Made by a program: the position numbers and the translations under genes. Of a stretch of 62,068 nucleotides of DNA, positions 1 through 62,068 are shown one piece after another (the stretch's first letter is position 1; every line of letters begins with the position of its first letter). The notes under the pieces were generated by a model, which was not told the origin of the DNA, did no database searches, and saw nothing but the letters and a program-made list of their open reading frames with translations. The stretch is from Ignavibacteria bacterium (GTDB lineage: Bacteria; Bacteroidota; Ignavibacteria; Tepidaquicellales; Tepidaquicellaceae): assembly GCA_016929695.1 (NCBI GenBank), contig JAFGII010000029.1, positions 1 to 62,068 on the forward strand. The letters run 5' to 3'.

Positions 1-82
1 GAAAACCTCACGTACGGTTTGATGAGGGTTCAAGGAAAACAGGCTTTCATCTTGGAAGTACTGCGTCCTTGTCCTACTCTAC
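1..82 (+). mobile_element. 3' end of a group II intron (domains V and VI)
   Basis: The first bases read as the distal half of intron domain V: a GAAA tetraloop followed by CACGTACGGTTT and the linker GATGAGGG, a very typical bacterial group II arrangement. Domain VI would follow, ending with CCTACTCTAC at 73-82, where the CTACTCTA stretch usually carries the branch-point A and the intron ends in AY. The proximal half of domain V and any intron-encoded reverse transcriptase would lie upstream of the window. GTCCTTG (65-71) and CAAGGAC (82-88) can also pair, so the exact 3' splice point is uncertain. The intron would be inserted downstream of, and opposite in direction to, the next gene. Confidence 0.6.
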
Positions 83-108
83 AAGGACATTTGTCGTCCA
101 AAAATTTG

Positions 109-489
109 TTACTTTGTCATTGCCAGGAATAATCCGCTTAAATAAGGTACAAGCCATATTAACCAGACAATAAGACTGTACCTGTGAAAATCCCTGTGGG
201 CTTTTTCGCTTCCCCGGAATATAACGTAAGTTGCCCACACGGCATGAATCAGCATCAGCCACAAAGCAAACTGTCCAGATAAAGTATGCGGTTCCAGAAT
301 ATTGAACGGTTTTGTTGCCAGTTTATGCATCATATATGTTCCGCACACATCAAAAATAAATCCTGCCCAGAAAAATATGATGTGCCATTTTCTCAGATAC
401 CTCGCAATACGTTCCGACCAGATTCCAATTGAATAAAATACAAGAGCGAGAGTAATTAAGATACCGGAAAGGACAACTGAAACAGGCAT
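109..489 (-). CDS. Small four-helix membrane protein, HsmA/TIGR03987-like
   Basis: This 126-residue protein is almost entirely hydrophobic, with four predicted membrane helices at about residues 5-25, 37-55, 71-91 and 103-123. The order of short polar loops, with SERIARYLRKWHI after helix 1 and a conserved-looking HAVWATYVIFRG segment, resembles the HsmA/TIGR03987 family of uncharacterised bacterial membrane proteins. The histidines in helices 2-4 could be metal or haem ligands, but that is a guess. It starts at an ATG on the reverse strand and stops about 27 nt from the intron end, so it is convergent with the intron. No enzymatic role can be assigned. Family recognition is from memory of the pattern. 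Confidence 0.7.
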   Translation of the reverse strand: MPVSVVLSGILITLALVFYSIGIWSERIARYLRKWHIIFFWAGFIFDVCGTYMMHKLATKPFNILEPHTLSGQFALWLMLIHAVWATYVIFRGSEKAHRDFHRYSLIVWLIWLVPYLSGLFLAMTK

Positions 490-792
490 AATAAAATATT
501 TTAATTTATAACCGGTATATTTTTTATATCAGTTCACCGGTATTGTATATTTAAAAATGATTTATGCAAAATATTGATAGCATTATCATTTGAAAAGTCA
601 TAAAAAATGAATTTACCCGCAATGTCCTAATAAGAGAATTACCGGGATTCCCGCTTTTCCGCAATAATGATTTCCGGCAATTTTGTTTTCAGACAGATTC
701 TTTCTCCCGACTCCGGCAAACTTTTTCCTGACTTAATAATGTTAAACTGAATTTATTTAATATTTCGTAAATTATGTTTATTTTGTAAAAAA
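490..792. other. Divergent intergenic region, 303 nt
   Basis: AT-rich spacer between divergently transcribed membrane-protein genes, so it should hold both promoters. I see no ORF and no RNA gene. The motif CCGGTAT occurs twice near 511-543. No clear TAnnTTTG element is obvious in front of either gene. Confidence 0.4.
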
Positions 793-1362
793 ATGGAAGC
801 AATAATAAGTGTACTGATTGGTATAGGTTTAAGTGCCGCAAGCGGATTCAGGGTTTTTATTCCCTTGCTCGGACTCAGCATTGCTTCGATGACAGGTACA
901 CTGGAACTCGGCAGTGATTTTATGTGGGTCGGGAGTCTTCCGGCATTAATTGCATTTTCTGCCGCTACATTGTTCGAAATCGGAGCGTATTATATTCCCT
1001 GGGTTGATAATGCACTTGATACAATAGCGTCCCCGCTAGCAGTTATATCAGGAATACTTGTATCCGCATCAGTTCTTACGGATATGTCACCGTTTTTAAA
1101 ATGGACACTTGCAATTATTGCGGGAGGAGGTATAGCGGGATTAGTTCAGCACGGAACAGTGGCTGTGCGGGCAACATCATCCGTAACAACGGGGGGTTTC
1201 GGGAATTTCATTCTTGCAACATTCGAATTTTTTGGTGCATCGTTAACTACTCTATTAGCAATTATTGTTCCTGTTATATGCATAATATGTTTAATTATAC
1301 TGGCAATTATATTCATCCGAAAATATAAAAAGCGCAAAGCAATAATAAACACAACATCATAA
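793..1362 (+). CDS. DUF4126 family membrane protein
   Basis: A 189-residue integral membrane protein. The opening MEAIISVLIGIGLSAASGFR and the following FIPLLGLS segment match the N terminus of DUF4126 proteins, which are of unknown function. There are hydrophobic spans at about 5-30, 50-68, 82-100, 104-122 and 145-172, a glycine-rich stretch (AGGGIAGLVQHG) and a basic cytoplasmic-looking C terminus (RKYKKRKA). The length is normal for the family. The gene stands alone, divergent from the HsmA-like gene and convergent with the downstream hydrolase. No regulation can be read from the sequence. Confidence 0.8.
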   Translation: MEAIISVLIGIGLSAASGFRVFIPLLGLSIASMTGTLELGSDFMWVGSLPALIAFSAATLFEIGAYYIPWVDNALDTIASPLAVISGILVSASVLTDMSPFLKWTLAIIAGGGIAGLVQHGTVAVRATSSVTTGGFGNFILATFEFFGASLTTLLAIIVPVICIICLIILAIIFIRKYKKRKAIINTTS

Positions 1363-1452
1363 ATCGCAAATATTAATTCACACATTTATCAAGCAATATA
1401 TTCCCTCTTTTTATTTTAAACGGAAGAACAAATAATCTTTTTACTAAAAAAT

Positions 1453-2328
1453 TTATTTTTTAACCGATTTATAAATAAATTCTATCCAGTCATTACAGGA
1501 AAATGCGATTGCATACTTACTGTAGTTCTTTATTACATCTTTCTTTTTAATTTCTTCCAGAGTTAAACCCGAATCAATATTTCTCATTACAATATCCATA
1601 GTACTTTTTAACATCTTAGAATATTCCGAAACATCCTCATAAGAATAAATTCTGCCGTGACCGGTAACATACTGAACATCTTTTGGCAGAGATTCGGACA
1701 GACAGATAATATGTTCAAGCATTTTCCGGACATTTCCTCCGTTTTCAATATCGACAAACGGAAACATATCACTGAATATTAAATCCCCTATATGAATAAC
1801 TTTTGACTCGGGGAAATATACTACTATATCCGAAGCGGTATGTCCGGATAAGTTGCACATTAATATTATTTCACCGTTAAACTTCATTTCATATTTTTCG
1901 TCAAATACTATAGAGGGTAACGCATAATCAGGGAGAGGTTTCCGAATTTTACCAAGAAGCATACGCTCTTCCGATAAAAATTCTTTAACTTTTTCGCTTG
2001 AAATGATTTTTGCAGTGTGACCGAAAATTTCATTACAGCCGACGTGGTCAAAATGCCAGTGAGTATTTACGATGTAATCAATGTTTTTTCCGCCGAGGCT
2101 GTCAATGATATTTTTGAGGTAACGCTGATATTCCCTGTAATTGGCATCAACAAGTAAAACTCCGTTCTGACCAATTGAAACAATGTGATTGCATCCTGCC
2201 ACAGACACAAAGTAGAGATGATTGTTGAGTGCAATTACTTTTGTTTTTGGTGCTTTTGTGGAATCCTGTGCAGTTAACGATAAAACTAATCCGCAGAAAA
2301 TAATAAGAAACAAAATAATTTTTTTCAT
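1453..2328 (-). CDS. Exported metallo-beta-lactamase-fold hydrolase
   Basis: A 291-residue zinc hydrolase of the metallo-beta-lactamase superfamily. A signal peptide (MKKIILFLIIFCGLVLSLTAQ) is followed by the fold. The metal-binding set is complete: H90, H92, D94 and H95 in THWHFDH, H163 in LSGHTASD, D182 in IGDLIF and H224 in TGHGRIY. The bridging D182 with H95 and H224 suggests a binuclear site of the glyoxalase II/quinoprotein-relay kind rather than a classical class B1 lactamase with a zinc-binding Cys. The substrate is unknown and the location is probably periplasmic. The open frame continues 105 codons upstream, but the ATG at 2328 precedes the signal peptide directly and the extension overlaps repeat-like DNA, so the short start is used. 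An ATG two codons earlier (2334) is also possible. Confidence 0.85.
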   Translation of the reverse strand: MKKIILFLIIFCGLVLSLTAQDSTKAPKTKVIALNNHLYFVSVAGCNHIVSIGQNGVLLVDANYREYQRYLKNIIDSLGGKNIDYIVNTHWHFDHVGCNEIFGHTAKIISSEKVKEFLSEERMLLGKIRKPLPDYALPSIVFDEKYEMKFNGEIILMCNLSGHTASDIVVYFPESKVIHIGDLIFSDMFPFVDIENGGNVRKMLEHIICLSESLPKDVQYVTGHGRIYSYEDVSEYSKMLKSTMDIVMRNIDSGLTLEEIKKKDVIKNYSKYAIAFSCNDWIEFIYKSVKK

Positions 2329-2334
2329 AACCAT

Positions 2335-2686
2335 TTTTAATTTAATATACGTTTGAAAATGTTTTTTGTTCAGATTTTCAGGAAGATTTTTTATTTGGAT
2401 GCCGAATAAGCGGAATCCTGCATGGAGGACAGATGAAAGTATTACGCATTGGGAACACAAATAACGCAGATTAGACTGATTTTCACGTATTATTTTAAGA
2501 CAAAAGGCAGTTTGGTTCCGCTTTGTCCTGCTAATAAATTGCAAAAAAATGCCGGCAGGATTTTTCCAATTATTTTGATTGAATAATGAACTATAATACA
2601 AATTCAATAAATACCTCGAGTAGTGTAAAATTATCAATTGCAATTAAGGGCGGTATTTATTAATATTAATTTAAATAAAGATATTT
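2335..2686. other. Divergent intergenic region with a dispersed-repeat copy
   Basis: 352 nt between the hydrolase and the TPR gene. It contains a degenerate copy of a repeat seen elsewhere in the window (2441-2487). The reading frame of the hydrolase stays open through it by chance. Nothing else is recognisable. Confidence 0.5.
2441..2487. repeat. Dispersed degenerate intergenic repeat, copy 1
   Basis: Shares the core ATTACGCATT-GGAACAC followed by CAGATTAGACTGATT with copies at 3581-3634, 8806-8861 and 39081-39117. This copy is the most diverged of the four. Confidence 0.55.
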
Positions 2687-3508
2687 ATGAAGTATCTAAA
2701 ACCATACATTCTTCCGGTGCTTGTAATTATTTCCTGCACGGTGTATTCCCAGACAGCGGAGGAATATTTTGATTTTGGGAATAAAGAGTATGAAAGAGAG
2801 AATTACGAAAAAGCGGCGGAATATTTTACAATGGCAATAAAACTGAATCCCGAAGTTGCCGAATTTTATTATAACCGCGGATGTTGTTTTGAGATACTTC
2901 AAAGGTATCCGTTTGCCGTTGACGATTATACAAAGGCAATAGAACTAAAACCTGATAACTATCGGACATATTTCAACCGCGGTGTTGTTTATAATATACT
3001 TAAAAATTTCAAAAGTGCCATACCGGATTTTGATAAAGCAATCGGAATGAATATGTATGATGCTGAATTATATTTCCACCGCGGGTTTGCATATGATAAT
3101 ATAAGGGACTATACAAAAGCGATATCAGATTATACGACAGCAATAAAACTTAAATCTGACTACGTGAAAGCATACTACAACAGGGGAGTTATTTATAATA
3201 ATTTGAAGGACTATGCCAAAGCCATAGCCGATTACACAAATGCAATAGAAATTAATTCCGATTATTTTGAAGCGTACTGCAACCGCGGAATAATTTACTC
3301 GAGGAATTTAAAGGAATATGAAATTGCAATAAGGGATTTCAGCAAAGCAATAGAAATTAATCCGGATAATGCAATTGCATATTTTGACCGGGGGGCGGCG
3401 TATATGGAACTCAATGATACGCTAAACGCCTGCGGAGACTGGGAAAGGGCGTATTCGCTGGGGGAAGAGAATGCGGGGAAGATGATTGAGAAATACTGTA
3501 AAAAATAG
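2687..3508 (+). CDS. Exported tetratricopeptide-repeat protein
   Basis: A 273-residue protein with a signal peptide (MKYLKPYILPVLVIISCTVYSQ) followed by about seven consecutive 34-residue TPR units covering roughly residues 23-260. The units show the repeated pattern A-Y-x-N-R-G-x-x-Y...Y-x-K-A-I-x-D-Y-x-x-A-I-x-L/I-x-P/S-D, for example YYNRGVIYNNLKDYAKAIAD. TPR arrays form a right-handed helical scaffold for protein-protein contacts, so this is probably a periplasmic or surface-exposed adaptor. No catalytic domain is fused to it. The short C-terminal unit ends in KMIEKYCKK. The gene is monocistronic as far as can be seen. The partner is unknown. Confidence 0.85.
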   Translation: MKYLKPYILPVLVIISCTVYSQTAEEYFDFGNKEYERENYEKAAEYFTMAIKLNPEVAEFYYNRGCCFEILQRYPFAVDDYTKAIELKPDNYRTYFNRGVVYNILKNFKSAIPDFDKAIGMNMYDAELYFHRGFAYDNIRDYTKAISDYTTAIKLKSDYVKAYYNRGVIYNNLKDYAKAIADYTNAIEINSDYFEAYCNRGIIYSRNLKEYEIAIRDFSKAIEINPDNAIAYFDRGAAYMELNDTLNACGDWERAYSLGEENAGKMIEKYCKK

Positions 3509-3877
3509 ATTAGGATACAAGCATTACAAACCGGAACGCTGAGCACACGAAATAGTCACGTGGACACGGGACGGAACACCAGCATTACGCATTCGAAACA
3601 CGGATTACACTGATTAGACGAATAAACACGGAACAAATATATTGATTATGAATTATGTCCCGATAAATCGGGTTCGGTGAAGAAATTATGAATTATTAAT
3701 ATTAACACTTAGGGTACAAAAATTTACACGAAGAACACTAAAATATTTTTAATAATATATTTCACGGGGAGGTTGCGGCTTTGCGGTTAAATATATTTTC
3801 CGTTATAAATTTATTTAAAAAATATTATTGAGTATATTGATTTAATTATGTTTGTGTTGAAATTATAAAATACCGGA
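3509..3877. other. Intergenic region carrying repeat debris
   Basis: 369 nt with no credible gene. It holds a dispersed-repeat copy (3581-3634), a small perfect hairpin CCCGAT-AA-ATCGGG at 3659-3672, and a stretch near 3770-3790 resembling the inverted form of the CGCAAAG-type repeat at 8681-8804. Confidence 0.5.
3581..3634. repeat. Dispersed degenerate intergenic repeat, copy 2
   Basis: Begins AGCATTACGCATTCG and continues through ACACGGATTACACTGATT, nearly the same as the start of the copy at 8806-8861. It lies in non-coding DNA downstream of the TPR gene. Confidence 0.65.
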
Positions 3878-5986
3878 ATGAAAAAATTATTATTAATAAC
3901 GCTAACGCTTTTACTTCCGGTTTTCGTCTTTGCACTAAAGGGTGTAAGTGCCGAAAATATTACTTCCGCATTAACTTTCCGTTTCTTCGATTCCAAAAGC
4001 GGAATTTCCGTTATTCCCGTCAATATTATTATTTATGATGAATCGAATAATGAAGTACTCAAAAACATTACAAGAAATGACTTTAAAGAGTCTTCCGCAA
4101 TAATCATATCGGTAAATCCGGGACAATACAAGTTTGAAGTCAGAGCAGAAGGTTACAGCGTTTTTTTCTCTTCTGTATGTGCAACAAAAAATAAAAACAC
4201 AGAGCATAATATATTTCTTGACCCGCTTCATATAAATCCTAATCTGAAACCGGAGACGATTCAGGCAAAACATAAAGCAGGTTATACATTATTGCTTGGG
4301 TATATAAGCGACGAGAATTCGGGAAAGCCGTTAAGGAATGTTGAAGTTTCATCTTCACTTACAAATACGGTATCATACAGTGATATTAACGGATATTATG
4401 AATTATATATACCTTCCGTAAGTTGTGATTTTAACCGTTACGGGGATATTAAATTCAGCGGTCCGGGATACAGCATAAATAACTATCAATACCTTGAACT
4501 GTTTCCGAACGATGATATAATACTGAATATAAAACTTCAGAAGGGAAATGATTTAATTAAAATTGACGAAAGGAATTTCCGGAGAAGAATAAACGAGCTG
4601 AAGAACGAAAATCCCGGCTGTAACGAGTGTAATAACGATGAGAGCAACCGGATAAATGAAAAAGATTACAACAGCATCTTTTCTTCGGGTTATTTAACAG
4701 ATGCGGTTGTAATTCCCGCAACTATCAGAGTAGGAAGAAACTGCACGGGAACTAACTGTACGACCGTTGAATATTATACGCTTGAGACATACTGCAAATA
4801 TGTTCTGCCGGCGGAAATTTACGGCTGCTGGGGTGCATTATCGGGAGGTGCAAATTCGCTTCGTGCATTTTCAGTTGCTGTAAGGAGTTACGGATTATGG
4901 TACGTTTATAATCCGCTGTCATCAACTTATGACATATGCGACAATACTTATTGTCAGGTTTTCGGCTCAACTCAGAATTCATACTGCAATTCCGCCGTTG
5001 ATTATACTGCAAGATACATACTTGTCAACAGCAGCGGTGTTATTATGAAAACCGAATATTCCGCAGAGAATAACAACAAAGGGTGCGGGAACGGATATTC
5101 CGGAACGGGTTCTACCTGGCCCTGCATTTATGACCCTGTATGTCTGAATGCTACTCCCAACGGTCACGGCAGAGGACTGTGCCAGTGGGGAACAATAAGA
5201 TGGGCGACGGGAACGAAAGTATCAACGTCATCGCCCTGCAGTTTGGGTCCTTCGCACGGGTATGGTACGAAAACCTGGCAGGGAATATTAAGTCATTATT
5301 ATCCGTCTTACACATTAACGCAGGGCGCAACGGCATTAATTAATTCCATAACACCGAATCCTTCAGCAGTAAAGCCCTGTTCCACCTTTGCGATACAGTA
5401 TAATATAACTTCAACGGGTGCGATAAGTTTAATGTTAGGCGCTTCGATAAGAAAAGCAGGAACTACTGCGTGGATATCAGACCCTGCTCACGACATAAAG
5501 TTAAATATCACATCAGGAACAAACAATTACAGCAGGAGTTTTACAGTTCCCTGTTCAGCTTCGTTGGGATTTTATGACTTGCTTGTTGCATTATGGTACG
5601 ATAAAAATAATAACAACATAATTGATGCAAGCGATTTAGTCGTCCATTCTTTTCCGATAATAAACAATGCAATTAATGTAACGAATCAAATCGGAATAAC
5701 GAAATTATCCGATGAGATTCCGGAAGAATTTAATCTGTATCAGAATTATCCGAATCCTTTCAATCCCGTTACTAAAATAAAATTTGATGTAGCAAATAGT
5801 TCAAATGTAAAAATCACAGTATATGATATTAACGGTCGGATAGTCGGCAACCTAATAAATGAAAATCTTTCTGCAGGCAGTTTTGAATTATCCTGGAATG
5901 CAAAGAATTTTGCCAGCGGAATTTATTTCTACAGCATTGAAACAGAATACTTTAAAGATACGAAACGAATGCTGCTTGTCAAATAA
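3878..5986 (+). CDS. T9SS-secreted SpoIID/LytB-domain protein
   Basis: A 702-residue secreted protein with a signal peptide (1-19). An N-terminal beta-sandwich region at about 25-115 resembles carrier or carboxypeptidase-regulatory folds (YEVRAEGYS-type strands), and a second such domain (about 130-215) contains GYISDENSGKPLRNVEV. A SpoIID/LytB domain follows at about 290-470: LETYCKYVLPAEI with the catalytic-type Glu, AFSVAVRSYGLW, YDICDNTYCQVFG and NGHGRGLCQWG. SpoIID enzymes are lytic transglycosylases that act on denuded peptidoglycan. The remainder is a beta-sandwich and a C-terminal T9SS type A sorting domain (QNYPNPFNP, ending KRMLLVK), so the protein should be exported and surface-anchored or released. 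A SpoIID domain on a T9SS cargo suggests a secreted wall-active protein. The substrate is not proven. Confidence 0.88.
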   Translation: MKKLLLITLTLLLPVFVFALKGVSAENITSALTFRFFDSKSGISVIPVNIIIYDESNNEVLKNITRNDFKESSAIIISVNPGQYKFEVRAEGYSVFFSSVCATKNKNTEHNIFLDPLHINPNLKPETIQAKHKAGYTLLLGYISDENSGKPLRNVEVSSSLTNTVSYSDINGYYELYIPSVSCDFNRYGDIKFSGPGYSINNYQYLELFPNDDIILNIKLQKGNDLIKIDERNFRRRINELKNENPGCNECNNDESNRINEKDYNSIFSSGYLTDAVVIPATIRVGRNCTGTNCTTVEYYTLETYCKYVLPAEIYGCWGALSGGANSLRAFSVAVRSYGLWYVYNPLSSTYDICDNTYCQVFGSTQNSYCNSAVDYTARYILVNSSGVIMKTEYSAENNNKGCGNGYSGTGSTWPCIYDPVCLNATPNGHGRGLCQWGTIRWATGTKVSTSSPCSLGPSHGYGTKTWQGILSHYYPSYTLTQGATALINSITPNPSAVKPCSTFAIQYNITSTGAISLMLGASIRKAGTTAWISDPAHDIKLNITSGTNNYSRSFTVPCSASLGFYDLLVALWYDKNNNNIIDASDLVVHSFPIINNAINVTNQIGITKLSDEIPEEFNLYQNYPNPFNPVTKIKFDVANSSNVKITVYDINGRIVGNLINENLSAGSFELSWNAKNFASGIYFYSIETEYFKDTKRMLLVK

Positions 5987-6128
5987 ATTATGAGAATACA
6001 ATTAATACATTTTATAAATATGAGCAATGGAAAAAATGTTAATACCAAACTCAATATTTCCGATGTAATACACCGAAGACTGAATTTACTGTCTTCTTTT
6101 TGATTTAAATACTTTATTTTTGAACGTA

Positions 6129-6461
6129 ATGAGAACTTTAATAATAATAATAATACTTTTAATCAGCAGTATCGCTTACTCCCAATCCATCTCTGTTGAC
6201 TACAACAGCGTGGGCACAGTCAACTACAGACCCGTAATAATACTCGGCTTCCAGTACGATACGATTCCTTATCAATTAAATGTATATCTGCATAACCTGC
6301 AAACGAACGACCTTCAGGTGATTTACGAGACACAAATCCGGACGCGCAAATGGAAATACAAATCCTTTAATGTCACTACGTGGAAGACCGGCAGTTATAA
6401 ATTCATAGTCGGGTTTGGTATAGACGTGTCGAGGGAGATAGAGTTCTTTGTGTGGAATTGA
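6129..6461 (+). CDS. Small exported protein of unknown function
   Basis: A 110-residue protein starting at the ATG at 6129, where a signal peptide begins (MRTLIIIIILLISSIAYSQ). A TTG nine bases earlier would add three residues. The mature part (about 90 residues) alternates polar and hydrophobic positions as in a small beta-sandwich (PYQLNVYLHNL, SYKFIVGFGID). I recognise no family. A TATTTTTG at 6115-6122 fits the TAnnTTTG -7 consensus, which would make the transcript nearly leaderless if it is real. The gene sits alone between two T9SS cargo genes and has no sorting tail of its own. Confidence 0.6.
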   Translation: MRTLIIIIILLISSIAYSQSISVDYNSVGTVNYRPVIILGFQYDTIPYQLNVYLHNLQTNDLQVIYETQIRTRKWKYKSFNVTTWKTGSYKFIVGFGIDVSREIEFFVWN

Positions 6462-6889
6462 GATAAAATCGGACAAATTGAATATACAAAGGTTGTGTGA
6501 AAATAAATTTACAGACATGAAAAAAACTTAAAAACCTTTCCAAGCCGGAGCTTTGTAAAGAATATTTTTGAATTTTCACACAGCCTGCACGGTTAAGAAA
6601 CCAGGGGGAAATTGTTAAAATGAAAATAATTTGTTTTGTACGGACTTATTATTTTAAAAAAAGTTTAATAAAATTAAATCATTTTATTCGAGATTTCATA
6701 TTTGCCTTGAATGGAAGAATAAAAGATAGTTTTGTTTTGACCAGAAGAGTTGGATAAACGGGAAGCGAAACGAATCGACAAGTAAAAAGTGAAAGAGACA
6801 AGTTAAAAAATTGAAATGTTCTTCAGAAGTGTATGAACTATTAGTTATAACAAATGGTTTAAATTTTAAATAATAAAACAACGGCATAA
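6462..6889. other. Intergenic region with an inverted-repeat element
   Basis: 428 nt without a believable gene. Its notable content is the 95-bp inverted-repeat element at 6491-6585. The rest is AT-rich. A 63-codon reverse-strand frame here has no protein-like character. Confidence 0.45.
6491..6585. repeat. MITE-like element with 14-bp terminal inverted repeats
   Basis: GGTTGTGTGAAAAT at 6491-6504 and ATTTTCACACAGCC at 6572-6585 are inverted repeats matching at 13 of 14 positions. The interior carries a second imperfect hairpin around CCAAGCCGGAGCTTTG (6540-6555). There is no transposase. It looks like an internally deleted insertion sequence or a MITE. No target-site duplication is convincing. 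Confidence 0.5.
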
Positions 6890-8098
6890 ATGAAATATTT
6901 ATTTATAATCATCTGTTTAATTTTTGCATTAGAAACCAAAGCAGCTACAGTCCCGTCTGATTCCGGTTCATTTCAATATGTAGGAAATCAGACAATCACA
7001 TTTATAGATTCATCCCGAAGCGACAGGAGCATTCAGTCCCTTGTCTATTATCCGGCAATTTCGGAGGGAATAGGTACTGCAATTAATTTATCCGGAGGCA
7101 AATATCCTATAATTTCTTTTGGACACGGCTTTACGATAAATCCTAATGTTTATATTCATTTATATCGTCATCTTGCAAGCTGGGGATATATTGTAATTGC
7201 ACCTGCTACGGAGACAAGTTTTTTTCCGAGTCATATCGAATTTGCACGCGACCTTGCATTCGTTTTGCGAGATATGAAAAGGAAAAGCAAATTGCCTGCA
7301 GATTTTTTCTTTAATTCAGTTGATACAGTTCAGACCGGCATTTTCGGTCATTCAATGGGCGGAGGATGCAGTTTTCTTGCCGGATCACTTGACACTACGG
7401 TTAAAGCAATTTCTTCTCTTGCAGCAGCAATAACAAACCCATCTTCGATAACGGCAATACAGCAAATTCAAAGACCTGTGCAATTATTGAGTGGTCAGAG
7501 AGACAGTATCGCATCATACTGGACACACCAACTACCGCATTATAATGCTGCTAATCCTTTCAAGCAGATTTTGAATATCAAAGGCGGCAATCACAGTTAT
7601 TTCCATTTACTTCCGGCACTTGATGATTTAGTAGACAATCCGGCAACAATTACAAGAAACGAGCAACAAAAATTAACGAGAAGATACATAACTTCCTTTT
7701 TTAATGTTTTTCTAAAAAACGATACAAATTACAGAAATTATCTTTTCGGAAGTATTGCACAATCTGATACATCCATTATTATGCAATATCAGTTACCGTT
7801 CGTAACCGGGTTAAAAGAAAAAATTTTCAAATCTTATTATTTTGAACTTAAACAAAATTACCCGAATCCTTTTAACCCCGTAACTACAATTGCATTCAGT
7901 ATTCCGAAATCTTCCTTTATAAAAATTATTATATATAACATTCTCGGAAAAGAAATTACAAAAATTGTAAATCAAAAGATGGAAGCAGGAAACTATCTGA
8001 CAGAGTGGAATGCATCGGAATATCCAAGCGGTGTTTACTTCTACCGGCTTGAAACCTCCGATTTTACGGATACCAAGCGTATGATACTGGTGAAATGA
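6890..8098 (+). CDS. T9SS-secreted alpha/beta hydrolase
   Basis: A 402-residue exported hydrolase. A signal peptide (MKYLFIIICLIFALETKA) precedes an alpha/beta-hydrolase domain at about 35-300 with an oxyanion-region HGF motif (SFGHGFTINP), a nucleophile elbow GHSMGGG and a late histidine candidate in KGGNHSYFH. The order is like chlorophyllase, PAF-acetylhydrolase or dienelactone-hydrolase relatives, which cleave esters. The last 80 residues are a T9SS type A sorting domain (QNYPNPFNPVTTI, ending KRMILVK). It should therefore be an extracellular esterase or lipase-like enzyme. The substrate cannot be told. It lies in the same direction as two other T9SS cargo genes but is separated by long spacers, so it is probably independently transcribed. 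Confidence 0.85.
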   Translation: MKYLFIIICLIFALETKAATVPSDSGSFQYVGNQTITFIDSSRSDRSIQSLVYYPAISEGIGTAINLSGGKYPIISFGHGFTINPNVYIHLYRHLASWGYIVIAPATETSFFPSHIEFARDLAFVLRDMKRKSKLPADFFFNSVDTVQTGIFGHSMGGGCSFLAGSLDTTVKAISSLAAAITNPSSITAIQQIQRPVQLLSGQRDSIASYWTHQLPHYNAANPFKQILNIKGGNHSYFHLLPALDDLVDNPATITRNEQQKLTRRYITSFFNVFLKNDTNYRNYLFGSIAQSDTSIIMQYQLPFVTGLKEKIFKSYYFELKQNYPNPFNPVTTIAFSIPKSSFIKIIIYNILGKEITKIVNQKMEAGNYLTEWNASEYPSGVYFYRLETSDFTDTKRMILVK

Positions 8099-8264
8099 TT
8101 TTTAAGTGAACTATTTAAAAAGGGACTTTAAACAACCTCTTTATTATTTTGCTCAATAATTTTAATTACAAAAGAAACATCTTTAATGAAATAATTTCAT
8201 AAATTGACACTTCTTTAGTTGTAAATTATTCCTAATTTTCAGAGAAAATTAAAATTGGTATAAA

Positions 8265-8621
8265 ATGAAAAAATATATTCTTATAATCTTTACGGTTGTT
8301 ATTTTATTTGTATCTCAAAGCTATGCGCAGGATACGATAAGTTCAAAGGATGCTGCTAATCATATCGGTGATACCGTTTTTGTAAAAGGAAAAGTGGCTG
8401 CAATTTACGATTCCCGCGGGGGAAATACTTTTATTAATTTTGATTATGATTTTCCGGATGTTACTTTTATTGCATTTAAGTATTCGGGAACGGATATTGA
8501 TTTGAATAATATAAAAGAAGGATGCATTCTGACTGTATTTGGTGTAATTGAAAATAACGGTGAATTTCCTATGATAATTCTGAATTCAGCTGCTCAGATA
8601 ACACCCATAACGGATGAGTAA
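8265..8621 (+). CDS. Small exported OB-fold-like protein
   Basis: A 118-residue protein with a signal peptide (1-21, ending in SYAQ). The mature part begins SSKDAANHIGDTVFVKGKVAAIYDSRGGNTFINFDYDFP and has the five-strand spacing of small periplasmic OB-fold domains, in which a repeated [V/F]xGKV strand is followed by a loop and a FINF strand. Such domains bind small ligands or nucleic acid, and here the location points to a periplasmic or envelope role. No catalytic motif is visible. It is followed by a repeat-rich spacer and appears to be a single-gene transcript. OB-fold assignment is by pattern only. Confidence 0.6.
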   Translation: MKKYILIIFTVVILFVSQSYAQDTISSKDAANHIGDTVFVKGKVAAIYDSRGGNTFINFDYDFPDVTFIAFKYSGTDIDLNNIKEGCILTVFGVIENNGEFPMIILNSAAQITPITDE

Positions 8622-8680
8622 TTTTTAGTTTTCACTACAAAGTGAAATTGCTTAATTCATATAATAAAGAGGTTTAATAA

Positions 8681-8804
8681 GAATAGAAAATATAACCGCA
8701 ACGGCGCTACGGACGCAAAGCAATTAATACTTTGGTTTCTGAAATTTTCTGTGAAAGGGTTTGAGAATAGAAAATATAACTGCAACGGCGCTAAGGATGC
8801 AAGC
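8681..8804. repeat. Direct repeat pair of about 40 bp
   Basis: Two near-identical 40-bp blocks at 8681-8720 and 8765-8804, both starting GAATAGAAAATATAAC and running through GCAACGGCGCTA. They differ at only a few positions and lie 84 bp apart. Confidence 0.7.
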
Positions 8805-8805
8805 A

Positions 8806-8861
8806 AGCATTACGCATTCGGAACACTGATTACACGGATTGGAACGGAATTACACAGATTA
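8806..8861. repeat. Dispersed degenerate intergenic repeat, copy 3
   Basis: Starts AGCATTACGCATTCGGAACA, then ends with two spaced ACACNGATT units. It directly abuts the second 40-bp direct repeat. Confidence 0.65.
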
Positions 8862-8998
8862 TTTTAAAATATAAAAACAATCGTTTTAGAACAAATAAAT
8901 TATTGCTCCCGAAAGAATTAATAATTGTCATTAAATTTATAAGATTGATTTAAAAATTAATTTTATTTAACTTTTACATAACATTTTAAAAAAATATT

Positions 8999-11380
8999 AT
9001 GGTTTATATTAAACATTCATTTTTAATTTTATCCGTTGTTTTGTTATTTATAACAGGTTTTAAATATTCGCAAAATAACAATGTAATGGAGAAATATTCT
9101 CAGGTGAAAATATTTGCAACATCGGGTAACGATTTTAAAAAGATGGGTGATGCAGGTTTGTTTCTCGACGGAGGTATAAATAAAAAAGGCTTATATTTTG
9201 AAACGTGGTTATCCGAAAGTGAAATCGCAATGTTAAAAAAATCCGAAGTTCCTTTTGAAATTACAATAGATGACTGGATGGCATACTACGAGGAAATGCA
9301 AAGGATTAATTATGTTTCACCTAACATAAAACTTACCGACGAATATATCATAACTCACAGCATATACGGGACTATGGGCGGGCATTTAAAATGGGAAGAA
9401 GCAATTGCAAAACTGGATTCAATGAGACTGCAGTATCCGGCACTTGTTTCTGCAAAATGGTCTATAGGGAATTCGTATGAAAACAGACCTATGTGGACAA
9501 TAAGAGTTACGAAGAATCCAGATGTACCGACAGGCAGACCTGAAATATGGTTAAACGGCATGACACACGCACGTGAGCCGCTCGGCATGTCTAACGTTCT
9601 CTATTATATTTACTGGTTGCTCGAAAATTATAACATTGACCCGTTCGCTACATATATACTGAATAACCGTGAAATCTACTTTACACCATTCATTAACCCG
9701 GATGGATATTATTATAATCAGACAATTAATCCTAACGGCGGCGGGATGTGGCGGAAAAACAGGCAGCCATACGGAAGTTACATCGGTGCCGATTTGAACA
9801 GAAATTTCGGTACGTATAATTTCTGGAACTCCACAAACGGAGGCTCTTCCACGTCTCCTTCATCGGATACATACAGAGGCTCGTACCCGTTTTCCTGTCC
9901 GGAAGATTCAATTTATAAAGTTTTTTTCAATTCAAGAAATTTCTTAGTCGGGCTTAATTATCACACTTACGGAAATTATTTATTAAAACCCTGGTACTGG
10001 TGTGACCCGCTACCGACTCCCGACGATGAAGTCTTTAATGAAATGGGTGCGGATATTGTCGCAGTAAATGATTTTTCTTTCGGGACTTCTTCTCAGACTC
10101 TTAATTATTATATCAGAGGCGGTGATTTGGACTGGTGTTACAGCACAGATTCTACAGGCCATTCCGCGCACAGATTTTTCATGCTTCCAGAAGTCGGGAC
10201 AACGGGTTTCTGGCCGACACAGGGAGAAATCATTCCTCTTGCACAGTCCTGTATGTATATAAATATTTATATGTCGCTGGCAGCGGGACCATTTTCAACT
10301 TTGAAATCTGCGACATTAAATAAAACAGTTTACACTCAAAATGAAGTTGGAAATTTTAAAGTTGTCATCAGAAATAAAGGATTAATTGATGCTTCTAATG
10401 TGAAAATTCAGTTTATACCGTTAAGCAGTTATGTAACAATACCTGTTCAGGAATATACAAAAACTTTATTGCAATCGAGAACATCCGACAGTACAACATT
10501 CAATTTCACTGTTTCAGGGACCTGTCCGAATAATTACGGTATTCCTGTTAGATTGAAAATTTTACAAAATGATACAAACACATTATATAATCAATTGTAT
10601 CATATACCTGTAGGTAACGGAGTCGCGATACTTCTTGACAGTGCCGAGAACGGTTTTACAAACTGGACAACAAACGGCACGTGGGCTGTTACAACGACAC
10701 AGTATCATTCGCCAACGCATTCGTTCACAGACAGTCCATCCGGAAATTATTCAACCAATGCGAATAATTCGATGACACTTAACTTTCCACTGAATACATC
10801 GGCTTCACCTGTTGTTTTTCTTTCATTCTGGCACAGATATTATACTGAAGCACTTTCAGATTTCTGCCGTGTTGAAATTTCAAGTAATAACGGCACTAAC
10901 TGGTCTGAGGTAATTTCATACAATGGCAATATGCAGACCTGGACGTATCAGTATTTTGATATAACTTCATACTGCAGCGGTTCATCGAATGTGAGAATAA
11001 GATTCAGACTTACAAGCGATAACGGTGTAAATTATGACGGCTGGTATGTGGATGATATAAAAATTTTGGGATATCAGGGACCGGCTACTGGTACAGGCAA
11101 CTGGTATGTAACTCCTTACAAATATGCGCTGTCACAAAATTATCCGAATCCCTTTAATCCTTCAACGAGTATCCGTTATGAAATCCCGAACGGCAGTTTT
11201 GTAAAACTTGTTGTCTATGATGCATTGGGCAGAGAAGTTCAGACACTCATAAACGAAAAACAATCTCCGGGCACATACGAAATAACATTCAATGCTTCGC
11301 GATATCCCAGCGGTGTTTATTATTATAAATTAACGGCAGGAGAGTTTTCGGATACCAAGCGTATGGTGCTTATCAAATGA
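8999..11380 (+). CDS. T9SS-secreted M14 zinc carboxypeptidase
   Basis: A 793-residue secreted metallopeptidase. After a hydrophobic leader and a propeptide-like region (about 30-115), the M14 domain spans about 120-425: zinc ligands H and E in THAREPLG, substrate-binding DLNRNFG, the third zinc ligand in LNYHTYGN and the catalytic Glu in LPEVGTTGFWP. A beta-sandwich follows at about 435-540. A MAM/immune-inhibitor-like jelly roll at about 545-690 (SFWHRYYTEALSDFCRVEIS) comes next, then a T9SS type A sorting domain (QNYPNPFNPST, ending KRMVLIK). M14 enzymes remove C-terminal residues from peptides, so this is most likely an extracellular nutrient-acquiring peptidase. All key catalytic residues are present. 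Confidence 0.92.
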   Translation: MVYIKHSFLILSVVLLFITGFKYSQNNNVMEKYSQVKIFATSGNDFKKMGDAGLFLDGGINKKGLYFETWLSESEIAMLKKSEVPFEITIDDWMAYYEEMQRINYVSPNIKLTDEYIITHSIYGTMGGHLKWEEAIAKLDSMRLQYPALVSAKWSIGNSYENRPMWTIRVTKNPDVPTGRPEIWLNGMTHAREPLGMSNVLYYIYWLLENYNIDPFATYILNNREIYFTPFINPDGYYYNQTINPNGGGMWRKNRQPYGSYIGADLNRNFGTYNFWNSTNGGSSTSPSSDTYRGSYPFSCPEDSIYKVFFNSRNFLVGLNYHTYGNYLLKPWYWCDPLPTPDDEVFNEMGADIVAVNDFSFGTSSQTLNYYIRGGDLDWCYSTDSTGHSAHRFFMLPEVGTTGFWPTQGEIIPLAQSCMYINIYMSLAAGPFSTLKSATLNKTVYTQNEVGNFKVVIRNKGLIDASNVKIQFIPLSSYVTIPVQEYTKTLLQSRTSDSTTFNFTVSGTCPNNYGIPVRLKILQNDTNTLYNQLYHIPVGNGVAILLDSAENGFTNWTTNGTWAVTTTQYHSPTHSFTDSPSGNYSTNANNSMTLNFPLNTSASPVVFLSFWHRYYTEALSDFCRVEISSNNGTNWSEVISYNGNMQTWTYQYFDITSYCSGSSNVRIRFRLTSDNGVNYDGWYVDDIKILGYQGPATGTGNWYVTPYKYALSQNYPNPFNPSTSIRYEIPNGSFVKLVVYDALGREVQTLINEKQSPGTYEITFNASRYPSGVYYYKLTAGEFSDTKRMVLIK

Positions 11381-11548
11381 CGAAAAATGTAAAAATTTTT
11401 GCTAATATTTTTTTGCTGCTGCTGGTTTACTGAGGTTAATTTAGAACGTTTTATTCGGTATTTAATAATAATATCTGCTTCTGAAAAATTGCTATTTTTG
11501 GACTAAATTCTTTTATTTATAAGCGTTATATTACATTTTCGGACTAAA

Positions 11549-11604
11549 CGGGATGTAACGTAGCCTGGTAGCGCGTCCCGAGGAGTCGGGAAGATCGACT
11601 GGTT
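11549..11604 (+). pseudogene. tRNA-Pro remnant (5' part)
   Basis: Matches the 5' half of the intact tRNA at 11626 almost base for base (acceptor strand CGGGATG and D-arm CGTAGCCTGGTAGCGCG). It then has TCCCGA-GGAG-TCGGGA in place of a normal anticodon arm and ends at ACTGGTTC without the 3' acceptor strand. The six-base candidate loop has no Pro anticodon context, so it cannot be functional. Confidence 0.75.
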
Positions 11605-11625
11605 CTTTAATATAAGTTTTTTTAT

Positions 11626-11699
11626 CGGGATGTAGCGTAGCCTGGTAGCGCGCATCGTTCGGGACGATGAGGTCGCTGGTTCGAATCCAGTCATCCCGA
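11626..11699 (+). tRNA. tRNA-Pro (anticodon CGG)
   Basis: A complete 74-nt cloverleaf. The acceptor stem CGGGATG/CATCCCG carries discriminator A. The D-arm is GCGTAGCCTGGTAGCGC, and the anticodon stem CATCG/CGATG has loop TTCGGGA, giving anticodon CGG. The T-arm is GCTGG-TTCGAAT-CCAGT. CCA is not encoded. It is followed directly by a strong terminator and a GIY-YIG gene, and flanked on both sides by broken copies of itself. Confidence 0.95.
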
Positions 11700-11700
11700 C

Positions 11701-11729
11701 AAAACCCTCTAAATGAGGGTTTTACTTTT
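11701..11729 (+). terminator. Intrinsic terminator after tRNA-Pro
   Basis: Perfect 9-bp stem AAAACCCTC/GAGGGTTTT with a 5-nt loop (11701-11723), followed by a T-rich run. It ends the tRNA transcript three bases before the GIY-YIG start codon, so the nuclease gene is probably read through inefficiently or has its own start. Confidence 0.8.
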
Positions 11730-11731
11730 TT

Positions 11732-11983
11732 ATGTATTATACGTATATCTTAAAATCTGCTTCAGCGGGGAAATTATATATCGGTCATACCGAAGATATA
11801 GAAAGAAGAATTTTCGAGCATAACTCTAATCAAAGCAAATCTGCAAGAAACAAAGGACCCTGGGAATTAATATTCAAGAAGAAATTTTCTGGCAGATCCG
11901 AAGCAATGATATTTGAGAATAAACTGAAAAAAATTAAAAATCCAAAGTACTTACTAACTCATCTTAATGAAATATCCGAATGA
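11732..11983 (+). CDS. GIY-YIG nuclease-domain protein
   Basis: An 83-residue protein consisting only of a GIY-YIG domain of the UvrC/URI/SLX1 type. It has YTYIL at residues 3-7, LYIGHT at about 16-21, the catalytic-type Arg in IERRIFEHN and the metal-binding Glu in AMIFENKLKK. The domain cleaves one DNA strand in homing endonucleases, UvrC and SLX1. This stand-alone family is widespread, and its biological role is unknown. It starts three bases after the terminator of tRNA-Pro. A truncated second copy follows at 12070, again behind a tRNA fragment and a terminator-like hairpin, so tRNA, terminator and nuclease have been duplicated as one unit. Confidence 0.88.
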   Translation: MYYTYILKSASAGKLYIGHTEDIERRIFEHNSNQSKSARNKGPWELIFKKKFSGRSEAMIFENKLKKIKNPKYLLTHLNEISE

Positions 11984-11985
11984 CA

Positions 11986-12038
11986 GTGCATCCCGACGAG
12001 TCGGGAAGGTCATTCCGGTTCGAATTTGGTCATCCCGG
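11986..12038 (+). pseudogene. tRNA-Pro remnant (3' part)
   Basis: Retains the T-arm and 3' acceptor strand (CGGTTCGAATTTGGTCATCCCGG) but has no 5' half. Its anticodon position is occupied by TCCCGA-CGAG-TCGGGA, the same palindrome as in the 11549 remnant. It is followed by a degraded copy of the terminator (AAAACCCTCT...AGGTTTT). Confidence 0.7.
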
Positions 12039-12069
12039 CAAAACCCTCTAAAAAAGGTTTTATTTCATT

Positions 12070-12228
12070 ATGTATTATATTTATATATTAAAGTCTATAT
12101 TTTCAGGGAAATTATATACCGGTCATACAGAATATATTGAAAAAAATGTTCTAAATATTTCACTGCTCCGCAGTTTTCTGATTCCGGTTTTTTTAATAAT
12201 AAATTATATCAGAAGAATGTTTTTTTAA
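12070..12228 (+). pseudogene. Truncated GIY-YIG gene
   Basis: An ATG frame of 52 codons whose first 24 residues (MYYIYILKSIFSGKLYTGHT...) are clearly related to the intact gene at 11732. After about residue 25 similarity stops and an unrelated hydrophobic tail is read to a TAA at 12226. The catalytic Arg and Glu are missing. It is a broken duplicate and probably produces nothing useful. Confidence 0.75.
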
Positions 12229-12231
12229 AAA

Positions 12232-12768
12232 ATGTCTTTCATAAATAAAATTAACAGTGCGGCAAAAATTACGTGGAAAATTCTGAAAAATACGGTATCG
12301 GCTTTTTCGGGATGGACCGGGGGAATTATAGTGGGGTATTTGTTTAAATGGGAGTTAAAAATTCTTAATTTCAATAAATCTTATGTTAAACTTTCGGAAT
12401 GTCTTTCAGGGGTGATACGGGAAATTCTGTCGACGGTAAATACAGACTATATAAGACTTATGCCAAATGCCAGAGGAATACCAAAAGGGATTGATGCTGT
12501 TACATTCGGATATGAAATTTATATTAAAGGAATTTTTTCGGAAGAAAATTATTACGACCTTAGATTAATTCTTCACGAAATGGTTCACGTACGGCAGTAT
12601 GAAGAAAAAGGTAAGTTTTTCTTTAAGGCACATTACGGATTCGGTTATGTCAGTGAAAACTTTTCATACGAGAATATTCCTTTAGAAAAAGAAGCGAGAG
12701 AGTTCGTAAATAACCAATGGAAAAAATTTGAGGAAAAATACAGAACAACATGTGTTTCATCTGTATAA
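12232..12768 (+). CDS. HExxH-containing putative metallopeptidase-like protein
   Basis: A 178-residue protein. A hydrophobic segment around residues 17-40 (SAFSGWTGGIIVGYLF) suggests membrane association. The conserved core is LRLILHEMVHVRQYEEKGKFFF at about 115-135, an HExxH zinc motif followed by a tyrosine-rich KAHYGFGY and an EKEAREF motif near residue 158 that could supply the third ligand Glu. The pattern resembles short DUF4157-like HExxH proteins, but at family level I do not recognise it. There is no signal-peptidase site. It begins four bases after the truncated GIY-YIG frame and converges on the ATPase gene. The function is unknown. Confidence 0.65.
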   Translation: MSFINKINSAAKITWKILKNTVSAFSGWTGGIIVGYLFKWELKILNFNKSYVKLSECLSGVIREILSTVNTDYIRLMPNARGIPKGIDAVTFGYEIYIKGIFSEENYYDLRLILHEMVHVRQYEEKGKFFFKAHYGFGYVSENFSYENIPLEKEAREFVNNQWKKFEEKYRTTCVSSV

Positions 12769-12819
12769 GTGAGAATTATATGCTCAGAGATAAGATAACT
12801 ATTAAGTTCTTATATAATT

Positions 12820-15492
12820 TTACAGTTCGTCTTTCGTGGTGTTGATTTTAAGGAGTTTGAATAAATCAACAACTACAATCGGAATAAAAGACATTAATAT
12901 AACAGTTAACCAGTGCCGGGAATCCATAGTCGTTAAACTGAAAGCCTCCCGTATCGGCGGGATGAATAATACAAGAAGCATAAGTGCTGCCGAGATGAAT
13001 ATTGCTCCGACAAGCGGTTTATTCCTCAGCGGACTTATGGCAAGGGAAGACCTTGTATTTGAATGCAAATTACGGACGTGAATTAACTGTGCAAACACAA
13101 GAACAGAAAATGCCATTGTCTGTCCGAGTTTAATTCCGCCGTCGTGAAGCCCTATTTTGTACGCTGCCAAAGGAATTAGTCCTATCATAATACCCTGATA
13201 AATAGTTCTCCATATCATTCCTCTTGTCATAAAACCTTTCTTTGTATTTTTGGGTTTTCTTTTCATTATGTTTTTTTCCGCAGGGTCAACACTCAATGCA
13301 AGAGCAGGCAGACTGTCTGTTACAAGATTTACCCAGAGTATGTGAATAGGAAGAAGCGGAATTCCCCAGTTGAGAACAGAAGTAACAAGAAGAAGAAATA
13401 TTTCACCTACATTTGTTGAAAGAAGAAATTGAATTGCTTTAAGGATATTATCATATATTCTTCTGCCTTCTTCAACAGCCGCAACTATTGTGGCAAAATT
13501 ATCATCAGTCAGAACCATATCGGATGCACCTTTAGCAACGTCGGTTCCCGTGATACCCATTGCCGCACCTATATCTGCCTGTTTCAGCGCAGGTGCGTCG
13601 TTTACGCCATCCCCTGTCATAGCAATAATTTCTTCGTGGTTTTGCCATGCCTTAACGATACGGACTTTATGCTCAGGTGCCACGCGTGCATAAACAGCAT
13701 AACGGGATACATTTTCATTAAATTCTTCTTCATTAATCTGTTCGAGTTCTGTTCCCGTGATTGCCAGATCTCCTTCTTGAAATATTCCGATTTCGCGGGC
13801 GATTGCCATTGCAGTGTTTTTATGGTCGCCTGTTATCATTACAGGACGGATACCTGCGGTTCTGCATTTTTCAACGGCTTCAGCAACTTCAGGTCTTGCA
13901 GGGTCAATCATTCCAACTAATCCGACAAAGACAAGTTCATTCTCAAGTTCACTAATTCTTGTGTTTTCCGGTGTTCCCGGCAGATGTTTATATGCCATAG
14001 CGAGAACACGCAAAGCCGAATCCGCCATTTTTTTGTTGCCATTTTTTATATATTCTATGTCATCAGGAGTCAGAGGTCTTTTCTCTCCGTTAGCCAGTAT
14101 TCTGCCGCAAACGCTGAGGACTTCATCCAGTCCGCCTTTAACATTAACGTATGTGCTGTCGTCGGGCATTCGGTTAACTGTTGACATTCGTTTGCGTCCG
14201 GAATCAAAAGGTATTTCAGCAACACGCGGATATGATTTTTCAAGTTCATTTTTGTTAAAACCAAAATTTTTTCCGATATCAAGCAGGGCTGTTTCAGTAG
14301 GGTCGCCGGTAGTTTCGGTATTGCCGTTATCAAAAATTTTCATATGCGCATCGTTGCACAGCACGGCGATAATAAAAAGTTTTTTTTCTTCTTCAGTCAG
14401 AGTTATATCAGAATGTGAATTATCAAAAACGGTTGTCCTATTATTTGTGTATGCTTCTACTACCGCCATTTTATTTTGTGTCAGAGTTCCTGTTTTATCC
14501 GAACAGATAACAGTTGCACTGCCAAGAGTTTCAACCGAAGGCAATGTACGAATAATTGCTTTGCGTTTCACAAGGCGCCGCACTCCTATTGCAAGAACAA
14601 CAGTAGATACAGCAGGAAGTCCTTCGGGAATAGCGGCAACAGCCAGACTAACTGCCGTCATAAACATATTTAATGCAGAATTTCCGTATAAAACACCGAC
14701 AATAAAAATTACAGCGCATATAATCAAAGCAGCAAGTCCCAGTACTTTTCCTAGTTTTTCCAGACGTATTTTCATCGGTGTTTCAGTGTCCTCGGTTAGC
14801 TGAAGCATCTCTGCAATTTTTCCAACTTCGGTCTGCATTCCCGTTGCAACAACTATCCCTTTTCCTCTGCCGTAAGTTACTATTCCGCTTGAGAATGCCA
14901 TATTAACACGGTCGCCTAATGCAGTATCATTTCCATTTATTGTATCTGTATTTTTTTCAACAGGAACGGATTCTCCCGTCATAGCAGATTCCTGAATTTT
15001 CAGATTAACTGCCTGAATCAAACGCAGGTCTGCCGGTACTATTGCACCTGTTTCAAGAATTACAATATCTCCGGGTACCAGTTCGGTAGTTGGAATTTCT
15101 TTCACTGCTCCATCACGTAATACTTTAGTTAAAGGAGCAGAAAGATTTTTCAGCGATTCAAGAGATGATTCTGCTTTTTTTTCCTGATATGAACCCACAA
15201 ATGCATTCAGAATTAATATGCCGAGTATAATATACGTATCAAGAAGCCCTTCTCCTTCCATAACACCAATTATCCCTGAGACAATTGCCGCTACAAGAAG
15301 AACGATAATCATAAAACTTCTGAATTGTTCAAGGAACATTCTTAAAAAAGACTTCTTCTTTTTTGTCTTTAATTTATTGTATCCGTATTTTTTTATTCTC
15401 TTGTTTGCTTCTTCGGAGGATAATCCGTTTTCTTCAGATACATTGAAAATAACAGTTATTTCTTCGATGTTCTTATCGTAATATTGTGCCAT
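12820..15492 (-). CDS. P-type cation ATPase, Ca2+-transporting type (P2A-like)
   Basis: An 890-residue P-type ATPase. An N-terminal cation-ATPase domain with LSSEEANKRIKKYGYNKL is followed by the actuator domain with MTGES. Helix M4 contains the P2-type ion-binding motif AAIPEGLP. The phosphorylated Asp lies in CSDKTGTLT (about residue 331), with a nucleotide-binding KGGLDEVL, the hinge MITGDHKNTA and MTGDGVNDAPALK. Six C-terminal helices include NLVTDSLPALALS. These features fit SERCA/PMR1-like pumps that export Ca2+ (or Mn2+) from the cytoplasm using ATP. The open frame continues 14 codons upstream to a TTG, but the ATG at 15492 (MAQYYDK) is the better start. The gene is convergent with the HExxH gene. 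Confidence 0.9.
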   Translation of the reverse strand: MAQYYDKNIEEITVIFNVSEENGLSSEEANKRIKKYGYNKLKTKKKKSFLRMFLEQFRSFMIIVLLVAAIVSGIIGVMEGEGLLDTYIILGILILNAFVGSYQEKKAESSLESLKNLSAPLTKVLRDGAVKEIPTTELVPGDIVILETGAIVPADLRLIQAVNLKIQESAMTGESVPVEKNTDTINGNDTALGDRVNMAFSSGIVTYGRGKGIVVATGMQTEVGKIAEMLQLTEDTETPMKIRLEKLGKVLGLAALIICAVIFIVGVLYGNSALNMFMTAVSLAVAAIPEGLPAVSTVVLAIGVRRLVKRKAIIRTLPSVETLGSATVICSDKTGTLTQNKMAVVEAYTNNRTTVFDNSHSDITLTEEEKKLFIIAVLCNDAHMKIFDNGNTETTGDPTETALLDIGKNFGFNKNELEKSYPRVAEIPFDSGRKRMSTVNRMPDDSTYVNVKGGLDEVLSVCGRILANGEKRPLTPDDIEYIKNGNKKMADSALRVLAMAYKHLPGTPENTRISELENELVFVGLVGMIDPARPEVAEAVEKCRTAGIRPVMITGDHKNTAMAIAREIGIFQEGDLAITGTELEQINEEEFNENVSRYAVYARVAPEHKVRIVKAWQNHEEIIAMTGDGVNDAPALKQADIGAAMGITGTDVAKGASDMVLTDDNFATIVAAVEEGRRIYDNILKAIQFLLSTNVGEIFLLLVTSVLNWGIPLLPIHILWVNLVTDSLPALALSVDPAEKNIMKRKPKNTKKGFMTRGMIWRTIYQGIMIGLIPLAAYKIGLHDGGIKLGQTMAFSVLVFAQLIHVRNLHSNTRSSLAISPLRNKPLVGAIFISAALMLLVLFIPPIREAFSLTTMDSRHWLTVILMSFIPIVVVDLFKLLKINTTKDEL

Positions 15493-15578
15493 AGGGTTAA
15501 CGTGTTTTGATTTTTTATTGCTGTATGTGTCCAACTCCTGCGAAGTTAAATTTCATAGTATTTCTTTTCTATTGACAT

Positions 15579-15622
15579 AAAACTCTCTCGACGACGAGTC
15601 TCCGGCCTGGCGGAGTTTTTTA
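15579..15622. terminator. Compound hairpin, possible bidirectional terminator
   Basis: Contains CTCCG-GCCTGG-CGGAG followed on the + strand by TTTTTT, and CTCG-ACGA-CGAG beside it. Read on the reverse strand it ends in GAGTTTTAT. It lies downstream of the reverse-strand lipoprotein gene and could end its transcript before the ATPase gene. Confidence 0.45.
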
Positions 15623-15668
15623 TAAAGGACAAGCAGTAACAGGATAGAAATAAATGATATTTAAAAAA

Positions 15669-15947
15669 TTATTTAACTGTATCAGGAGCTTTGTTTTCAT
15701 CACGTTTCCGGCAGTCACTACAAATGATTCTCCCGTTTTCACGTGCTTTTCTCCGGGTAACTTCAAAAATATCGGCACTGCATTTTTTCAATCTCGGGCA
15801 GTTCCTGTCGGTATGATATGTCGTTGCCGAATAACTCGTGCAAACATATACAATTTGACTGTCTTCCGGCGTCATTGGTTCTTCTTTAGAGCAGGAATAA
15901 AAAATCAGAGGAACAATAAATAAAATGATATAAAATAAATTTTTCAT
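15669..15947 (-). CDS. Small Cys/His-rich lipoprotein
   Basis: A 92-residue lipoprotein with signal MKNLFYIILFIVPLIFYSC, a lipobox-type cysteine at residue 19 and SKEEP following it. The mature part has a compact Cys/His pattern, YHTDRNCPRLKKC...IICSDC, which looks like a small zinc- or metal-binding knuckle. A group of short bacterial proteins with YHxxxxCxxLxxC and a C-terminal CxxC exists, and their function is unknown. The start codon is one base after the stop of the HerA-like ATPase gene, so the two are translationally coupled in one operon. It ends at a hairpin. Confidence 0.7.
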   Translation of the reverse strand: MKNLFYIILFIVPLIFYSCSKEEPMTPEDSQIVYVCTSYSATTYHTDRNCPRLKKCSADIFEVTRRKARENGRIICSDCRKRDENKAPDTVK

Positions 15948-15948
15948 A

Positions 15949-17493
15949 TCAGAACCAGCTTTTTTTCTTTCTTGTGCTTCCGCCTATTCCGAGAACTCCG
16001 AGAATTCCGCGTGTAATTTCTCTTGCAACTGTTCTTCCGACCTGTCTTGCCGTAGTACTCTTCAAAACTTTATCAACCGTAGAGGGTTTTTTGGATTTTT
16101 CCTCTTCTTCTTTCTTCTGCTCTTCTTCCTCCTTAACCGATTTTTCCAGTTTTTTTGTTAAAATTTCATGGGCACTTTCACGGTCGATTACTTCATTATA
16201 TTTATTAACGAGTTTTGAATTTGAGACAATGGAATCTATTTCGCCCGGTGTTAATATATTCATTCTCGAGCGTGGAGCACATACCAATGTAGCGGACAGA
16301 GGAGCAGGATTACCTTTCTCATTTAATACTGAAATTGCCGCTTCTCCCGTTCCGAGAGATGTCAGCATATCTTCGGTTTTGTAATAATCGGATAACGGAT
16401 AATTTTCCGCGATGAGTTTTATTTGTTTCCTGTCTTTCGCAGTGAATGCCCTTAGTGCATGCTGAATTTTCAAACCGAGTTGTGCAAGAACTGATTCGGG
16501 AACATCAATAGGATTCTGGGTACAGAAAAAGATTCCGACTCCTTTCGAACGTATTAATTTAATTATTGTTTCGATTTGGTCGAGCAGTTCTTTCGTCGCT
16601 TCATTGAAAATAAGATGGGCTTCATCAATGAACATAACAAGTTTCGGCTGGTCAAGGTCGCCAACCTCAGGCAATATATTATATATTTCTACAAGAAGAC
16701 AAAGCAGGAAAGTAGAAAATAATTTCGGTTTGCTTTGAATATCAGTAAGTCTTATTATGGAAATAATTCCTCTGCCCTGATTATCGGTTCTTACGAGGTC
16801 TTCCACTTCAAAAGAAGTTTCACCGAAAAACCTGTCTGCACCCTGCTGTTCAAGTTCGATTACTTTTCTTAAAATAGTGCCTACTGAAGTTGTTGCAATA
16901 TTGCCGTAAGATTTTTGCAGTTCTTCTTTTCCTTCGCTGCTTATATACTGAAGCATTTTTATCATATCCTTTAAATCCAGCAGGGGAAGTTTGTTGTCGT
17001 CGCAATACTTGAAAATCATTGCCATAACGCCTGTCTGAGCATCATTCAGACCGAGCATTTTGGAAAAAAGAACAGGACCGAATTCGGATACTGTTGCTCT
17101 GAGTCTCACCCCCTTTTCATCCGAAATAGTAAGAAATTCAACCGGAAATCCTGTCGGTTCAAAGGGTAAACCGATTTTATTCATTCTTTCGGTAATTTTA
17201 TCGTTCGATTCTCCGGGCATTGCAATTCCGCTGAAGTCTCCTTTAATATCCATTACAAACACCGGAATGCTTTTTGAAGAGAAACCTTCAGCAAGTATTT
17301 GAAGAGTTTTTGTTTTTCCCGTACCTGTTGCACCTGCGATTAATCCGTGCCTGTTTAGTGTTTTCAGTGGGAGTTTAATATGAACTCCGGGTAACGCTTC
17401 TCCCTCGAGTATAGAAGTTCCGAGAACTATATAGTCGTCTTTGAATGTATAACCCTCATTGATATGAGCAATGAATTTTTCTTTGTCCGCCAT
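15949..17493 (-). CDS. HerA-like ATPase (DUF853/YjgR type)
   Basis: A 514-residue cytoplasmic ATPase of the HerA/FtsK superfamily. The Walker A motif GATGTGKT is at about residues 55-62 and the Walker B motif MFIDEAHLIF at about 285-294, followed by ELLDQIETIIKLIRSKGVGIFFCTQNP, typical of the YjgR/DUF853 branch. The C terminus is charged (EEEEQKKEEEEKSKKP) and closes with a glycine/arginine-rich hydrophobic segment GILGVLGIGGSTRKKKSWF. The molecular role of YjgR is not settled, and HerA relatives translocate DNA. The ATG at 17493 opens the protein. It is followed at once by the Cys-rich lipoprotein gene. Confidence 0.88.
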   Translation of the reverse strand: MADKEKFIAHINEGYTFKDDYIVLGTSILEGEALPGVHIKLPLKTLNRHGLIAGATGTGKTKTLQILAEGFSSKSIPVFVMDIKGDFSGIAMPGESNDKITERMNKIGLPFEPTGFPVEFLTISDEKGVRLRATVSEFGPVLFSKMLGLNDAQTGVMAMIFKYCDDNKLPLLDLKDMIKMLQYISSEGKEELQKSYGNIATTSVGTILRKVIELEQQGADRFFGETSFEVEDLVRTDNQGRGIISIIRLTDIQSKPKLFSTFLLCLLVEIYNILPEVGDLDQPKLVMFIDEAHLIFNEATKELLDQIETIIKLIRSKGVGIFFCTQNPIDVPESVLAQLGLKIQHALRAFTAKDRKQIKLIAENYPLSDYYKTEDMLTSLGTGEAAISVLNEKGNPAPLSATLVCAPRSRMNILTPGEIDSIVSNSKLVNKYNEVIDRESAHEILTKKLEKSVKEEEEQKKEEEEKSKKPSTVDKVLKSTTARQVGRTVAREITRGILGVLGIGGSTRKKKSWF

Positions 17494-17982
17494 GGTTTTA
17501 TGTGATAATTTGACATAAAATTAACAATTTATTCCTTTATATAAAGTGCTATTTGGATGGCATAAATTTAGTAAATCATTTATTACTTTAGCATGCAACC
17601 CCGTCGGTAGCGGAGGAGTATATTCTTTTCTCCATAGTCTTACGCCAACGGTTACTGAGGTTCAACACCTTCCGGTGTTGAAGATTTGGACTTACTCCAA
17701 CGGTAAGTGAGGTTTAATACTAATAGCGTTCAAAAATTTGAATACTATCTAAATCAATGATTACTTCTTATTAATCTTGAAATTGATATATCTTTCTTTT
17801 AAATTTACTCAAATTGACCGTTAGAGGAAGAAAAGCCGTTAAAACAGTTAAATTTTCAGGTCTTAATTTAAAATTTCCGCGACAAAAGTCATGAGTTTTA
17901 AATATCTGATATTACATTGTATTATATGTTTAAACGGTCAACTTAAATAAATTTATTTAAATAAATTTTTTAGCTAATTATT
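17494..17982. other. Divergent intergenic region with repeats
   Basis: 489 nt between the HerA-like gene and the glycan locus, with no gene. It contains two related 30-bp units and a hairpin (17639-17720). The last 50 bases are an A/T palindrome (AAATAAATTTATTT type) just before the GT4 start. Confidence 0.5.
17639..17720. repeat. Two related 30-bp repeats around a hairpin
   Basis: Units at 17639-17668 and 17691-17720 share CTTAC-CCAACGGT and TGAGGTT. Between them lies a perfect hairpin CAACACC-TTCC-GGTGTTG (17663-17680). This is typical of dispersed palindromic intergenic elements. Confidence 0.6.
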
Positions 17983-20223
17983 ATGAAATTTGCATTTATT
18001 GGAACGTATCCTCCGCAAAAATGCGGGATTGGAACTTTTACTCACAGTTTAGTCAAATCAATCGCTGATAATTTCGGTTATACAGGTTTATTTCCTAATC
18101 TTTATGTTATAGCTGTCAGTGATTTTGAACAAAATTATGATTTTCCTCCTGAAGTATCCTTTGTCGTTGAACAAAATAACCAGAGAGATTATGTCAGTGC
18201 TGCGAAATTTATAAATTACAATAAAGCTGATGTTTGTATTCTGCAGCATGAATTCGGTATCTTCGGCGGGGAAAGCGGGGTATATATTCTTTCGCTTGTA
18301 AGAAGAATTGAAATTCCACTGATTGTAACTTTTCATACTGTTATAGGAGAACCGTCACACATTCAAAAAGTCATAGTACAGGAACTCAGTAAAAAAGCCA
18401 ATAAAGTAATTGTAATGAGTAAAAAAGCAGTGAAATTTCTTCTCGATATTTATGATATACCGGAAGAAAAAATTGAAGTCATTGAACATGGTGTTCCTGT
18501 GAGTAAAGTTTTCCACAGAGAGACTGCACGAGAAAAATTCAACTTCAGCAATAAAACGGCTCTTTTTACTTTTGGGCTATTGAGCCGTAACAAAGGAATC
18601 GAAACAGTTATTAAAGCGCTTCCTAAAGTTGTTGAAAAGCATAAGGATGTTCTTTACGTGGTACTGGGAAACACACATCCTAAAGTTTTAAGCCGCAACG
18701 GAGAGGAATATCGTGAATATCTTCTGCGTCTTGTAAAGGAATACGGACTTGAAGATTATGTTTACTTTTACAAAAATTTTGTTCCCGAAGAAATTTTAAT
18801 GGAATATTTATATGCTGCGGATATTTATATTACACCTTATTTAAACGAGGCACAGATAACAAGCGGTACACTGTCTTATGCGATAGGGGCAGGTACGGCA
18901 GTGATTTCCACTCCTTACTGGCATGCTCAGGAACTGCTTGCGGATGGCAGAGGAATAATATTTGATTTCCGGAATCACAAACAACTTTCAAATATTCTTC
19001 TTGATTTACTTGATAATCGATATAAAATTGAAAAGCTTCGGGAAGCGGCTTATGAATATGGACATAAACTTAAATGGCCCAAGATTGGAGCGAGATATAT
19101 AAAAACAGCCGAAACTGCGGCAGAAAAATTTTCTTATATTCAGAAGAAAAAACAAACTATACTCGACCCATATCTTTTACCTGATTTTACATTGGCTCAC
19201 ATAAAACGACTTACAGACGATACAGGAATAGTACAGCATGCAAAATATGGGATTCCGAATCTGAAAGAAGGATATTGTTTAGATGATAATGCGAGAGCGC
19301 TTTTAATGACATCAATGGCTTACAAAAAAAGCAGGTCTGCTGATTCTTTTAATCTAATGCCGGTTTATTTAAGTTATATTCACTACATGCAAAACGAAGA
19401 CGGTACATTCAGAAATTTTTTGAGTTTCAGCAGAAACTATCTTGATAAAATCGGTTCGGAAGATTGTTTTGGAAGAGCAATCTGGGCTATAGGATATCTC
19501 GTTAATAATTCCCCCAATGAATCTTATCAAAAAAGTAGTCTGGATATATTTAATGTTTCTTTGCCTTATTTTCGGCAATTAAAGCATATACGAGGGATTG
19601 CCAATACTATTCTTGGAATGTCATATTACTTAAAAAGTTTTCCAGGTGATGAAAAAATGAAAATATTAATATCTGAAATGGCATACAAGATAATAAATTT
19701 TTATAATAAAGAAAAATCCGATAACTGGAATTGGTTTGAAAACATTCTGACATACGACAATGCAATAATACCCCTTGCCGTTTTCCACGCGGCAGAGTTA
19801 TGTAATGATGATGTGATGCTCAATGTTGCAGTTGAATCCACCGCATTCCTTGAAAGTATTACTATGAAGAACGGATATCTGAAACCGGTTGGCAGTAATG
19901 GATGGTACCCTAAAGGAGGTAAATGTGCGGAATACGCACAACAATCTGTTGATGTAATGGGAATGGTATTGCTTTTCTTTAAGGCATATAAGGTAACAAA
20001 AGAAAAAAAATATCTTGACAGAATGTTCACATCGCATATGTGGTTTTTGGGAGAAAACACGCTTAATCTTCCGATATACGATTTTGAAACCGGTGGTTGT
20101 AATGACGGGCTTGAAGAATACGGACTCAACAGAAACCAGGGTGCGGAAAGTATTCTTTCATATTTAATTTCTCATCTTACGGTATTAAATGCATTTGAAC
20201 TTGAATATAGATATGAAAAATAA
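17983..20223 (+). CDS. GT4 glycosyltransferase with a C-terminal helical domain
   Basis: A 746-residue two-domain enzyme. The N-terminal half (about 1-385) is a GT-B fold family 4 glycosyltransferase: FIGTYPPQKCGIGTFTHSL at the start, QHEFGIFGGESG, the nucleotide-sugar region LLSRNKGIETVIKAL and the acceptor/donor segment TSGTLSYAIGAGTAVIST. The C-terminal half (about 385-746) is predominantly helical, with DFTLAHIKRLTDDTGIVQHA and GYCLDDNARALL, like the alpha/alpha-barrel domain appended to some Bacteroidota GT4 proteins. GT4 enzymes move a sugar from an NDP-sugar donor. With the GH130 gene 11 nt downstream, mannose is a likely donor (inference). It is the first gene of the glycan operon. 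Confidence 0.85.
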   Translation: MKFAFIGTYPPQKCGIGTFTHSLVKSIADNFGYTGLFPNLYVIAVSDFEQNYDFPPEVSFVVEQNNQRDYVSAAKFINYNKADVCILQHEFGIFGGESGVYILSLVRRIEIPLIVTFHTVIGEPSHIQKVIVQELSKKANKVIVMSKKAVKFLLDIYDIPEEKIEVIEHGVPVSKVFHRETAREKFNFSNKTALFTFGLLSRNKGIETVIKALPKVVEKHKDVLYVVLGNTHPKVLSRNGEEYREYLLRLVKEYGLEDYVYFYKNFVPEEILMEYLYAADIYITPYLNEAQITSGTLSYAIGAGTAVISTPYWHAQELLADGRGIIFDFRNHKQLSNILLDLLDNRYKIEKLREAAYEYGHKLKWPKIGARYIKTAETAAEKFSYIQKKKQTILDPYLLPDFTLAHIKRLTDDTGIVQHAKYGIPNLKEGYCLDDNARALLMTSMAYKKSRSADSFNLMPVYLSYIHYMQNEDGTFRNFLSFSRNYLDKIGSEDCFGRAIWAIGYLVNNSPNESYQKSSLDIFNVSLPYFRQLKHIRGIANTILGMSYYLKSFPGDEKMKILISEMAYKIINFYNKEKSDNWNWFENILTYDNAIIPLAVFHAAELCNDDVMLNVAVESTAFLESITMKNGYLKPVGSNGWYPKGGKCAEYAQQSVDVMGMVLLFFKAYKVTKEKKYLDRMFTSHMWFLGENTLNLPIYDFETGGCNDGLEEYGLNRNQGAESILSYLISHLTVLNAFELEYRYEK

Positions 20224-20234
20224 TTGAAAAATTT

Positions 20235-21170
20235 ATGTCACTTATAAAAAGGTATTCTAAAAATCCTATACTGACAAAGGGAGATATTCCATATCAAGTT
20301 GCAACTGTTCATAATGCAGGTGCAGTAAAATTTGGGAATAAATACATTTTACTTTTCCGCTCGCATCTGCATAACGGACGAAGCATTATAGGAATTGCGG
20401 AAAGTAATGACGGGTATAAATTCAAGGTGCGTTCTGAGCCTTTTATGATACCATCTGAAGAAAGTGAATTTAAATTATATGAAGAGTATGGTGTTGAAGA
20501 CCCGCGGATTACTTTTATAGACGGGGAATACTTGATAACCTACAGTGCTTATTCTAAATATGGAGTTCGGATAGGGCTTGCAAAAACCCGTGACTTTATG
20601 AATATTAAAAGGTTTGCATTAATTACAGAAGCAGATTACCGAAACGTTGTAATTTTTCCGGAAAAGTTTAACGGACTTTTTGTTCGTCTCGACCGTCCTC
20701 ATTCTGAAATTAATCCGTGGTCAATCTGGATATCATATTCACCTGATTTAAAATACTGGGGTGATTCGAAAGTTATAATGCGCCCGATGATGTATCATTG
20801 GGACGAAATGAAGATTGGACCCGGGGCACCACCAATAAAAACGAATAAAGGATGGTTAAATATTTATCACGGTGTATTTCCGACAATGGACGGGAGTGTT
20901 TACAGACTTGGTGCGGCATTGCACGATTTAAAAGACCCATCGAAAATTCTTGGTGTCGGGGATGAGTGGATACTTCAACCTGAAGAAATATATGAAGTTA
21001 CCGGTTATGTCCACAATGTTGTTTTTACCTGCGGGGCGATACCTGAACCTGACGGTACTGTAAAAATTTATTGGGGAGGTGCGGATAAAGTTCTTTGCGC
21101 CGGGGAAGCGGTGCTGGATGAACTGATTAATTTATGTTTGAATAATTCAAGGAATCCTTTGGGACAATAG
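20235..21170 (+). CDS. GH130 family glycoside phosphorylase/hydrolase
   Basis: A 311-residue five-bladed beta-propeller of glycoside hydrolase family 130. The family signature YGVEDPRIT supplies the catalytic Asp, and the motifs KFGNKYILLFRSHL, IGPGAPPIKTNKGWLNIYHGV and YVHNVVFTCGA follow in order. GH130 members phosphorolyse or hydrolyse beta-mannosides, releasing alpha-mannose 1-phosphate in the phosphorylase subgroup. The length is that of the compact phosphorylase-type enzymes. It starts 11 nt after the GT4 gene and is co-transcribed with it. No signal peptide is present, so it acts in the cytoplasm. Whether it is a phosphorylase or hydrolase cannot be decided here. Confidence 0.9.
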   Translation: MSLIKRYSKNPILTKGDIPYQVATVHNAGAVKFGNKYILLFRSHLHNGRSIIGIAESNDGYKFKVRSEPFMIPSEESEFKLYEEYGVEDPRITFIDGEYLITYSAYSKYGVRIGLAKTRDFMNIKRFALITEADYRNVVIFPEKFNGLFVRLDRPHSEINPWSIWISYSPDLKYWGDSKVIMRPMMYHWDEMKIGPGAPPIKTNKGWLNIYHGVFPTMDGSVYRLGAALHDLKDPSKILGVGDEWILQPEEIYEVTGYVHNVVFTCGAIPEPDGTVKIYWGGADKVLCAGEAVLDELINLCLNNSRNPLGQ

Positions 21171-21295
21171 CGGCGGCGGTAGCGGTGGCAATGATTATGG
21201 CAGTAATGATTACTGAAATTGCAATTTAAAGGCTGCGAATAGAACTTAAAGACTTAAACAGAAAAGAGTTTAATAAAATAAAAATAACTTAAAAT

Positions 21296-22303
21296 ATGAA
21301 AGTAGCAGTATTATCGCCCGCCGTATGGCGGACACCTCCGCGTAATTATGGTCCCTGGGAACAGGTTGCGTCAAATATTACGGAAGGTTTGATAGAGAAA
21401 GGAATTGATGTAACACTCTTTGCAACCGGAGATTCTATTACAAGCGGGAAACTTGATTATGTTATAGAAGAACCATACGGTGAAAATCCGGAACTTGACC
21501 CTAAAGTATGTGAGTGTTTACATATAAGTAATCTTATGGAAAAAGCATCTCAGTTTGATATCATACACAATAATTATGATTTTCTTCCGCTTACATATTC
21601 ACGGCTTATTAAAATTCCGATGGTCACAACAATTCACGGATTTTCATCACCTAAAATTATTCCTGTATATAAAAAATATAATGGCATAAATTATTATGTT
21701 TCCATAAGTAAGTCAGATCGCAGTTCCGAGTTAAAATATATTGCCACTGTTTATAACGGAATAAATGAAAAAGAATTTACATATAAAGATATCCCCGGTG
21801 ATTATCTTTTATTTCTCGGACGGATTCATCATGAAAAAGGAACATCCGAATGCATAGAAATTGCAAAGAAGGCAAAGATGAAGTTGGTTATTGCAGGGCT
21901 TGTTCAGGATAAAAAGTATTTTGAGGAAAAAATAAAGCCTCATCTTAATAACAGGGATGTTATTTACTGGGGCAATGCGGACCCCGAACAACGAAATGAA
22001 TTATTAGGAGGCGCCTATGCATTGCTACATCCCATAAATTTTGAAGAGCCGTTCGGACTGAGTGTAGTAGAATCTTATTTTTGCGGAACTCCCGTAGTTG
22101 TTTTCAGAAGAGGCTCTATGAAGGAATTAGTGATTGACGGGAAAACGGGTTTTCTAGTAAATAACAATTACGAAGCGGCGGAGGCATTAAAGAATATAAA
22201 AAGTTTGAAAAGAAAAGATTGTTATAATTTTGCGAAAAGTAAATTCACGCGTTCAATAATGGCGGAAAAATATATTGAAGTCTATAATAGAATATTATTG
22301 TAG
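21296..22303 (+). CDS. GT4 family glycosyltransferase
   Basis: A 335-residue single-domain GT-B enzyme of family 4. It opens with MKVAVLSPAVWRTPPRNYGPWE and continues with TIHGFSSPKIIP. The donor-binding C-terminal half has YLLFLGRIHHEKG and the E-x7-E motif in EEPFGLSVVES. This N-terminal pattern is common in mannosyl- or glucosyltransferases of cytoplasmic oligosaccharide pathways. It lies 125 nt downstream of the GH130 gene on the same strand. The spacer includes a GC-rich GGCGGCGGTAGCGG stretch but no strong terminator, so it may belong to the same operon. The acceptor is unknown. Confidence 0.88.
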   Translation: MKVAVLSPAVWRTPPRNYGPWEQVASNITEGLIEKGIDVTLFATGDSITSGKLDYVIEEPYGENPELDPKVCECLHISNLMEKASQFDIIHNNYDFLPLTYSRLIKIPMVTTIHGFSSPKIIPVYKKYNGINYYVSISKSDRSSELKYIATVYNGINEKEFTYKDIPGDYLLFLGRIHHEKGTSECIEIAKKAKMKLVIAGLVQDKKYFEEKIKPHLNNRDVIYWGNADPEQRNELLGGAYALLHPINFEEPFGLSVVESYFCGTPVVVFRRGSMKELVIDGKTGFLVNNNYEAAEALKNIKSLKRKDCYNFAKSKFTRSIMAEKYIEVYNRILL

Positions 22304-22353
22304 AACTCCAAATAAGAAATAATTATTAAAAATGTTTAAAAATTAAATGATTA

Positions 22354-23820
22354 CTAATCTTTTTCCAGTAATTTACTTATAAGTAAATTGACATTTACAG
22401 ATGCAAAAGAAGATGCGAAATCCGAGATTCCGTAAGGAATTATAAGTTCTCCCCGATGAATTATTGAACCGCAGGAGTAAACAACATTTGGTACATAGCC
22501 TTCTCTTTCATCTTCATTGGGAACTATAAGAGGTTCTTTTAACTTCCGTATTACTTTTGTCGGGTTATTCAAATCAAGTAATAAAGCCCCGATACAATAT
22601 TTTCTCATTTGTCCGACACCGTGCGTGATGACAATCCATCCTTCCGAAGTTTCTATCGGCGAGCCGCAATTCCCGGACTGGATTAATTCCCAGTTATATT
22701 TTGGTTTGCTAAGAATTTGAGATGTTTCCCAGACTGTAATATTATCGGAAAACATAATAGACTGATTCACTCCGTCCGCTCTCGATAACATTGCATAATG
22801 TCCGTTAATTTTTTTCGGAAAGAGTGCGAAGTTTTTGTCCCTTACGCATTCTCCGTGCAGTGGCAGATTTTTAAAATAATAAAAATCTTTCGTTTCGAGA
22901 AGTTTCGGAAGTATTGTATATCCGTCAAAAGCCGTATATGTTGCGTAATAAATTGTTTCACCGTTATCTTCGGTAAATTTTACAAATCTTGCATCTTCAA
23001 TTCCGTTTTTTTCGGTTCTTGAAACAGGGAAAATTACTCTTTCAGAAATATCGGTATCCTGTGAAAAACTAATTTCATAATGCGACCTTGCAAACCACAT
23101 CATCTGGTTAAGTGTTTTCTTCTGGTCAAGATTTAATTTTTGTGTTTCCTGGACTTCATTAATTGCCTTTTTCAGCCCTGTATAATAAAACTGGTCTTCA
23201 AGTTTATTAAGAATTTCAGTAGAGATATCATTGAAAATATTATGCTCCTGAAGAATCCTGTGGAATTCTTTTTTATCGTAGGCGTGTCCTTTAATAATTT
23301 CGGCTTCGCCTATATAGTTTCCCTGCGGGTCGAAAATTATATTAAAATCCTTGTCAATAATTCCGCTCCTGAAAACTATTGATGATATGTGATTTTCGCC
23401 CGTTGCCCTGAAACTAACAATAACTCTTTTTTGACCTTCTTCGAGACCTGTTTGGTCAGGATGCTCCACGATAGAAGGGTTAAACAATGCGGTAGATTCA
23501 ATAGAGTATTCACTTGTAAAATATGAGCCTATTAATAATTTTTTAAATGAGGATATTTCTTCGTAGTTTTCTGTCAAGTCCTTTACATAATGAATTATTC
23601 TTGAAAAATTTGTCAGAAAAATCCTTGTAATGTTTCTATGTCGTTTGGCAAATTCTCTTAAAACCTGATTAAGCGAAATTTCAGTTTCTTCTTCATTCAT
23701 ATCAAGAATTTTTTTTATAATAGTTTTTGCTTTTATTTCGCTGTGGTCAAAAAATCTTGTTATGACTCTTTTGGAATCAGGATAAATTCGTTCTTTTTTT
23801 CTGTCAACAGTAATTCTCAT
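22354..23820 (-). CDS. GH130 family protein, long form
   Basis: A 488-residue protein on the opposite strand, convergent with the GT4 gene. The N-terminal 170 residues are helical and family-specific (KTIIKKILDMNEEETEISLNQVLREFAKRHRNI). The remainder is a GH130 propeller with GIEDARFVKF as the catalytic-Asp motif, LLSRADGVNQSI-like strand motifs, GNCGSPIETSEGWIVITHGV and GYVPNVVYSCG. Long GH130 proteins of this type are known to act on beta-mannosides and often accompany a short GH130 partner, one acting on longer chains and one on the disaccharide. That division of labour is inference here. Confidence 0.88.
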   Translation of the reverse strand: MRITVDRKKERIYPDSKRVITRFFDHSEIKAKTIIKKILDMNEEETEISLNQVLREFAKRHRNITRIFLTNFSRIIHYVKDLTENYEEISSFKKLLIGSYFTSEYSIESTALFNPSIVEHPDQTGLEEGQKRVIVSFRATGENHISSIVFRSGIIDKDFNIIFDPQGNYIGEAEIIKGHAYDKKEFHRILQEHNIFNDISTEILNKLEDQFYYTGLKKAINEVQETQKLNLDQKKTLNQMMWFARSHYEISFSQDTDISERVIFPVSRTEKNGIEDARFVKFTEDNGETIYYATYTAFDGYTILPKLLETKDFYYFKNLPLHGECVRDKNFALFPKKINGHYAMLSRADGVNQSIMFSDNITVWETSQILSKPKYNWELIQSGNCGSPIETSEGWIVITHGVGQMRKYCIGALLLDLNNPTKVIRKLKEPLIVPNEDEREGYVPNVVYSCGSIIHRGELIIPYGISDFASSFASVNVNLLISKLLEKD

Positions 23821-24140
23821 GATGAAAATTTTTTTATCAATTTAGTTTTTCAAATTAATAATTGAAATGTAAATATTCAATCTTTACATTAGTTTTTAAA
23901 AAAGAGTATGTAAAAGTACAAGACAGCAGCAGAGACAGAATGTATTTACTTATATTCCGATTCTCGGGAACTGCGGGGTAAAAAATTAACACAGACTATT
24001 TTAATAATATTATGCTGATATTAGCAGCAATATTTTTTCATCGGGACTAATTACCTTTAATTTAAAGGGTTATAAGATTATATTTATTATTTGTTTAAAA
24101 GGATTTATTTATAGCCAAATATTGAAGAATAATTTATTAT
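23821..24140. other. Divergent intergenic region, 320 nt
   Basis: AT-rich spacer that must carry the promoters of the long GH130 gene and of the GT2 gene. A faint remnant resembling the dispersed repeat (TAACACAGACTATT near 23988) is visible. There is no ORF or RNA gene. Confidence 0.4.
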
Positions 24141-24971
24141 ATGCAAAATAAGATACCGCTTGTCAGTATTGTCTTGCCAACGCAGAACAGAGCACATTCC
24201 TTATATAAATCCATTGACAGTGTAATAAATCAATCATTTGAGGACTGGGAATTATTCGTAATTGATAATTTTTCAACAGACGATACTCCGAAACTTATGA
24301 AAAAATACTGCAAGCAGGACAGTCGCATTCACTATTTTTCCGTTCCAAAAAGCAAAGAGGAGGGAATAACAGATTATCTTAATCTGGGTGTAAGCAAGGC
24401 AAGAGGAAAATACATCGCTCGTATGGATGATGATGATTACTGGTACTGCAAGGACAAACTGAAAAAGCAGGTGGAATTTCTGGATAATAATAAAGATTAT
24501 TGTGTTGTAGGGGGAGGAGTTATTTTAATCGACAACGAAGGGAAACATCTGTTCAAGTATTTTAAGAAAGAATCTGATGACGAAATCCGTAAGTTTATGC
24601 TTTTTTCAAATCCGTTTACGCATACAACTGTTCTGTTCAGGAAAGAAGTTATTAACAAAGTAGGCGGATATCCACCCGGAATTATAGAGGATTGGAATCT
24701 CTGGCTGAGAATGGGAAAAGAGGGAAAACTTTACAATTTTCCGGAATATTTTGCCTGCTATAAAACCGCCGGACAAAATCTGTCATTTAGAATTCAGAGA
24801 AAGCAGGCAAAAAGAATTTTAACTTTAATAAAGGGTTTCAAGAAAGATTACCCGAATTACAAAAAGGCATATTTTTTAAATTTATCACAGTATATATATA
24901 CATATCTGCCCGAGTTTATCAGAAAACCGCTGCAATCTTTTATGTTTTATCTTAAAAGAACAAATTTTTAA
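24141..24971 (+). CDS. Family 2 glycosyltransferase
   Basis: A 276-residue GT-A fold glycosyltransferase. It starts with PLVSIVLPTQNRAHSLYKSIDSV, has ELFVIDNFSTDDTP for nucleotide binding and ARMDDDDYW as the metal-binding acidic motif, and a GIIEDWNLWLRMGKEG acceptor-side ED motif. GT2 enzymes of this size usually add a hexose to a lipid-linked or polysaccharide acceptor at the inner membrane. No membrane segment is present. It lies beside the GT4/GH130 cluster but 320 nt away from the divergent GH130 gene. It may be functionally unrelated. Confidence 0.88.
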   Translation: MQNKIPLVSIVLPTQNRAHSLYKSIDSVINQSFEDWELFVIDNFSTDDTPKLMKKYCKQDSRIHYFSVPKSKEEGITDYLNLGVSKARGKYIARMDDDDYWYCKDKLKKQVEFLDNNKDYCVVGGGVILIDNEGKHLFKYFKKESDDEIRKFMLFSNPFTHTTVLFRKEVINKVGGYPPGIIEDWNLWLRMGKEGKLYNFPEYFACYKTAGQNLSFRIQRKQAKRILTLIKGFKKDYPNYKKAYFLNLSQYIYTYLPEFIRKPLQSFMFYLKRTNF

Positions 24972-25016
24972 CAATAATTCAGTGTTATATTTATATCTAA
25001 CAAACCTAATAAAAAG

Positions 25017-26555
25017 ATGAATAAATCAAAATATTTAACAATTATTTTACTTTTATTTTCAGCAAGTCTGTTGTTTTCGCAGGAGGGTATAAAAGAATTG
25101 AGAATTCTGCACTGGAATGATTTTCATTCGAGAAATTTACCTTACAAAGCGTCAAAGAAAATTGACGGCGAGACCGTAAATTACATAGTAGGCGGTTCGG
25201 CATCCCTGCTGGGATATTTAAACAAGTACAGAGACAATAAATCACTTGTTGTTCACGCAGGAGATGATTTCCAGGGGACACCGATTTCGTCATTGACAAA
25301 AGGATTTTCGCAGATACAATTGCTTAATCATTTCAATATTGATGCTTTTACGCTGGGAAACCACGAATTTGATTATTCAGCAAAAACTCTTGATTCCGCA
25401 TTGAAAATTGCAAATTTTAAATATCTTGGGGGCAATCTGATTTATTTACCAGAACAAAAATCCTTTGCCGATTTAACAACAGTGAAAGAAATTAACGGAA
25501 TTAAAATCGGAATTATAGGTATTACGAGTGATGAGTTGAGATTGCTGACCGTTCCAAAAAATGTTGAGGATATTTATATAATGGACAATGATTTCATTAT
25601 TTCATACGGAATAAAAGAACTGAAAAACAACAACTGTGATTTAATCATTTTACTGACGCATTGCGGGGTTGAGAACGACAGTATATATGCAACAAAATTT
25701 TACGGTGATATTGATGTAATTGTAGGCGGACATTCACACACAACTTTAAGGAAGCCGAAATTAATTAACAATGTAATCATTGCACAGGCAGGTTCGGGCG
25801 GAAAATTCCTCGGAAATATTGAACTGAAAGTTGACACGGATTTGGACACGATTATACAATATAAAGGTGAATTAATCGAAACGGTATTTGATTCACTTAT
25901 ATACGACAAAAATATGCAGGCATTGGTTGATAATATGGAGGCAGATGTTAATCAGCAATTGAGCAAAGTTATCGGCACACTTGAAAACGACTGGAAAAGA
26001 TTCGGTATAAATAGCAATCTCGGACAATGGGAAGCGGATGTATTCAGAGCAAAGACAAACTCGGATATTGCATTTGTAAATTCAGGCGGATTGCGAAAAG
26101 AACTTATGAAAGGCGAAATAACATTGCGCGATATTTGGGAAATCAGTCCTTTCGGAAATACAATTAACACTATAGAAGTAAGCGGAAAACTGCTTTTTGA
26201 AATGTTACTGAATCATTTTATAGAAGCACAAAAGGAAAATGAGAAAAGCGGAGACCCCGATTTCCTGATTGTATCCGGACTAAATATTATTTATGACAAA
26301 GAAAAGTTAAAAAATAAAGAACTTGATTTTTTTAAAGAAATCAACGTTAACGGTGAAAAAATTGACGAAAACAAAACATACAAAATTGCAACAAATAATT
26401 ATATTGCTACGCAGGTAGGAAAGTTTTTCGGCAAACTTTCAGAAGAACTGACTATTGCGGAAACCAATATTATTGACAGAGATGTATTTATTGAAGCAGT
26501 GGAAAATGCAGGAATAATTAATTCTGTTTCAGAAAACAGAATAGTATCCGAATAA
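25017..26555 (+). CDS. Periplasmic 5'-nucleotidase / metallophosphatase (UshA-like)
   Basis: A 512-residue two-domain enzyme. The signal peptide is MNKSKYLTIILLLFSASLLFS. The N-terminal calcineurin-like domain carries the dinuclear metal motifs HWNDFHSR, GDDFQGTPISS, LGNHEFDYS, LLTHCG and GGHSHTTL. The C-terminal 5'-nucleotidase domain (about 300-510) has IAFVNSGGLRKEL and the substrate-stacking region ISPFGNTINTIEVSG. Members hydrolyse nucleoside monophosphates or UDP-sugars in the periplasm to salvage nucleosides and phosphate. It is followed after 20 nt by yggX and then the RsbU-like gene, so the three form an operon. Confidence 0.9.
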   Translation: MNKSKYLTIILLLFSASLLFSQEGIKELRILHWNDFHSRNLPYKASKKIDGETVNYIVGGSASLLGYLNKYRDNKSLVVHAGDDFQGTPISSLTKGFSQIQLLNHFNIDAFTLGNHEFDYSAKTLDSALKIANFKYLGGNLIYLPEQKSFADLTTVKEINGIKIGIIGITSDELRLLTVPKNVEDIYIMDNDFIISYGIKELKNNNCDLIILLTHCGVENDSIYATKFYGDIDVIVGGHSHTTLRKPKLINNVIIAQAGSGGKFLGNIELKVDTDLDTIIQYKGELIETVFDSLIYDKNMQALVDNMEADVNQQLSKVIGTLENDWKRFGINSNLGQWEADVFRAKTNSDIAFVNSGGLRKELMKGEITLRDIWEISPFGNTINTIEVSGKLLFEMLLNHFIEAQKENEKSGDPDFLIVSGLNIIYDKEKLKNKELDFFKEINVNGEKIDENKTYKIATNNYIATQVGKFFGKLSEELTIAETNIIDRDVFIEAVENAGIINSVSENRIVSE

Positions 26556-26575
26556 AAAAATAAATAAAATAAAAT

Positions 26576-26854
26576 ATGACGGAACAAAGAACAGTTAATT
26601 GCGTAAAGTTAAAGAAAGAATTGCCGGGATTAAAAAGGCAGCCTTTACCGGGCGAACTCGGAAAAAAGATTTTTGAAAATGTATCTTCGGAAGCATGGAA
26701 AATGTTTTTAGATTACTTCAAGATTATAGTAAATGAATACAGGCTGGACCTTTCGAGCCCGAACACTGACAGAATATTTCTTGAGCAGATTGAGCAATAT
26801 TTTTTCGGAGAAGGCGGGCAGTTACCCGAGCAGTTCACGCCGGAACAGAAATAA
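26576..26854 (+). CDS. yggX: YggX-family iron-trafficking/oxidative-damage protein
   Basis: A 92-residue protein with the YggX signature. It has a near-N-terminal Cys in TVNCVKLKKELPGLKRQP, then LPGELGKKIFENVSSEAWKMFLDYFKIIVNEYRLDL and a C-terminal LEQIEQYFF. YggX binds or protects the labile Fe(II) pool and guards Fe-S enzymes from oxidation. The gene is squeezed between the nucleotidase (20 nt) and a SpoIIE-type phosphatase (19 nt). YggX is best known from Proteobacteria, so horizontal acquisition is possible, but the base composition is that of its neighbours. Confidence 0.9.
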   Translation: MTEQRTVNCVKLKKELPGLKRQPLPGELGKKIFENVSSEAWKMFLDYFKIIVNEYRLDLSSPNTDRIFLEQIEQYFFGEGGQLPEQFTPEQK

Positions 26855-26873
26855 ATTTTGAAGAATAAAATTA

Positions 26874-28331
26874 ATGGATTTATCTACAGCATTTGAAAGG
26901 TATGTTAAGTTAGAAAAGCATGACGCTTATGCTTTATACTGCGACGAGAAGAATCTTAAATTCCTAAAACCATTTTTCGTAGGGGTTTTATTTATTTCAT
27001 TCATCAACATTTTAGTTTCATTTTTTGAAAAAGGTGCATTATCGGTTGAATTTATATTTTACTGTATTATATTTGTATGCGGCATACTTTCCTTATTTTA
27101 TTATAAAAAGTTATTCAACATTTCCAATATCAGAAGGGTGCTTATTTACCTGCTAATTTCCGGTTTTCTTCTGTTCACTGCAAATGCGGTAATCAATACC
27201 TTATTAGAAAAAAACAAAGAAATAACTATTGTAACAAGTGAAACACCCCCAAAAGTAAAAACCGATACAAACAAAACAAAAGATGAGACTTCAATCACAG
27301 TAAAAACAGATGATACAAGAAACATTCTTTCATATTCCTTTCTGTTTTGCATAGTTATATTATTATTCAAATTTTCAAGAAACGAAATTATTCAATTATA
27401 CAGTCTGGCGCTGGGTATTCCGCTGATTGCCGATTTGATTTTCGATTCCGACACCGATACCGGAAATATATTAATATTTTCCGTATTAACATTAATTTTG
27501 TTTTTCATATCATATTCAGCCGAATCCAAAAGAAGGATTAAATTTATCAAGAGATATAATCAATATGTAAAGTCAAATTACGAGACAATACGAATGAAGA
27601 ATGAACTTGATTATGCGAGGCAAATTCAACTTTCAATGCTTCCTGAACCAAGGATAAAAATAGGAGAACTGGAAATAGCAGCAAAATCCCTGCCCGCAAT
27701 GGAGGTCGGCGGTGACTACTTTGATTATTTCAAACTGTCCGATACTGAAACAGGAGTGTTCATTTGTGATGTTTCAGGGCACGGTGTTGCGAGTGCATTA
27801 ATGCTTTCGGGGCTGAGAAGCAGCATGCACCTTGTACTGGAAGATACTAAAAATCCGCGCGAAATATTTGAAAAACTGAACCGAATGATAAGAAAGACGC
27901 AAAGCAGGAAAATGTTTGTAACGGCGATATTTGCCGTAATTAACACGGGAAAAAACACCTGTTCATTATTTAATGCGGGACATCTTCCGCCCTATAAAAT
28001 TGACGGAAAAACCGGAGAACTGTTTAAAATAAAAAGACACGGAGTAACGCTCGGTGCCATAGATGAAATTGCACCTGACACAGCGGACAGTGATGTTTGT
28101 ATTGATTTTATGAAGGGGGACAAACTTGTATTTTACACTGACGGATTAAGCGAGGCAACCAATCACGCAAGGAAAGAATTCGGATTTGAAAGAATCGAAA
28201 AAACTCTTTCCGAAAATTCCGAAAGAACCCCTGATGAACTTCTGACATTAATAACAGAAGAAGTAAATAAATTTACAGAAAATTCCGAACAACACGACGA
28301 CCTTACACTTTTAATAGTAAGCAGGTTATAA
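26874..28331 (+). CDS. Membrane-bound SpoIIE/RsbU-type PP2C phosphatase
   Basis: A 485-residue protein. The N-terminal half has membrane helices at about 25-45, 58-75, 85-105, 150-170 and 190-210, with a soluble loop (KVKTDTNKTKDE) between. A short coiled linker (MKNELDYARQIQLSMLPEP) leads into a PP2C-type SpoIIE domain (about 255-485), with metal-binding Asp motifs in GGDYFDYF, ICDVSGHGVAS, YTDGLSEATN and QHDDLTLLIV. Such proteins dephosphorylate anti-anti-sigma factors or similar Ser/Thr-phosphorylated partners in response to stress. No obvious input domain other than the membrane part is present. Third gene of the operon. Confidence 0.9.
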   Translation: MDLSTAFERYVKLEKHDAYALYCDEKNLKFLKPFFVGVLFISFINILVSFFEKGALSVEFIFYCIIFVCGILSLFYYKKLFNISNIRRVLIYLLISGFLLFTANAVINTLLEKNKEITIVTSETPPKVKTDTNKTKDETSITVKTDDTRNILSYSFLFCIVILLFKFSRNEIIQLYSLALGIPLIADLIFDSDTDTGNILIFSVLTLILFFISYSAESKRRIKFIKRYNQYVKSNYETIRMKNELDYARQIQLSMLPEPRIKIGELEIAAKSLPAMEVGGDYFDYFKLSDTETGVFICDVSGHGVASALMLSGLRSSMHLVLEDTKNPREIFEKLNRMIRKTQSRKMFVTAIFAVINTGKNTCSLFNAGHLPPYKIDGKTGELFKIKRHGVTLGAIDEIAPDTADSDVCIDFMKGDKLVFYTDGLSEATNHARKEFGFERIEKTLSENSERTPDELLTLITEEVNKFTENSEQHDDLTLLIVSRL

Positions 28332-28334
28332 TGA

Positions 28335-28356
28335 AATCTTTTTCAATGAAAAGATT
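28335..28356. terminator. Hairpin between convergent genes
   Basis: Perfect 8-bp stem AATCTTTT/AAAAGATT with a 6-nt loop fills the 25-nt gap between the convergent phosphatase and TM2 genes. It has no long T tract, so termination strength is uncertain. Confidence 0.4.
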
Positions 28357-28782
28357 CTAAGTCATTGGTCTTCCGGTACTGTCCACCGTAACCGTAATAA
28401 CTTCAATTATTGCCCATATCCAGGATACAATGGATAAAAATCCGAAAGACAGGATAGTAATCAGCAATTGTGCAATTGCCTTTCCGTTATACCCTGCATA
28501 AAAATTGTGAGCACCGAAAGCACCGAGAAAAATACCGAGCAGTATGAATGCAATACGTTCCTTACCGGTTTTAACGGTTGCAGAGTACTGAACCGGATTG
28601 CTTTGAATAACCATAACTTCCCGGGCAAAGTAATTTTCGGCTACAAAATCTATTTCCAGCCCCGTCTGCGGGAATGAATTTGCTCTCCAGTCCTGTCTGT
28701 AGAATGTGTACCTGTTCCCATCATACCCGCTGATAATTCCTGTATTTGACATCCGGTCAAATGATATTACGGTTCCCCGCAT
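28357..28782 (-). CDS. TM2-domain protein with an N-terminal cold-shock-like domain
   Basis: A 141-residue protein. Residues 1-62 (MRGTVISFDRMSNTGIISG..) read like a cold-shock/OB-type beta-barrel. Residues about 72-135 form a TM2 domain: RIAFILLGIFLGAFGAHNFYAGYNGKAIAQLLI, with the conserved GxFGxHxFYxGxxxxAxxQL pattern, and a second hydrophobic helix. TM2 proteins are small membrane proteins of unclear function. A clear Shine-Dalgarno AAGGAG lies 6 nt before the ATG, unlike most genes in this window. It is convergent with the phosphatase gene. Confidence 0.8.
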   Translation of the reverse strand: MRGTVISFDRMSNTGIISGYDGNRYTFYRQDWRANSFPQTGLEIDFVAENYFAREVMVIQSNPVQYSATVKTGKERIAFILLGIFLGAFGAHNFYAGYNGKAIAQLLITILSFGFLSIVSWIWAIIEVITVTVDSTGRPMT

Positions 28783-28924
28783 AATTTCTCCTTTTTGTTA
28801 ATTTATTTTGTGCAGTAAATTAATAAGAATATTGAATTTATAAAATGAATATTTCCGTTAAGTAATAATCTTTGTTGCTGATACAATTGTCTTTTTTATG
28901 TAAATCACATAATGTAAAATATAC

Positions 28925-31900
28925 TTATTTTAGCAGTAGCAGTTTCTTAACATCAGTAAAATCATTCCCGTCGTTCACCAATATCCTTAGGAAATACACT
29001 CCGCTGGAAAGATTGCTACCATTGAACTCGCGAATGTATGTCCCTGCTGTCAGGTTTTCGTTGTTAATAATTTTTGCCACTTCTCTGCCGAGCATGTCGT
29101 ATATAATTAATTTCACTTTCGATTCTTTCGGCAGTGTAAAACTGATTTTTGTTATCGGATTGAAGGGATTCGGGTAATTCTGACTTAGCGAGTAATTTTG
29201 CGGTATTTCAATAAGAGATTTTATATTACCGAAAGATGAAGGATTTTCGAATACCTTGTTTATATCCTTTTCCACGATATCAACAAATTCCGGCTGTGAT
29301 TTTGGTCTTTTTATTTTTATTACATCTTTCAAATTTTTCATTTTCTCAAATTCTTCTTTTAGTGCAGTATTTCCTCTTTTGACTTCTTTTTCGATTTCCC
29401 TGTATTTTTCAGTCTGCCGTTCACGAAAGTTATTATTTGTATTTATAATCACGGCTGCCAATCTGTTTCTGTCATTTTTTGTAAATACACTTCTGTCATA
29501 ACTGTCAAATTTAGTTAATTTTCGTGTTCTCAATGTATCGGAATTCCGTTCTGAAATATTTAAATTTTCGGTTATGCAGTTATCTTTTTCACCTCCTGAG
29601 CCGAGTGTTGTATCCATAAGCAATAATGTTGCCGAGTAATCCCAACTTGCTATTAATCCCGCATAACTGTACGGATTCTGGTTAATTATTTCCTCCAGTC
29701 CGGTCAGTGCGGAACTGTACTGTTCGAGATATATTTTGCATTTCTGTATGAAATAAAATGAGGATTTAACTAATTCCTGTTTACCGGGATTGTTCAGTAT
29801 CAGTTGTTCGAGAAAATTCTTAGTTTGCAGGACTGCTGTTTGGTTGGTATCCGTTTTTATTGAAGATAAATACAGTTTTGATATAACATCGGGAGCATAT
29901 ATGCTGTTCAAATAATTTGTAAGCAGCAAAGCGGATTTAAATTTTACATCATCGTAATTTTTTAATCTCAATGATTTATACATAAGATGACATATCTGTT
30001 CCGCTTCGGGTATCTGATTATTTGTCTCATATTTCTTTATTGTATCGTTATATCCCCCGGGCATGCTTACCACATATTCATCTGCAATGGGGAGATTCGG
30101 ACTCTGGCATTCAAACGGCAGATAGTAAAAACAATTTAACAGACTTCCGTTTCTGACAACATAAACCGCAGGATTAAATGTCTGCTGTGCATCTATTTTA
30201 AAACAATTTTTTCTTTCGAAGATGGTATCGGGAGGTAAATCCCCAAGGTCAGGAATTGTACCGTGTATATGAAACCCTTTATCTTCCTGGTTCTGATAAT
30301 CGGTTATATTAAGCGTATTATATCCGTTATCGAGGTCAAAATTTGATTCAGTTAATTTAATGTTTTTCCCCTGTATTCCTGTTGTTGAAATATTATTATT
30401 TCCTGCAGCAACATATCCGCCGACATCGGTAAGATATAAATTACTCTGCGATGCTCCGAATATGCCGTATGCCTGACTTCTTGCCGAGGTGATTTCATTA
30501 TTATCCAGATACAGTGTAGAGTTTATACCCGCAATACCGTACAGAAATCCCGAAACAGTATTGTCCCATATTCCTGCAACATTTACATTGCTTAAAAATA
30601 TTGCAGTAATGCAATTACCGGATTGTGATAAAATATTATTATTATATATATCGCAACTGCACCCGTCACATCCCATCGGATTTATTTCTATTGCACGGTT
30701 AGTATTCGTGCAGTAGAAATTATTACTATAGAGATAAACAGGGGATAATATGTTTTCTTCCGAAAGTGAAATTGCCCTTATACCACCTGCCGTTATGCTG
30801 CTACTGCCGAGATAAAAATTACAACTATTAATAAAAATAATTCCATCGTCAGTGCTGTTTTGTATGTCAACTGCTTTTGAACCATTTATTATATTTTTGA
30901 ATGTTGCTTCCTGAATAATAATATTTTGGCTGTTGGTTATATTCAAGCCCGTCCAGTTTTCATTATTATAACCTTGTAATTCTACAGCAAAAATATCCAG
31001 ATACTGCGTATTATCAATAAATATACCCTTGCTATTATAAAATTTAATTGTAACGCCATTATTAATTTTTAAGTTGTATCCGTTCGTATAAACATCATCT
31101 TTGCAATGGAAGTTTTGATTTGCGGCAACATCCTCATCACAAACAAATGTTCCGCCTTCCTGTATTACCGGTGCAACTTTCAGAAGTTTGCCTTCACCCG
31201 GTTCGAATCTTGCAACTGTTATATAGTCATTACAGGATTTATTAAAAATAGTCAGGACAGAATCGGTTACTGCTTCTTTTATTATCCAATTGTTAAATCC
31301 CGGCAAATTAGAGGAATTAAATTTTATTTTTAGAATTCTTACATCTCCCTGATTATTTAAATAATTATCAGGATATGTTCTTTTATTAACTGCATAAATA
31401 TACTTGCTCTTATCATTCGGATATGATGATGCTGTGTTTGGTTTAAAGAAACCCAGTTCCCAGAATCTATCTTCAGGGCAATCGTAATATTCTGACGGAT
31501 TACTTGTTGGAGCACAGGGATTTTGACCGTTTATTAAAGGAGCCAGACTTGCAATGTCACATATAAAGTCATAATTAGCAGTTCCGCACTCACCGCAGTC
31601 ATAGGTTACGGTATTTACAGTTATTGTTTTATCATGAATAAGATGCTCATCTGTGTTATTCATAGGATACATATAATTACCCGTTTGTTTAAGTTTTTCA
31701 TTTAAACCTGCTACATAATCCCATTTAAGTTGACCATAATAATTGTATTCCCTTTTATTAAGGTAAGGAGAAGCTGAAGTCAATCCCCAGTTATATGTAT
31801 TTTTCACAGCGTCTTGTAGTTTACTTGTATAAGAAAATTCGAGCAGAATTTTCGAGCCATATGCCATTGAAGTATTTAAAATCAAGGAAATTTCTTCATT

Positions 31901-33592
31901 AGTAGGTTCTCGTATTCCCCAGTCAACATTTCCGTTTTTTATGTTATTTTCATCACTATTGATTTGATTTATTACTCCGTAAATCAGACCTTTGTCTTTT
32001 GCTTTTTGAATATAATACTTGTGCTGCCTGACAAGCCACGAAAATGTATTTTGTACGCCATAATTTGTGTTATATGTGTATTCATTATAATTCTGAGCAG
32101 GAAAAACATAATTTTTTATATAAAAAGAATCCGGTATCGGAGGAAATATATCAGGATACTTTTTCGTATAATATAACGGAAACCATTGTGTAACCATAAT
32201 ATTATTCAGTGCCCAGCATTCAATTGCTTTATCAATACAGGCATCCCAGTAATCCTGTCTCGTGGCATCCTGATTTCTCATTCCCGACCAGCCCATAAAT
32301 GCAATTGGATCAGTAATAAACAAAAGAGACATTTTATTCTGAGAATACTCACCCACGAGACGATTAACCTCGCCTATGCATTCAAGATTCGGGTATTGAA
32401 CTTCATCTACCCAGAAGTAACCGAGCCCGGGTGTATTTGCGAATTCAAGAACTTCATGTTTTATTCTTTCTCTAAAATGCCAAATATTATTTGCAGGATA
32501 AATCTGTCCTTCCGTCCAGGTGTCCGTAAAAAGATAGTGAGCCCATGAATCGTCCACCCTGACATAATCAAGCCATACATCTACTTTGCCAAGCCATTTA
32601 ATCAGGTAGTCTACCTTGCTTTGATAAACAAATGTATCAGCTTCTGTTCTTCCTATTGCTAATGAATCAGCAAAAACTGAAAGTGAATTTGCAGTATCAT
32701 TAACTGGAAAATTGAAGTATCTTTCCAAATAACGCCCATTATAATAAGCATTGCCTTGATTATCCATTATTAAAAAATTGTTACAAGTTATTGCAGTTGA
32801 ATCAATTACTTTTCCATCAAATCTTTTTATATAAACAACAACAACTGTATCAGTTCTATGTGTTTTTGCAAACGATGAGTCAATTCTCATTCTTGGTTTA
32901 ATAAACCATCTCATCCCGTATTTTTGCTGTTTTACATCTGAATATAACCTTTCCCAACCGCTTGAATTTTGCTCATTAGGAACTCTTTTTACATTATTAG
33001 TCTGACCGCAATTTTCAATTAATCCTTTTATCATAAATCCCGGAGAATCTATTCCTGCCGTGCATTTTTTGCTTGTTACGGTTTCGTTCATCCAGTTGTC
33101 AACTATATCATGCCCATTGTCATAATCTGACGAATCATATCCGTACGAAGGAAACCTATTATGCCATGTTCCTACACCCTCGACCTGATAAGTAAATCTC
33201 TGACCATATGCAGGACGAAGAATTTTTTCCCTCTCAAAAATTAAGGAATTGTCATTTGCTATGTTTTTCCAGGTTAAGATTACATTATTCATTTCAGTAC
33301 CGTAATTACTTGTATCTTCGAAAAATCCCCCGTCTTTTTGACCGCTACTCTGATAATCATTATCTATTGTGTCAAGATGTGCACAGTAACTATGCATCAT
33401 ATTAAAAAATAAATCCATATACCATTTTTTATGGCTGTCGGTTAATAATGTGTTCTCGAAAAAATGGCTTATAGGTCCTATATAAAATCCCTTCTGTATA
33501 TTCTGATTGCTCTGAGAGTTTACCTCTTTAATACTTAAAGAAACAATAACCGATAAAATTACAATGATTGTAAATAATTTTAAATTTTTCAT
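28925..33592 (-). CDS. Giant T9SS-secreted beta-helix protein
   Basis: A 1555-residue secreted protein. The ATG at 33592 opens a signal peptide (MKNLKLFTIIVILSVIVSLS); the open frame extends two codons further to a TTG. Residues about 30-640 form a large N-terminal domain with aromatic-rich segments such as YFWVDEVQYPN and MVTQWFPLYYTKKYPD, which looks like an enzymatic alpha/beta barrel, but I recognise no family. Residues about 840-1100 are Asn- and Ile-rich repeats (NNNILSQSGNCITAIFLSN, DNNEITSARSQAYGIFG) typical of a right-handed beta-helix. A helical region at about 1190-1330 resembles TPR. The T9SS sorting tail is QNYPNPFNPITKI, ending KKLLLLK. It is the last gene of a run of three T9SS cargos. 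Confidence 0.85.
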   Translation of the reverse strand: MKNLKLFTIIVILSVIVSLSIKEVNSQSNQNIQKGFYIGPISHFFENTLLTDSHKKWYMDLFFNMMHSYCAHLDTIDNDYQSSGQKDGGFFEDTSNYGTEMNNVILTWKNIANDNSLIFEREKILRPAYGQRFTYQVEGVGTWHNRFPSYGYDSSDYDNGHDIVDNWMNETVTSKKCTAGIDSPGFMIKGLIENCGQTNNVKRVPNEQNSSGWERLYSDVKQQKYGMRWFIKPRMRIDSSFAKTHRTDTVVVVYIKRFDGKVIDSTAITCNNFLIMDNQGNAYYNGRYLERYFNFPVNDTANSLSVFADSLAIGRTEADTFVYQSKVDYLIKWLGKVDVWLDYVRVDDSWAHYLFTDTWTEGQIYPANNIWHFRERIKHEVLEFANTPGLGYFWVDEVQYPNLECIGEVNRLVGEYSQNKMSLLFITDPIAFMGWSGMRNQDATRQDYWDACIDKAIECWALNNIMVTQWFPLYYTKKYPDIFPPIPDSFYIKNYVFPAQNYNEYTYNTNYGVQNTFSWLVRQHKYYIQKAKDKGLIYGVINQINSDENNIKNGNVDWGIREPTNEEISLILNTSMAYGSKILLEFSYTSKLQDAVKNTYNWGLTSASPYLNKREYNYYGQLKWDYVAGLNEKLKQTGNYMYPMNNTDEHLIHDKTITVNTVTYDCGECGTANYDFICDIASLAPLINGQNPCAPTSNPSEYYDCPEDRFWELGFFKPNTASSYPNDKSKYIYAVNKRTYPDNYLNNQGDVRILKIKFNSSNLPGFNNWIIKEAVTDSVLTIFNKSCNDYITVARFEPGEGKLLKVAPVIQEGGTFVCDEDVAANQNFHCKDDVYTNGYNLKINNGVTIKFYNSKGIFIDNTQYLDIFAVELQGYNNENWTGLNITNSQNIIIQEATFKNIINGSKAVDIQNSTDDGIIFINSCNFYLGSSSITAGGIRAISLSEENILSPVYLYSNNFYCTNTNRAIEINPMGCDGCSCDIYNNNILSQSGNCITAIFLSNVNVAGIWDNTVSGFLYGIAGINSTLYLDNNEITSARSQAYGIFGASQSNLYLTDVGGYVAAGNNNISTTGIQGKNIKLTESNFDLDNGYNTLNITDYQNQEDKGFHIHGTIPDLGDLPPDTIFERKNCFKIDAQQTFNPAVYVVRNGSLLNCFYYLPFECQSPNLPIADEYVVSMPGGYNDTIKKYETNNQIPEAEQICHLMYKSLRLKNYDDVKFKSALLLTNYLNSIYAPDVISKLYLSSIKTDTNQTAVLQTKNFLEQLILNNPGKQELVKSSFYFIQKCKIYLEQYSSALTGLEEIINQNPYSYAGLIASWDYSATLLLMDTTLGSGGEKDNCITENLNISERNSDTLRTRKLTKFDSYDRSVFTKNDRNRLAAVIINTNNNFRERQTEKYREIEKEVKRGNTALKEEFEKMKNLKDVIKIKRPKSQPEFVDIVEKDINKVFENPSSFGNIKSLIEIPQNYSLSQNYPNPFNPITKISFTLPKESKVKLIIYDMLGREVAKIINNENLTAGTYIREFNGSNLSSGVYFLRILVNDGNDFTDVKKLLLLK

Positions 33593-33623
33593 TTTCAAAA
33601 ATTATAGTGATTTGTAAAAATTT

Positions 33624-34961
33624 TCATTTTAAATAAACGCATTTTCTTACCTGTTCAAAAGATACTGAACCTTTTGAATCAACTGCCTTCATATTATAAA
33701 TATAAACACCGGAAGCAGCACCCGTTTTTCCTATGTCTATTCCTGCAAAGTAGTACCCGGGGGTAAAAAATTCATTATTAAAAATTTTTAATACTTCTTT
33801 TCCTGTAATATCATATACAGTTAAAGACACATAAGACGGTTTCGAAACAGAGAAGTTAATTCTTGTAGATGAATTAAAAGGGTTAGGAAAATTTTGCTCA
33901 AGAATAAAAAGTTCAGGCTTTGTCGTAATATGATTATTAATTCCGGTTGTAATAATTGGTCCACCCCCGTCGTTTGTTCGAATTAACATCAGATATCCCG
34001 CACTCCACCCTGTATTAATATCAATGAAATCAATATTGTGATACTGGCCGTTATGTAAACTCGTATCAGGTTGTTGAAATCCCCAGTTAACTCCGCCGTT
34101 TGTTGAAACCCAAATAATTCCACGTTGTACATTATTTGGAAATAATCTGTAACCTTTATCACCATATATCGTATCCCCGGTCACAAATTTAAAACTCGAA
34201 ATAAGATTCCAAAATATATAATTCCCTGTGGGTAAATTATAAGAAATCCAGTTTAATCCGCCGTTTGTTGTTTTTTTAAATTTATTTGCATCAGATACAT
34301 AACCTGTATTTTCATTTCTAAATAATATTTTCGATATACTAAAGCCGGATTGTATTTGTACCCAATTTATACCTGAATTCGTTGTTTTCCACAAGGCATC
34401 GTGATTCATAGACCAACCAATATACTCACCATTGACTTTATACTTCAGGAAAAATAATTTTCCGAATCCTGTATCATCAGACTGGACTGTCCAGGTAAGT
34501 CCGGCGTTTGTAGTACGCCAAATAAAAGGCAGAGCATTTGCAGTACCCCCAACCCACCCGGTATCACGATTAACAAAAGAGATCCCGTTTGCAGTCAAAG
34601 CATTTGAAACAGGTAAGCTATCCCAAGTCGCACCACGATTATACGAACGAAGCAATACTGCTGAATTTGATAACCCGGCACCCGATGCATATATTGTATT
34701 ACTATCAATTATTACAAATTCCCAAGCTACCGGTGTTATTAAAACGGAGTACCAATTATAACCCCCATTAGTTGTTCTTAGAATATTGTTTGAATTATAC
34801 AGTGCAATCAGCCCAGTATTGGCATCAAAAAATTTCAAATCCTGAACCTGCCCTGAAACAGGAAGAGGTTGAGAAAACCATCCGGTCTGGCTAAAGCTGT
34901 TATCGATATTTAAGGTTATATGTAAAACTAACAATACGAATAAAAAAGTTGATTTTTCCAT
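33624..34961 (-). CDS. T9SS-secreted YCF48/BNR-repeat beta-propeller protein
   Basis: A 445-residue secreted protein. The signal peptide is followed by repeated blades of YCF48/sialidase BNR type: GLIALYNSNNILRTTNGGYNW, YASGAG...LLRSYNRGATWDSL, GWVGGTANALPFIWRTTNAGLTW, and two more ending in TTNGGLNWI and STNGGVNW. Such propellers bind ligands or act as structural modules and give no enzymatic clue. The C terminus is a T9SS sorting domain with a slightly altered signature (QNFPNPFNSST) and an atypical end RKCVYLK. It lies 31 nt upstream of the giant protein gene, in the same operon. Confidence 0.85.
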   Translation of the reverse strand: MEKSTFLFVLLVLHITLNIDNSFSQTGWFSQPLPVSGQVQDLKFFDANTGLIALYNSNNILRTTNGGYNWYSVLITPVAWEFVIIDSNTIYASGAGLSNSAVLLRSYNRGATWDSLPVSNALTANGISFVNRDTGWVGGTANALPFIWRTTNAGLTWTVQSDDTGFGKLFFLKYKVNGEYIGWSMNHDALWKTTNSGINWVQIQSGFSISKILFRNENTGYVSDANKFKKTTNGGLNWISYNLPTGNYIFWNLISSFKFVTGDTIYGDKGYRLFPNNVQRGIIWVSTNGGVNWGFQQPDTSLHNGQYHNIDFIDINTGWSAGYLMLIRTNDGGGPIITTGINNHITTKPELFILEQNFPNPFNSSTRINFSVSKPSYVSLTVYDITGKEVLKIFNNEFFTPGYYFAGIDIGKTGAASGVYIYNMKAVDSKGSVSFEQVRKCVYLK

Positions 34962-35055
34962 TAATTTTATTTTCTAATTTTAAAATCGAGTACATGTTTA
35001 ATATAATTTTTATATATTTTAGCTTTCATTTTACTTACTATTCGGCCATTTGTCC

Positions 35056-36762
35056 TTATTTCACGAGCACCATTTTTTTGGTCTCCGTGAAATTTCCTGC
35101 CTTTATTCTGTAAAAATAAATTCCGCTTGCATATCCGGCTCCGTTCCATTTTATTTCATAGGTTCCGGGCTGTTGCAAACTGTTGACTATTTCGGTAATG
35201 AATCTGCCTCTTAAGTCGTAAACTTTAATGGAAACGTAAATTGCTTCCGGAATCTGATATTTTATTGTGGTACCGGGATTGAACGGATTCGGATAATTCT
35301 GGAAAAGAAAATATGTGGTTGGTATGATAGGTCTGTAGTCGTTAGTGTCAAGTATGTATAAGTTATAGAAATTTTTTACACTGTCAGAGAGTGCTTTTAA
35401 TTTTGTAACCGAATTCAGGTTGCTCGAACCCCGCGTAATTAACTGTGCGGCAATGAACTGCTGTGAATCGCCCGGAATTGTAACAAGGCTGTCCGCTCCG
35501 CTTGACATACAAAACCTCATATCAAACGGAGAACAAACAGGATATACGGTTCCGGTTGTATCCCTGTTACAGTTATCCATATATCCCTTGAACATTGTCC
35601 AGCCGGTATTAGTCTCGGGGCCGCCGGAGTAAATTGTTCTTGTCCTTTTGTACGGTAATTCACTTACATCCATCCAGGAAGTGGAATCTTTTTTAAATCC
35701 TTTTATCATTAAAAAAGCAGGATACGGTTCTCCGTTCGGGTCGGCTTCACACGGCGGAGGTGCTGCACCAGTTCCAATAAATCGTGTGAATGATGTCATC
35801 TTGAATCTTTTAACAGGATTAATTTCTCTGTTTTCCACTCCTCTTAAAATCAGGAAACCAAAAGCCGGAGGATTGTTTCCGTAAATCGGGTCGTAATTAT
35901 CGGCATTATAACAATAGCCAAGATTTCTTGTAGTGTCACAGCCGATATAATCGTCATCGCCATTTCCTATATCAGGGTCGGAAACAATACTTGTATAAAT
36001 ATTTTCCCATCGGTATTTACTCTTGTTGATTATACTCCATTTCATAAACTGGACATCCTGAAGAAAAGAATAGTTATATGCCCATGCAGTAAGATGAACT
36101 TCCGCTCCGATTGGATAAGTTCCGCCGCCAAACCCTCCGCTCTCCTGATGTGATTCCGGATTTGCATCAGTAATACACATAAAGATTGTCTGAGCGGCAT
36201 TTTTTACACCGGGAGTATCAATCTGTGCATCGTAGATTTTATTATTGTTAACATCCACAAAAGGTGCACCGAACGGAACCATATTTCCCCATTCAGCCCA
36301 GTCGGGATTACTTTGTGCATTGTCCCCTCTTGTAACCTTGTAAATTCTAAATCTGCTGTCGTAATTGTAAACACTGTTTTGGCTGTATCCTAAATAGTAT
36401 TCACCATTATAAGATGCCATTGCCTGATTCATAACAATTTTTTTAATTCCCGGCTGAGTAGAAGTATCCATATAACAAACGATGCATAAACCGGCGGTAT
36501 AAACAGCAAATTTCTGTGAACCCTTGGGCCATTCAAATCCGGGAGTGTTTAACTGATAAATAAACCGCTGGTCGAATGTACCCGATGAAATAAAAGTTGC
36601 GGCAATATTATTAACATCTAAAATTTTTGCCTGTAAGGGTGGGGTTTTAGTAATGAAATTTGAATAATATTTCGCATTAACAGGTTGATTATTGAAAAAT
36701 AAGAATAATAAAACCAATGAAATTATTGTTACAAATACAATAAACCGAATAAAAACTTTCAT
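35056..36762 (-). CDS. T9SS-secreted protein of unknown function
   Basis: A 568-residue secreted protein. A strong Shine-Dalgarno (GGAGG, 6 nt upstream) fixes the ATG at 36762 (MKVFIRFIVFVTIISLVLLF) over a TTG four codons earlier. The mature part has motifs found together in other Ignavibacteria cargos as far as I recall, such as YNGEYYLGYSQNS, PDWAEWGNMVPFG and a calcium-like DVNNNKIYDAQID, but no known domain is assignable before residue 480. The last 80 residues are a T9SS type A sorting domain (QNYPNPFNPGTTI, ending KKMVLVK). It heads the three-cargo run. Confidence 0.82.
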   Translation of the reverse strand: MKVFIRFIVFVTIISLVLLFLFFNNQPVNAKYYSNFITKTPPLQAKILDVNNIAATFISSGTFDQRFIYQLNTPGFEWPKGSQKFAVYTAGLCIVCYMDTSTQPGIKKIVMNQAMASYNGEYYLGYSQNSVYNYDSRFRIYKVTRGDNAQSNPDWAEWGNMVPFGAPFVDVNNNKIYDAQIDTPGVKNAAQTIFMCITDANPESHQESGGFGGGTYPIGAEVHLTAWAYNYSFLQDVQFMKWSIINKSKYRWENIYTSIVSDPDIGNGDDDYIGCDTTRNLGYCYNADNYDPIYGNNPPAFGFLILRGVENREINPVKRFKMTSFTRFIGTGAAPPPCEADPNGEPYPAFLMIKGFKKDSTSWMDVSELPYKRTRTIYSGGPETNTGWTMFKGYMDNCNRDTTGTVYPVCSPFDMRFCMSSGADSLVTIPGDSQQFIAAQLITRGSSNLNSVTKLKALSDSVKNFYNLYILDTNDYRPIIPTTYFLFQNYPNPFNPGTTIKYQIPEAIYVSIKVYDLRGRFITEIVNSLQQPGTYEIKWNGAGYASGIYFYRIKAGNFTETKKMVLVK

Positions 36763-36950
36763 TTTAACCTCCAATTTTACTTAATGAAGTTAATATAAAT
36801 ATTTTTGATATTCACGTATATTTTTATTGGATAATGAAAATTATTTTCGTATTAATATATGGGTATTCTTTTCGTTGAGTTGATGCTGAAATAATTTCTG
36901 CATGACAAGACCTGAACAATCTTGTTTGTTTTACAGCAATAAAATGAAAT

Positions 36951-38021
36951 TTAGTCCGCTGATGCGAGTTTCTCTGCCCGGTCGGCTGTTTTCAGTTTAT
37001 CAATTATTTCATCGAGGTCGCCTTCCATTACATCAGACAGGTTATACAAAGTAAGTCCGATGCGGTGGTCGGTAAGTCTGTTTTGAGGGAAATTATAAGT
37101 TCTGATTTTATCGCTGCGGTCGCCTGATTTCACCATTTGTCTTCTCTTATCGGATAATTCCTTGTCGCGTTTTTCGAGTTCAAGTTCGTACAATCTTGAC
37201 CGCAATACTTTCATTGCTTTGTGACGGTTTTTAAGTTGTGAGCGTTCATCCTGACACTGAACGACAATACCTGTCGGAATGTGAGTTATTCTTATAGCAG
37301 TTTCAACCTTATTGACATTTTGTCCCCCTGCCCCGCCCGAACGGTAAACATCAATCTTCAAATCGTTTTCATTAATTTCGACATCAAAATCTTCGGCTTC
37401 CGGCAATACCGCAACCGATGCCGCTGATGTGTGTACCCTTCCGCTTGCCTCTGTTTTCGGAACTCTCTGCACTCTATGCACACCACTTTCATATTTAAGG
37501 TCGCCGTATGCACCTTTTTTATTCACATTAAAAACGACCTCCTTAAGTCCGCCCGGTGTGGAAGACTCATTGTAATTAATGAGTTCAAAATTCCATCCCT
37601 TGCCGTCAAAATATCTTGTGTACATTCTATATAAATCTGCCGCAAATAAAGCGGCTTCTTCTCCGCCTGTTCCCGCACGTATTTCTATTATGGCGCACTT
37701 TTCATCCGCAGGGTCTTTAGGAATCAAAAGTTCTTTAATATAATTCTCCGTTCTTTCGAGTTCGGATTCAAGTTTTTCCTGTTCTTCCTTTGCAAGTTCT
37801 TTCATTTCAGGGTCTTTGGTATCGAAAAGTAATTTCTTATTCTTTTCCGTTTCATCTTTTAATTTCAGATAATTGTCATAGGCATTGACGATATCGGTGA
37901 GATCCGAATATTCCTTTGAAAGTTTCCTGAACTCATTCTGATTATTAATAATTTCGGGTTTAGAAAGTAATTCTGCTATTTCGTTATGTCTGGTTTTTAC
38001 TTTATCGAGTTTTTGAAACAT
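36951..38021 (-). CDS. prfA: Peptide chain release factor 1
   Basis: A 356-residue class I release factor. The catalytic GGQ lies in [17 protein letters not shown] at about residue 230. Other RF1 motifs are [31 protein letters not shown], and the C-terminal [13 protein letters not shown] and [14 protein letters not shown]1 recognises UAA and UAG in the ribosomal A site and triggers hydrolysis of peptidyl-tRNA. The length and composition are normal. A terminator hairpin just upstream separates it from the DUF4870 gene. Confidence 0.97.
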
Positions 38022-38047
38022 AATGATTAATAGTTGATATAATAAAA

Positions 38048-38076
38048 AAGCAACTGTTCCCGAAGAACAGTTGCTT
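38048..38076 (-). terminator. Intrinsic terminator of the DUF4870 gene
   Basis: A 12-bp perfect stem AAGCAACTGTTC/GAACAGTTGCTT with a UUCG-type loop on the reverse strand, followed there by a T-rich run (CTTTTTTATT). It lies 25 nt after the DUF4870 stop codon and 27 nt before the prfA start. Confidence 0.9.
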
Positions 38077-38101
38077 AAAGAAATATTTAAAATTTAGTTA
38101 A

Positions 38102-38461
38102 CTACTTTACAAAATTGAATTTTGCGCCGAATTGACCTACAAGAGGAACTTCTTTTACCTTACCTGATAAAGCATTTATTACACCTATTATCCAAAGTAC
38201 AAAAGCAAAAACAACAATTAAATATAAAATAGCACCGATACAGAAAAAGGAACCAATTGTTCCGAGAATAAAACCGGCGACATAGATTAAGAGAATTAGT
38301 AAGGATTGTTCTGTATGGAACATAACAAATTTATTCTTTCTTTGTTCTTCGATAAGAAGAGGTATAAAGAAAATCAAATAGGCAACAAATGCCATTGTTT
38401 TTCCGGATTCGATTTCTTCCGGGGTGATGTTTAATACACGACCTTGTGTTTGTTCTGTCAT
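38102..38461 (-). CDS. DUF4870-like small membrane protein
   Basis: A 119-residue membrane protein. A polar N terminus (about 1-20) is followed by helices at about 22-38, 50-70 and 75-98, with a FHTEQSLLILLIY segment and a final GVINALSGKVKEVPLVGQFG. This arrangement matches DUF4870 (TIC20-like four-helix) proteins. The function is unknown and the location is the cytoplasmic membrane. The gene stands alone with its own terminator. Confidence 0.8.
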   Translation of the reverse strand: MTEQTQGRVLNITPEEIESGKTMAFVAYLIFFIPLLIEEQRKNKFVMFHTEQSLLILLIYVAGFILGTIGSFFCIGAILYLIVVFAFVLWIIGVINALSGKVKEVPLVGQFGAKFNFVK

Positions 38462-38503
38462 AGTGTTATTTATTTGATTTAGAAAAAAATTTAATGCGAA
38501 ATG

Positions 38504-38914
38504 CTATCTGAAAATTGCTTTAATACTGCCCCAGGTATCTTTTATCCCGGAAACGGTATAAACAACCGTAATATTATTTGTATAAGAATAACTGCCTCCC
38601 GGCTTTATACATTTCAATCTGTAAAAATAAACAGAAGAAGAAGTTGGTTCTGCAGTAAGTGAGTTATCCTGATATGAATAATAGGAATTATTACCCGTTG
38701 CATTAATTTTGGTAATATAGATGAAATTATTGGCATTTCCTGCACTTCTTTCCAAATCAAACGCTGATACGCCTCCCTCATCACCGGTTTTCCATTCAAT
38801 AAGAATACCTTCGGCATTCATTTTTCCTGTAAAATATTGAATGGTTAAATCAGCAAAAAGCAAGACTGACGTAAATATAAACACCGTTATTAAAAACAGT
38901 ACAAATTTTTTCAT
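38504..38914 (-). CDS. Exported beta-sandwich protein
   Basis: A 136-residue exported protein. A signal peptide (MKKFVLFLITVFIFTSVLLF) is followed by one fibronectin-like beta-sandwich. The core GILIEWKTGDEGGVSAFDLERSA is like the FnIII-type modules next to sorting domains in T9SS cargos, which typically read VLINWTTATEINNxGFEIERS. It lacks a sorting tail and ends in GSIKAIFR. It lies 42 nt upstream of the DUF4870 gene and could be its operon partner. Confidence 0.65.
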   Translation of the reverse strand: MKKFVLFLITVFIFTSVLLFADLTIQYFTGKMNAEGILIEWKTGDEGGVSAFDLERSAGNANNFIYITKINATGNNSYYSYQDNSLTAEPTSSSVYFYRLKCIKPGGSYSYTNNITVVYTVSGIKDTWGSIKAIFR

Positions 38915-39273
38915 ACGACTTAAATTATCTTAATATATAATCAATAAATAATAAAATCAAGGGTTTTTTAGATGTGCGGATTAAAAAAATGTTACCGGGC
39001 GAATTTTAATTTTGAATTATAAATGCGATTAGAATATGTTAGAACACGGGACTTGCGGATTTGCTGAATCTCGTGGAATACCAGTCTTAAACATCCGGAA
39101 CACTGATTACACTGATTTCATTGAAAAAATTTTGGTTTCGGCTAATATGAAACTACTTCGAAAAGCGTTGCTTACCGGATGAGTTAGTGGAATGAGTTAA
39201 TATAATTTGGTGCAGGTACAGACGGATTAAGTAATATCTTTATAAAATTTAGGGAAATGGTTATTTTGTAAAA
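38915..39273. other. Divergent intergenic region with a dispersed-repeat copy
   Basis: 359 nt between divergent genes. It contains the repeat copy at 39081-39117 and other degenerate repeat-like stretches (GAACACGGGACTTGCGGATT near 39042). No gene or RNA is recognised. Confidence 0.5.
39081..39117. repeat. Dispersed degenerate intergenic repeat, copy 4
   Basis: Contains CGGAACACTGATTACACTGATT-type sequence shared with the copies at 3581 and 8806. Confidence 0.6.
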
Positions 39274-40200
39274 ATGAAATATTATAAAACAGATAAATTT
39301 ATTGTCGGGGTAGATTCCGGCGGAACGAGAACAGACGTCCGGATAAAAAATCTGAGAACTCGTTCTGCGAAAGGACTTTCATATCCCCCTTCACATTATA
39401 CATCAGTAGGAGCAAAAGAATTTACGGATGATATACATAAATTCATAAAACATTTTTCCGGATTACTGAATCTTGATATGAAGAATTGTCTTGGCATTTC
39501 AGTCGGAGGTGCGGGTCTAAGAAATCCTGAGCAAAAATCAGAAGTAAAAAATCTTTTTACAAGAAAAACAAAAATTAATAATATCATTATAGAAAGCGAT
39601 GCTTATATTTCCCTTTATGATGCATATAAAGAAAAAGACGGAATAATTCTGATTTCCGGAACCGGTTCAGTGCTTTATGCGAGGTATAAAGGTCAGATTG
39701 AGAGGGTAGGCGGATGGGGAAAATTATTCGGTGACCCCGGCAGCGGATATTACATAGGAGTATCGGCATTACATTTTATCGCTTTGGAATATGATATATA
39801 TGAAGGTCATTACCGCAGTGAATTCTCAAAAGCATTTGATGAGGTATTTGAAATTAACGGAGAAAACTTAACACAAAAGGTATATGACAGGGATTTTTTC
39901 CCTTCAGAGTCCGTACCTCTTGTATTTGAACTTGCCCGATTCAATAACAAAACAGCAAATTCAATAATAGATAAAGCTATTGATGAATTATTACTGCATC
40001 TTGATATATTTCTCGGGAAAAAACCCGATAATGAGAAATTTAAATTATCTTTTTCCGGCAGTATACTGACGAAAGAAAATGTACTGTCTGAGAAAATAAA
40101 AAGAATTATCAAGAAGGAATTTAAAAACAGAATTATTCTTAACGAAAAAAAAGTCAGTCCTCTAAATGGCGCTATAAAATTAATCGAATCAACTTTATGA
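39274..40200 (+). CDS. BadF/BadG/BcrA-type ATPase, possible N-acetylglucosamine kinase
   Basis: A 308-residue ASKHA-fold kinase-like protein. Phosphate 1 is VGVDSGGTRTDVRI at the N terminus. The adenosine region is ILISGTGSVLYARYKG followed by GGWGKLFGDPGSGYYIG, a diagnostic segment of the BadF/N-acetylglucosamine kinase family. A later LSFSGSIL is the second phosphate motif. Members phosphorylate N-acetylglucosamine or related sugars, and others activate radical dehydratases through a CxG cluster ligand that is absent here, so sugar kinase is more likely. Its stop codon overlaps the guaA start (ATGA, 40197-40200), giving translational coupling. Confidence 0.85.
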   Translation: MKYYKTDKFIVGVDSGGTRTDVRIKNLRTRSAKGLSYPPSHYTSVGAKEFTDDIHKFIKHFSGLLNLDMKNCLGISVGGAGLRNPEQKSEVKNLFTRKTKINNIIIESDAYISLYDAYKEKDGIILISGTGSVLYARYKGQIERVGGWGKLFGDPGSGYYIGVSALHFIALEYDIYEGHYRSEFSKAFDEVFEINGENLTQKVYDRDFFPSESVPLVFELARFNNKTANSIIDKAIDELLLHLDIFLGKKPDNEKFKLSFSGSILTKENVLSEKIKRIIKKEFKNRIILNEKKVSPLNGAIKLIESTL

Positions 40201-41771
40201 AAAAAGATTTTATTCTGATTCTGGATTTTGGTTCACAATACACACAATTAATTGCAAGGAGAATAAGGGAAATTTCAGTGTATTCGGAAATACATCCCTT
40301 CAATATTGATATAAAAAGATTTATTGAAAAAAGAGCCGATGTGAATTTGAAAGGCGTGATTTTATCGGGAGGTCCGTCGAGTGTTTTTGAAAAAGATTCC
40401 CCGCTGATATCCGAATCCGATATCAGGTTTCTTATTGAAAAGGAAATTCCTGTTCTCGGTGTTTGTTATGGTTTGCATCTGCTGGTTCATTTGCTCGGAG
40501 GTAAAATTGAAAAATCGAGAGTTCACGAATACGGGCATACGGTTATCAATCTGAAAAAGAAAAATATATTATTTGAAAAGACGAATAAAAATTTCAAAGT
40601 ATGGATGAGCCACGGGGATGCAATAAAGAAATTACCCGAAAATTTCAAAGTAACTTCATTAAGTAACAACGGCATAATCAGCAGTTTTGAGGACAGAAAA
40701 AATAATATATACGGACTGCAGTTTCATCCTGAGGTAAATCATACAGAATTCGGAAAAGAAATATTAAATAATTTTATTTTTGAAGTCTGCAACGTAAAAC
40801 ATTTATTCAAAGCATCTTCGTTTATAAAAGAAAAAATAACGGAAATAAAGGAAAAAGCCGGAAAAAATCTCGTTCTTCTTGCACTGAGCGGCGGAGTAGA
40901 TTCTTCCGTTGCTGCAATATTAACTCATAAAGCAATCGGCAAGCAACTTATATGCATGCATATAGATACCGGATTAATGAGAAAAAATGAAAGCAGAAAT
41001 GTTATAAGACTATTCAGACAAAATTTCAAACTAAATGTCAGACATATAAATGACTCGGAATTATTTCTGAAAAGATTAAAAGGAGTGGAAGACCCTGAAA
41101 AGAAAAGAAAAATAATCGGAAATACTTTTATTGAAGTATTCGAGAAAGAGGCAAAGAAAATTTCCAAAACACGCGGAAAAATAAAGTATCTTGTTCAAGG
41201 GACTTTGTATCCGGATGTAATAGAATCCATTTCCTTCAGAGGACCTTCAGTAACAATTAAATCACATCACAATGTAGGCGGGCTGCCTGAAAAAATGAAA
41301 TTAAAATTAATCGAACCATTCAAGGAATTATTCAAAGATGAGGTTCGAAATGTCGGAAAGAGTCTTGGTCTGCCTTCCTATTTTATAGACAGGCATCCGT
41401 TTCCCGGACCCGGACTGGCAATAAGAATACTTGGTGCAGTATCAAGTGAAAAATTGGAAATATTGCGTGAAGCAGATGATGTTTATATAAATGCACTGAA
41501 AGAAAATAATTTATATAATAAAATATGGCAGGCATTTTCGGTCTTACTTCCGGTTAAAACCGTAGGGGTAATGGGCGACCGGAGAAGTTATGATTATCTT
41601 CTGGCATTGAGGGCTGTTACTTCAACGGACGGAATGACTGCAGATTTTTTTCAGTTTGATAAGGAATTTCTTACTTTTATTTCAAACAAAATTGTTAATT
41701 CCGTAAAAGGAGTTAATCGTGTTGTGTATGATATTAGTTCCAAGCCGCCGGCAACAATAGAATGGGAATGA
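40197..41771 (+). CDS. guaA: GMP synthase (glutamine-hydrolysing)
   Basis: A 524-residue bifunctional enzyme that converts XMP, glutamine and ATP to GMP. The N-terminal class I glutaminase domain has the nucleophile C90 in GVCYGLHLL and the His/Glu pair in QFHPEV. The PP-loop pyrophosphatase is LALSGGVDSSVAA at about residue 228. The C-terminal dimerisation domain has GLPSYFIDRHPFPGPGLAIRILG and ends in SSKPPATIEWE, the canonical C terminus. The catalytic residues are intact. The gene overlaps the upstream kinase by 4 nt. Linkage of guaA to a BadF-type kinase is unusual. Confidence 0.97.
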   Translation: MKKDFILILDFGSQYTQLIARRIREISVYSEIHPFNIDIKRFIEKRADVNLKGVILSGGPSSVFEKDSPLISESDIRFLIEKEIPVLGVCYGLHLLVHLLGGKIEKSRVHEYGHTVINLKKKNILFEKTNKNFKVWMSHGDAIKKLPENFKVTSLSNNGIISSFEDRKNNIYGLQFHPEVNHTEFGKEILNNFIFEVCNVKHLFKASSFIKEKITEIKEKAGKNLVLLALSGGVDSSVAAILTHKAIGKQLICMHIDTGLMRKNESRNVIRLFRQNFKLNVRHINDSELFLKRLKGVEDPEKKRKIIGNTFIEVFEKEAKKISKTRGKIKYLVQGTLYPDVIESISFRGPSVTIKSHHNVGGLPEKMKLKLIEPFKELFKDEVRNVGKSLGLPSYFIDRHPFPGPGLAIRILGAVSSEKLEILREADDVYINALKENNLYNKIWQAFSVLLPVKTVGVMGDRRSYDYLLALRAVTSTDGMTADFFQFDKEFLTFISNKIVNSVKGVNRVVYDISSKPPATIEWE

Positions 41772-41959
41772 TATTCGATTTTCGATGTTCAAAGATAAAT
41801 ATTCAATTTTCGATTTTTTTTTAAATAGTTGTAGAATATGGTCAGTTTTACTCCTTAAATATCACTTTTTCCTTGCCCTTTTTCCTTTACTTTAAATAAA
41901 TATAAGTTTATAAATAACTTATATTAAATAAAAAAGTGTCCACTTTTTTAGAATTTGAC

Positions 41960-41988
41960 TTGACAGCACAAAAAAAATTATGTATTTT
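41960..41988 (+). promoter_or_regulatory. Sigma-70-like promoter for the lipoprotein gene
   Basis: TTGACA (41960-41965), a 17-bp spacer and TATTTT (41983-41988) lie about 50 nt before the lipoprotein start. This is close to the classical -35/-10 pattern and precedes a strong Shine-Dalgarno, suggesting high expression. Confidence 0.5.
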
Positions 41989-42040
41989 TAGAGTGTTTAA
42001 TTAACTAATTTTATAAAGCCAATAAATAGGAGGTTCTCTA

Positions 42041-42301
42041 ATGGCAAATTTAAAAAAGATGTTCTTAATGCTCGTTACAGTTGCATTCCTTGCCGGCACG
42101 GCTTTCATAGGCTGCGGCGGAGGAATTGACGAAGAGCAATGGCAAGAATTGCAAGATCTTGATGCGAAGATCCAGCAATTACAAAACGACAAGAGCAACA
42201 AAGAAAACGACAAAAACAAGATTCAAAGTCAGATCAACCAAAAGGATGATCAACTTAAAAAGTTACAAAAAGACATTGATTTAATTAAAAACTGCAAGTA
42301 A
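42041..42301 (+). CDS. Small coiled-coil lipoprotein (Lpp-like)
   Basis: An 86-residue lipoprotein. The signal MANLKKMFLMLVTVAFLAGTAFIGC has a lipobox ending at Cys25 (FIGC). The mature part, after GGGIDEE, is a single heptad-rich coiled coil (LQDLDAKIQQLQNDKSNKENDKNK...LKKLQKDIDLIKN) about 55 residues long. The design is like Braun-type lipoproteins that tether or space the outer membrane, but the family is not established. A strong Shine-Dalgarno AGGAGG lies 9 nt upstream. It precedes the LysM protein gene by 72 nt. Confidence 0.82.
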   Translation: MANLKKMFLMLVTVAFLAGTAFIGCGGGIDEEQWQELQDLDAKIQQLQNDKSNKENDKNKIQSQINQKDDQLKKLQKDIDLIKNCK

Positions 42302-42373
42302 TCCATGAGGTGCTTGTTATTTTTAAAATTTAAAAAAATTTTAAAAAAATTTTAAAAAAGGAGATTTAATAAA

Positions 42374-43159
42374 ATGAAATTAACTAAAATATTATTAGTG
42401 CTCTTCGCTTTCTCCTTATTCTTGGGTTTCTCGACATCATTCGCACAGGATGAAGAACCCTGGGAAAATATTGAAGAGGAAGAATACCTCCAGATGAAAG
42501 CAGACAAAGAGCAAACGATTGCAAATTTACAAGCGGACATAAATGCGCTTGACGAAGAAATTAACAATTTAAATGCAACCCTGAAGGATAAGAATGAAAA
42601 AGTAAAGAAAGCAGAAGATGAATTAGCGACATTTGGTGACCAAGCAGCATACAAGAAGGAATTTGAAAAAGTAGAAAAAATTCTCAACGAAAAAGACAAA
42701 TCAGGTGTAAAAGTTGAAGATGCAGAAAAAATGTTAATGGATCTGGAAAAGAGCAAATTAAAATGCATGGGCGACTATCCGGCAAGATTAGCAAAGATGA
42801 AGAAAGAATTAGACGCATGGAAGAATCCTCCGGCGCCGAAGACCAATGACTACACAGTATTAAAAGGCGACTGCTTATGGAAGATTTCCGGTAAAGTTTA
42901 TAATGAGCCTAAAGCCTGGTTCGCAATTTGGGAAAAGAACAGAGACGGTGTAAAATCAGCACCGCCAAGAGTACCAAAAACCATTAAGAACCCAAATCTT
43001 ATTTATCCGGACCAAGTTCTTGTAATTCCACCGCTTAATGCTGCAGACAAGCAAGCAGCCATTGAAAAGATGAAGCAGTACAAAAACAAATGGTATCCAA
43101 AGAAAAGAGTAATTAAGAAAGAAGCAACAGAAGAAAAGAAAGAAGATAAGAAGAACTAA
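42374..43159 (+). CDS. Exported coiled-coil LysM protein
   Basis: A 261-residue exported protein. The signal peptide (1-25, ending SFA) is followed by a long coiled coil at about 35-150 (KEQTIANLQADINALDEEINNLNATL), then a LysM domain at about 157-215: YTVLKGDCLWKISGKVY...NPNLIYPDQVLVIPP. LysM binds peptidoglycan or chitin-like glycans. A Lys-rich tail follows (KKRVIKKEATEEKKEDKKN). The coiled coil and LysM suggest a periplasmic spacer that grips the wall. AGGAG lies before the ATG with 9-nt spacing. It is followed by a strong terminator and is in tandem with the lipoprotein gene. Confidence 0.88.
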   Translation: MKLTKILLVLFAFSLFLGFSTSFAQDEEPWENIEEEEYLQMKADKEQTIANLQADINALDEEINNLNATLKDKNEKVKKAEDELATFGDQAAYKKEFEKVEKILNEKDKSGVKVEDAEKMLMDLEKSKLKCMGDYPARLAKMKKELDAWKNPPAPKTNDYTVLKGDCLWKISGKVYNEPKAWFAIWEKNRDGVKSAPPRVPKTIKNPNLIYPDQVLVIPPLNAADKQAAIEKMKQYKNKWYPKKRVIKKEATEEKKEDKKN

Positions 43160-43190
43160 CAGCTTTTCTTTGAACTTTATTTAGTTTATA

Positions 43191-43227
43191 AAAGCCCTTA
43201 TGATACGCATCGCATAAGGGCTTTTTT
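43191..43227 (+). terminator. Intrinsic terminator after the LysM gene
   Basis: 12-bp stem AAAGCCCTTATG/CATAAGGGCTTT with a 10-nt loop, followed by TTTTTT. It ends the lipoprotein-LysM transcript. Confidence 0.92.
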
Positions 43228-43329
43228 ATTTATCAAAAGGAAATTATCTTTAATAAATGAAAGGATAGAGAAATAGAAAATTCTTTAAATAATACTGAAA
43301 GAAAAATTGAACTTCAGGGGATTGATGCA

Positions 43330-44274
43330 GTGAATTTCGCAGGTCTGAAAGAAGAGAAACTTGATTTAATAAAAGAAAATTTTGATTCAGCGACAATTGT
43401 GCTAAGGGGTGAGACATTGATAATCAAAGGCGAAAAGGAAGATGTAGAAAAAATAGAAAAAGTTTTTAAAGAACTTATTTTTCTTCAGAAACGTCAGGGG
43501 GGGATTTCGGAAAGCGACGTTAAACTTGTTCTTGATTTAGTTGATGACCGTCCACAAAACGGATTCAAAGAAAAATTCGGTATAAGTTCATCAGAAACGA
43601 ACAATATCATTTTATTCAAGAAGAATGATTACGTTCGACCGAGAACCGAAACACAATTCACATATTTCAGACAGGTAAAGCGGAACGATATTACATTTGC
43701 CATCGGTCCGGCGGGAACAGGGAAGACATATCTTGCGGTAGCGTTTGCTTTATCTTCGCTAAAGAACAAGGAAATAAATAAAATTATACTTGCCAGACCG
43801 GCAGTGGAAGCAGGCGAGAGTCTTGGTTTCCTTCCCGGAGATTTATCCGAAAAAATCGACCCGTATCTGAGACCGCTTTTTGATGCACTCGAAGATATGA
43901 TACCGCACGATAAACTAAGAACATATCTTGAACGCAAAACAATTGAGATTGTACCTCTTGCCTATATGAGGGGCAGAACTCTTAACAATGCATTTGTAAT
44001 TCTTGATGAAGCGCAGAATGCAACTTCAATGCAGATGAAAATGTTTTTAACGCGACTCGGAGCAAATTCAAAAGCAATAATTACCGGTGATGACACGCAG
44101 ACAGATTTATCCGGCAGAGAGATTTCGGGATTGATAGAAATTCAGAAGATTCTTAAAGATATAGAAGGAATATCATTCGTTTATTTCAAAAAGACCGATG
44201 TTGTGAGGCATAAACTCGTTAAAGAAATAATAAATGCATACGAAAAATATAACGGCAGCAATGCCGAAAGGTAA
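43330..44274 (+). CDS. PhoH family ATPase
   Basis: A 314-residue PhoH-like NTPase as annotated from the GTG at 43330. Walker A is GPAGTGKTYLAVAFAL and Walker B AFVILDEAQNAT, with the typical PhoH segments RPAVEAGESLGFLPGD and TGDDTQTDLSG. PhoH proteins are RNA-related ATPases often linked to YbeY in RNA processing. The frame is open upstream to 43261 and encodes NTERKIELQGIDAV, typical of PhoH N termini. However, the only plausible ATG (43257) is one base out of phase, with TAG following. Either the GTG is the start, or there is a 1-bp frameshift or sequence error just after the ATG. The ATG of the next gene overlaps its stop by 1 nt. Confidence 0.85.
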   Translation: MNFAGLKEEKLDLIKENFDSATIVLRGETLIIKGEKEDVEKIEKVFKELIFLQKRQGGISESDVKLVLDLVDDRPQNGFKEKFGISSSETNNIILFKKNDYVRPRTETQFTYFRQVKRNDITFAIGPAGTGKTYLAVAFALSSLKNKEINKIILARPAVEAGESLGFLPGDLSEKIDPYLRPLFDALEDMIPHDKLRTYLERKTIEIVPLAYMRGRTLNNAFVILDEAQNATSMQMKMFLTRLGANSKAIITGDDTQTDLSGREISGLIEIQKILKDIEGISFVYFKKTDVVRHKLVKEIINAYEKYNGSNAER

Positions 44275-46019
44275 TGCATAAAATTTTTTACAGATTACTC
44301 TTTCTCATCTTTTTATCCTGCAGTTACGTTTTTTCACAATCAATAGTTGATAAAATAGATATTAACGGCAACAATTATTTTTCCTCATATGAGATTTTAA
44401 ATTCAATGGTTACAGGGAAAAATAAAACCTTTAGCATAAACCAGTTTGAAACAGATTTAAAATCCATCAGGGAAAAGTACCGTCAGGCAGGATTTTTATT
44501 TACTCAAATCAAAAGTTATGATGTTATCTATACTGCCGATTCTTCTATAGTTGATTTGAAAATTGATATTTCAGAAGGTAAGCAAACTGTAATAGGTAAA
44601 ATAGAAATATCAGGAAATAAAGTGTTAAGCAAAGAAAAAATATTAAAAGAAATTGAAACAAAAAAAGGACAATTTCTTGACGAGAATAAATTAAACAACG
44701 ATATAAAAGCCGTATTGAAGTTATATGAATCCGCCGGAATACCTTTTACAAAAATTTCAATTTCTTCATTAGATATTTATTACGAAAATCAAAACCCGCT
44801 TCTTGATTTAAGAATTGCCGTAACCGAGGGAACAAAAGTAAAAATTGACGAGATAAAAATATCCGGAACAGAAACAACAAAAAATTATTTAATAGAGCGG
44901 GAAATAAATCTCGGTAAAGACAGTACAATTACTTCCGAAAGACTTGAAGACACAAAAATCCGTCTGGAAAGATTGAATATTTTTGAGAGCGTTGAGACTC
45001 CAAAAATATACACTCTTGAGAAGACGGGAAAAAACGGGTTACTGATAGAAGTAAAAGAGGGAAACAACAACACATTTGACGGGGTAATCGGTTACGTACC
45101 TCCGGCAAGTGAAACAGAATCGGGATATTTTACCGGGCTTGTTAATCTGTCTTTCAGAAATATTTTCGGAACGGGAAGGCGGCTCGATGCAAGATGGCAG
45201 CAGGAAAGGCGTTCCACGCAGGAGCTCGAACTAAAATACGGAGAGCCATATTTCTTTTCACTGCCTTTGAATCTGAATGCGGGATTTCTTCAGAGAATTC
45301 AGGATTCAACATACACTAAGAGGAATTTTGAATTTAAATCTGATTTGATTATTTCAACCCGCATAACAGGTTCACTCATAGGGGGATTCGAAAGAATTAT
45401 TCCTTCCACTGATTCCAACAGTGTCAAGATAGTATCAGATTCGAGGATGTTATATTCCGGTGTTGAGATTAAATATGACAGCAGGGATAACATTTACAAT
45501 CCTTCAAGCGGAATTGTTTACAGAGCTTCCTATATTTACGGCGATAAGAAAATCTATAATCAGGAAGGCGTCAGTTTTTCTTTACAGAAATATTATTCAG
45601 ATATAGATTTATACTATTCCTTTTTTAAGAGACAGACTACTTTTATAAAGTTTTACTGGGGAGAAGTGATATCGAGTAAACTTGAAGAGTCTGACTACTT
45701 ACGTATAGGCGGGAACAGAAATATTAGAGGATACAGGGAAGAGCAGTTTCTCGCTTCGAGGTTTGCATACAGTAATTTCGAATTGAGATATTCTATAGCA
45801 AGGAGAAGTTTTTTATTTACATTTTTTGATGCAGGATATTATTTCCTTAATGAAGATATACTCGCAAAAATCCCGAAGCAGGAAGGATTTCTTTACGGTT
45901 ACGGTATAGGAACTCAGATTGAAACGGGAATAGGAATTATAGGTGTCAGCTATGCACTCGGAAAGGGTGACGGAATACTGGACGGAAAAATTCATTTCGG
46001 ACTTATAAATAATTTTTAA
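44274..46019 (+). CDS. BamA/TamA-like outer-membrane Omp85 protein
   Basis: A 581-residue outer-membrane protein. A signal peptide (1-21) is followed by about three POTRA domains at about 23-250, each with an IxGNxxxSxxEIL-type opening (IDINGNNYFSSYEILNS, IEISGNKVLSKEKILKE, IKISGTETTKNYLIERE). The C-terminal beta-barrel (about 270-581) ends in ALGKGDGILDGKIHFGLINNF, with the terminal Phe typical of Omp85 barrels. The family inserts proteins into, or moves them across, the outer membrane. It is shorter than BamA and nearer in size to TamA-like proteins. The ATG overlaps the PhoH stop by 1 nt, so it is translationally coupled to phoH. Confidence 0.85.
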   Translation: MHKIFYRLLFLIFLSCSYVFSQSIVDKIDINGNNYFSSYEILNSMVTGKNKTFSINQFETDLKSIREKYRQAGFLFTQIKSYDVIYTADSSIVDLKIDISEGKQTVIGKIEISGNKVLSKEKILKEIETKKGQFLDENKLNNDIKAVLKLYESAGIPFTKISISSLDIYYENQNPLLDLRIAVTEGTKVKIDEIKISGTETTKNYLIEREINLGKDSTITSERLEDTKIRLERLNIFESVETPKIYTLEKTGKNGLLIEVKEGNNNTFDGVIGYVPPASETESGYFTGLVNLSFRNIFGTGRRLDARWQQERRSTQELELKYGEPYFFSLPLNLNAGFLQRIQDSTYTKRNFEFKSDLIISTRITGSLIGGFERIIPSTDSNSVKIVSDSRMLYSGVEIKYDSRDNIYNPSSGIVYRASYIYGDKKIYNQEGVSFSLQKYYSDIDLYYSFFKRQTTFIKFYWGEVISSKLEESDYLRIGGNRNIRGYREEQFLASRFAYSNFELRYSIARRSFLFTFFDAGYYFLNEDILAKIPKQEGFLYGYGIGTQIETGIGIIGVSYALGKGDGILDGKIHFGLINNF

Positions 46020-46167
46020 TTGAAATTATTTAACTTTTCTGTAAAACCGTTAAGTTGTACAGTTACCGGATAAAAAATTCATTATATATTTTATCACCGG
46101 TTACTAAGCCCCGGCTTCATACACTTGACAGATTAATCGTGAATTTATAATTCAGCGTACTTATTTT

Positions 46168-47592
46168 TTACTTCTCATCCAGTTTGTTCTCCCATAAATA
46201 TTTTTTCGTTTCCTTAACTATAATTCCGCTTAGCAAAATCAGAGAAATAATATTCGGAACAGCCATTAAACCGTTTGCAATATCGGCGAAATGCCATACT
46301 GCAGGCAGCGATGCTACCGAACCGATCATTATTGCAATTATCCACAGCATGCGATAGGGCTTCACTGATTTTTCACCGAAAAGATACTCAACCGCTTTTT
46401 CCCCGTAGAATGACCATCCGAGAATAGTAGAAAAAACAAAAGTAAATAATGCGATGGATAATAAAATCGGTCCGATAATATGAAATTCCGAAAATGCTTC
46501 TTTAGTAAGCAGAGCCCCGCTTACACCGTGCTGCCAGTCACCGGAATTTACAAGTACCAATCCTGTCAGGGCACATACCACAACTGTATCCCAGAATGTT
46601 CCCGAAGAAGATACGAGTGCCTGCCGGACGGGATTTCTTGTTTGTGCGGAAGCAGCAACAATAGGAGCGCTTCCAAGTCCGGATTCATTTGAAAACAGAC
46701 CCCGTGCTATTCCGTACCGTACGGCTTCTTTCATACCTGCACCGAGAAAACCTCCGATAGCGGCATGACCCGTAAAGGCACTGTTAAAAATAAGAACGAC
46801 AGAGTCAAGCAGTGTTTTATAACCTATAATTAACAGAACTATACTGCCCAGTATATAAAAAACAGCCATAAACGGAACGAGTCTTTCACAGGCGGAAGCA
46901 ATTGATTTAATTCCGCCGAAAATAACAAATGCCGTTAATGTTGATAAAACAATTCCGGAAATCCACGGAGTTAAATTAATATCTTTCAGACTTTCAGCAA
47001 AATCATTCATCCCGATTTCCGAAAACATGCTGTGAATAACAGGATTCAGATTGAAAGTATCCTGTATAAGAGTTACAATGGAATTTGCCTGCACCGTATT
47101 TCCTATACCGAATGCGGCAACTGCGGTAAAGATTGCAAATAAAACTCCGAGCCATTTTTGTCTTAGTCCGTTTTCGAGAACATACATCGGTCCGCCTGCA
47201 AAATATCCGTCCTTGTGCTGAACCCTGTATTTAACCGATAACAATGCCTCTGCATATTTTGTGGAAATCCCAAATACACCCGTCAGCCACATCCACAGCA
47301 CGGCACCGGGTCCGCCCGCTGCCACAGCAGTACCGACTCCGACGATATTTCCTGTACCTATAGTTGCCGCAAGTGACATTGTGAGTGCACCGAACTGACT
47401 TATATCGCCCTTGCCTTCCCTTTTTGTTTCGAAAGAAATTTTAATTGCTTTCCCGATAAATCTCTGAATAAATCTAAGTCTGACAGTAAGATAGATATGA
47501 GTCCCCAGCAACAAAAAAAGAAGAGGAATACCCCAGATATAATCACTTATTTGTGATAAAAGACTTTCAACAGAATGCAATATACTTGTCAT
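46168..47592 (-). CDS. Sodium:alanine symporter (AGCS family)
   Basis: A 474-residue transporter with about 11 membrane helices. AGCS signatures are FGALTMSLAATIGTGNIVGVGTAVAAGGPGAVLWMW, GYFAGGPMYVLENG, GLFSNESGLGSAPIVAASAQT and TILGWSFYGEKAVEYLFG. The family couples Na+ (or H+) to uptake of alanine or glycine. The frame extends 28 codons upstream to another ATG (47676), but MTSILHSVESLLSQISDYIWGIPLLFLLLG fits the family start, so 47592 is preferred with moderate certainty. It is convergent with the Omp85 gene. Confidence 0.9.
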   Translation of the reverse strand: MTSILHSVESLLSQISDYIWGIPLLFLLLGTHIYLTVRLRFIQRFIGKAIKISFETKREGKGDISQFGALTMSLAATIGTGNIVGVGTAVAAGGPGAVLWMWLTGVFGISTKYAEALLSVKYRVQHKDGYFAGGPMYVLENGLRQKWLGVLFAIFTAVAAFGIGNTVQANSIVTLIQDTFNLNPVIHSMFSEIGMNDFAESLKDINLTPWISGIVLSTLTAFVIFGGIKSIASACERLVPFMAVFYILGSIVLLIIGYKTLLDSVVLIFNSAFTGHAAIGGFLGAGMKEAVRYGIARGLFSNESGLGSAPIVAASAQTRNPVRQALVSSSGTFWDTVVVCALTGLVLVNSGDWQHGVSGALLTKEAFSEFHIIGPILLSIALFTFVFSTILGWSFYGEKAVEYLFGEKSVKPYRMLWIIAIMIGSVASLPAVWHFADIANGLMAVPNIISLILLSGIIVKETKKYLWENKLDEK

Positions 47593-47811
47593 CGGAAGTA
47601 AATTTAAAAGCACAAATATAATTGAAAGTTCACAAAGTAAAAAGTTCATAAAATTTATAAAGTTGGGAATGTTCATTTTATATCGTTGTATTATGACAGA
47701 ATGTTTTTAGTATTTTTATAATTTAATGAGCGGATTTATTGTTATAATAATTTAATTATAAAACAGTATTTTTTACATTTTAGAATAAATAAGAATTTAA
47801 TAAATTGATAC

Positions 47812-48093
47812 ATGGCAAAAATAAATGTAACAATAATAGATGCGACGGGAAATAAACAGCAGGAAGCCCTGCTTCCTGATAATGCACCCATAAAAAAAAT
47901 AATGGAGGTATTACTGCCGAAAATGAAAATGCCTCTGACAGGTCCTGATGGGGACCCGCTTTCTTATAAATTTCATCATAAAGCATCAGGGAAACAGTTA
48001 ACTGAAACGCAGACCTTATCGGAAGCAGGTGTAAAAGACGGTGATGTTTTAAGATTATTTCCCGAAATTACCGCAGGTTCAATACACCGATAA
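47812..48093 (+). CDS. YukD/EsaB-like ubiquitin-like protein
   Basis: A 93-residue protein that fills one beta-grasp domain: MAKINVTIIDATGNKQQEA (strands 1-2), APIKKIMEVLLPKM (helix), PLSYKFHHKASGKQL (strands 3-4), TLSEAGVKDGDVLRLFP (final strand). This order and the KDGDVLRL ending are those of YukD/EsaB-type ubiquitin-like proteins. The tail is PEITAGSIHR: no Gly-Gly, but a single Gly at residue 89 four residues from the end. A cassette with an E1 and a RING protein follows (E1 start immediately after this stop). It is most likely the modifier or a scaffold of a prokaryotic ubiquitin-like system. Sulfur-carrier roles (ThiS/MoaD) are unlikely without Gly-Gly. Confidence 0.8.
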   Translation: MAKINVTIIDATGNKQQEALLPDNAPIKKIMEVLLPKMKMPLTGPDGDPLSYKFHHKASGKQLTETQTLSEAGVKDGDVLRLFPEITAGSIHR

Positions 48094-49272
48094 ATGAATA
48101 ATCCCGAAATATTCGACATAGAAGAATCCCGCTACTCAAGACTTGAACTTATACATTGGTGGGACGGTAATATATTAAAGAACTCAAAAATACTTGTTGC
48201 GGGATGCGGGGCACTCGGAAATGAAATCATTAAAAATCTTGCAATGCTCGGCTGCGGAAATATTTATGCAGTTGATATGGACAGAATTGAAAAAAATAAT
48301 TTATCGAGAAGCGTCCTATTCCGTACTGAAGACGAAGGTAAATTCAAAGCAGAAACCTGCTGCAAAAGAGCAAAAGAAATTAACGACGATGTAAATTATC
48401 ATTTCTATAACGGTAATGTATTTAATCTGGGACTGGGTATTTTTAAAGAGATGGATATTGTAATCTGCGGACTTGACAATAGGGAAGCAAGATTGTACAT
48501 AAATCAATGCTGCTGCAAAGTCAGTAAACCTATGATTGACGGTGCAATTGAAGTATTGTCCGGAGCGGCACGTATGTTCATTCCGCCGGAAACTGCCTGT
48601 TATGAGTGTACAATGAACGAACTCGACTATAAACTTTTAAACAAAAGGAAATCCTGTCTTCTTCTTGGAATAGAAGAAATTGCTTCAGGGAAAATTCCTA
48701 CAACTCCCACAATATCCTCAATAATTGCAGGTATTCAGGTACAGGAGGCGGTCAAGTATCTGCACAAAAGAGATGACTTACTGCTGCTGAAAGGAAAAGG
48801 ATTTGTCTTTAACGGCAATACAAACGATTCCTACATAATTGAATATCAGAGGAAAGAAAATTGTCTTTCACATCAAACGTTAGATAATTTTATTTCCGTA
48901 AATATTGAATTTGAGAATATACATTTTAAGGAAATAATTGAGTTTGCCGAGAAAATATTTGAAAACAAAAAATATACAATACAATTTAATAATGAAATTG
49001 TATATGATTTAGAGGGAAGAAAAACAAATAAGAAACTCTCCGTATTTATTAATATGAATTTACTTAACCGGAATGATATTAAAAGAGGAAATGAAATACT
49101 GAAACCTTTGATATTAAATAACATAGAAAGCGGTTCTGAAGTATTGAATAAATTCATAAATAAAAAATTAAGCAAATCAGGCATTCCGTTTAACGATATA
49201 ATAACAATTAAATCGGGAGGGAAGGAAGTTAATCTCGAATTTATAAACTCCGGAATTTTCATAGAGGTTTAG
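48094..49272 (+). CDS. E1-like ubiquitin-activating (ThiF/MoeB superfamily) protein
   Basis: A 392-residue adenylating enzyme. Its Rossmann-type ATP site is ILVAGCGALGNEIIKNLAMLG (about 32-52), followed by IYAVDMDRIEKNNLSRSVLFR, as in eukaryotic Uba3-type E1s and MoeB. The zinc site is C169-x2-C172 (ACYECTMNEL) paired with C257-x2-H260, where the last ligand is His rather than Cys. C188 (NKRKSC) sits where the catalytic thioester Cys of E1 enzymes would be. About 130 residues follow residue 260 that match no family I recognise. It starts on the base after the Ubl stop. The product should adenylate the C terminus of the Ubl; formation of a thioester is plausible but unproven. Confidence 0.88.
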   Translation: MNNPEIFDIEESRYSRLELIHWWDGNILKNSKILVAGCGALGNEIIKNLAMLGCGNIYAVDMDRIEKNNLSRSVLFRTEDEGKFKAETCCKRAKEINDDVNYHFYNGNVFNLGLGIFKEMDIVICGLDNREARLYINQCCCKVSKPMIDGAIEVLSGAARMFIPPETACYECTMNELDYKLLNKRKSCLLLGIEEIASGKIPTTPTISSIIAGIQVQEAVKYLHKRDDLLLLKGKGFVFNGNTNDSYIIEYQRKENCLSHQTLDNFISVNIEFENIHFKEIIEFAEKIFENKKYTIQFNNEIVYDLEGRKTNKKLSVFINMNLLNRNDIKRGNEILKPLILNNIESGSEVLNKFINKKLSKSGIPFNDIITIKSGGKEVNLEFINSGIFIEV

Positions 49273-49276
49273 CGGT

Positions 49277-50137
49277 TTGAACTGCCCTTATTGCCAGTCA
49301 AATATTAAATCCGATAACGAAGTTCAGTACTGCAAAGAATGCGGCACGCCTCATCACAAAGAGTGCTGGGACGAAAACGGCGGCTGTACTACTTACGGAT
49401 GCGGGCAAAATCCGGTTGCGAAGAAAAATAAAATCAACCTCGGGAATTTCACAATTGAGCAAATAGAAGAATTAAATAATCAGGAAATATCTTCTGAAGA
49501 TAATTATTGTATTTTTTGCGGCGGGAAAATAGAAACAGATTCAGTTTATTGCAAGCATTGCGGAAACAAAGTTGTTGTGAATTTACCCGAAAAACATTCT
49601 GAAGAATTTATCAGGGATTATCAAAACAGATACAAATCAAAGTTAAAGAACAGGAGAAATAAATATACGATAATTACAGTCGTATCGGCTGTTGTATTGC
49701 TGTTTTTTATTCCGATAGTTTATTTTGGTTATACATATATTGAAAAAAATTATTTCTCCGAAGAGGCAAAAATTTTCAGATTTGTAAGCAGATGGAAAAA
49801 AGCGTGGGAGTCTAAGAACACAAACAAATATGAATATTATCTTGATAAAGATTATAAATATATTGACAAGACAGGTGAAACAATCAATAAAGAAGAAAGG
49901 ATGAAAAGAATCAAACTGTCGTTTAAAAATATAAAAAATATCCGTCTTGAACTAAATGATTTTGAAATTATGTTCGATTCAACAGATTCGAATTACGTTA
50001 ATGTAAAATTCAGACAGAATTATATATCGGAGAAAATAAATGAAGAGGGGACTAAAATTTTGAGACTATACAGGGGACAGGATACAGATATGAAATGGAA
50101 AATTTACAGGGAGTGGTTCGAATCAATGAAAAATTAA
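49277..50137 (+). CDS. Membrane-anchored prokaryotic RING-finger protein
   Basis: A 286-residue protein. Residues 1-42 form a cross-brace zinc finger: C3-x2-C6, C19-x2-C22, H26/H27, C30, C37 and C42, like the Prok-RING family. A second zinc ribbon (NYCIFCGGKIETDSVYCKHCGNKV) lies at about 75-98, a membrane helix at about 128-153, and an extracytoplasmic domain at about 165-286 (FRFVSRWKKAWESKNTNKYEYYL) resembling NTF2/SnoaL-type folds. The start is a TTG, required because the first finger begins at residue 3; AGAGG lies 9 nt upstream. Four nt separate it from the E1 stop. It could be an E3-like or docking subunit of the Ubl cassette; ligase activity is inference. Confidence 0.8.
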   Translation: MNCPYCQSNIKSDNEVQYCKECGTPHHKECWDENGGCTTYGCGQNPVAKKNKINLGNFTIEQIEELNNQEISSEDNYCIFCGGKIETDSVYCKHCGNKVVVNLPEKHSEEFIRDYQNRYKSKLKNRRNKYTIITVVSAVVLLFFIPIVYFGYTYIEKNYFSEEAKIFRFVSRWKKAWESKNTNKYEYYLDKDYKYIDKTGETINKEERMKRIKLSFKNIKNIRLELNDFEIMFDSTDSNYVNVKFRQNYISEKINEEGTKILRLYRGQDTDMKWKIYREWFESMKN

Positions 50138-50220
50138 GAATTGAAATGTTTTCCTTACCCGAAGAACTTCGTTTATCGGACGGAGACAGGAGACGGATTA
50201 GAATAAATAGTAAGAAGGAT

Positions 50221-51180
50221 TTACAGCAAACTAATTATATAAGAAATCAAAATTCCCGCCGTAAGTGTCAGACCGAACTGCATATTGAACTGTGCCGTCA
50301 TAACATTATGTTTCGTGCCGAACTCAAACCGTGGAATACCGGAAGGCGGAATATCTTTTACCATTCGTATCAACTTTATCGCAGTTGGCAAGGTAATTAA
50401 ATTCAGCAAAGCCAGCCACGGCAGCAATCCGGTTACGACAAAAACAATAATTGAAAGATAAGCGCCTATAACAAGAAAATAATAAAAATATCTCGAGAGT
50501 TTTTCACCGATGAGAATCGGAATTGTTTTCACACCGAATGCACCGTCGAAATTAATGTCGCGGATATTATTTGAATGCAGAATTGCGTCAATTAAAAAAC
50601 CGAACGGAATAGACAGAATAACGGGAACCCAGGAAAATTCTCTTACCTGAACATAATAAGAGCCGAGAGTCATTCCTGTTCCAAAAGCAAGGAACACCAT
50701 AATGTCGCCAAGTGCTTTGTACTTCAACTGCAAAGGTGCTGCGGTATAGAAGAATGCGCAGAACAGTCCGAAAATCATCAGATACAAAATCCATATACCG
50801 GTTACGCTCCAGAGATACAAGCCGATTGCACCCGACAGAACAAATACCATTACTGAACCTGTTTTCATCTGTTTAAGTGTGAGTAAGCCGAGTGACAGCA
50901 CCATAGACCCACCGTGCGGAATACCAATCTCTTCATCTTTCCTGTCAATACCTTTTTTATAATCATAAATATCGTTTACAAGGTTAGCACCCACGTGAAC
51001 AAGCATAGCACCGATAAGAGTAAGAAAGAAATGAAAAAAATTAAAACTGAAATCTTTATGAATCACTGCAATGAGCGAGCCGTAAATTACGGGAATCACT
51101 GAAGCAGGAAACGCATAAGCACGAACAGCCATTAACCATATTTGCAATGCCGTTTTTTTTGAAGTATTATTTTCTGTCAT
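50221..51180 (-). CDS. UbiA-family prenyltransferase, possibly MenA
   Basis: A 319-residue integral membrane prenyltransferase. The first aspartate motif is NLVNDIYDYKKGID and the second is SNNIRDINFDGAFGVKTIPILIG, as in UbiA/MenA proteins, with about nine membrane helices. MenA attaches a polyprenyl chain to 1,4-dihydroxy-2-naphthoate in menaquinone synthesis, and menaquinone is expected in this group. The pair NDxxDxxxGID and NNIRD suits MenA better than chlorophyll or haem O synthases. It is co-directional with and 18 nt downstream of the CPBP protease gene. Confidence 0.8.
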   Translation of the reverse strand: MTENNTSKKTALQIWLMAVRAYAFPASVIPVIYGSLIAVIHKDFSFNFFHFFLTLIGAMLVHVGANLVNDIYDYKKGIDRKDEEIGIPHGGSMVLSLGLLTLKQMKTGSVMVFVLSGAIGLYLWSVTGIWILYLMIFGLFCAFFYTAAPLQLKYKALGDIMVFLAFGTGMTLGSYYVQVREFSWVPVILSIPFGFLIDAILHSNNIRDINFDGAFGVKTIPILIGEKLSRYFYYFLVIGAYLSIIVFVVTGLLPWLALLNLITLPTAIKLIRMVKDIPPSGIPRFEFGTKHNVMTAQFNMQFGLTLTAGILISYIISLL

Positions 51181-51198
51181 ATAAATAAATATTAAATT

Positions 51199-51786
51199 TT
51201 AGTTAAACGGTAAAATAATAAAAATTACAGGGTCCCACACCATATGAGAGACGAGAGGAGCTATAATGTTGCCGCGCCAGATAAATATAAGTCCCCAGTA
51301 TATTCCCGCTATGAAAGCAGCAAGCATAAGTACCGGGTTTAAGGTTGAAATATGAACGGTAGTGTAAAAAAACACCGTGATTATCAATGCAAGCATCTTC
51401 CCGTATTTTTCAGAAAATTTTCTTTGAATATAACCCCGCCAGAAAATTTCTTCTCCGAATCCGGCAGGAAAAAAAAGTAATATTGCTATCACCCATTCAG
51501 GTATAATACCTTTACTTGCATATACTCCGGATATATTTTGTTCAAGATTCGGAATTAGAGCCGAACTGTCAAGTATGATTTTTCCGAGATAAAAAACCCC
51601 GTATAAAATTACCGCACTTGCAATACCAATAATTATTTCTCTGATGTAATTATATTCCTTTTTAAAATGGTCTCTGTAATGGGCAAATGATATAACCGAA
51701 AGGATTGTTGTTGAAACCGCCATTGAAATCCAGAAATTAATAGGTTGTACAACAAACATCAGAAACCAAAGAACAAAAGCAAGCAA
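51199..51786 (-). CDS. CPBP-family intramembrane metalloprotease
   Basis: A 195-residue membrane protein with the CPBP (Abi) motifs: GFGEEIFWRGYIQRKF (Glu-Glu and Arg), FFYTTVHISTLNP (F-x3-H) and a final HMVWDP. These provide the zinc-independent glutamic or metal-dependent site of CAAX/Rce1-like proteases. Substrates are unknown; some CPBP proteins process prenylated or bacteriocin peptides. The annotated start is a TTG at 51786; an ATG at 51759 would shorten it by nine residues and is equally possible. It is followed after 18 nt by the UbiA gene. Confidence 0.85.
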   Translation of the reverse strand: MLAFVLWFLMFVVQPINFWISMAVSTTILSVISFAHYRDHFKKEYNYIREIIIGIASAVILYGVFYLGKIILDSSALIPNLEQNISGVYASKGIIPEWVIAILLFFPAGFGEEIFWRGYIQRKFSEKYGKMLALIITVFFYTTVHISTLNPVLMLAAFIAGIYWGLIFIWRGNIIAPLVSHMVWDPVIFIILPFN

Positions 51787-52044
51787 TATGTAAATAAAAG
51801 GTAAAATGATAACTTAATTCTTTAGTTAATGCAATTTAATTAATACGATTATTATTAAAAAGTTAATATGAATCATAAATTTTATCTCTTTTCCTCGTCC
51901 GGTGAACTTTGTGCATTGGATAAGGAAAATAATACTTTTCTCATTCTTTGAGATTCTCTAATGGGATGAAAAAAATTAAAACTTGATTGCTTAATCTCTT
52001 GAAACCTATTATATTCTGTATTAGTTTTAAAATATAAGAGCAAT

Positions 52045-55000
52045 ATGTCAAACGGAATATTAAATACCGACATAATATACAACGAATTTGAAGAAAAACT
52101 GAAGAAAGTAAATATCCGGCAGTTGAATTTTACATTTCTTAAGTTTGCATTATATATCCATTTGATATTTATTGTTCTTGCTTTCTTAATAATTTGTGCG
52201 GGAGTTTTTATTAATTTTAATTCAACTGCACGGACATTTTTATTCTGGGGAACGACCGGCACATTTATTGCTTCAATAATATTCTTGTTTTTATATTATT
52301 CAAACGGAGTTTTCAAGCCATTCGACTTAATCGGATTTTCTAAAAAAATCGGCATGAACTACCCCGATGTAAAAGATAATATTTCAAATTCACTGTCTGT
52401 TTACAATGAGGCAAAAACCTCTAAAGGGAAAGAATTATATTCAAACGAACTTGTTTATGCAGGTATTTATTCGATTAAGAATAAATATTACGAAAAGAAC
52501 CTGACGTCACACATTTCTTTCGGACAGATAAAAAGACTGTTTTTTAAATTACTTGCGGCGGTAATAATCATAGTACTGTCATTTGCAGTTTTTCCCGGCT
52601 CCTTAAAATCATCGTTAAATAAATTTTTAAATTACAATTACGAATACATAAACGATACAGACGGTATTTTATTCGAATTCGAACCCGGCGATGTTAAAGT
52701 ATTAAAAGGCGGAAGTCTTGTAATCAGTGTAAAAATAAAATCCACAAATGAAAACTTCATAGCAGATTCACTGAATCTATTTTTTGAGACATATTCTTAT
52801 GACAATGAATTAATCCAAACTGCAAATGCATATTTAGCACCGATATCCGGTAATCATTTTGTTTATACACTTGAAAACATCAACAGCGAACTGACATATT
52901 ACGCCGTGTTTAAAGGAATTAAATCAAAAAAATATAATATAACTTTAATCGAATATCCTGTTGTAAAAAATTTCAAGGTAAAAGTAACACCTCCTGCTTA
53001 TACAAGCCGCCTGCCGTTTGAACTAAATGAAAACGAAGGGAATATTATTTGTCCCGAGGGAAGTAAAATTGAATTCGAACTTAAATCAAATAAATTACTT
53101 ACTTCCGCAGGGATAGAACTCAATAATAACTACATTGCCTTCTCAGCAGGCGGTGATTCTGCACGGGGCAGTTTCAATGCGGTTTCAGGCGGGACATATT
53201 CGTTTGTATTAAAGGATTCGGAAGGGAGTGTAAATAAAGAAGATAAATTATACGAACTGAAAGTAATAAGCGATGCGCCCCCCCAAATTTACATTATCGA
53301 ACCTAAAGAAACAGATTATTTTATTCACGGCGAAAAAGAAGTTTTAATCAGGGCAAGGATTTCCGATGATTACGGATTTTCTTCATTAACGATACATTTC
53401 AGAAAAACAAGCGCGAACACAACTGCATCGGGCGTATTATTTACACCTCTTGATATTCCTGTTATAAATAAAGATGCAACCGCACTCGAGGTTCCCTTTA
53501 CATGGGACATATCATTTTTCAGATTATCAAAAGGAGAATCAGTTGAATATTACCTTGAAGTAAAAGACAACGGCGGAAAAACGGCGAGAACAGAAATACG
53601 TTACATTAAATATATTTCTCCGGCTGAATCTCTGAAGAAACTCGAATCTTTTATTAAAGATGTAAGAAGCAATCTGAAAGCGATACTTGAAGACATAAAG
53701 AATTTCAAAAGGGAAGCAAGTGAACTTGAGAAGAAACTGCAAAACACGGAAGAACTCGGAATAAATGAGCAGAAGAGAAAGGAATTTCAGGAGAAACTTG
53801 AACGTCTGCAATCGAATCTCGATGATGCTCAGAACAAAATGGGCAACACACTTGAAGAACTTAAACAGAGTCCCACTTTAAGCAGTGAAACCCTTGAAGA
53901 ATTTATGAAACTTCAGGAACAGTTTAATAAAATCAACACGCCCGAGTTCAGGGAAATGCTGAAAAAAATGCTTGAGGCATTAAAGAAAAACGATATGAGG
54001 CAATTTCAGGATGAACTGAAAAATATGAATTTTGATGAGGAGGCATTTAAAAAGCAGTTAGAGAAACTTCTTGAACTTATGAAGAAAATCGAGAACCTTC
54101 AGAGATTTGGCGAATTAACACAAAAACTTGATGAACTCACCAAAGAACAGGGCGAACTGAAAGAAGAGACAGAAAAATCGGAAAAAAGCGATAACGCAAA
54201 AATAAATGACCTTTCCGATAAGCAGAAGGGTATTTCAGAAAAATTTAAAAAATGGAAAGACGAACTCGACAAACTAATCGAGAATATGAAAAACACGAAA
54301 GAGGAAATGAGTACGGCTGACCTGGAAGCATTAAAACAGAAGATGAACTCCAGAAACACGGAGAGCAAAATGAACAAATCTTCCGACCAGTTAAGACGCG
54401 GCGAAAAGGACGAATCCGAAATGACACAGGAAGATATAATGGAAGATTTAAACGAATACGGCGAAGAAATGATGGATGCTCTTGATAACGCAATGAACTC
54501 CGATGATAAAATGCAGAAGATGCTGAACAAGTTAAAAGAAATAAAACAAAGCATTGACAAGTTAAGCCGGGAACAGGGTGAATTAACAAGCAAAACGAAA
54601 GGGACTGACCCCGGGAATCAGAGTGATATGAACCGGCGCAGCGGCGAGCAGAAAGGGCTGGAATACGAACTCTCGCAGGACATAAATGATTTATACAATT
54701 TATCGAGAGAAGGACTGGAAATAAAACCCGAACTCGGTAAGGAACTCGGCAACGCATACAACAAAATGGAAAAAGCGGGGAATGAACTTCGGGAGAGAAA
54801 GAAAAACGAAGCAATTCCGAATCAGCAGGAAGCCAAGGAATCGCTTGATAAATCTTCCGAAATGCTGGGTGATATGATATCGCAGTTATCGAAACAATCA
54901 AAAGGCGGAAAACCGGGGAACAGTTCCCGGATGTCCGCACTAATGCAGAAACTTGCAATGATGATACAGATGCAGCAGGGAATGAATAATCAGATGCAGA

Positions 55001-55506
55001 AATTCGGTAAGAACGGAAAAGTCGGACAGGACGGCAAGGACGGTCAGGATACGGATGAACAGAGAAAAGATGAAATAGATAAATTAAGATTACAACAGGA
55101 ACAGAACAGGAAAACACTTGAAGAACTCAATGCAGAGATTATGAAAGAAATGAAAAAACGGGGAGAAAAACCTCTCGGAGACCTTGATGAAATTGCAGAA
55201 GATATGCAGAAAATCGAGCGTGATTTAGAGCAATATAAAATTAATGAAGAAACTTTACAGCGTCAGAATAAAATTATATCGCGTCTGCTAGAGTTCCAAT
55301 TGTCACAGCGTGAAAAAGATTTTGAACAGAAACGCGAATCAAATCCGGGCGAGAACATAATCCGCCTGTCTCCTCCTGAAATAGTTATTTCCGGACCCAA
55401 CTCCATTAATGCTCTGCAGGAAGATTTTCTGCGCCTCAAACAGGAGGGCTACACCGAAGCATACGAGCAACTGATAATGAAATATCTCGAAAGCATAAAG
55501 AAGTAA
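52045..55506 (+). CDS. Large DUF4175-type coiled-coil membrane protein
   Basis: An 1153-residue protein. Membrane helices lie near residues 33-52, 60-85 and 170-190. A beta-rich extracytoplasmic region at about 190-520 has several Ig-like strands (YPVVKNFKVKVTPPAYTSRL, IYIIEPKETDYFIHGEKEVLIRARISDDYG). About 500 residues of nearly continuous coiled coil follow, rich in Lys, Glu, Gln and Met (SEMTQEDIMEDLNEYGEEMMDALDN). The C terminus ends SPPEIVISGPNSINALQEDFLRLKQEGYTEAYEQLI. This matches DUF4175-like proteins of Bacteroidota, whose function is not known. It stands alone as a transcriptional unit. Confidence 0.85.
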   Translation: MSNGILNTDIIYNEFEEKLKKVNIRQLNFTFLKFALYIHLIFIVLAFLIICAGVFINFNSTARTFLFWGTTGTFIASIIFLFLYYSNGVFKPFDLIGFSKKIGMNYPDVKDNISNSLSVYNEAKTSKGKELYSNELVYAGIYSIKNKYYEKNLTSHISFGQIKRLFFKLLAAVIIIVLSFAVFPGSLKSSLNKFLNYNYEYINDTDGILFEFEPGDVKVLKGGSLVISVKIKSTNENFIADSLNLFFETYSYDNELIQTANAYLAPISGNHFVYTLENINSELTYYAVFKGIKSKKYNITLIEYPVVKNFKVKVTPPAYTSRLPFELNENEGNIICPEGSKIEFELKSNKLLTSAGIELNNNYIAFSAGGDSARGSFNAVSGGTYSFVLKDSEGSVNKEDKLYELKVISDAPPQIYIIEPKETDYFIHGEKEVLIRARISDDYGFSSLTIHFRKTSANTTASGVLFTPLDIPVINKDATALEVPFTWDISFFRLSKGESVEYYLEVKDNGGKTARTEIRYIKYISPAESLKKLESFIKDVRSNLKAILEDIKNFKREASELEKKLQNTEELGINEQKRKEFQEKLERLQSNLDDAQNKMGNTLEELKQSPTLSSETLEEFMKLQEQFNKINTPEFREMLKKMLEALKKNDMRQFQDELKNMNFDEEAFKKQLEKLLELMKKIENLQRFGELTQKLDELTKEQGELKEETEKSEKSDNAKINDLSDKQKGISEKFKKWKDELDKLIENMKNTKEEMSTADLEALKQKMNSRNTESKMNKSSDQLRRGEKDESEMTQEDIMEDLNEYGEEMMDALDNAMNSDDKMQKMLNKLKEIKQSIDKLSREQGELTSKTKGTDPGNQSDMNRRSGEQKGLEYELSQDINDLYNLSREGLEIKPELGKELGNAYNKMEKAGNELRERKKNEAIPNQQEAKESLDKSSEMLGDMISQLSKQSKGGKPGNSSRMSALMQKLAMMIQMQQGMNNQMQKFGKNGKVGQDGKDGQDTDEQRKDEIDKLRLQQEQNRKTLEELNAEIMKEMKKRGEKPLGDLDEIAEDMQKIERDLEQYKINEETLQRQNKIISRLLEFQLSQREKDFEQKRESNPGENIIRLSPPEIVISGPNSINALQEDFLRLKQEGYTEAYEQLIMKYLESIKK

Positions 55507-55593
55507 AAGTTTTTTTACACTTTATAAAGTTGAAGTTTTCTCATACTTTTTTTCCATAACTTTTTTCTATAACTATATTCTGTACTTAAGTTT

Positions 55594-55665
55594 CTGTCAG
55601 AAAAATCCTACAAAAAAATGTTACATAATCCTACAACTTATTATAAATGAATATTATTATATTTG
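55594..55665 (+). promoter_or_regulatory. TCCTACAA promoter module, copy A
   Basis: A degenerate left half CTGTCAGA (55594) pairs across AAAA with TCCTACAA (55606-55613). A second TCCTACAA starts 23 bp later (55629) and TATATTTG, matching the Bacteroidota -7 consensus TAnnTTTG, starts 29 bp after that (55658). Confidence 0.7.
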
Positions 55666-55671
55666 TAACGT

Positions 55672-55898
55672 TTATAGTTCTTTATGTTCAGAAAAAAATT
55701 AACAGATGAGATTTTAAAGATATAATCCGATTAAGTATATTAATAAAATAATTGTTTATAAAATATATAAATAAAAACCTGAAGAAAGTATTTAACATAT
55801 CAAAACCTGCTTTTCCTCGAAAACCACATTCCCTCAACAACCATAATTCCTCAAAAAAAGGCAAGCAAGTACCTTTCCACGTTGCCCGCTTGCCTTTT
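55672..55898 (+). ncRNA. Candidate small RNA behind promoter copy A
   Basis: Transcription from the copy A promoter would run about 225 nt to a terminator at 55856-55898 without passing a credible gene. The first transcribed bases (AGTTCTTT) match those of promoter copy C. Confidence 0.35.
55856..55898 (+). terminator. Intrinsic terminator of the candidate small RNA
   Basis: 11-bp stem AAAAGGCAAGC/GCTTGCCTTTT with a 21-nt loop; the distal arm ends in TTTT followed by pyrimidines. Confidence 0.65.
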
Positions 55899-56103
55899 CC
55901 TTTCTTCAGGGAGAATGAATTTATTTTGAAGAAAAGTACTCAATACAAAGGGAATTTATTTTTCATTAAATTGCCGGGGAAATATATTATATAATACGCA
56001 GAAGTTTTATTTTGGGAATCATCTGTTCAGTCAAGAGATACATATAAATTATTTAAATCAATTTAAGTCAATTAATATAACAAAAGATAAACTAAATATA
56101 TAT

Positions 56104-56152
56104 TTGTAGGAAAAATCCTACAAGCATTTTAGTTTTTAAGTTTGTATATTTA
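56104..56152 (+). promoter_or_regulatory. TCCTACAA promoter module, copy B
   Basis: A perfect palindrome TTGTAGGA-AAAA-TCCTACAA (56104-56123) with TATATTTA starting at 56145, exactly 29 bp after the right half-site. It lies 287 nt upstream of the first receiver gene. Confidence 0.75.
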
Positions 56153-56438
56153 CAAAGATAAATTTTTTGTGGTATGTGACGGGTGTAATTTGTAGTCTGT
56201 CGTCTAATAAGTAACAGTTTCAATTTTTTTATACTAATTGAATAATGCAAATTCCCCGAAATTTAAAGTTTCAGAAAGTTATAAGTATATTTTAAAAAAT
56301 ATCTTAATTTAATAGTAATAAATGTATGGCTTGCTGTTGAGTAACGGTTATTTTGGGGCAGCCTGCCGATTGGATGTTAGAGTTACGGATTTATATATTT
56401 TAATTAAACTATTTGTAACGGTGTAAATAAAAAGTTTA

Positions 56439-56837
56439 ATGAAGAAGAAAATATCAATATTACTGGCTGACGATAATAAATATGTGCTTGACAGTATATC
56501 ATCATATATACGTGATGAAGAAGACCTTGAAATCATTTCGATGGTGGAGAGCGGGAAAGAAGCTCTTGAAATAATAGAAAAAGGCGAATGTGATATAGTA
56601 GTGCTTGATTTATCTATGCCGGAAATTGACGGATTTGAAGTTCTGAGAAGACTTAAAATTAAGAATATAAAAACTCCTGTTTTAATTTTTACTAATTATA
56701 ACGAAGAAAATCATATACTCACAATTAAACGACTGGGGGCTTCAGGTTACGTATGCAAAACAGAACCTCCTGAAAATTTAATTTCTGCAATAAGAACTGT
56801 TGCTTCGGGGGAATTGTTTTTCAGCGACAAGAAATAA
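56439..56837 (+). CDS. Receiver-only response regulator
   Basis: A 132-residue stand-alone CheY-like receiver. It has acidic pocket D11/D12 (LLADDNKYV), phosphoacceptor D57 (VVLDLSMPE), T85 (LIFTNY) and K107 (GYVCKTE). The sequence style (LSMPEIDGFEVLRRLK, GASGYVCKTEPPENLISAIRTVASGE) is that of NarL/FixJ-type regulators, but the HTH output domain is absent and the protein ends at FFSDKK just after helix 5. It should relay phosphate or act by protein contact. Its leader carries promoter copy B. A close paralogue lies at 57614. Confidence 0.9.
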   Translation: MKKKISILLADDNKYVLDSISSYIRDEEDLEIISMVESGKEALEIIEKGECDIVVLDLSMPEIDGFEVLRRLKIKNIKTPVLIFTNYNEENHILTIKRLGASGYVCKTEPPENLISAIRTVASGELFFSDKK

Positions 56838-56848
56838 TTAGGTTAAGT

Positions 56849-56958
56849 AGTGACAAGGTGACAAAGTAACAAGGTGACAAGGTGACAAAGTAACAAGGTG
56901 ACAAGGTGACAAAGTAACAAAGTAACAAGGTAACAAAGTAACAAGGTTACAAGATGAC
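56849..56958. repeat. Tandem repeat of a 10-bp unit
   Basis: About eleven imperfect copies of GTGACAAAG/GTAACAAAG-type decamers directly after the first receiver gene. It is typical of unstable minisatellite-like intergenic repeats. Confidence 0.85.
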
Positions 56959-57613
56959 GATGTATAATTTTTTTCCCGAATTTTCCAATCTTCCAAATCT
57001 GATAATCTTTCAACTTTATAAATCTTCCAATCTTATGAGTTAATCTTTGTAATCCTTTGTAGGACAATTCCTACAAAAAAATGTTACTTTATCCTACAAG
57101 CATTTTTATTTATTTGTATTTATATTTGCAAAGATTTAGTTCTTTGTTATTTGAATGATGGGTGCTATTTGTAATCTATTGTCCGATAGTTAAGAACATC
57201 AGTTTTCTTGATTATCTTAAACCTCTTGTAAATCATCAAATGTAATGAAGAAAAAATCATTTTATTAATGCTCTGTATGATGATTCTTCTGTAAAGCAGG
57301 GCAGCAGATATTTTTTTGAAAGTATGTTCCGGAGTCTTCTTTCCCGGTATGCCGGGAAAGACTCTTCGGGGCGAAAGGGATTTAGGATATATTGTCGGTC
57401 GGATGAGATTGACAGAAAGAATGTTCCGGAAAGTCACTTCAGCAATTCAAAGAAAAAGATTAACGGAGCAGAAAGGATTTAGGTGATATTGAAAGTTGGT
57501 GATTTACGTTTAGTGTTGATGGAGAGTATTTGACCGGATTTGAAAATTTATGATATGATATTGTTATTATTGACGAATCTATTTTTATTGTATTAACTGT
57601 ATAAAATAAATTT
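56959..57613. other. Intergenic region with promoter copy C and a long leader
   Basis: About 650 nt between the tandem repeat and the second receiver gene. It carries the third promoter module (57057-57128) and a leader of about 480 nt whose first 60 nt resemble the copy B leader. No ORF is convincing. Confidence 0.5.
57057..57128 (+). promoter_or_regulatory. TCCTACAA promoter module, copy C
   Basis: Perfect palindrome TTGTAGGA-CAAT-TCCTACAA (57057-57076), a second TCCTACAA 23 bp later (57092) and TATATTTG 29 bp after that (57121). Spacings are identical to copy A, and the 15 nt between the direct boxes (AAAAATGTTAC...) are nearly identical too. Confidence 0.78.
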
Positions 57614-58003
57614 ATGATGAAGAAAAAAATTTCGGTAATGCTGGCGGACGATAACAAATATGTTCTTGACAGTATATCGTCCTTTATTCAGGAAGAAGAG
57701 GATTTGGAGGTTGTATCAAAAGTCGAAAGCGGGAAAAAAGTAATTGAAATAATTGAAAAGGGTGACTTTGATATAGTTATACTTGACCTGTCAATGCCGG
57801 AAATTAACGGCTTCGAGGTCCTTAAACATCTTAAGGTTAAAAATATAAAAACACCCGTTCTGATTTTTACGAATTTTAACGAACAGAATCAGATTATTAC
57901 TATAAAACGTCTTGGCGCATCGGGATATGTCTGTAAGGCAGAATCACCTAACAAATTAATTTCGGCAATAAGAACTGTGGCATCGGGAGGAGTGTATTTC
58001 TGA
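57614..58003 (+). CDS. Receiver-only response regulator, paralogue of 56439
   Basis: A 129-residue receiver-only protein, about 75-80 % identical by eye to the product at 56439 (LADDNKYVLDSISSFIQEEEDLEVVSKVESGKK, VILDLSMPEINGFEVLKHLK, FTNFNEQNQIITIKRLGASGYVCKAESP). The phosphoacceptor Asp, Thr and Lys are conserved, and no output domain follows: it ends VASGGVYF. Two adjacent ATGs (57614, 57617) are possible starts; the second gives the same N terminus as the paralogue. Its promoter region duplicates that of the first gene, so gene and control region were duplicated together. Confidence 0.9.
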   Translation: MMKKKISVMLADDNKYVLDSISSFIQEEEDLEVVSKVESGKKVIEIIEKGDFDIVILDLSMPEINGFEVLKHLKVKNIKTPVLIFTNFNEQNQIITIKRLGASGYVCKAESPNKLISAIRTVASGGVYF

Positions 58004-58171
58004 GTTATAGTTTATTAAGTTCATCAATTCTGTAAAGTTGCAAAGTATCTGCAATAGCGGATTTATAAAGTGAAGTCCTTTCCATTTGTTTTACTTACAA
58101 AATTCTTCATTTATTATGTACGAAACTTAATATAATTTGTATTCGTATTTCAAGTAAACAATAAAATTTTT

Positions 58172-60037
58172 ATGAAGGCAAAATTATCAATTCTATCGGC
58201 GGTGTTATTTTTTGTATTTGTTACGGGGATTTATCCTCAGGATAAAAATTTTTTTATTCCGAATGAAATCAGAAGGGCTTATAAAAAGGGGACGCGCGAT
58301 TATAAAGGAGTTCCCGGAATAAATTACCGGCAGAACCGTTCGGATTATGTAATAAAAGCGGAACTGAATCCCGGGACTGCAATGGTTTCAGGGAGCGGGG
58401 AAATTACTTATTATAACAATAGTTCTGATACATTAAAAAGTGTCGTTCTAAGACTGTATGCAGACGTTTTTAAAAAGGGGAATGTGCACAATATTGAAAT
58501 TGAACCGGAAGATTTACACGACGGCGTTAAAATTATTTCCGCTAAAGTCGGGAATGATGTGTTTGATGTATCACAGAACAGTAAAACCGCTTTTCGTCAG
58601 GGGACGAAGTTAATCTTAAAACTTAAAAATTATATTTTGCCTTCATCGAAGGAAAAAATATATATTGACTGGGAATTATCTTTACCTAAAAAAACTTTTA
58701 TCAGAATAGGTGCCTATAATCAAAATAATTTATTTGTCGGATTGTGGTATCCGCAGGTTGCGGTCTATGACGATATAAGGAAATGGGATATGCAGGATTA
58801 TCTCGCCCAGCAGGAATATTATAATGACTTCGGGAATTTTGATGTGGAAATAACAGTGCCTGAAGGATATGTCGTCTGGGGAACGGGAGAACTTCAGAAT
58901 GCCAAAGAGGTTTTACGTGAAGATATTTTTGAAAAATATGAAAAAGCAAAATCTTCGGATGGAATAATAAAGGTCATAAATGAAAATGATTATGCGAAAG
59001 GCGTCGTAACCGCAAAAGGCAGTAAACTTATATGGAAATTTAAGGCGGAGATGGTCTCGGATTTTGCCTTTGGTGTGAGCAATAATTATTTGTGGGATGC
59101 GGTCATTACTCCGGCGGGGGGGAACGGCAAAAACGTATTTGTATCTGCCGCTTATTCGAAAGAGTCACAAGATTTTGCTGAAGTATGTGATATAGCCCTA
59201 AAATCAATAAATTATTATTCTAATGTATTTCCGGGTATTCCGTTTCCATTTCCCGTAATGACGGTTTACAACGGTGCCGACGGTATGGAATTTCCGATGA
59301 TAACCAACGATGGTTCTTTTGACAGCCGCGCAGGAACAGTTTACGTGACATCTCACGAAATTCTGCATATGTATTTTCCGTTTCTTGTCGGAACGGATGA
59401 AACGCGTTACGCATTTATGGATGAAGGATTTGCAGTTTACATTCCGGAAGAATTGCAGATGCAGATTGAACCCGAACTCGACCAGAAATTGAAACAAACT
59501 GAATTCTTTTCAAGGGCGTCAGGAGTTGCAAGCGAGCCGCCGCTGATAAATTACTCGACTTATCTTTACGGCAATCAGTATTTTGCTTCATATTACGGAA
59601 AGTCCGAACGTGCACTTGTTACACTTGAAGAATTAATCGGCAGGGAAAAAATGAAAGAGGCATTTATCGAATTTACAAACAGATGGAAATATAAACATCC
59701 GACGCCGTACGATTTCTTTTTTACTTTTAATGATGTAACGGGAATGGATTTATCGTGGTTCTGGAAGGCGTGGTATTTTGATTATAATTTCGCGGATTAT
59801 GAAATCACATCAACGGAAAACAGTAAAGTAATAATTAAAAATGTCGGAAAACTTCCGCTGCCCGTTGAACTTAAAGTCTTTTATACGGACGGAAGCGAAG
59901 AAGTTTTTAAACAGAAACCTTCCCCTGACGAGGTAATTTACATTTCTGCTAATCCGCAGAAAGAAATATTAAAAGCAGAACTCGGTGGGAAATACATATC
60001 TGATGTGGATAAAAGCAATAATGTTTTTCCGCGATGA
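58172..60037 (+). CDS. M1-family aminopeptidase-like metallopeptidase
   Basis: A 621-residue exported peptidase. The signal peptide is MKAKLSILSAVLFFVFVTGIYPQ. An N-terminal M1-type beta-saddle (about 40-250) contains SGSGEITYYNNSSDTLKSVVLRLYA. The catalytic domain has GADGMEFPMI at the position of the GxMEN exopeptidase motif and HEILHMYF as the HExxH zinc site, with the third ligand Glu in AFMDEGFAVY. The substrate-binding GxMEN is altered (GMEFP), as in many secreted bacterial M1 relatives. It probably degrades peptides in the periplasm or at the surface. There is no T9SS tail. Confidence 0.88.
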   Translation: MKAKLSILSAVLFFVFVTGIYPQDKNFFIPNEIRRAYKKGTRDYKGVPGINYRQNRSDYVIKAELNPGTAMVSGSGEITYYNNSSDTLKSVVLRLYADVFKKGNVHNIEIEPEDLHDGVKIISAKVGNDVFDVSQNSKTAFRQGTKLILKLKNYILPSSKEKIYIDWELSLPKKTFIRIGAYNQNNLFVGLWYPQVAVYDDIRKWDMQDYLAQQEYYNDFGNFDVEITVPEGYVVWGTGELQNAKEVLREDIFEKYEKAKSSDGIIKVINENDYAKGVVTAKGSKLIWKFKAEMVSDFAFGVSNNYLWDAVITPAGGNGKNVFVSAAYSKESQDFAEVCDIALKSINYYSNVFPGIPFPFPVMTVYNGADGMEFPMITNDGSFDSRAGTVYVTSHEILHMYFPFLVGTDETRYAFMDEGFAVYIPEELQMQIEPELDQKLKQTEFFSRASGVASEPPLINYSTYLYGNQYFASYYGKSERALVTLEELIGREKMKEAFIEFTNRWKYKHPTPYDFFFTFNDVTGMDLSWFWKAWYFDYNFADYEITSTENSKVIIKNVGKLPLPVELKVFYTDGSEEVFKQKPSPDEVIYISANPQKEILKAELGGKYISDVDKSNNVFPR

Positions 60038-60102
60038 GTTAGTGGTTAGTGGTTAGCGGTTAATTGTTAGTCATTAATGATTATTTTTTCTGACTTCTTA
60101 AA

Positions 60103-60375
60103 TTAATATGCATCTTTTCGTTTTACAATTTCAATAATAAATACAATTTTTCTATCATCATCAACAGTATAAAACAAACGGAAACTGCTTATTCTGAATC
60201 TGTAAATATTATCAAATTTTCCTTTCAGTTTCTTAATGTGCTGACCATAGAAGGGATTTTCACATAAGGCAGGGTAAACAAGGTGTTTTATCTTTGGATA
60301 TAATTTCTTATCACCTGTTTTACTCAGTGATTTTTGAAAATTGTTAGTTTCCGCTATTTGATATTTACCGGACAA
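60103..60375 (-). CDS. RelE/ParE-family toxin
   Basis: A 90-residue basic protein with the RelE/ParE fold pattern: an N-terminal strand YQIAETNNFQKSLSK, two helices, then LKGKFDNIYRFRISSFRLFYTVDDDRKIVFIIEIVKRKDAY with the typical R-F/Y-R-x-x-Y core and C-terminal basic strand. RelE-type toxins cut mRNA on the ribosome, while ParE-type toxins poison gyrase; the subtype cannot be decided. The start overlaps the antitoxin stop by 11 nt, so the two are translationally coupled. Confidence 0.85.
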   Translation of the reverse strand: MSGKYQIAETNNFQKSLSKTGDKKLYPKIKHLVYPALCENPFYGQHIKKLKGKFDNIYRFRISSFRLFYTVDDDRKIVFIIEIVKRKDAY

Positions 60376-60607
60376 TTTTATACTTTCCCGTTTTTATATC
60401 CCTTAATCCTTTTTCTATGCCTGCGATTAAATTTTTATCTGCAATTATTTCATTCATTTCAAGGTCGCTTACATAATTTTCGCTTAAAAGGTATAAATAG
60501 GCTGCATTTTCAATGAAATTTGATATAGGTCTGTTTTCACTTTCCGCGGCGGCTTTAAACAACTTATATTTTTTATTATCCAAACGTAGTGTAATTGTTT
60601 TTGGCAT
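60365..60607 (-). CDS. Ribbon-helix-helix antitoxin
   Basis: An 80-residue protein. TITLRLDNKKYKLFKAAAESENRPISNFIENAAYLYLL is a CopG/MetJ-type ribbon-helix-helix motif: a short beta-strand then two helices with SNFIENA. The charged C terminus (DLEMNEIIADKNLIAGIEKGLRDIKTGKYKIVR) should wrap the toxin. RHH antitoxins dimerise and repress their own operon. It precedes and overlaps the toxin gene. Confidence 0.85.
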   Translation of the reverse strand: MPKTITLRLDNKKYKLFKAAAESENRPISNFIENAAYLYLLSENYVSDLEMNEIIADKNLIAGIEKGLRDIKTGKYKIVR

Positions 60608-60721
60608 TGTATTCTTTTTTATTCAAATATATTCAAATATATTCTTTATTTCAAGAGAATTAAGAACAACATCATTATATAAGTCCGGCTTTTCGGGTAA
60701 AGTAATTCAGAATCCATAAAA

Positions 60722-60757
60722 ACCCTTATCCGATAAACAAGTTTATGGGATGAGGGT
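60722..60757. terminator. Extended hairpin, possible terminator
   Basis: ACCCTTATCC-GATAAAC pairs across AA with GTTTAT-GGGATGAGGGT. It lies in the divergent spacer between the toxin-antitoxin pair and the lhgO-like gene. There is no T tract, so a repeat element is equally likely. Confidence 0.4.
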
Positions 60758-60815
60758 AATAAATGAATTTCAAATATTAATAATTATAAGGATATTTGTA
60801 TAAATTCTATATAAT

Positions 60816-62068
60816 ATGGAGCGAAATTACGATGTGATTATAGTAGGGGCTGGAATTGTTGGGCTGAGCACTTGTTACAAACTACTCGAGAAAAATCCCG
60901 GACTGAAAATCTGCATTATTGAAAAAGAAAACGGAGTATCGAAACATCAGACAGGGAATAACAGCGGGGTTGTTCATTCGGGTATATATTATAAGCCGGG
61001 AAGTCTGAAAGCATTAAATTGCAGGAAGGGATACAAAATGCTTCTTGATTTCTGCGACGTAAATAAAATCAGGTACGAAATTTGCGGTAAAGTAATCGTT
61101 GCTACCGAGGAAAAAGAACTTGACGGGATGAAGAGAATTTACGACAGGGGAATTGAGAACGGGCTTGAAGGATTGAAATATCTTTCGCCCGAAGAAATAA
61201 GAGAATATGAACCTTATGTAACAAATGCAATAAAAGGAATATATGTTCCGCAGACCGGAATTATCGATTATAAAGAAGTCTCGGAAAAACTTGAAGAACT
61301 GATTTATGATTTGGGCGGGGAGATTCATTTTGAAGAAAGACTGGTTAGTATTAATGAAAAAGCCGTTCCGACGCCGGAGCATCGGAACGAGGAAGAGCTC
61401 CGTAGGAGCGAAACCTTTGTAGAAATAATTACCAACAAAGAAAATTACACCGCAAAATATCTGATTACCTGTGCCGGACTGCAGTCAGACAGAATTGCAA
61501 AATTAACAAATCCTAAAATAAATATAAAAATAATTCCTTTCCGGGGTGAATATTATGTCCTGAAAAAGGAGAAACGTAATTTGGTTAAAAATTTAATTTA
61601 TCCCGTTCCCGACCCGCAGTTCCCGTTTCTGGGAGTTCATTTTACACGAATGCTCGACGGTGAAAGAGAAGCGGGACCGAATGCGGTATTTGCTTTCAAG
61701 CGCGAGGGATACAATAAGTTCGATATTGATTTTGGGGATATGTTCGATGCGGTTTTCTGGAAAGGATTTCTGCAAATTGCAAAGAAATACTGGCGAATGG
61801 GCTTTATGGAATTTTACCGTTCATTCTCAAAACCTGCATTTTTGAATTCACTGCAAAGATTAATTCCTTCAATAGAATACGGCGATATTATTCCCGGAAG
61901 TGCGGGAGTCCGTGCACAGGCGTGCGATAATGAAGGGAATTTAATTGATGACTTTTTATTTGTTGAAAAGGAAAATATACTGCACGTGTGTAATGCACCT
62001 TCTCCGGCAGCAACAGCGTGTCTTTCGATTGGGGAAACTATTGCTGAAAAAGTAGTCAGAAGTCAGAA
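60816..62068 (+). CDS. lhgO: L-2-hydroxyglutarate oxidase, partial at window end
   Basis: An FAD-dependent oxidoreductase of the DAO superfamily, reading from the ATG at 60816 (MERNYDVIIVGAGIVGLSTCYKLL) to the end of the window without a stop (about 417 codons seen). The dinucleotide motif VGAGIVGLS is followed by HQTGNNSGVVHSGIYYKPGSLKA and GIYVPQTGIIDY, and GSAGVRAQA lies near the C terminus, all characteristic of L-2-hydroxyglutarate oxidase (LhgO/YgaF). It oxidises L-2-hydroxyglutarate to 2-oxoglutarate, passing electrons to the quinone pool. An insertion of about 20 residues (near 183-202) coincides with a palindromic DNA element (61365-61422). The C terminus lies beyond the window. Confidence 0.88.
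   Translation, partial: MERNYDVIIVGAGIVGLSTCYKLLEKNPGLKICIIEKENGVSKHQTGNNSGVVHSGIYYKPGSLKALNCRKGYKMLLDFCDVNKIRYEICGKVIVATEEKELDGMKRIYDRGIENGLEGLKYLSPEEIREYEPYVTNAIKGIYVPQTGIIDYKEVSEKLEELIYDLGGEIHFEERLVSINEKAVPTPEHRNEEELRRSETFVEIITNKENYTAKYLITCAGLQSDRIAKLTNPKINIKIIPFRGEYYVLKKEKRNLVKNLIYPVPDPQFPFLGVHFTRMLDGEREAGPNAVFAFKREGYNKFDIDFGDMFDAVFWKGFLQIAKKYWRMGFMEFYRSFSKPAFLNSLQRLIPSIEYGDIIPGSAGVRAQACDNEGNLIDDFLFVEKENILHVCNAPSPAATACLSIGETIAEKVVRSQ
61365..61422 (+). repeat. In-frame palindromic insertion inside the lhgO-like gene
   Basis: Two palindromes back to back: GTTCCGA...TCGGAAC (61365-61388) and GCTCC-GTA-GGAGC (61397-61409), then GAAACCTTTGTAG. The element is translated as PTPEHRNEEELRRSETF without breaking the frame, at a place where the family normally has a short loop. 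Confidence 0.65.

Follow-up and report, generated by a model that had tools for sequence, protein, structure and literature searches.

We examined a window of 62,068 nucleotides (the whole stretch of DNA that was analysed) in which three open reading frames at 47812-50137 lie on the + strand, with 0 and 4 nt between them. The sequence-only reading of this region had described three co-directional genes for a YukD-type ubiquitin-like protein (Ubl), an E1 and a RING protein with a membrane helix and a periplasmic NTF2-like domain. Rechecking of the ORF positions reproduced the placement and spacing exactly, and Pfam bore out the identities, matching the three products to YukD (2.3e-15), ThiF (3.7e-50) and Prok-RING_1 (3.3e-12), respectively. 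The genes and their features are the following:

47812..48093, + strand: YukD-like ubiquitin-like modifier, 93 aa (PF08817)
48067..48078, + strand: invariant C-terminal ITAG motif of the Ubl, followed by a 4-residue extension, SIHR
48094..49272, + strand: 392-aa E1-like activating enzyme with a ThiF fold followed by a C-terminal alpha/beta domain
48655..48657, + strand: codon of the E1 catalytic Cys, Cys188 in RKSC
49277..50137, + strand: candidate E3, a 286-aa membrane RING protein with a TTG start codon (Prok-RING_1, DZR, Cds6_C)
49277..49411, + strand: RING domain, C4HC3, C-x2-C-x12-C-x2-C-x4-H-x2-C-x6-C-x4-C (pLDDT ~91, hairpin plus helix)
49505..49573, + strand: zinc ribbon, CIFCGG...CKHCG (DZR and zinc-ribbon matches)
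49670..49726, + strand: single transmembrane helix, predicted N-in/C-out (hydropathy 2.76; six K/R before, one after)
49757..50128, + strand: NTF2-like domain, predicted extracytoplasmic, of Csd6/Pgp2/Bd1075 type (PF24125 'Cds6_C', 2.5e-7)

The source assembly comprises 2.78 Mb and is 99.6% complete, and a genome scan with the E1 placed its nearest named relatives in the Ignavibacteria. The Ubl-E1-RING trio recurs in ~20 genomes of the same family, on one strand and in the same order where the contig allows; the arrangement is therefore not due to chance. Some 5 kb upstream in the window (42374-43159) lies a gene whose coiled-coil product looks secreted and ends in a LysM-like region.

The ubiquitin-like modifier and its activating enzyme

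The Ubl matches PF08817 at 57.5 bits, against a cut-off of 27, and also matches the ubiquitin family weakly (0.0027). Homologues 80-88% identical to it occur in relatives that also carry the E1. Judged from the family match, the protein should be a YukD-family beta-grasp fold with a conserved C-terminal Gly, and Gly89 is the predicted conjugating residue. The ITAG motif is present in all 32 homologues, of which ~14 end exactly at that Gly; most others continue in a short extension, and a few carry more than 9 extra residues. The tail PEITAGSIHR does have a single Gly and no Gly-Gly, as had been remarked from the sequence, but with the motif invariant and many homologues ending there it is not an odd tail. 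UFM1, ATG8 and ATG12 likewise conjugate via a single Gly, so the absence of Gly-Gly is no objection to conjugation.

The closest solved relatives of the E1 by sequence are the ubiquitin, NEDD8 and ISG15 E1s. The enzyme has both the adenylation site and the catalytic Cys expected of YukD-like Ubl conjugation systems, and Cys188 does not vary among the 35 family members examined. The ThiF core of its AlphaFold model (pLDDT 87, pTM 0.87) matches MoeB, ThiF and UBA3 with Z of 30-32 (VIA Z 30 for UBA3 and Z 32 for MoeB). Some alignments with full E1s extend into the C-terminal alpha/beta domain (approximately residues 265-386) at high rmsd, and for this reason the label UFD is not established for that domain. 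Conservation extends to the E1 zinc ligands, CYEC and C-x2-H; in one relative (G013, L063) the two pairs are missing together. Searching proteins with the E1 as query retrieved relatives from Ignavibacteria, Bacillota, Armatimonadota, Abditibacteriota, Planctomycetota, Acidobacteriota and Actinomycetota.

An E2 and a JAB peptidase lie elsewhere in the genome

Most E1 neighbourhoods outside Ignavibacteria contain a UBC-fold E2, at least one JAB and at least one RING protein, and in Bacillota, Armatimonadota, Planctomycetota and others Ubl, E1, E2 and JAB share one operon. At two loci a transmembrane trypsin-like protease lies upstream of the Ubl (listed: L004:4005-4919, L007:6693-7583, L011:12913-14277), and one planctomycete protein joins a RING to transmembrane helices and a trypsin-like protease. 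We built E2 and JAB profiles from the one-operon loci outside Ignavibacteria and ran them on the source genome (G000) and its relatives, which gave one strong match each in the source genome:

G000:C14:32290-32808: E2 (profile E=6.9e-64)
G000:C14:33254-33724: JAB peptidase (profile E=2.3e-53)

The two genes are side by side on a separate contig (G000:C14:32290-33724). This was the genome search for an E2 fold and a JAB domain that the sequence-only reading had proposed as a check; its statement that neither is visible stands for the window but fails for the genome. An E2 missing from an operon need not be missing from the genome.

The source-genome E2 passes the Pfam UQ_con cut-off with its HPN and Cys intact, and the profile also finds eukaryotic E2 structures. 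The HPN...C motif is present in 27 of 29 E2s, the remaining two being one truncated gene and one divergent one. The JAB protein has intact JAMM residues (HxHx10D), and the motif H[ST]HP...S..D is found in 35 of 36 JAB proteins, the exception being a split gene. The pair on contig C14 is thus an E2 with UBC fold and active-site Cys beside a JAB/JAMM protein with its catalytic motif. The architecture of the latter is JAB, transmembrane helix, LysM; the LysM of the source-genome protein is at the Pfam cut-off, just below it (20.8 vs 20.9 bits), while LysM is significant in 8 of 10 further JABs tested from Ignavibacteria and Armatimonadota-type loci, and also in one from Bacillota. A gamma-carbonic-anhydrase-like hexapeptide protein adjoins the E2 in all 20 family genomes that have an E2 (L086:7761-8288 and equivalents).

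Across 59 related genomes, we found the window-type E1 in 20, the Ubl in 21, the E2 in 20 and the JAB in 21; barring pieces cut by contig ends, the four share the same 21 genomes. The mismatches are G007, where a contig end leaves only a fragment of the E1, and G024, where the JAB sits at a contig end, exactly where the E2 would come next. From both relatives of the same genus, one of which is a single contig, all four are absent. Presence, co-occurrence, domain architecture and the catalytic residues of all parts can be read from the sequences themselves.

Wherever a contig of a family genome carries both JAB and E2, the two are neighbours and lie apart from Ubl-E1-RING. The operon of other phyla is therefore split in this lineage, the source genome included, and not reduced. 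The E1s of one-operon systems (L005-L014) carry a C-terminal zinc ribbon, CxxC...CxxC, which is absent from every Ignavibacterial E1 in the set. We dropped the idea that this loss is tied to loss of the E2, which is present in the genome; the missing ribbon is associated only with the split gene layout.

The membrane RING protein and its predicted outer domain

The RING protein (mean model pLDDT 83.9) has the eight zinc ligands in C4HC3 order of Prok-RING_1, and these are invariant among 11 proteins from several phyla. The prokaryotic RING has been described with the same eight ligands and order and a longer last gap (PMC11354881). The secondary structure of the domain, hairpin plus helix, is confident; the fold-search matches of the model covered the NTF2 domain only. 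The CxxC...CxxC of the adjoining ribbon is present in most family RING homologues, and ~18 of them have a single hydrophobic helix whose positive charges flank it toward the RING. Because of these charges, the RING is predicted to be cytosolic and the NTF2 domain to lie outside.

In sequence, the NTF2 domain comes nearest to Bd1075 (7o21, profile E=7e-10), and its confidently modelled fold matches 7o21 with a VIA Z of 16.9 and Csd6 (4xzz) with one of 16.7, so that sequence and fold agree on the Csd6/Pgp2 type. These relatives are the NTF2 domains of periplasmic LD-carboxypeptidases: that of Pgp2 binds peptidoglycan in its pocket, where K307 matters (PMC8038945), and that of Bd1075 directs its enzyme to one side of the cell (PMC8938487). 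Pgp2 has named G-x-K-x-L and terminal Glu positions, and conserved residues of the RING protein match these (the Lys near residue 260), as judged by spacing and by alignment with Bd1075, and we infer that the domain may bind peptidoglycan. In G009, among several kinase genes, a Ser/Thr kinase with a transmembrane helix carries the same NTF2-like domain outside (L117:5569-7038), which fits a sensor module.

The distribution of RING proteins is wider than that of the cascade. Five genomes of one genus (G009, G021, G026-G028; L113-L116, L118) keep the full RING-TM-NTF2 protein, adjoining the same menA/UbiA-type gene where inspected, and Ubl, E1, E2 and JAB are all absent from them. The source genome also encodes a second RING-TM protein of 506 aa (G000:C81:40820-40972; L109:5504-7024), near secE/nusG and ribosomal protein genes. 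It is conserved in most relatives and also occurs where the Ubl cascade is absent; both same-genus genomes that lack the cascade retain a shorter form. RING proteins thus have some role or persistence apart from the Ubl.

A candidate conjugation cascade, probably linked to the cell envelope

In our judgement these parts probably make up a complete ubiquitin-type conjugation cascade with a candidate ligase, in which E2 and JAB are unlinked from the other genes. The JAB peptidase would trim a Ubl that carries an extension to ...ITAG; the E1 would adenylate Gly89 and carry the Ubl on Cys188; the E2 would receive it by transthiolation; and the membrane RING protein would promote its transfer to lysines of putative targets near the inner membrane, an attachment that the JAB peptidase could reverse.

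The RING and JAB proteins are both predicted to be single-pass, with extracytoplasmic domains of peptidoglycan-binding type (NTF2 and LysM, respectively), a pairing that is new here. It is for this reason that we place Ubl attachment and removal, or their regulation, probably at the envelope. A counterpoint is that the NTF2 superfamily binds many ligands.

A bolder version is doubtful but worth stating: the outer domains would read peptidoglycan, the state of the wall would set the tagging of membrane proteins, and short SIM-like strands of the E1, the E2, the JAB and partner proteins would hold the Ubl. The SIM-like motif, [DE]-[ILV]-x-[ILV]-x-[LFI], occurs at the N-terminus of the E1 and the JAB and at the C-terminus of the E2 and of a transmembrane serine protease. 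Scanned as a regular expression, it was found in 18 of 29 E2 tails (L086-L107) vs 16 of 654 controls, and in the operon proteins (L004, L006-L009) 15 times vs 4.8 expected, both being counts over homologues that are not independent. For that reason we keep the enrichment as a lead only; it is possible that this strand motif binds the Ubl.

Alternative explanations

The membrane RING proposed as candidate E3 from the sequence is there, but its E3 role is no more than plausible, since five relatives keep the protein without Ubl, E1, E2 or JAB. The cascade could be real and the RING-TM-NTF2 protein an independent envelope protein, a target or an anchor, with the E2 acting alone or with another RING; the second membrane RING protein could be that E3. 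Both RING proteins persist in genomes without the cascade, the first of them beside its menA/UbiA-type gene, which would suit such independence. However, several unrelated phyla have RING genes inside Ubl/E1/E2/JAB operons, 4 nt separate the RING gene from the E1 here, and all the zinc ligands are conserved, and we regard this alternative as rather unlikely.

Direct passage of the Ubl from E1 to RING or targets without an E2, or adenylation of the Ubl and nothing further, would suit a window that has no E2 and in which Ubl-E1-RING is a tight unit. The genome-wide profile searches led us to reject both possibilities as very improbable: a cognate E2 with an intact active-site motif and a JAB are in the genome, they co-occur with the E1 over the 59 genomes, and the E1 keeps its catalytic Cys.

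A sulfur-carrier system of the ThiS/MoaD type, suggested by the resemblance of the E1 core to ThiF/MoeB, is more improbable still: a catalytic Cys and a C-terminal domain are both constant features of the E1 family, genes for E2, JAB and RING are present, and the Ubl is YukD-like with a tail ending AG, not GG. The source genome gave no family match to ThiS/MoaD (PF02597), the GG-tailed partner, and the E1 is the sole ThiF-family protein found in it. Least probable of all is a non-conjugated type VII secretion component like Bacillus YukD/EsaB, to which the PF08817 match might point, because the Ubl is genetically tied to E1, E2 and JAB, its C-terminal Gly is invariant, and no WXG100 protein, the type VII substrate, was matched in the source genome. 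The absence of ThiS/MoaD and WXG100 and the presence of one ThiF protein led us to reject these last two readings.

Comparison with known systems

Burroughs, Iyer and Aravind (2011, Mol Biosyst 7:2261) reportedly proposed that YukD-like Ubls are conjugated via bacterial E1, E2, RING and JAB, and later work cites them for such bacterial systems. Our best reading is that the source locus belongs to an E1-E2-(RING)-JAB cascade of this kind. It shares with their YukD-like operons the five component classes, a YukD-like Ubl predicted to be conjugated and a prokaryotic C4HC3 RING. It differs in that Ubl-E1-RING and JAB-E2 form two separate loci, the E1 is without the C-terminal zinc ribbon seen in one-operon E1s, and the RING protein has a Csd6-type NTF2 domain beyond its transmembrane helix. 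The split layout, the ribbon loss and the predicted wall-facing RING and JAB are thus the features particular to this locus.

The operon of Caldiarchaeum subterraneum is similar in its minimal set of Ub, E1, E2, small RING and JAMM; there a C-terminally extended pro-modifier is trimmed by the JAMM, and ubiquitylation has been reconstituted in vitro (PMC5654768). In contrast to that archaeal system, with its small RING and a Ub ending in GG, the source Ubl is YukD-like and ends in AG, and RING and JAB are predicted to be membrane-anchored. Bil (BilABCD) and Bub also combine a bacterial Ubl, E1, E2 and deconjugase. The Ubl of Bil is tandem and ISG15-like (PMC11354881), whereas the source Ubl is a single 93-aa protein unlike the tandem BilA, and the BilD match of the source E1 is confined to the ThiF core. 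The PADLOC E1-E2 models likewise match the ThiF core only, and matches to known defence models are confined to the cores of the E1 and the JAB. With the LD-carboxypeptidases Csd6, Pgp2 and Bd1075 the RING protein shares the same Pfam domain by sequence and fold, but here the NTF2 domain is fused to a transmembrane helix and a predicted-cytosolic RING, without a carboxypeptidase domain.

Complete bacterial E1-E2-RING-JAMM sets, whose functions are little known, bear on the origin of eukaryotic ubiquitylation, and in this organism the outer domains of the candidate ligase and deconjugase point toward the cell envelope.
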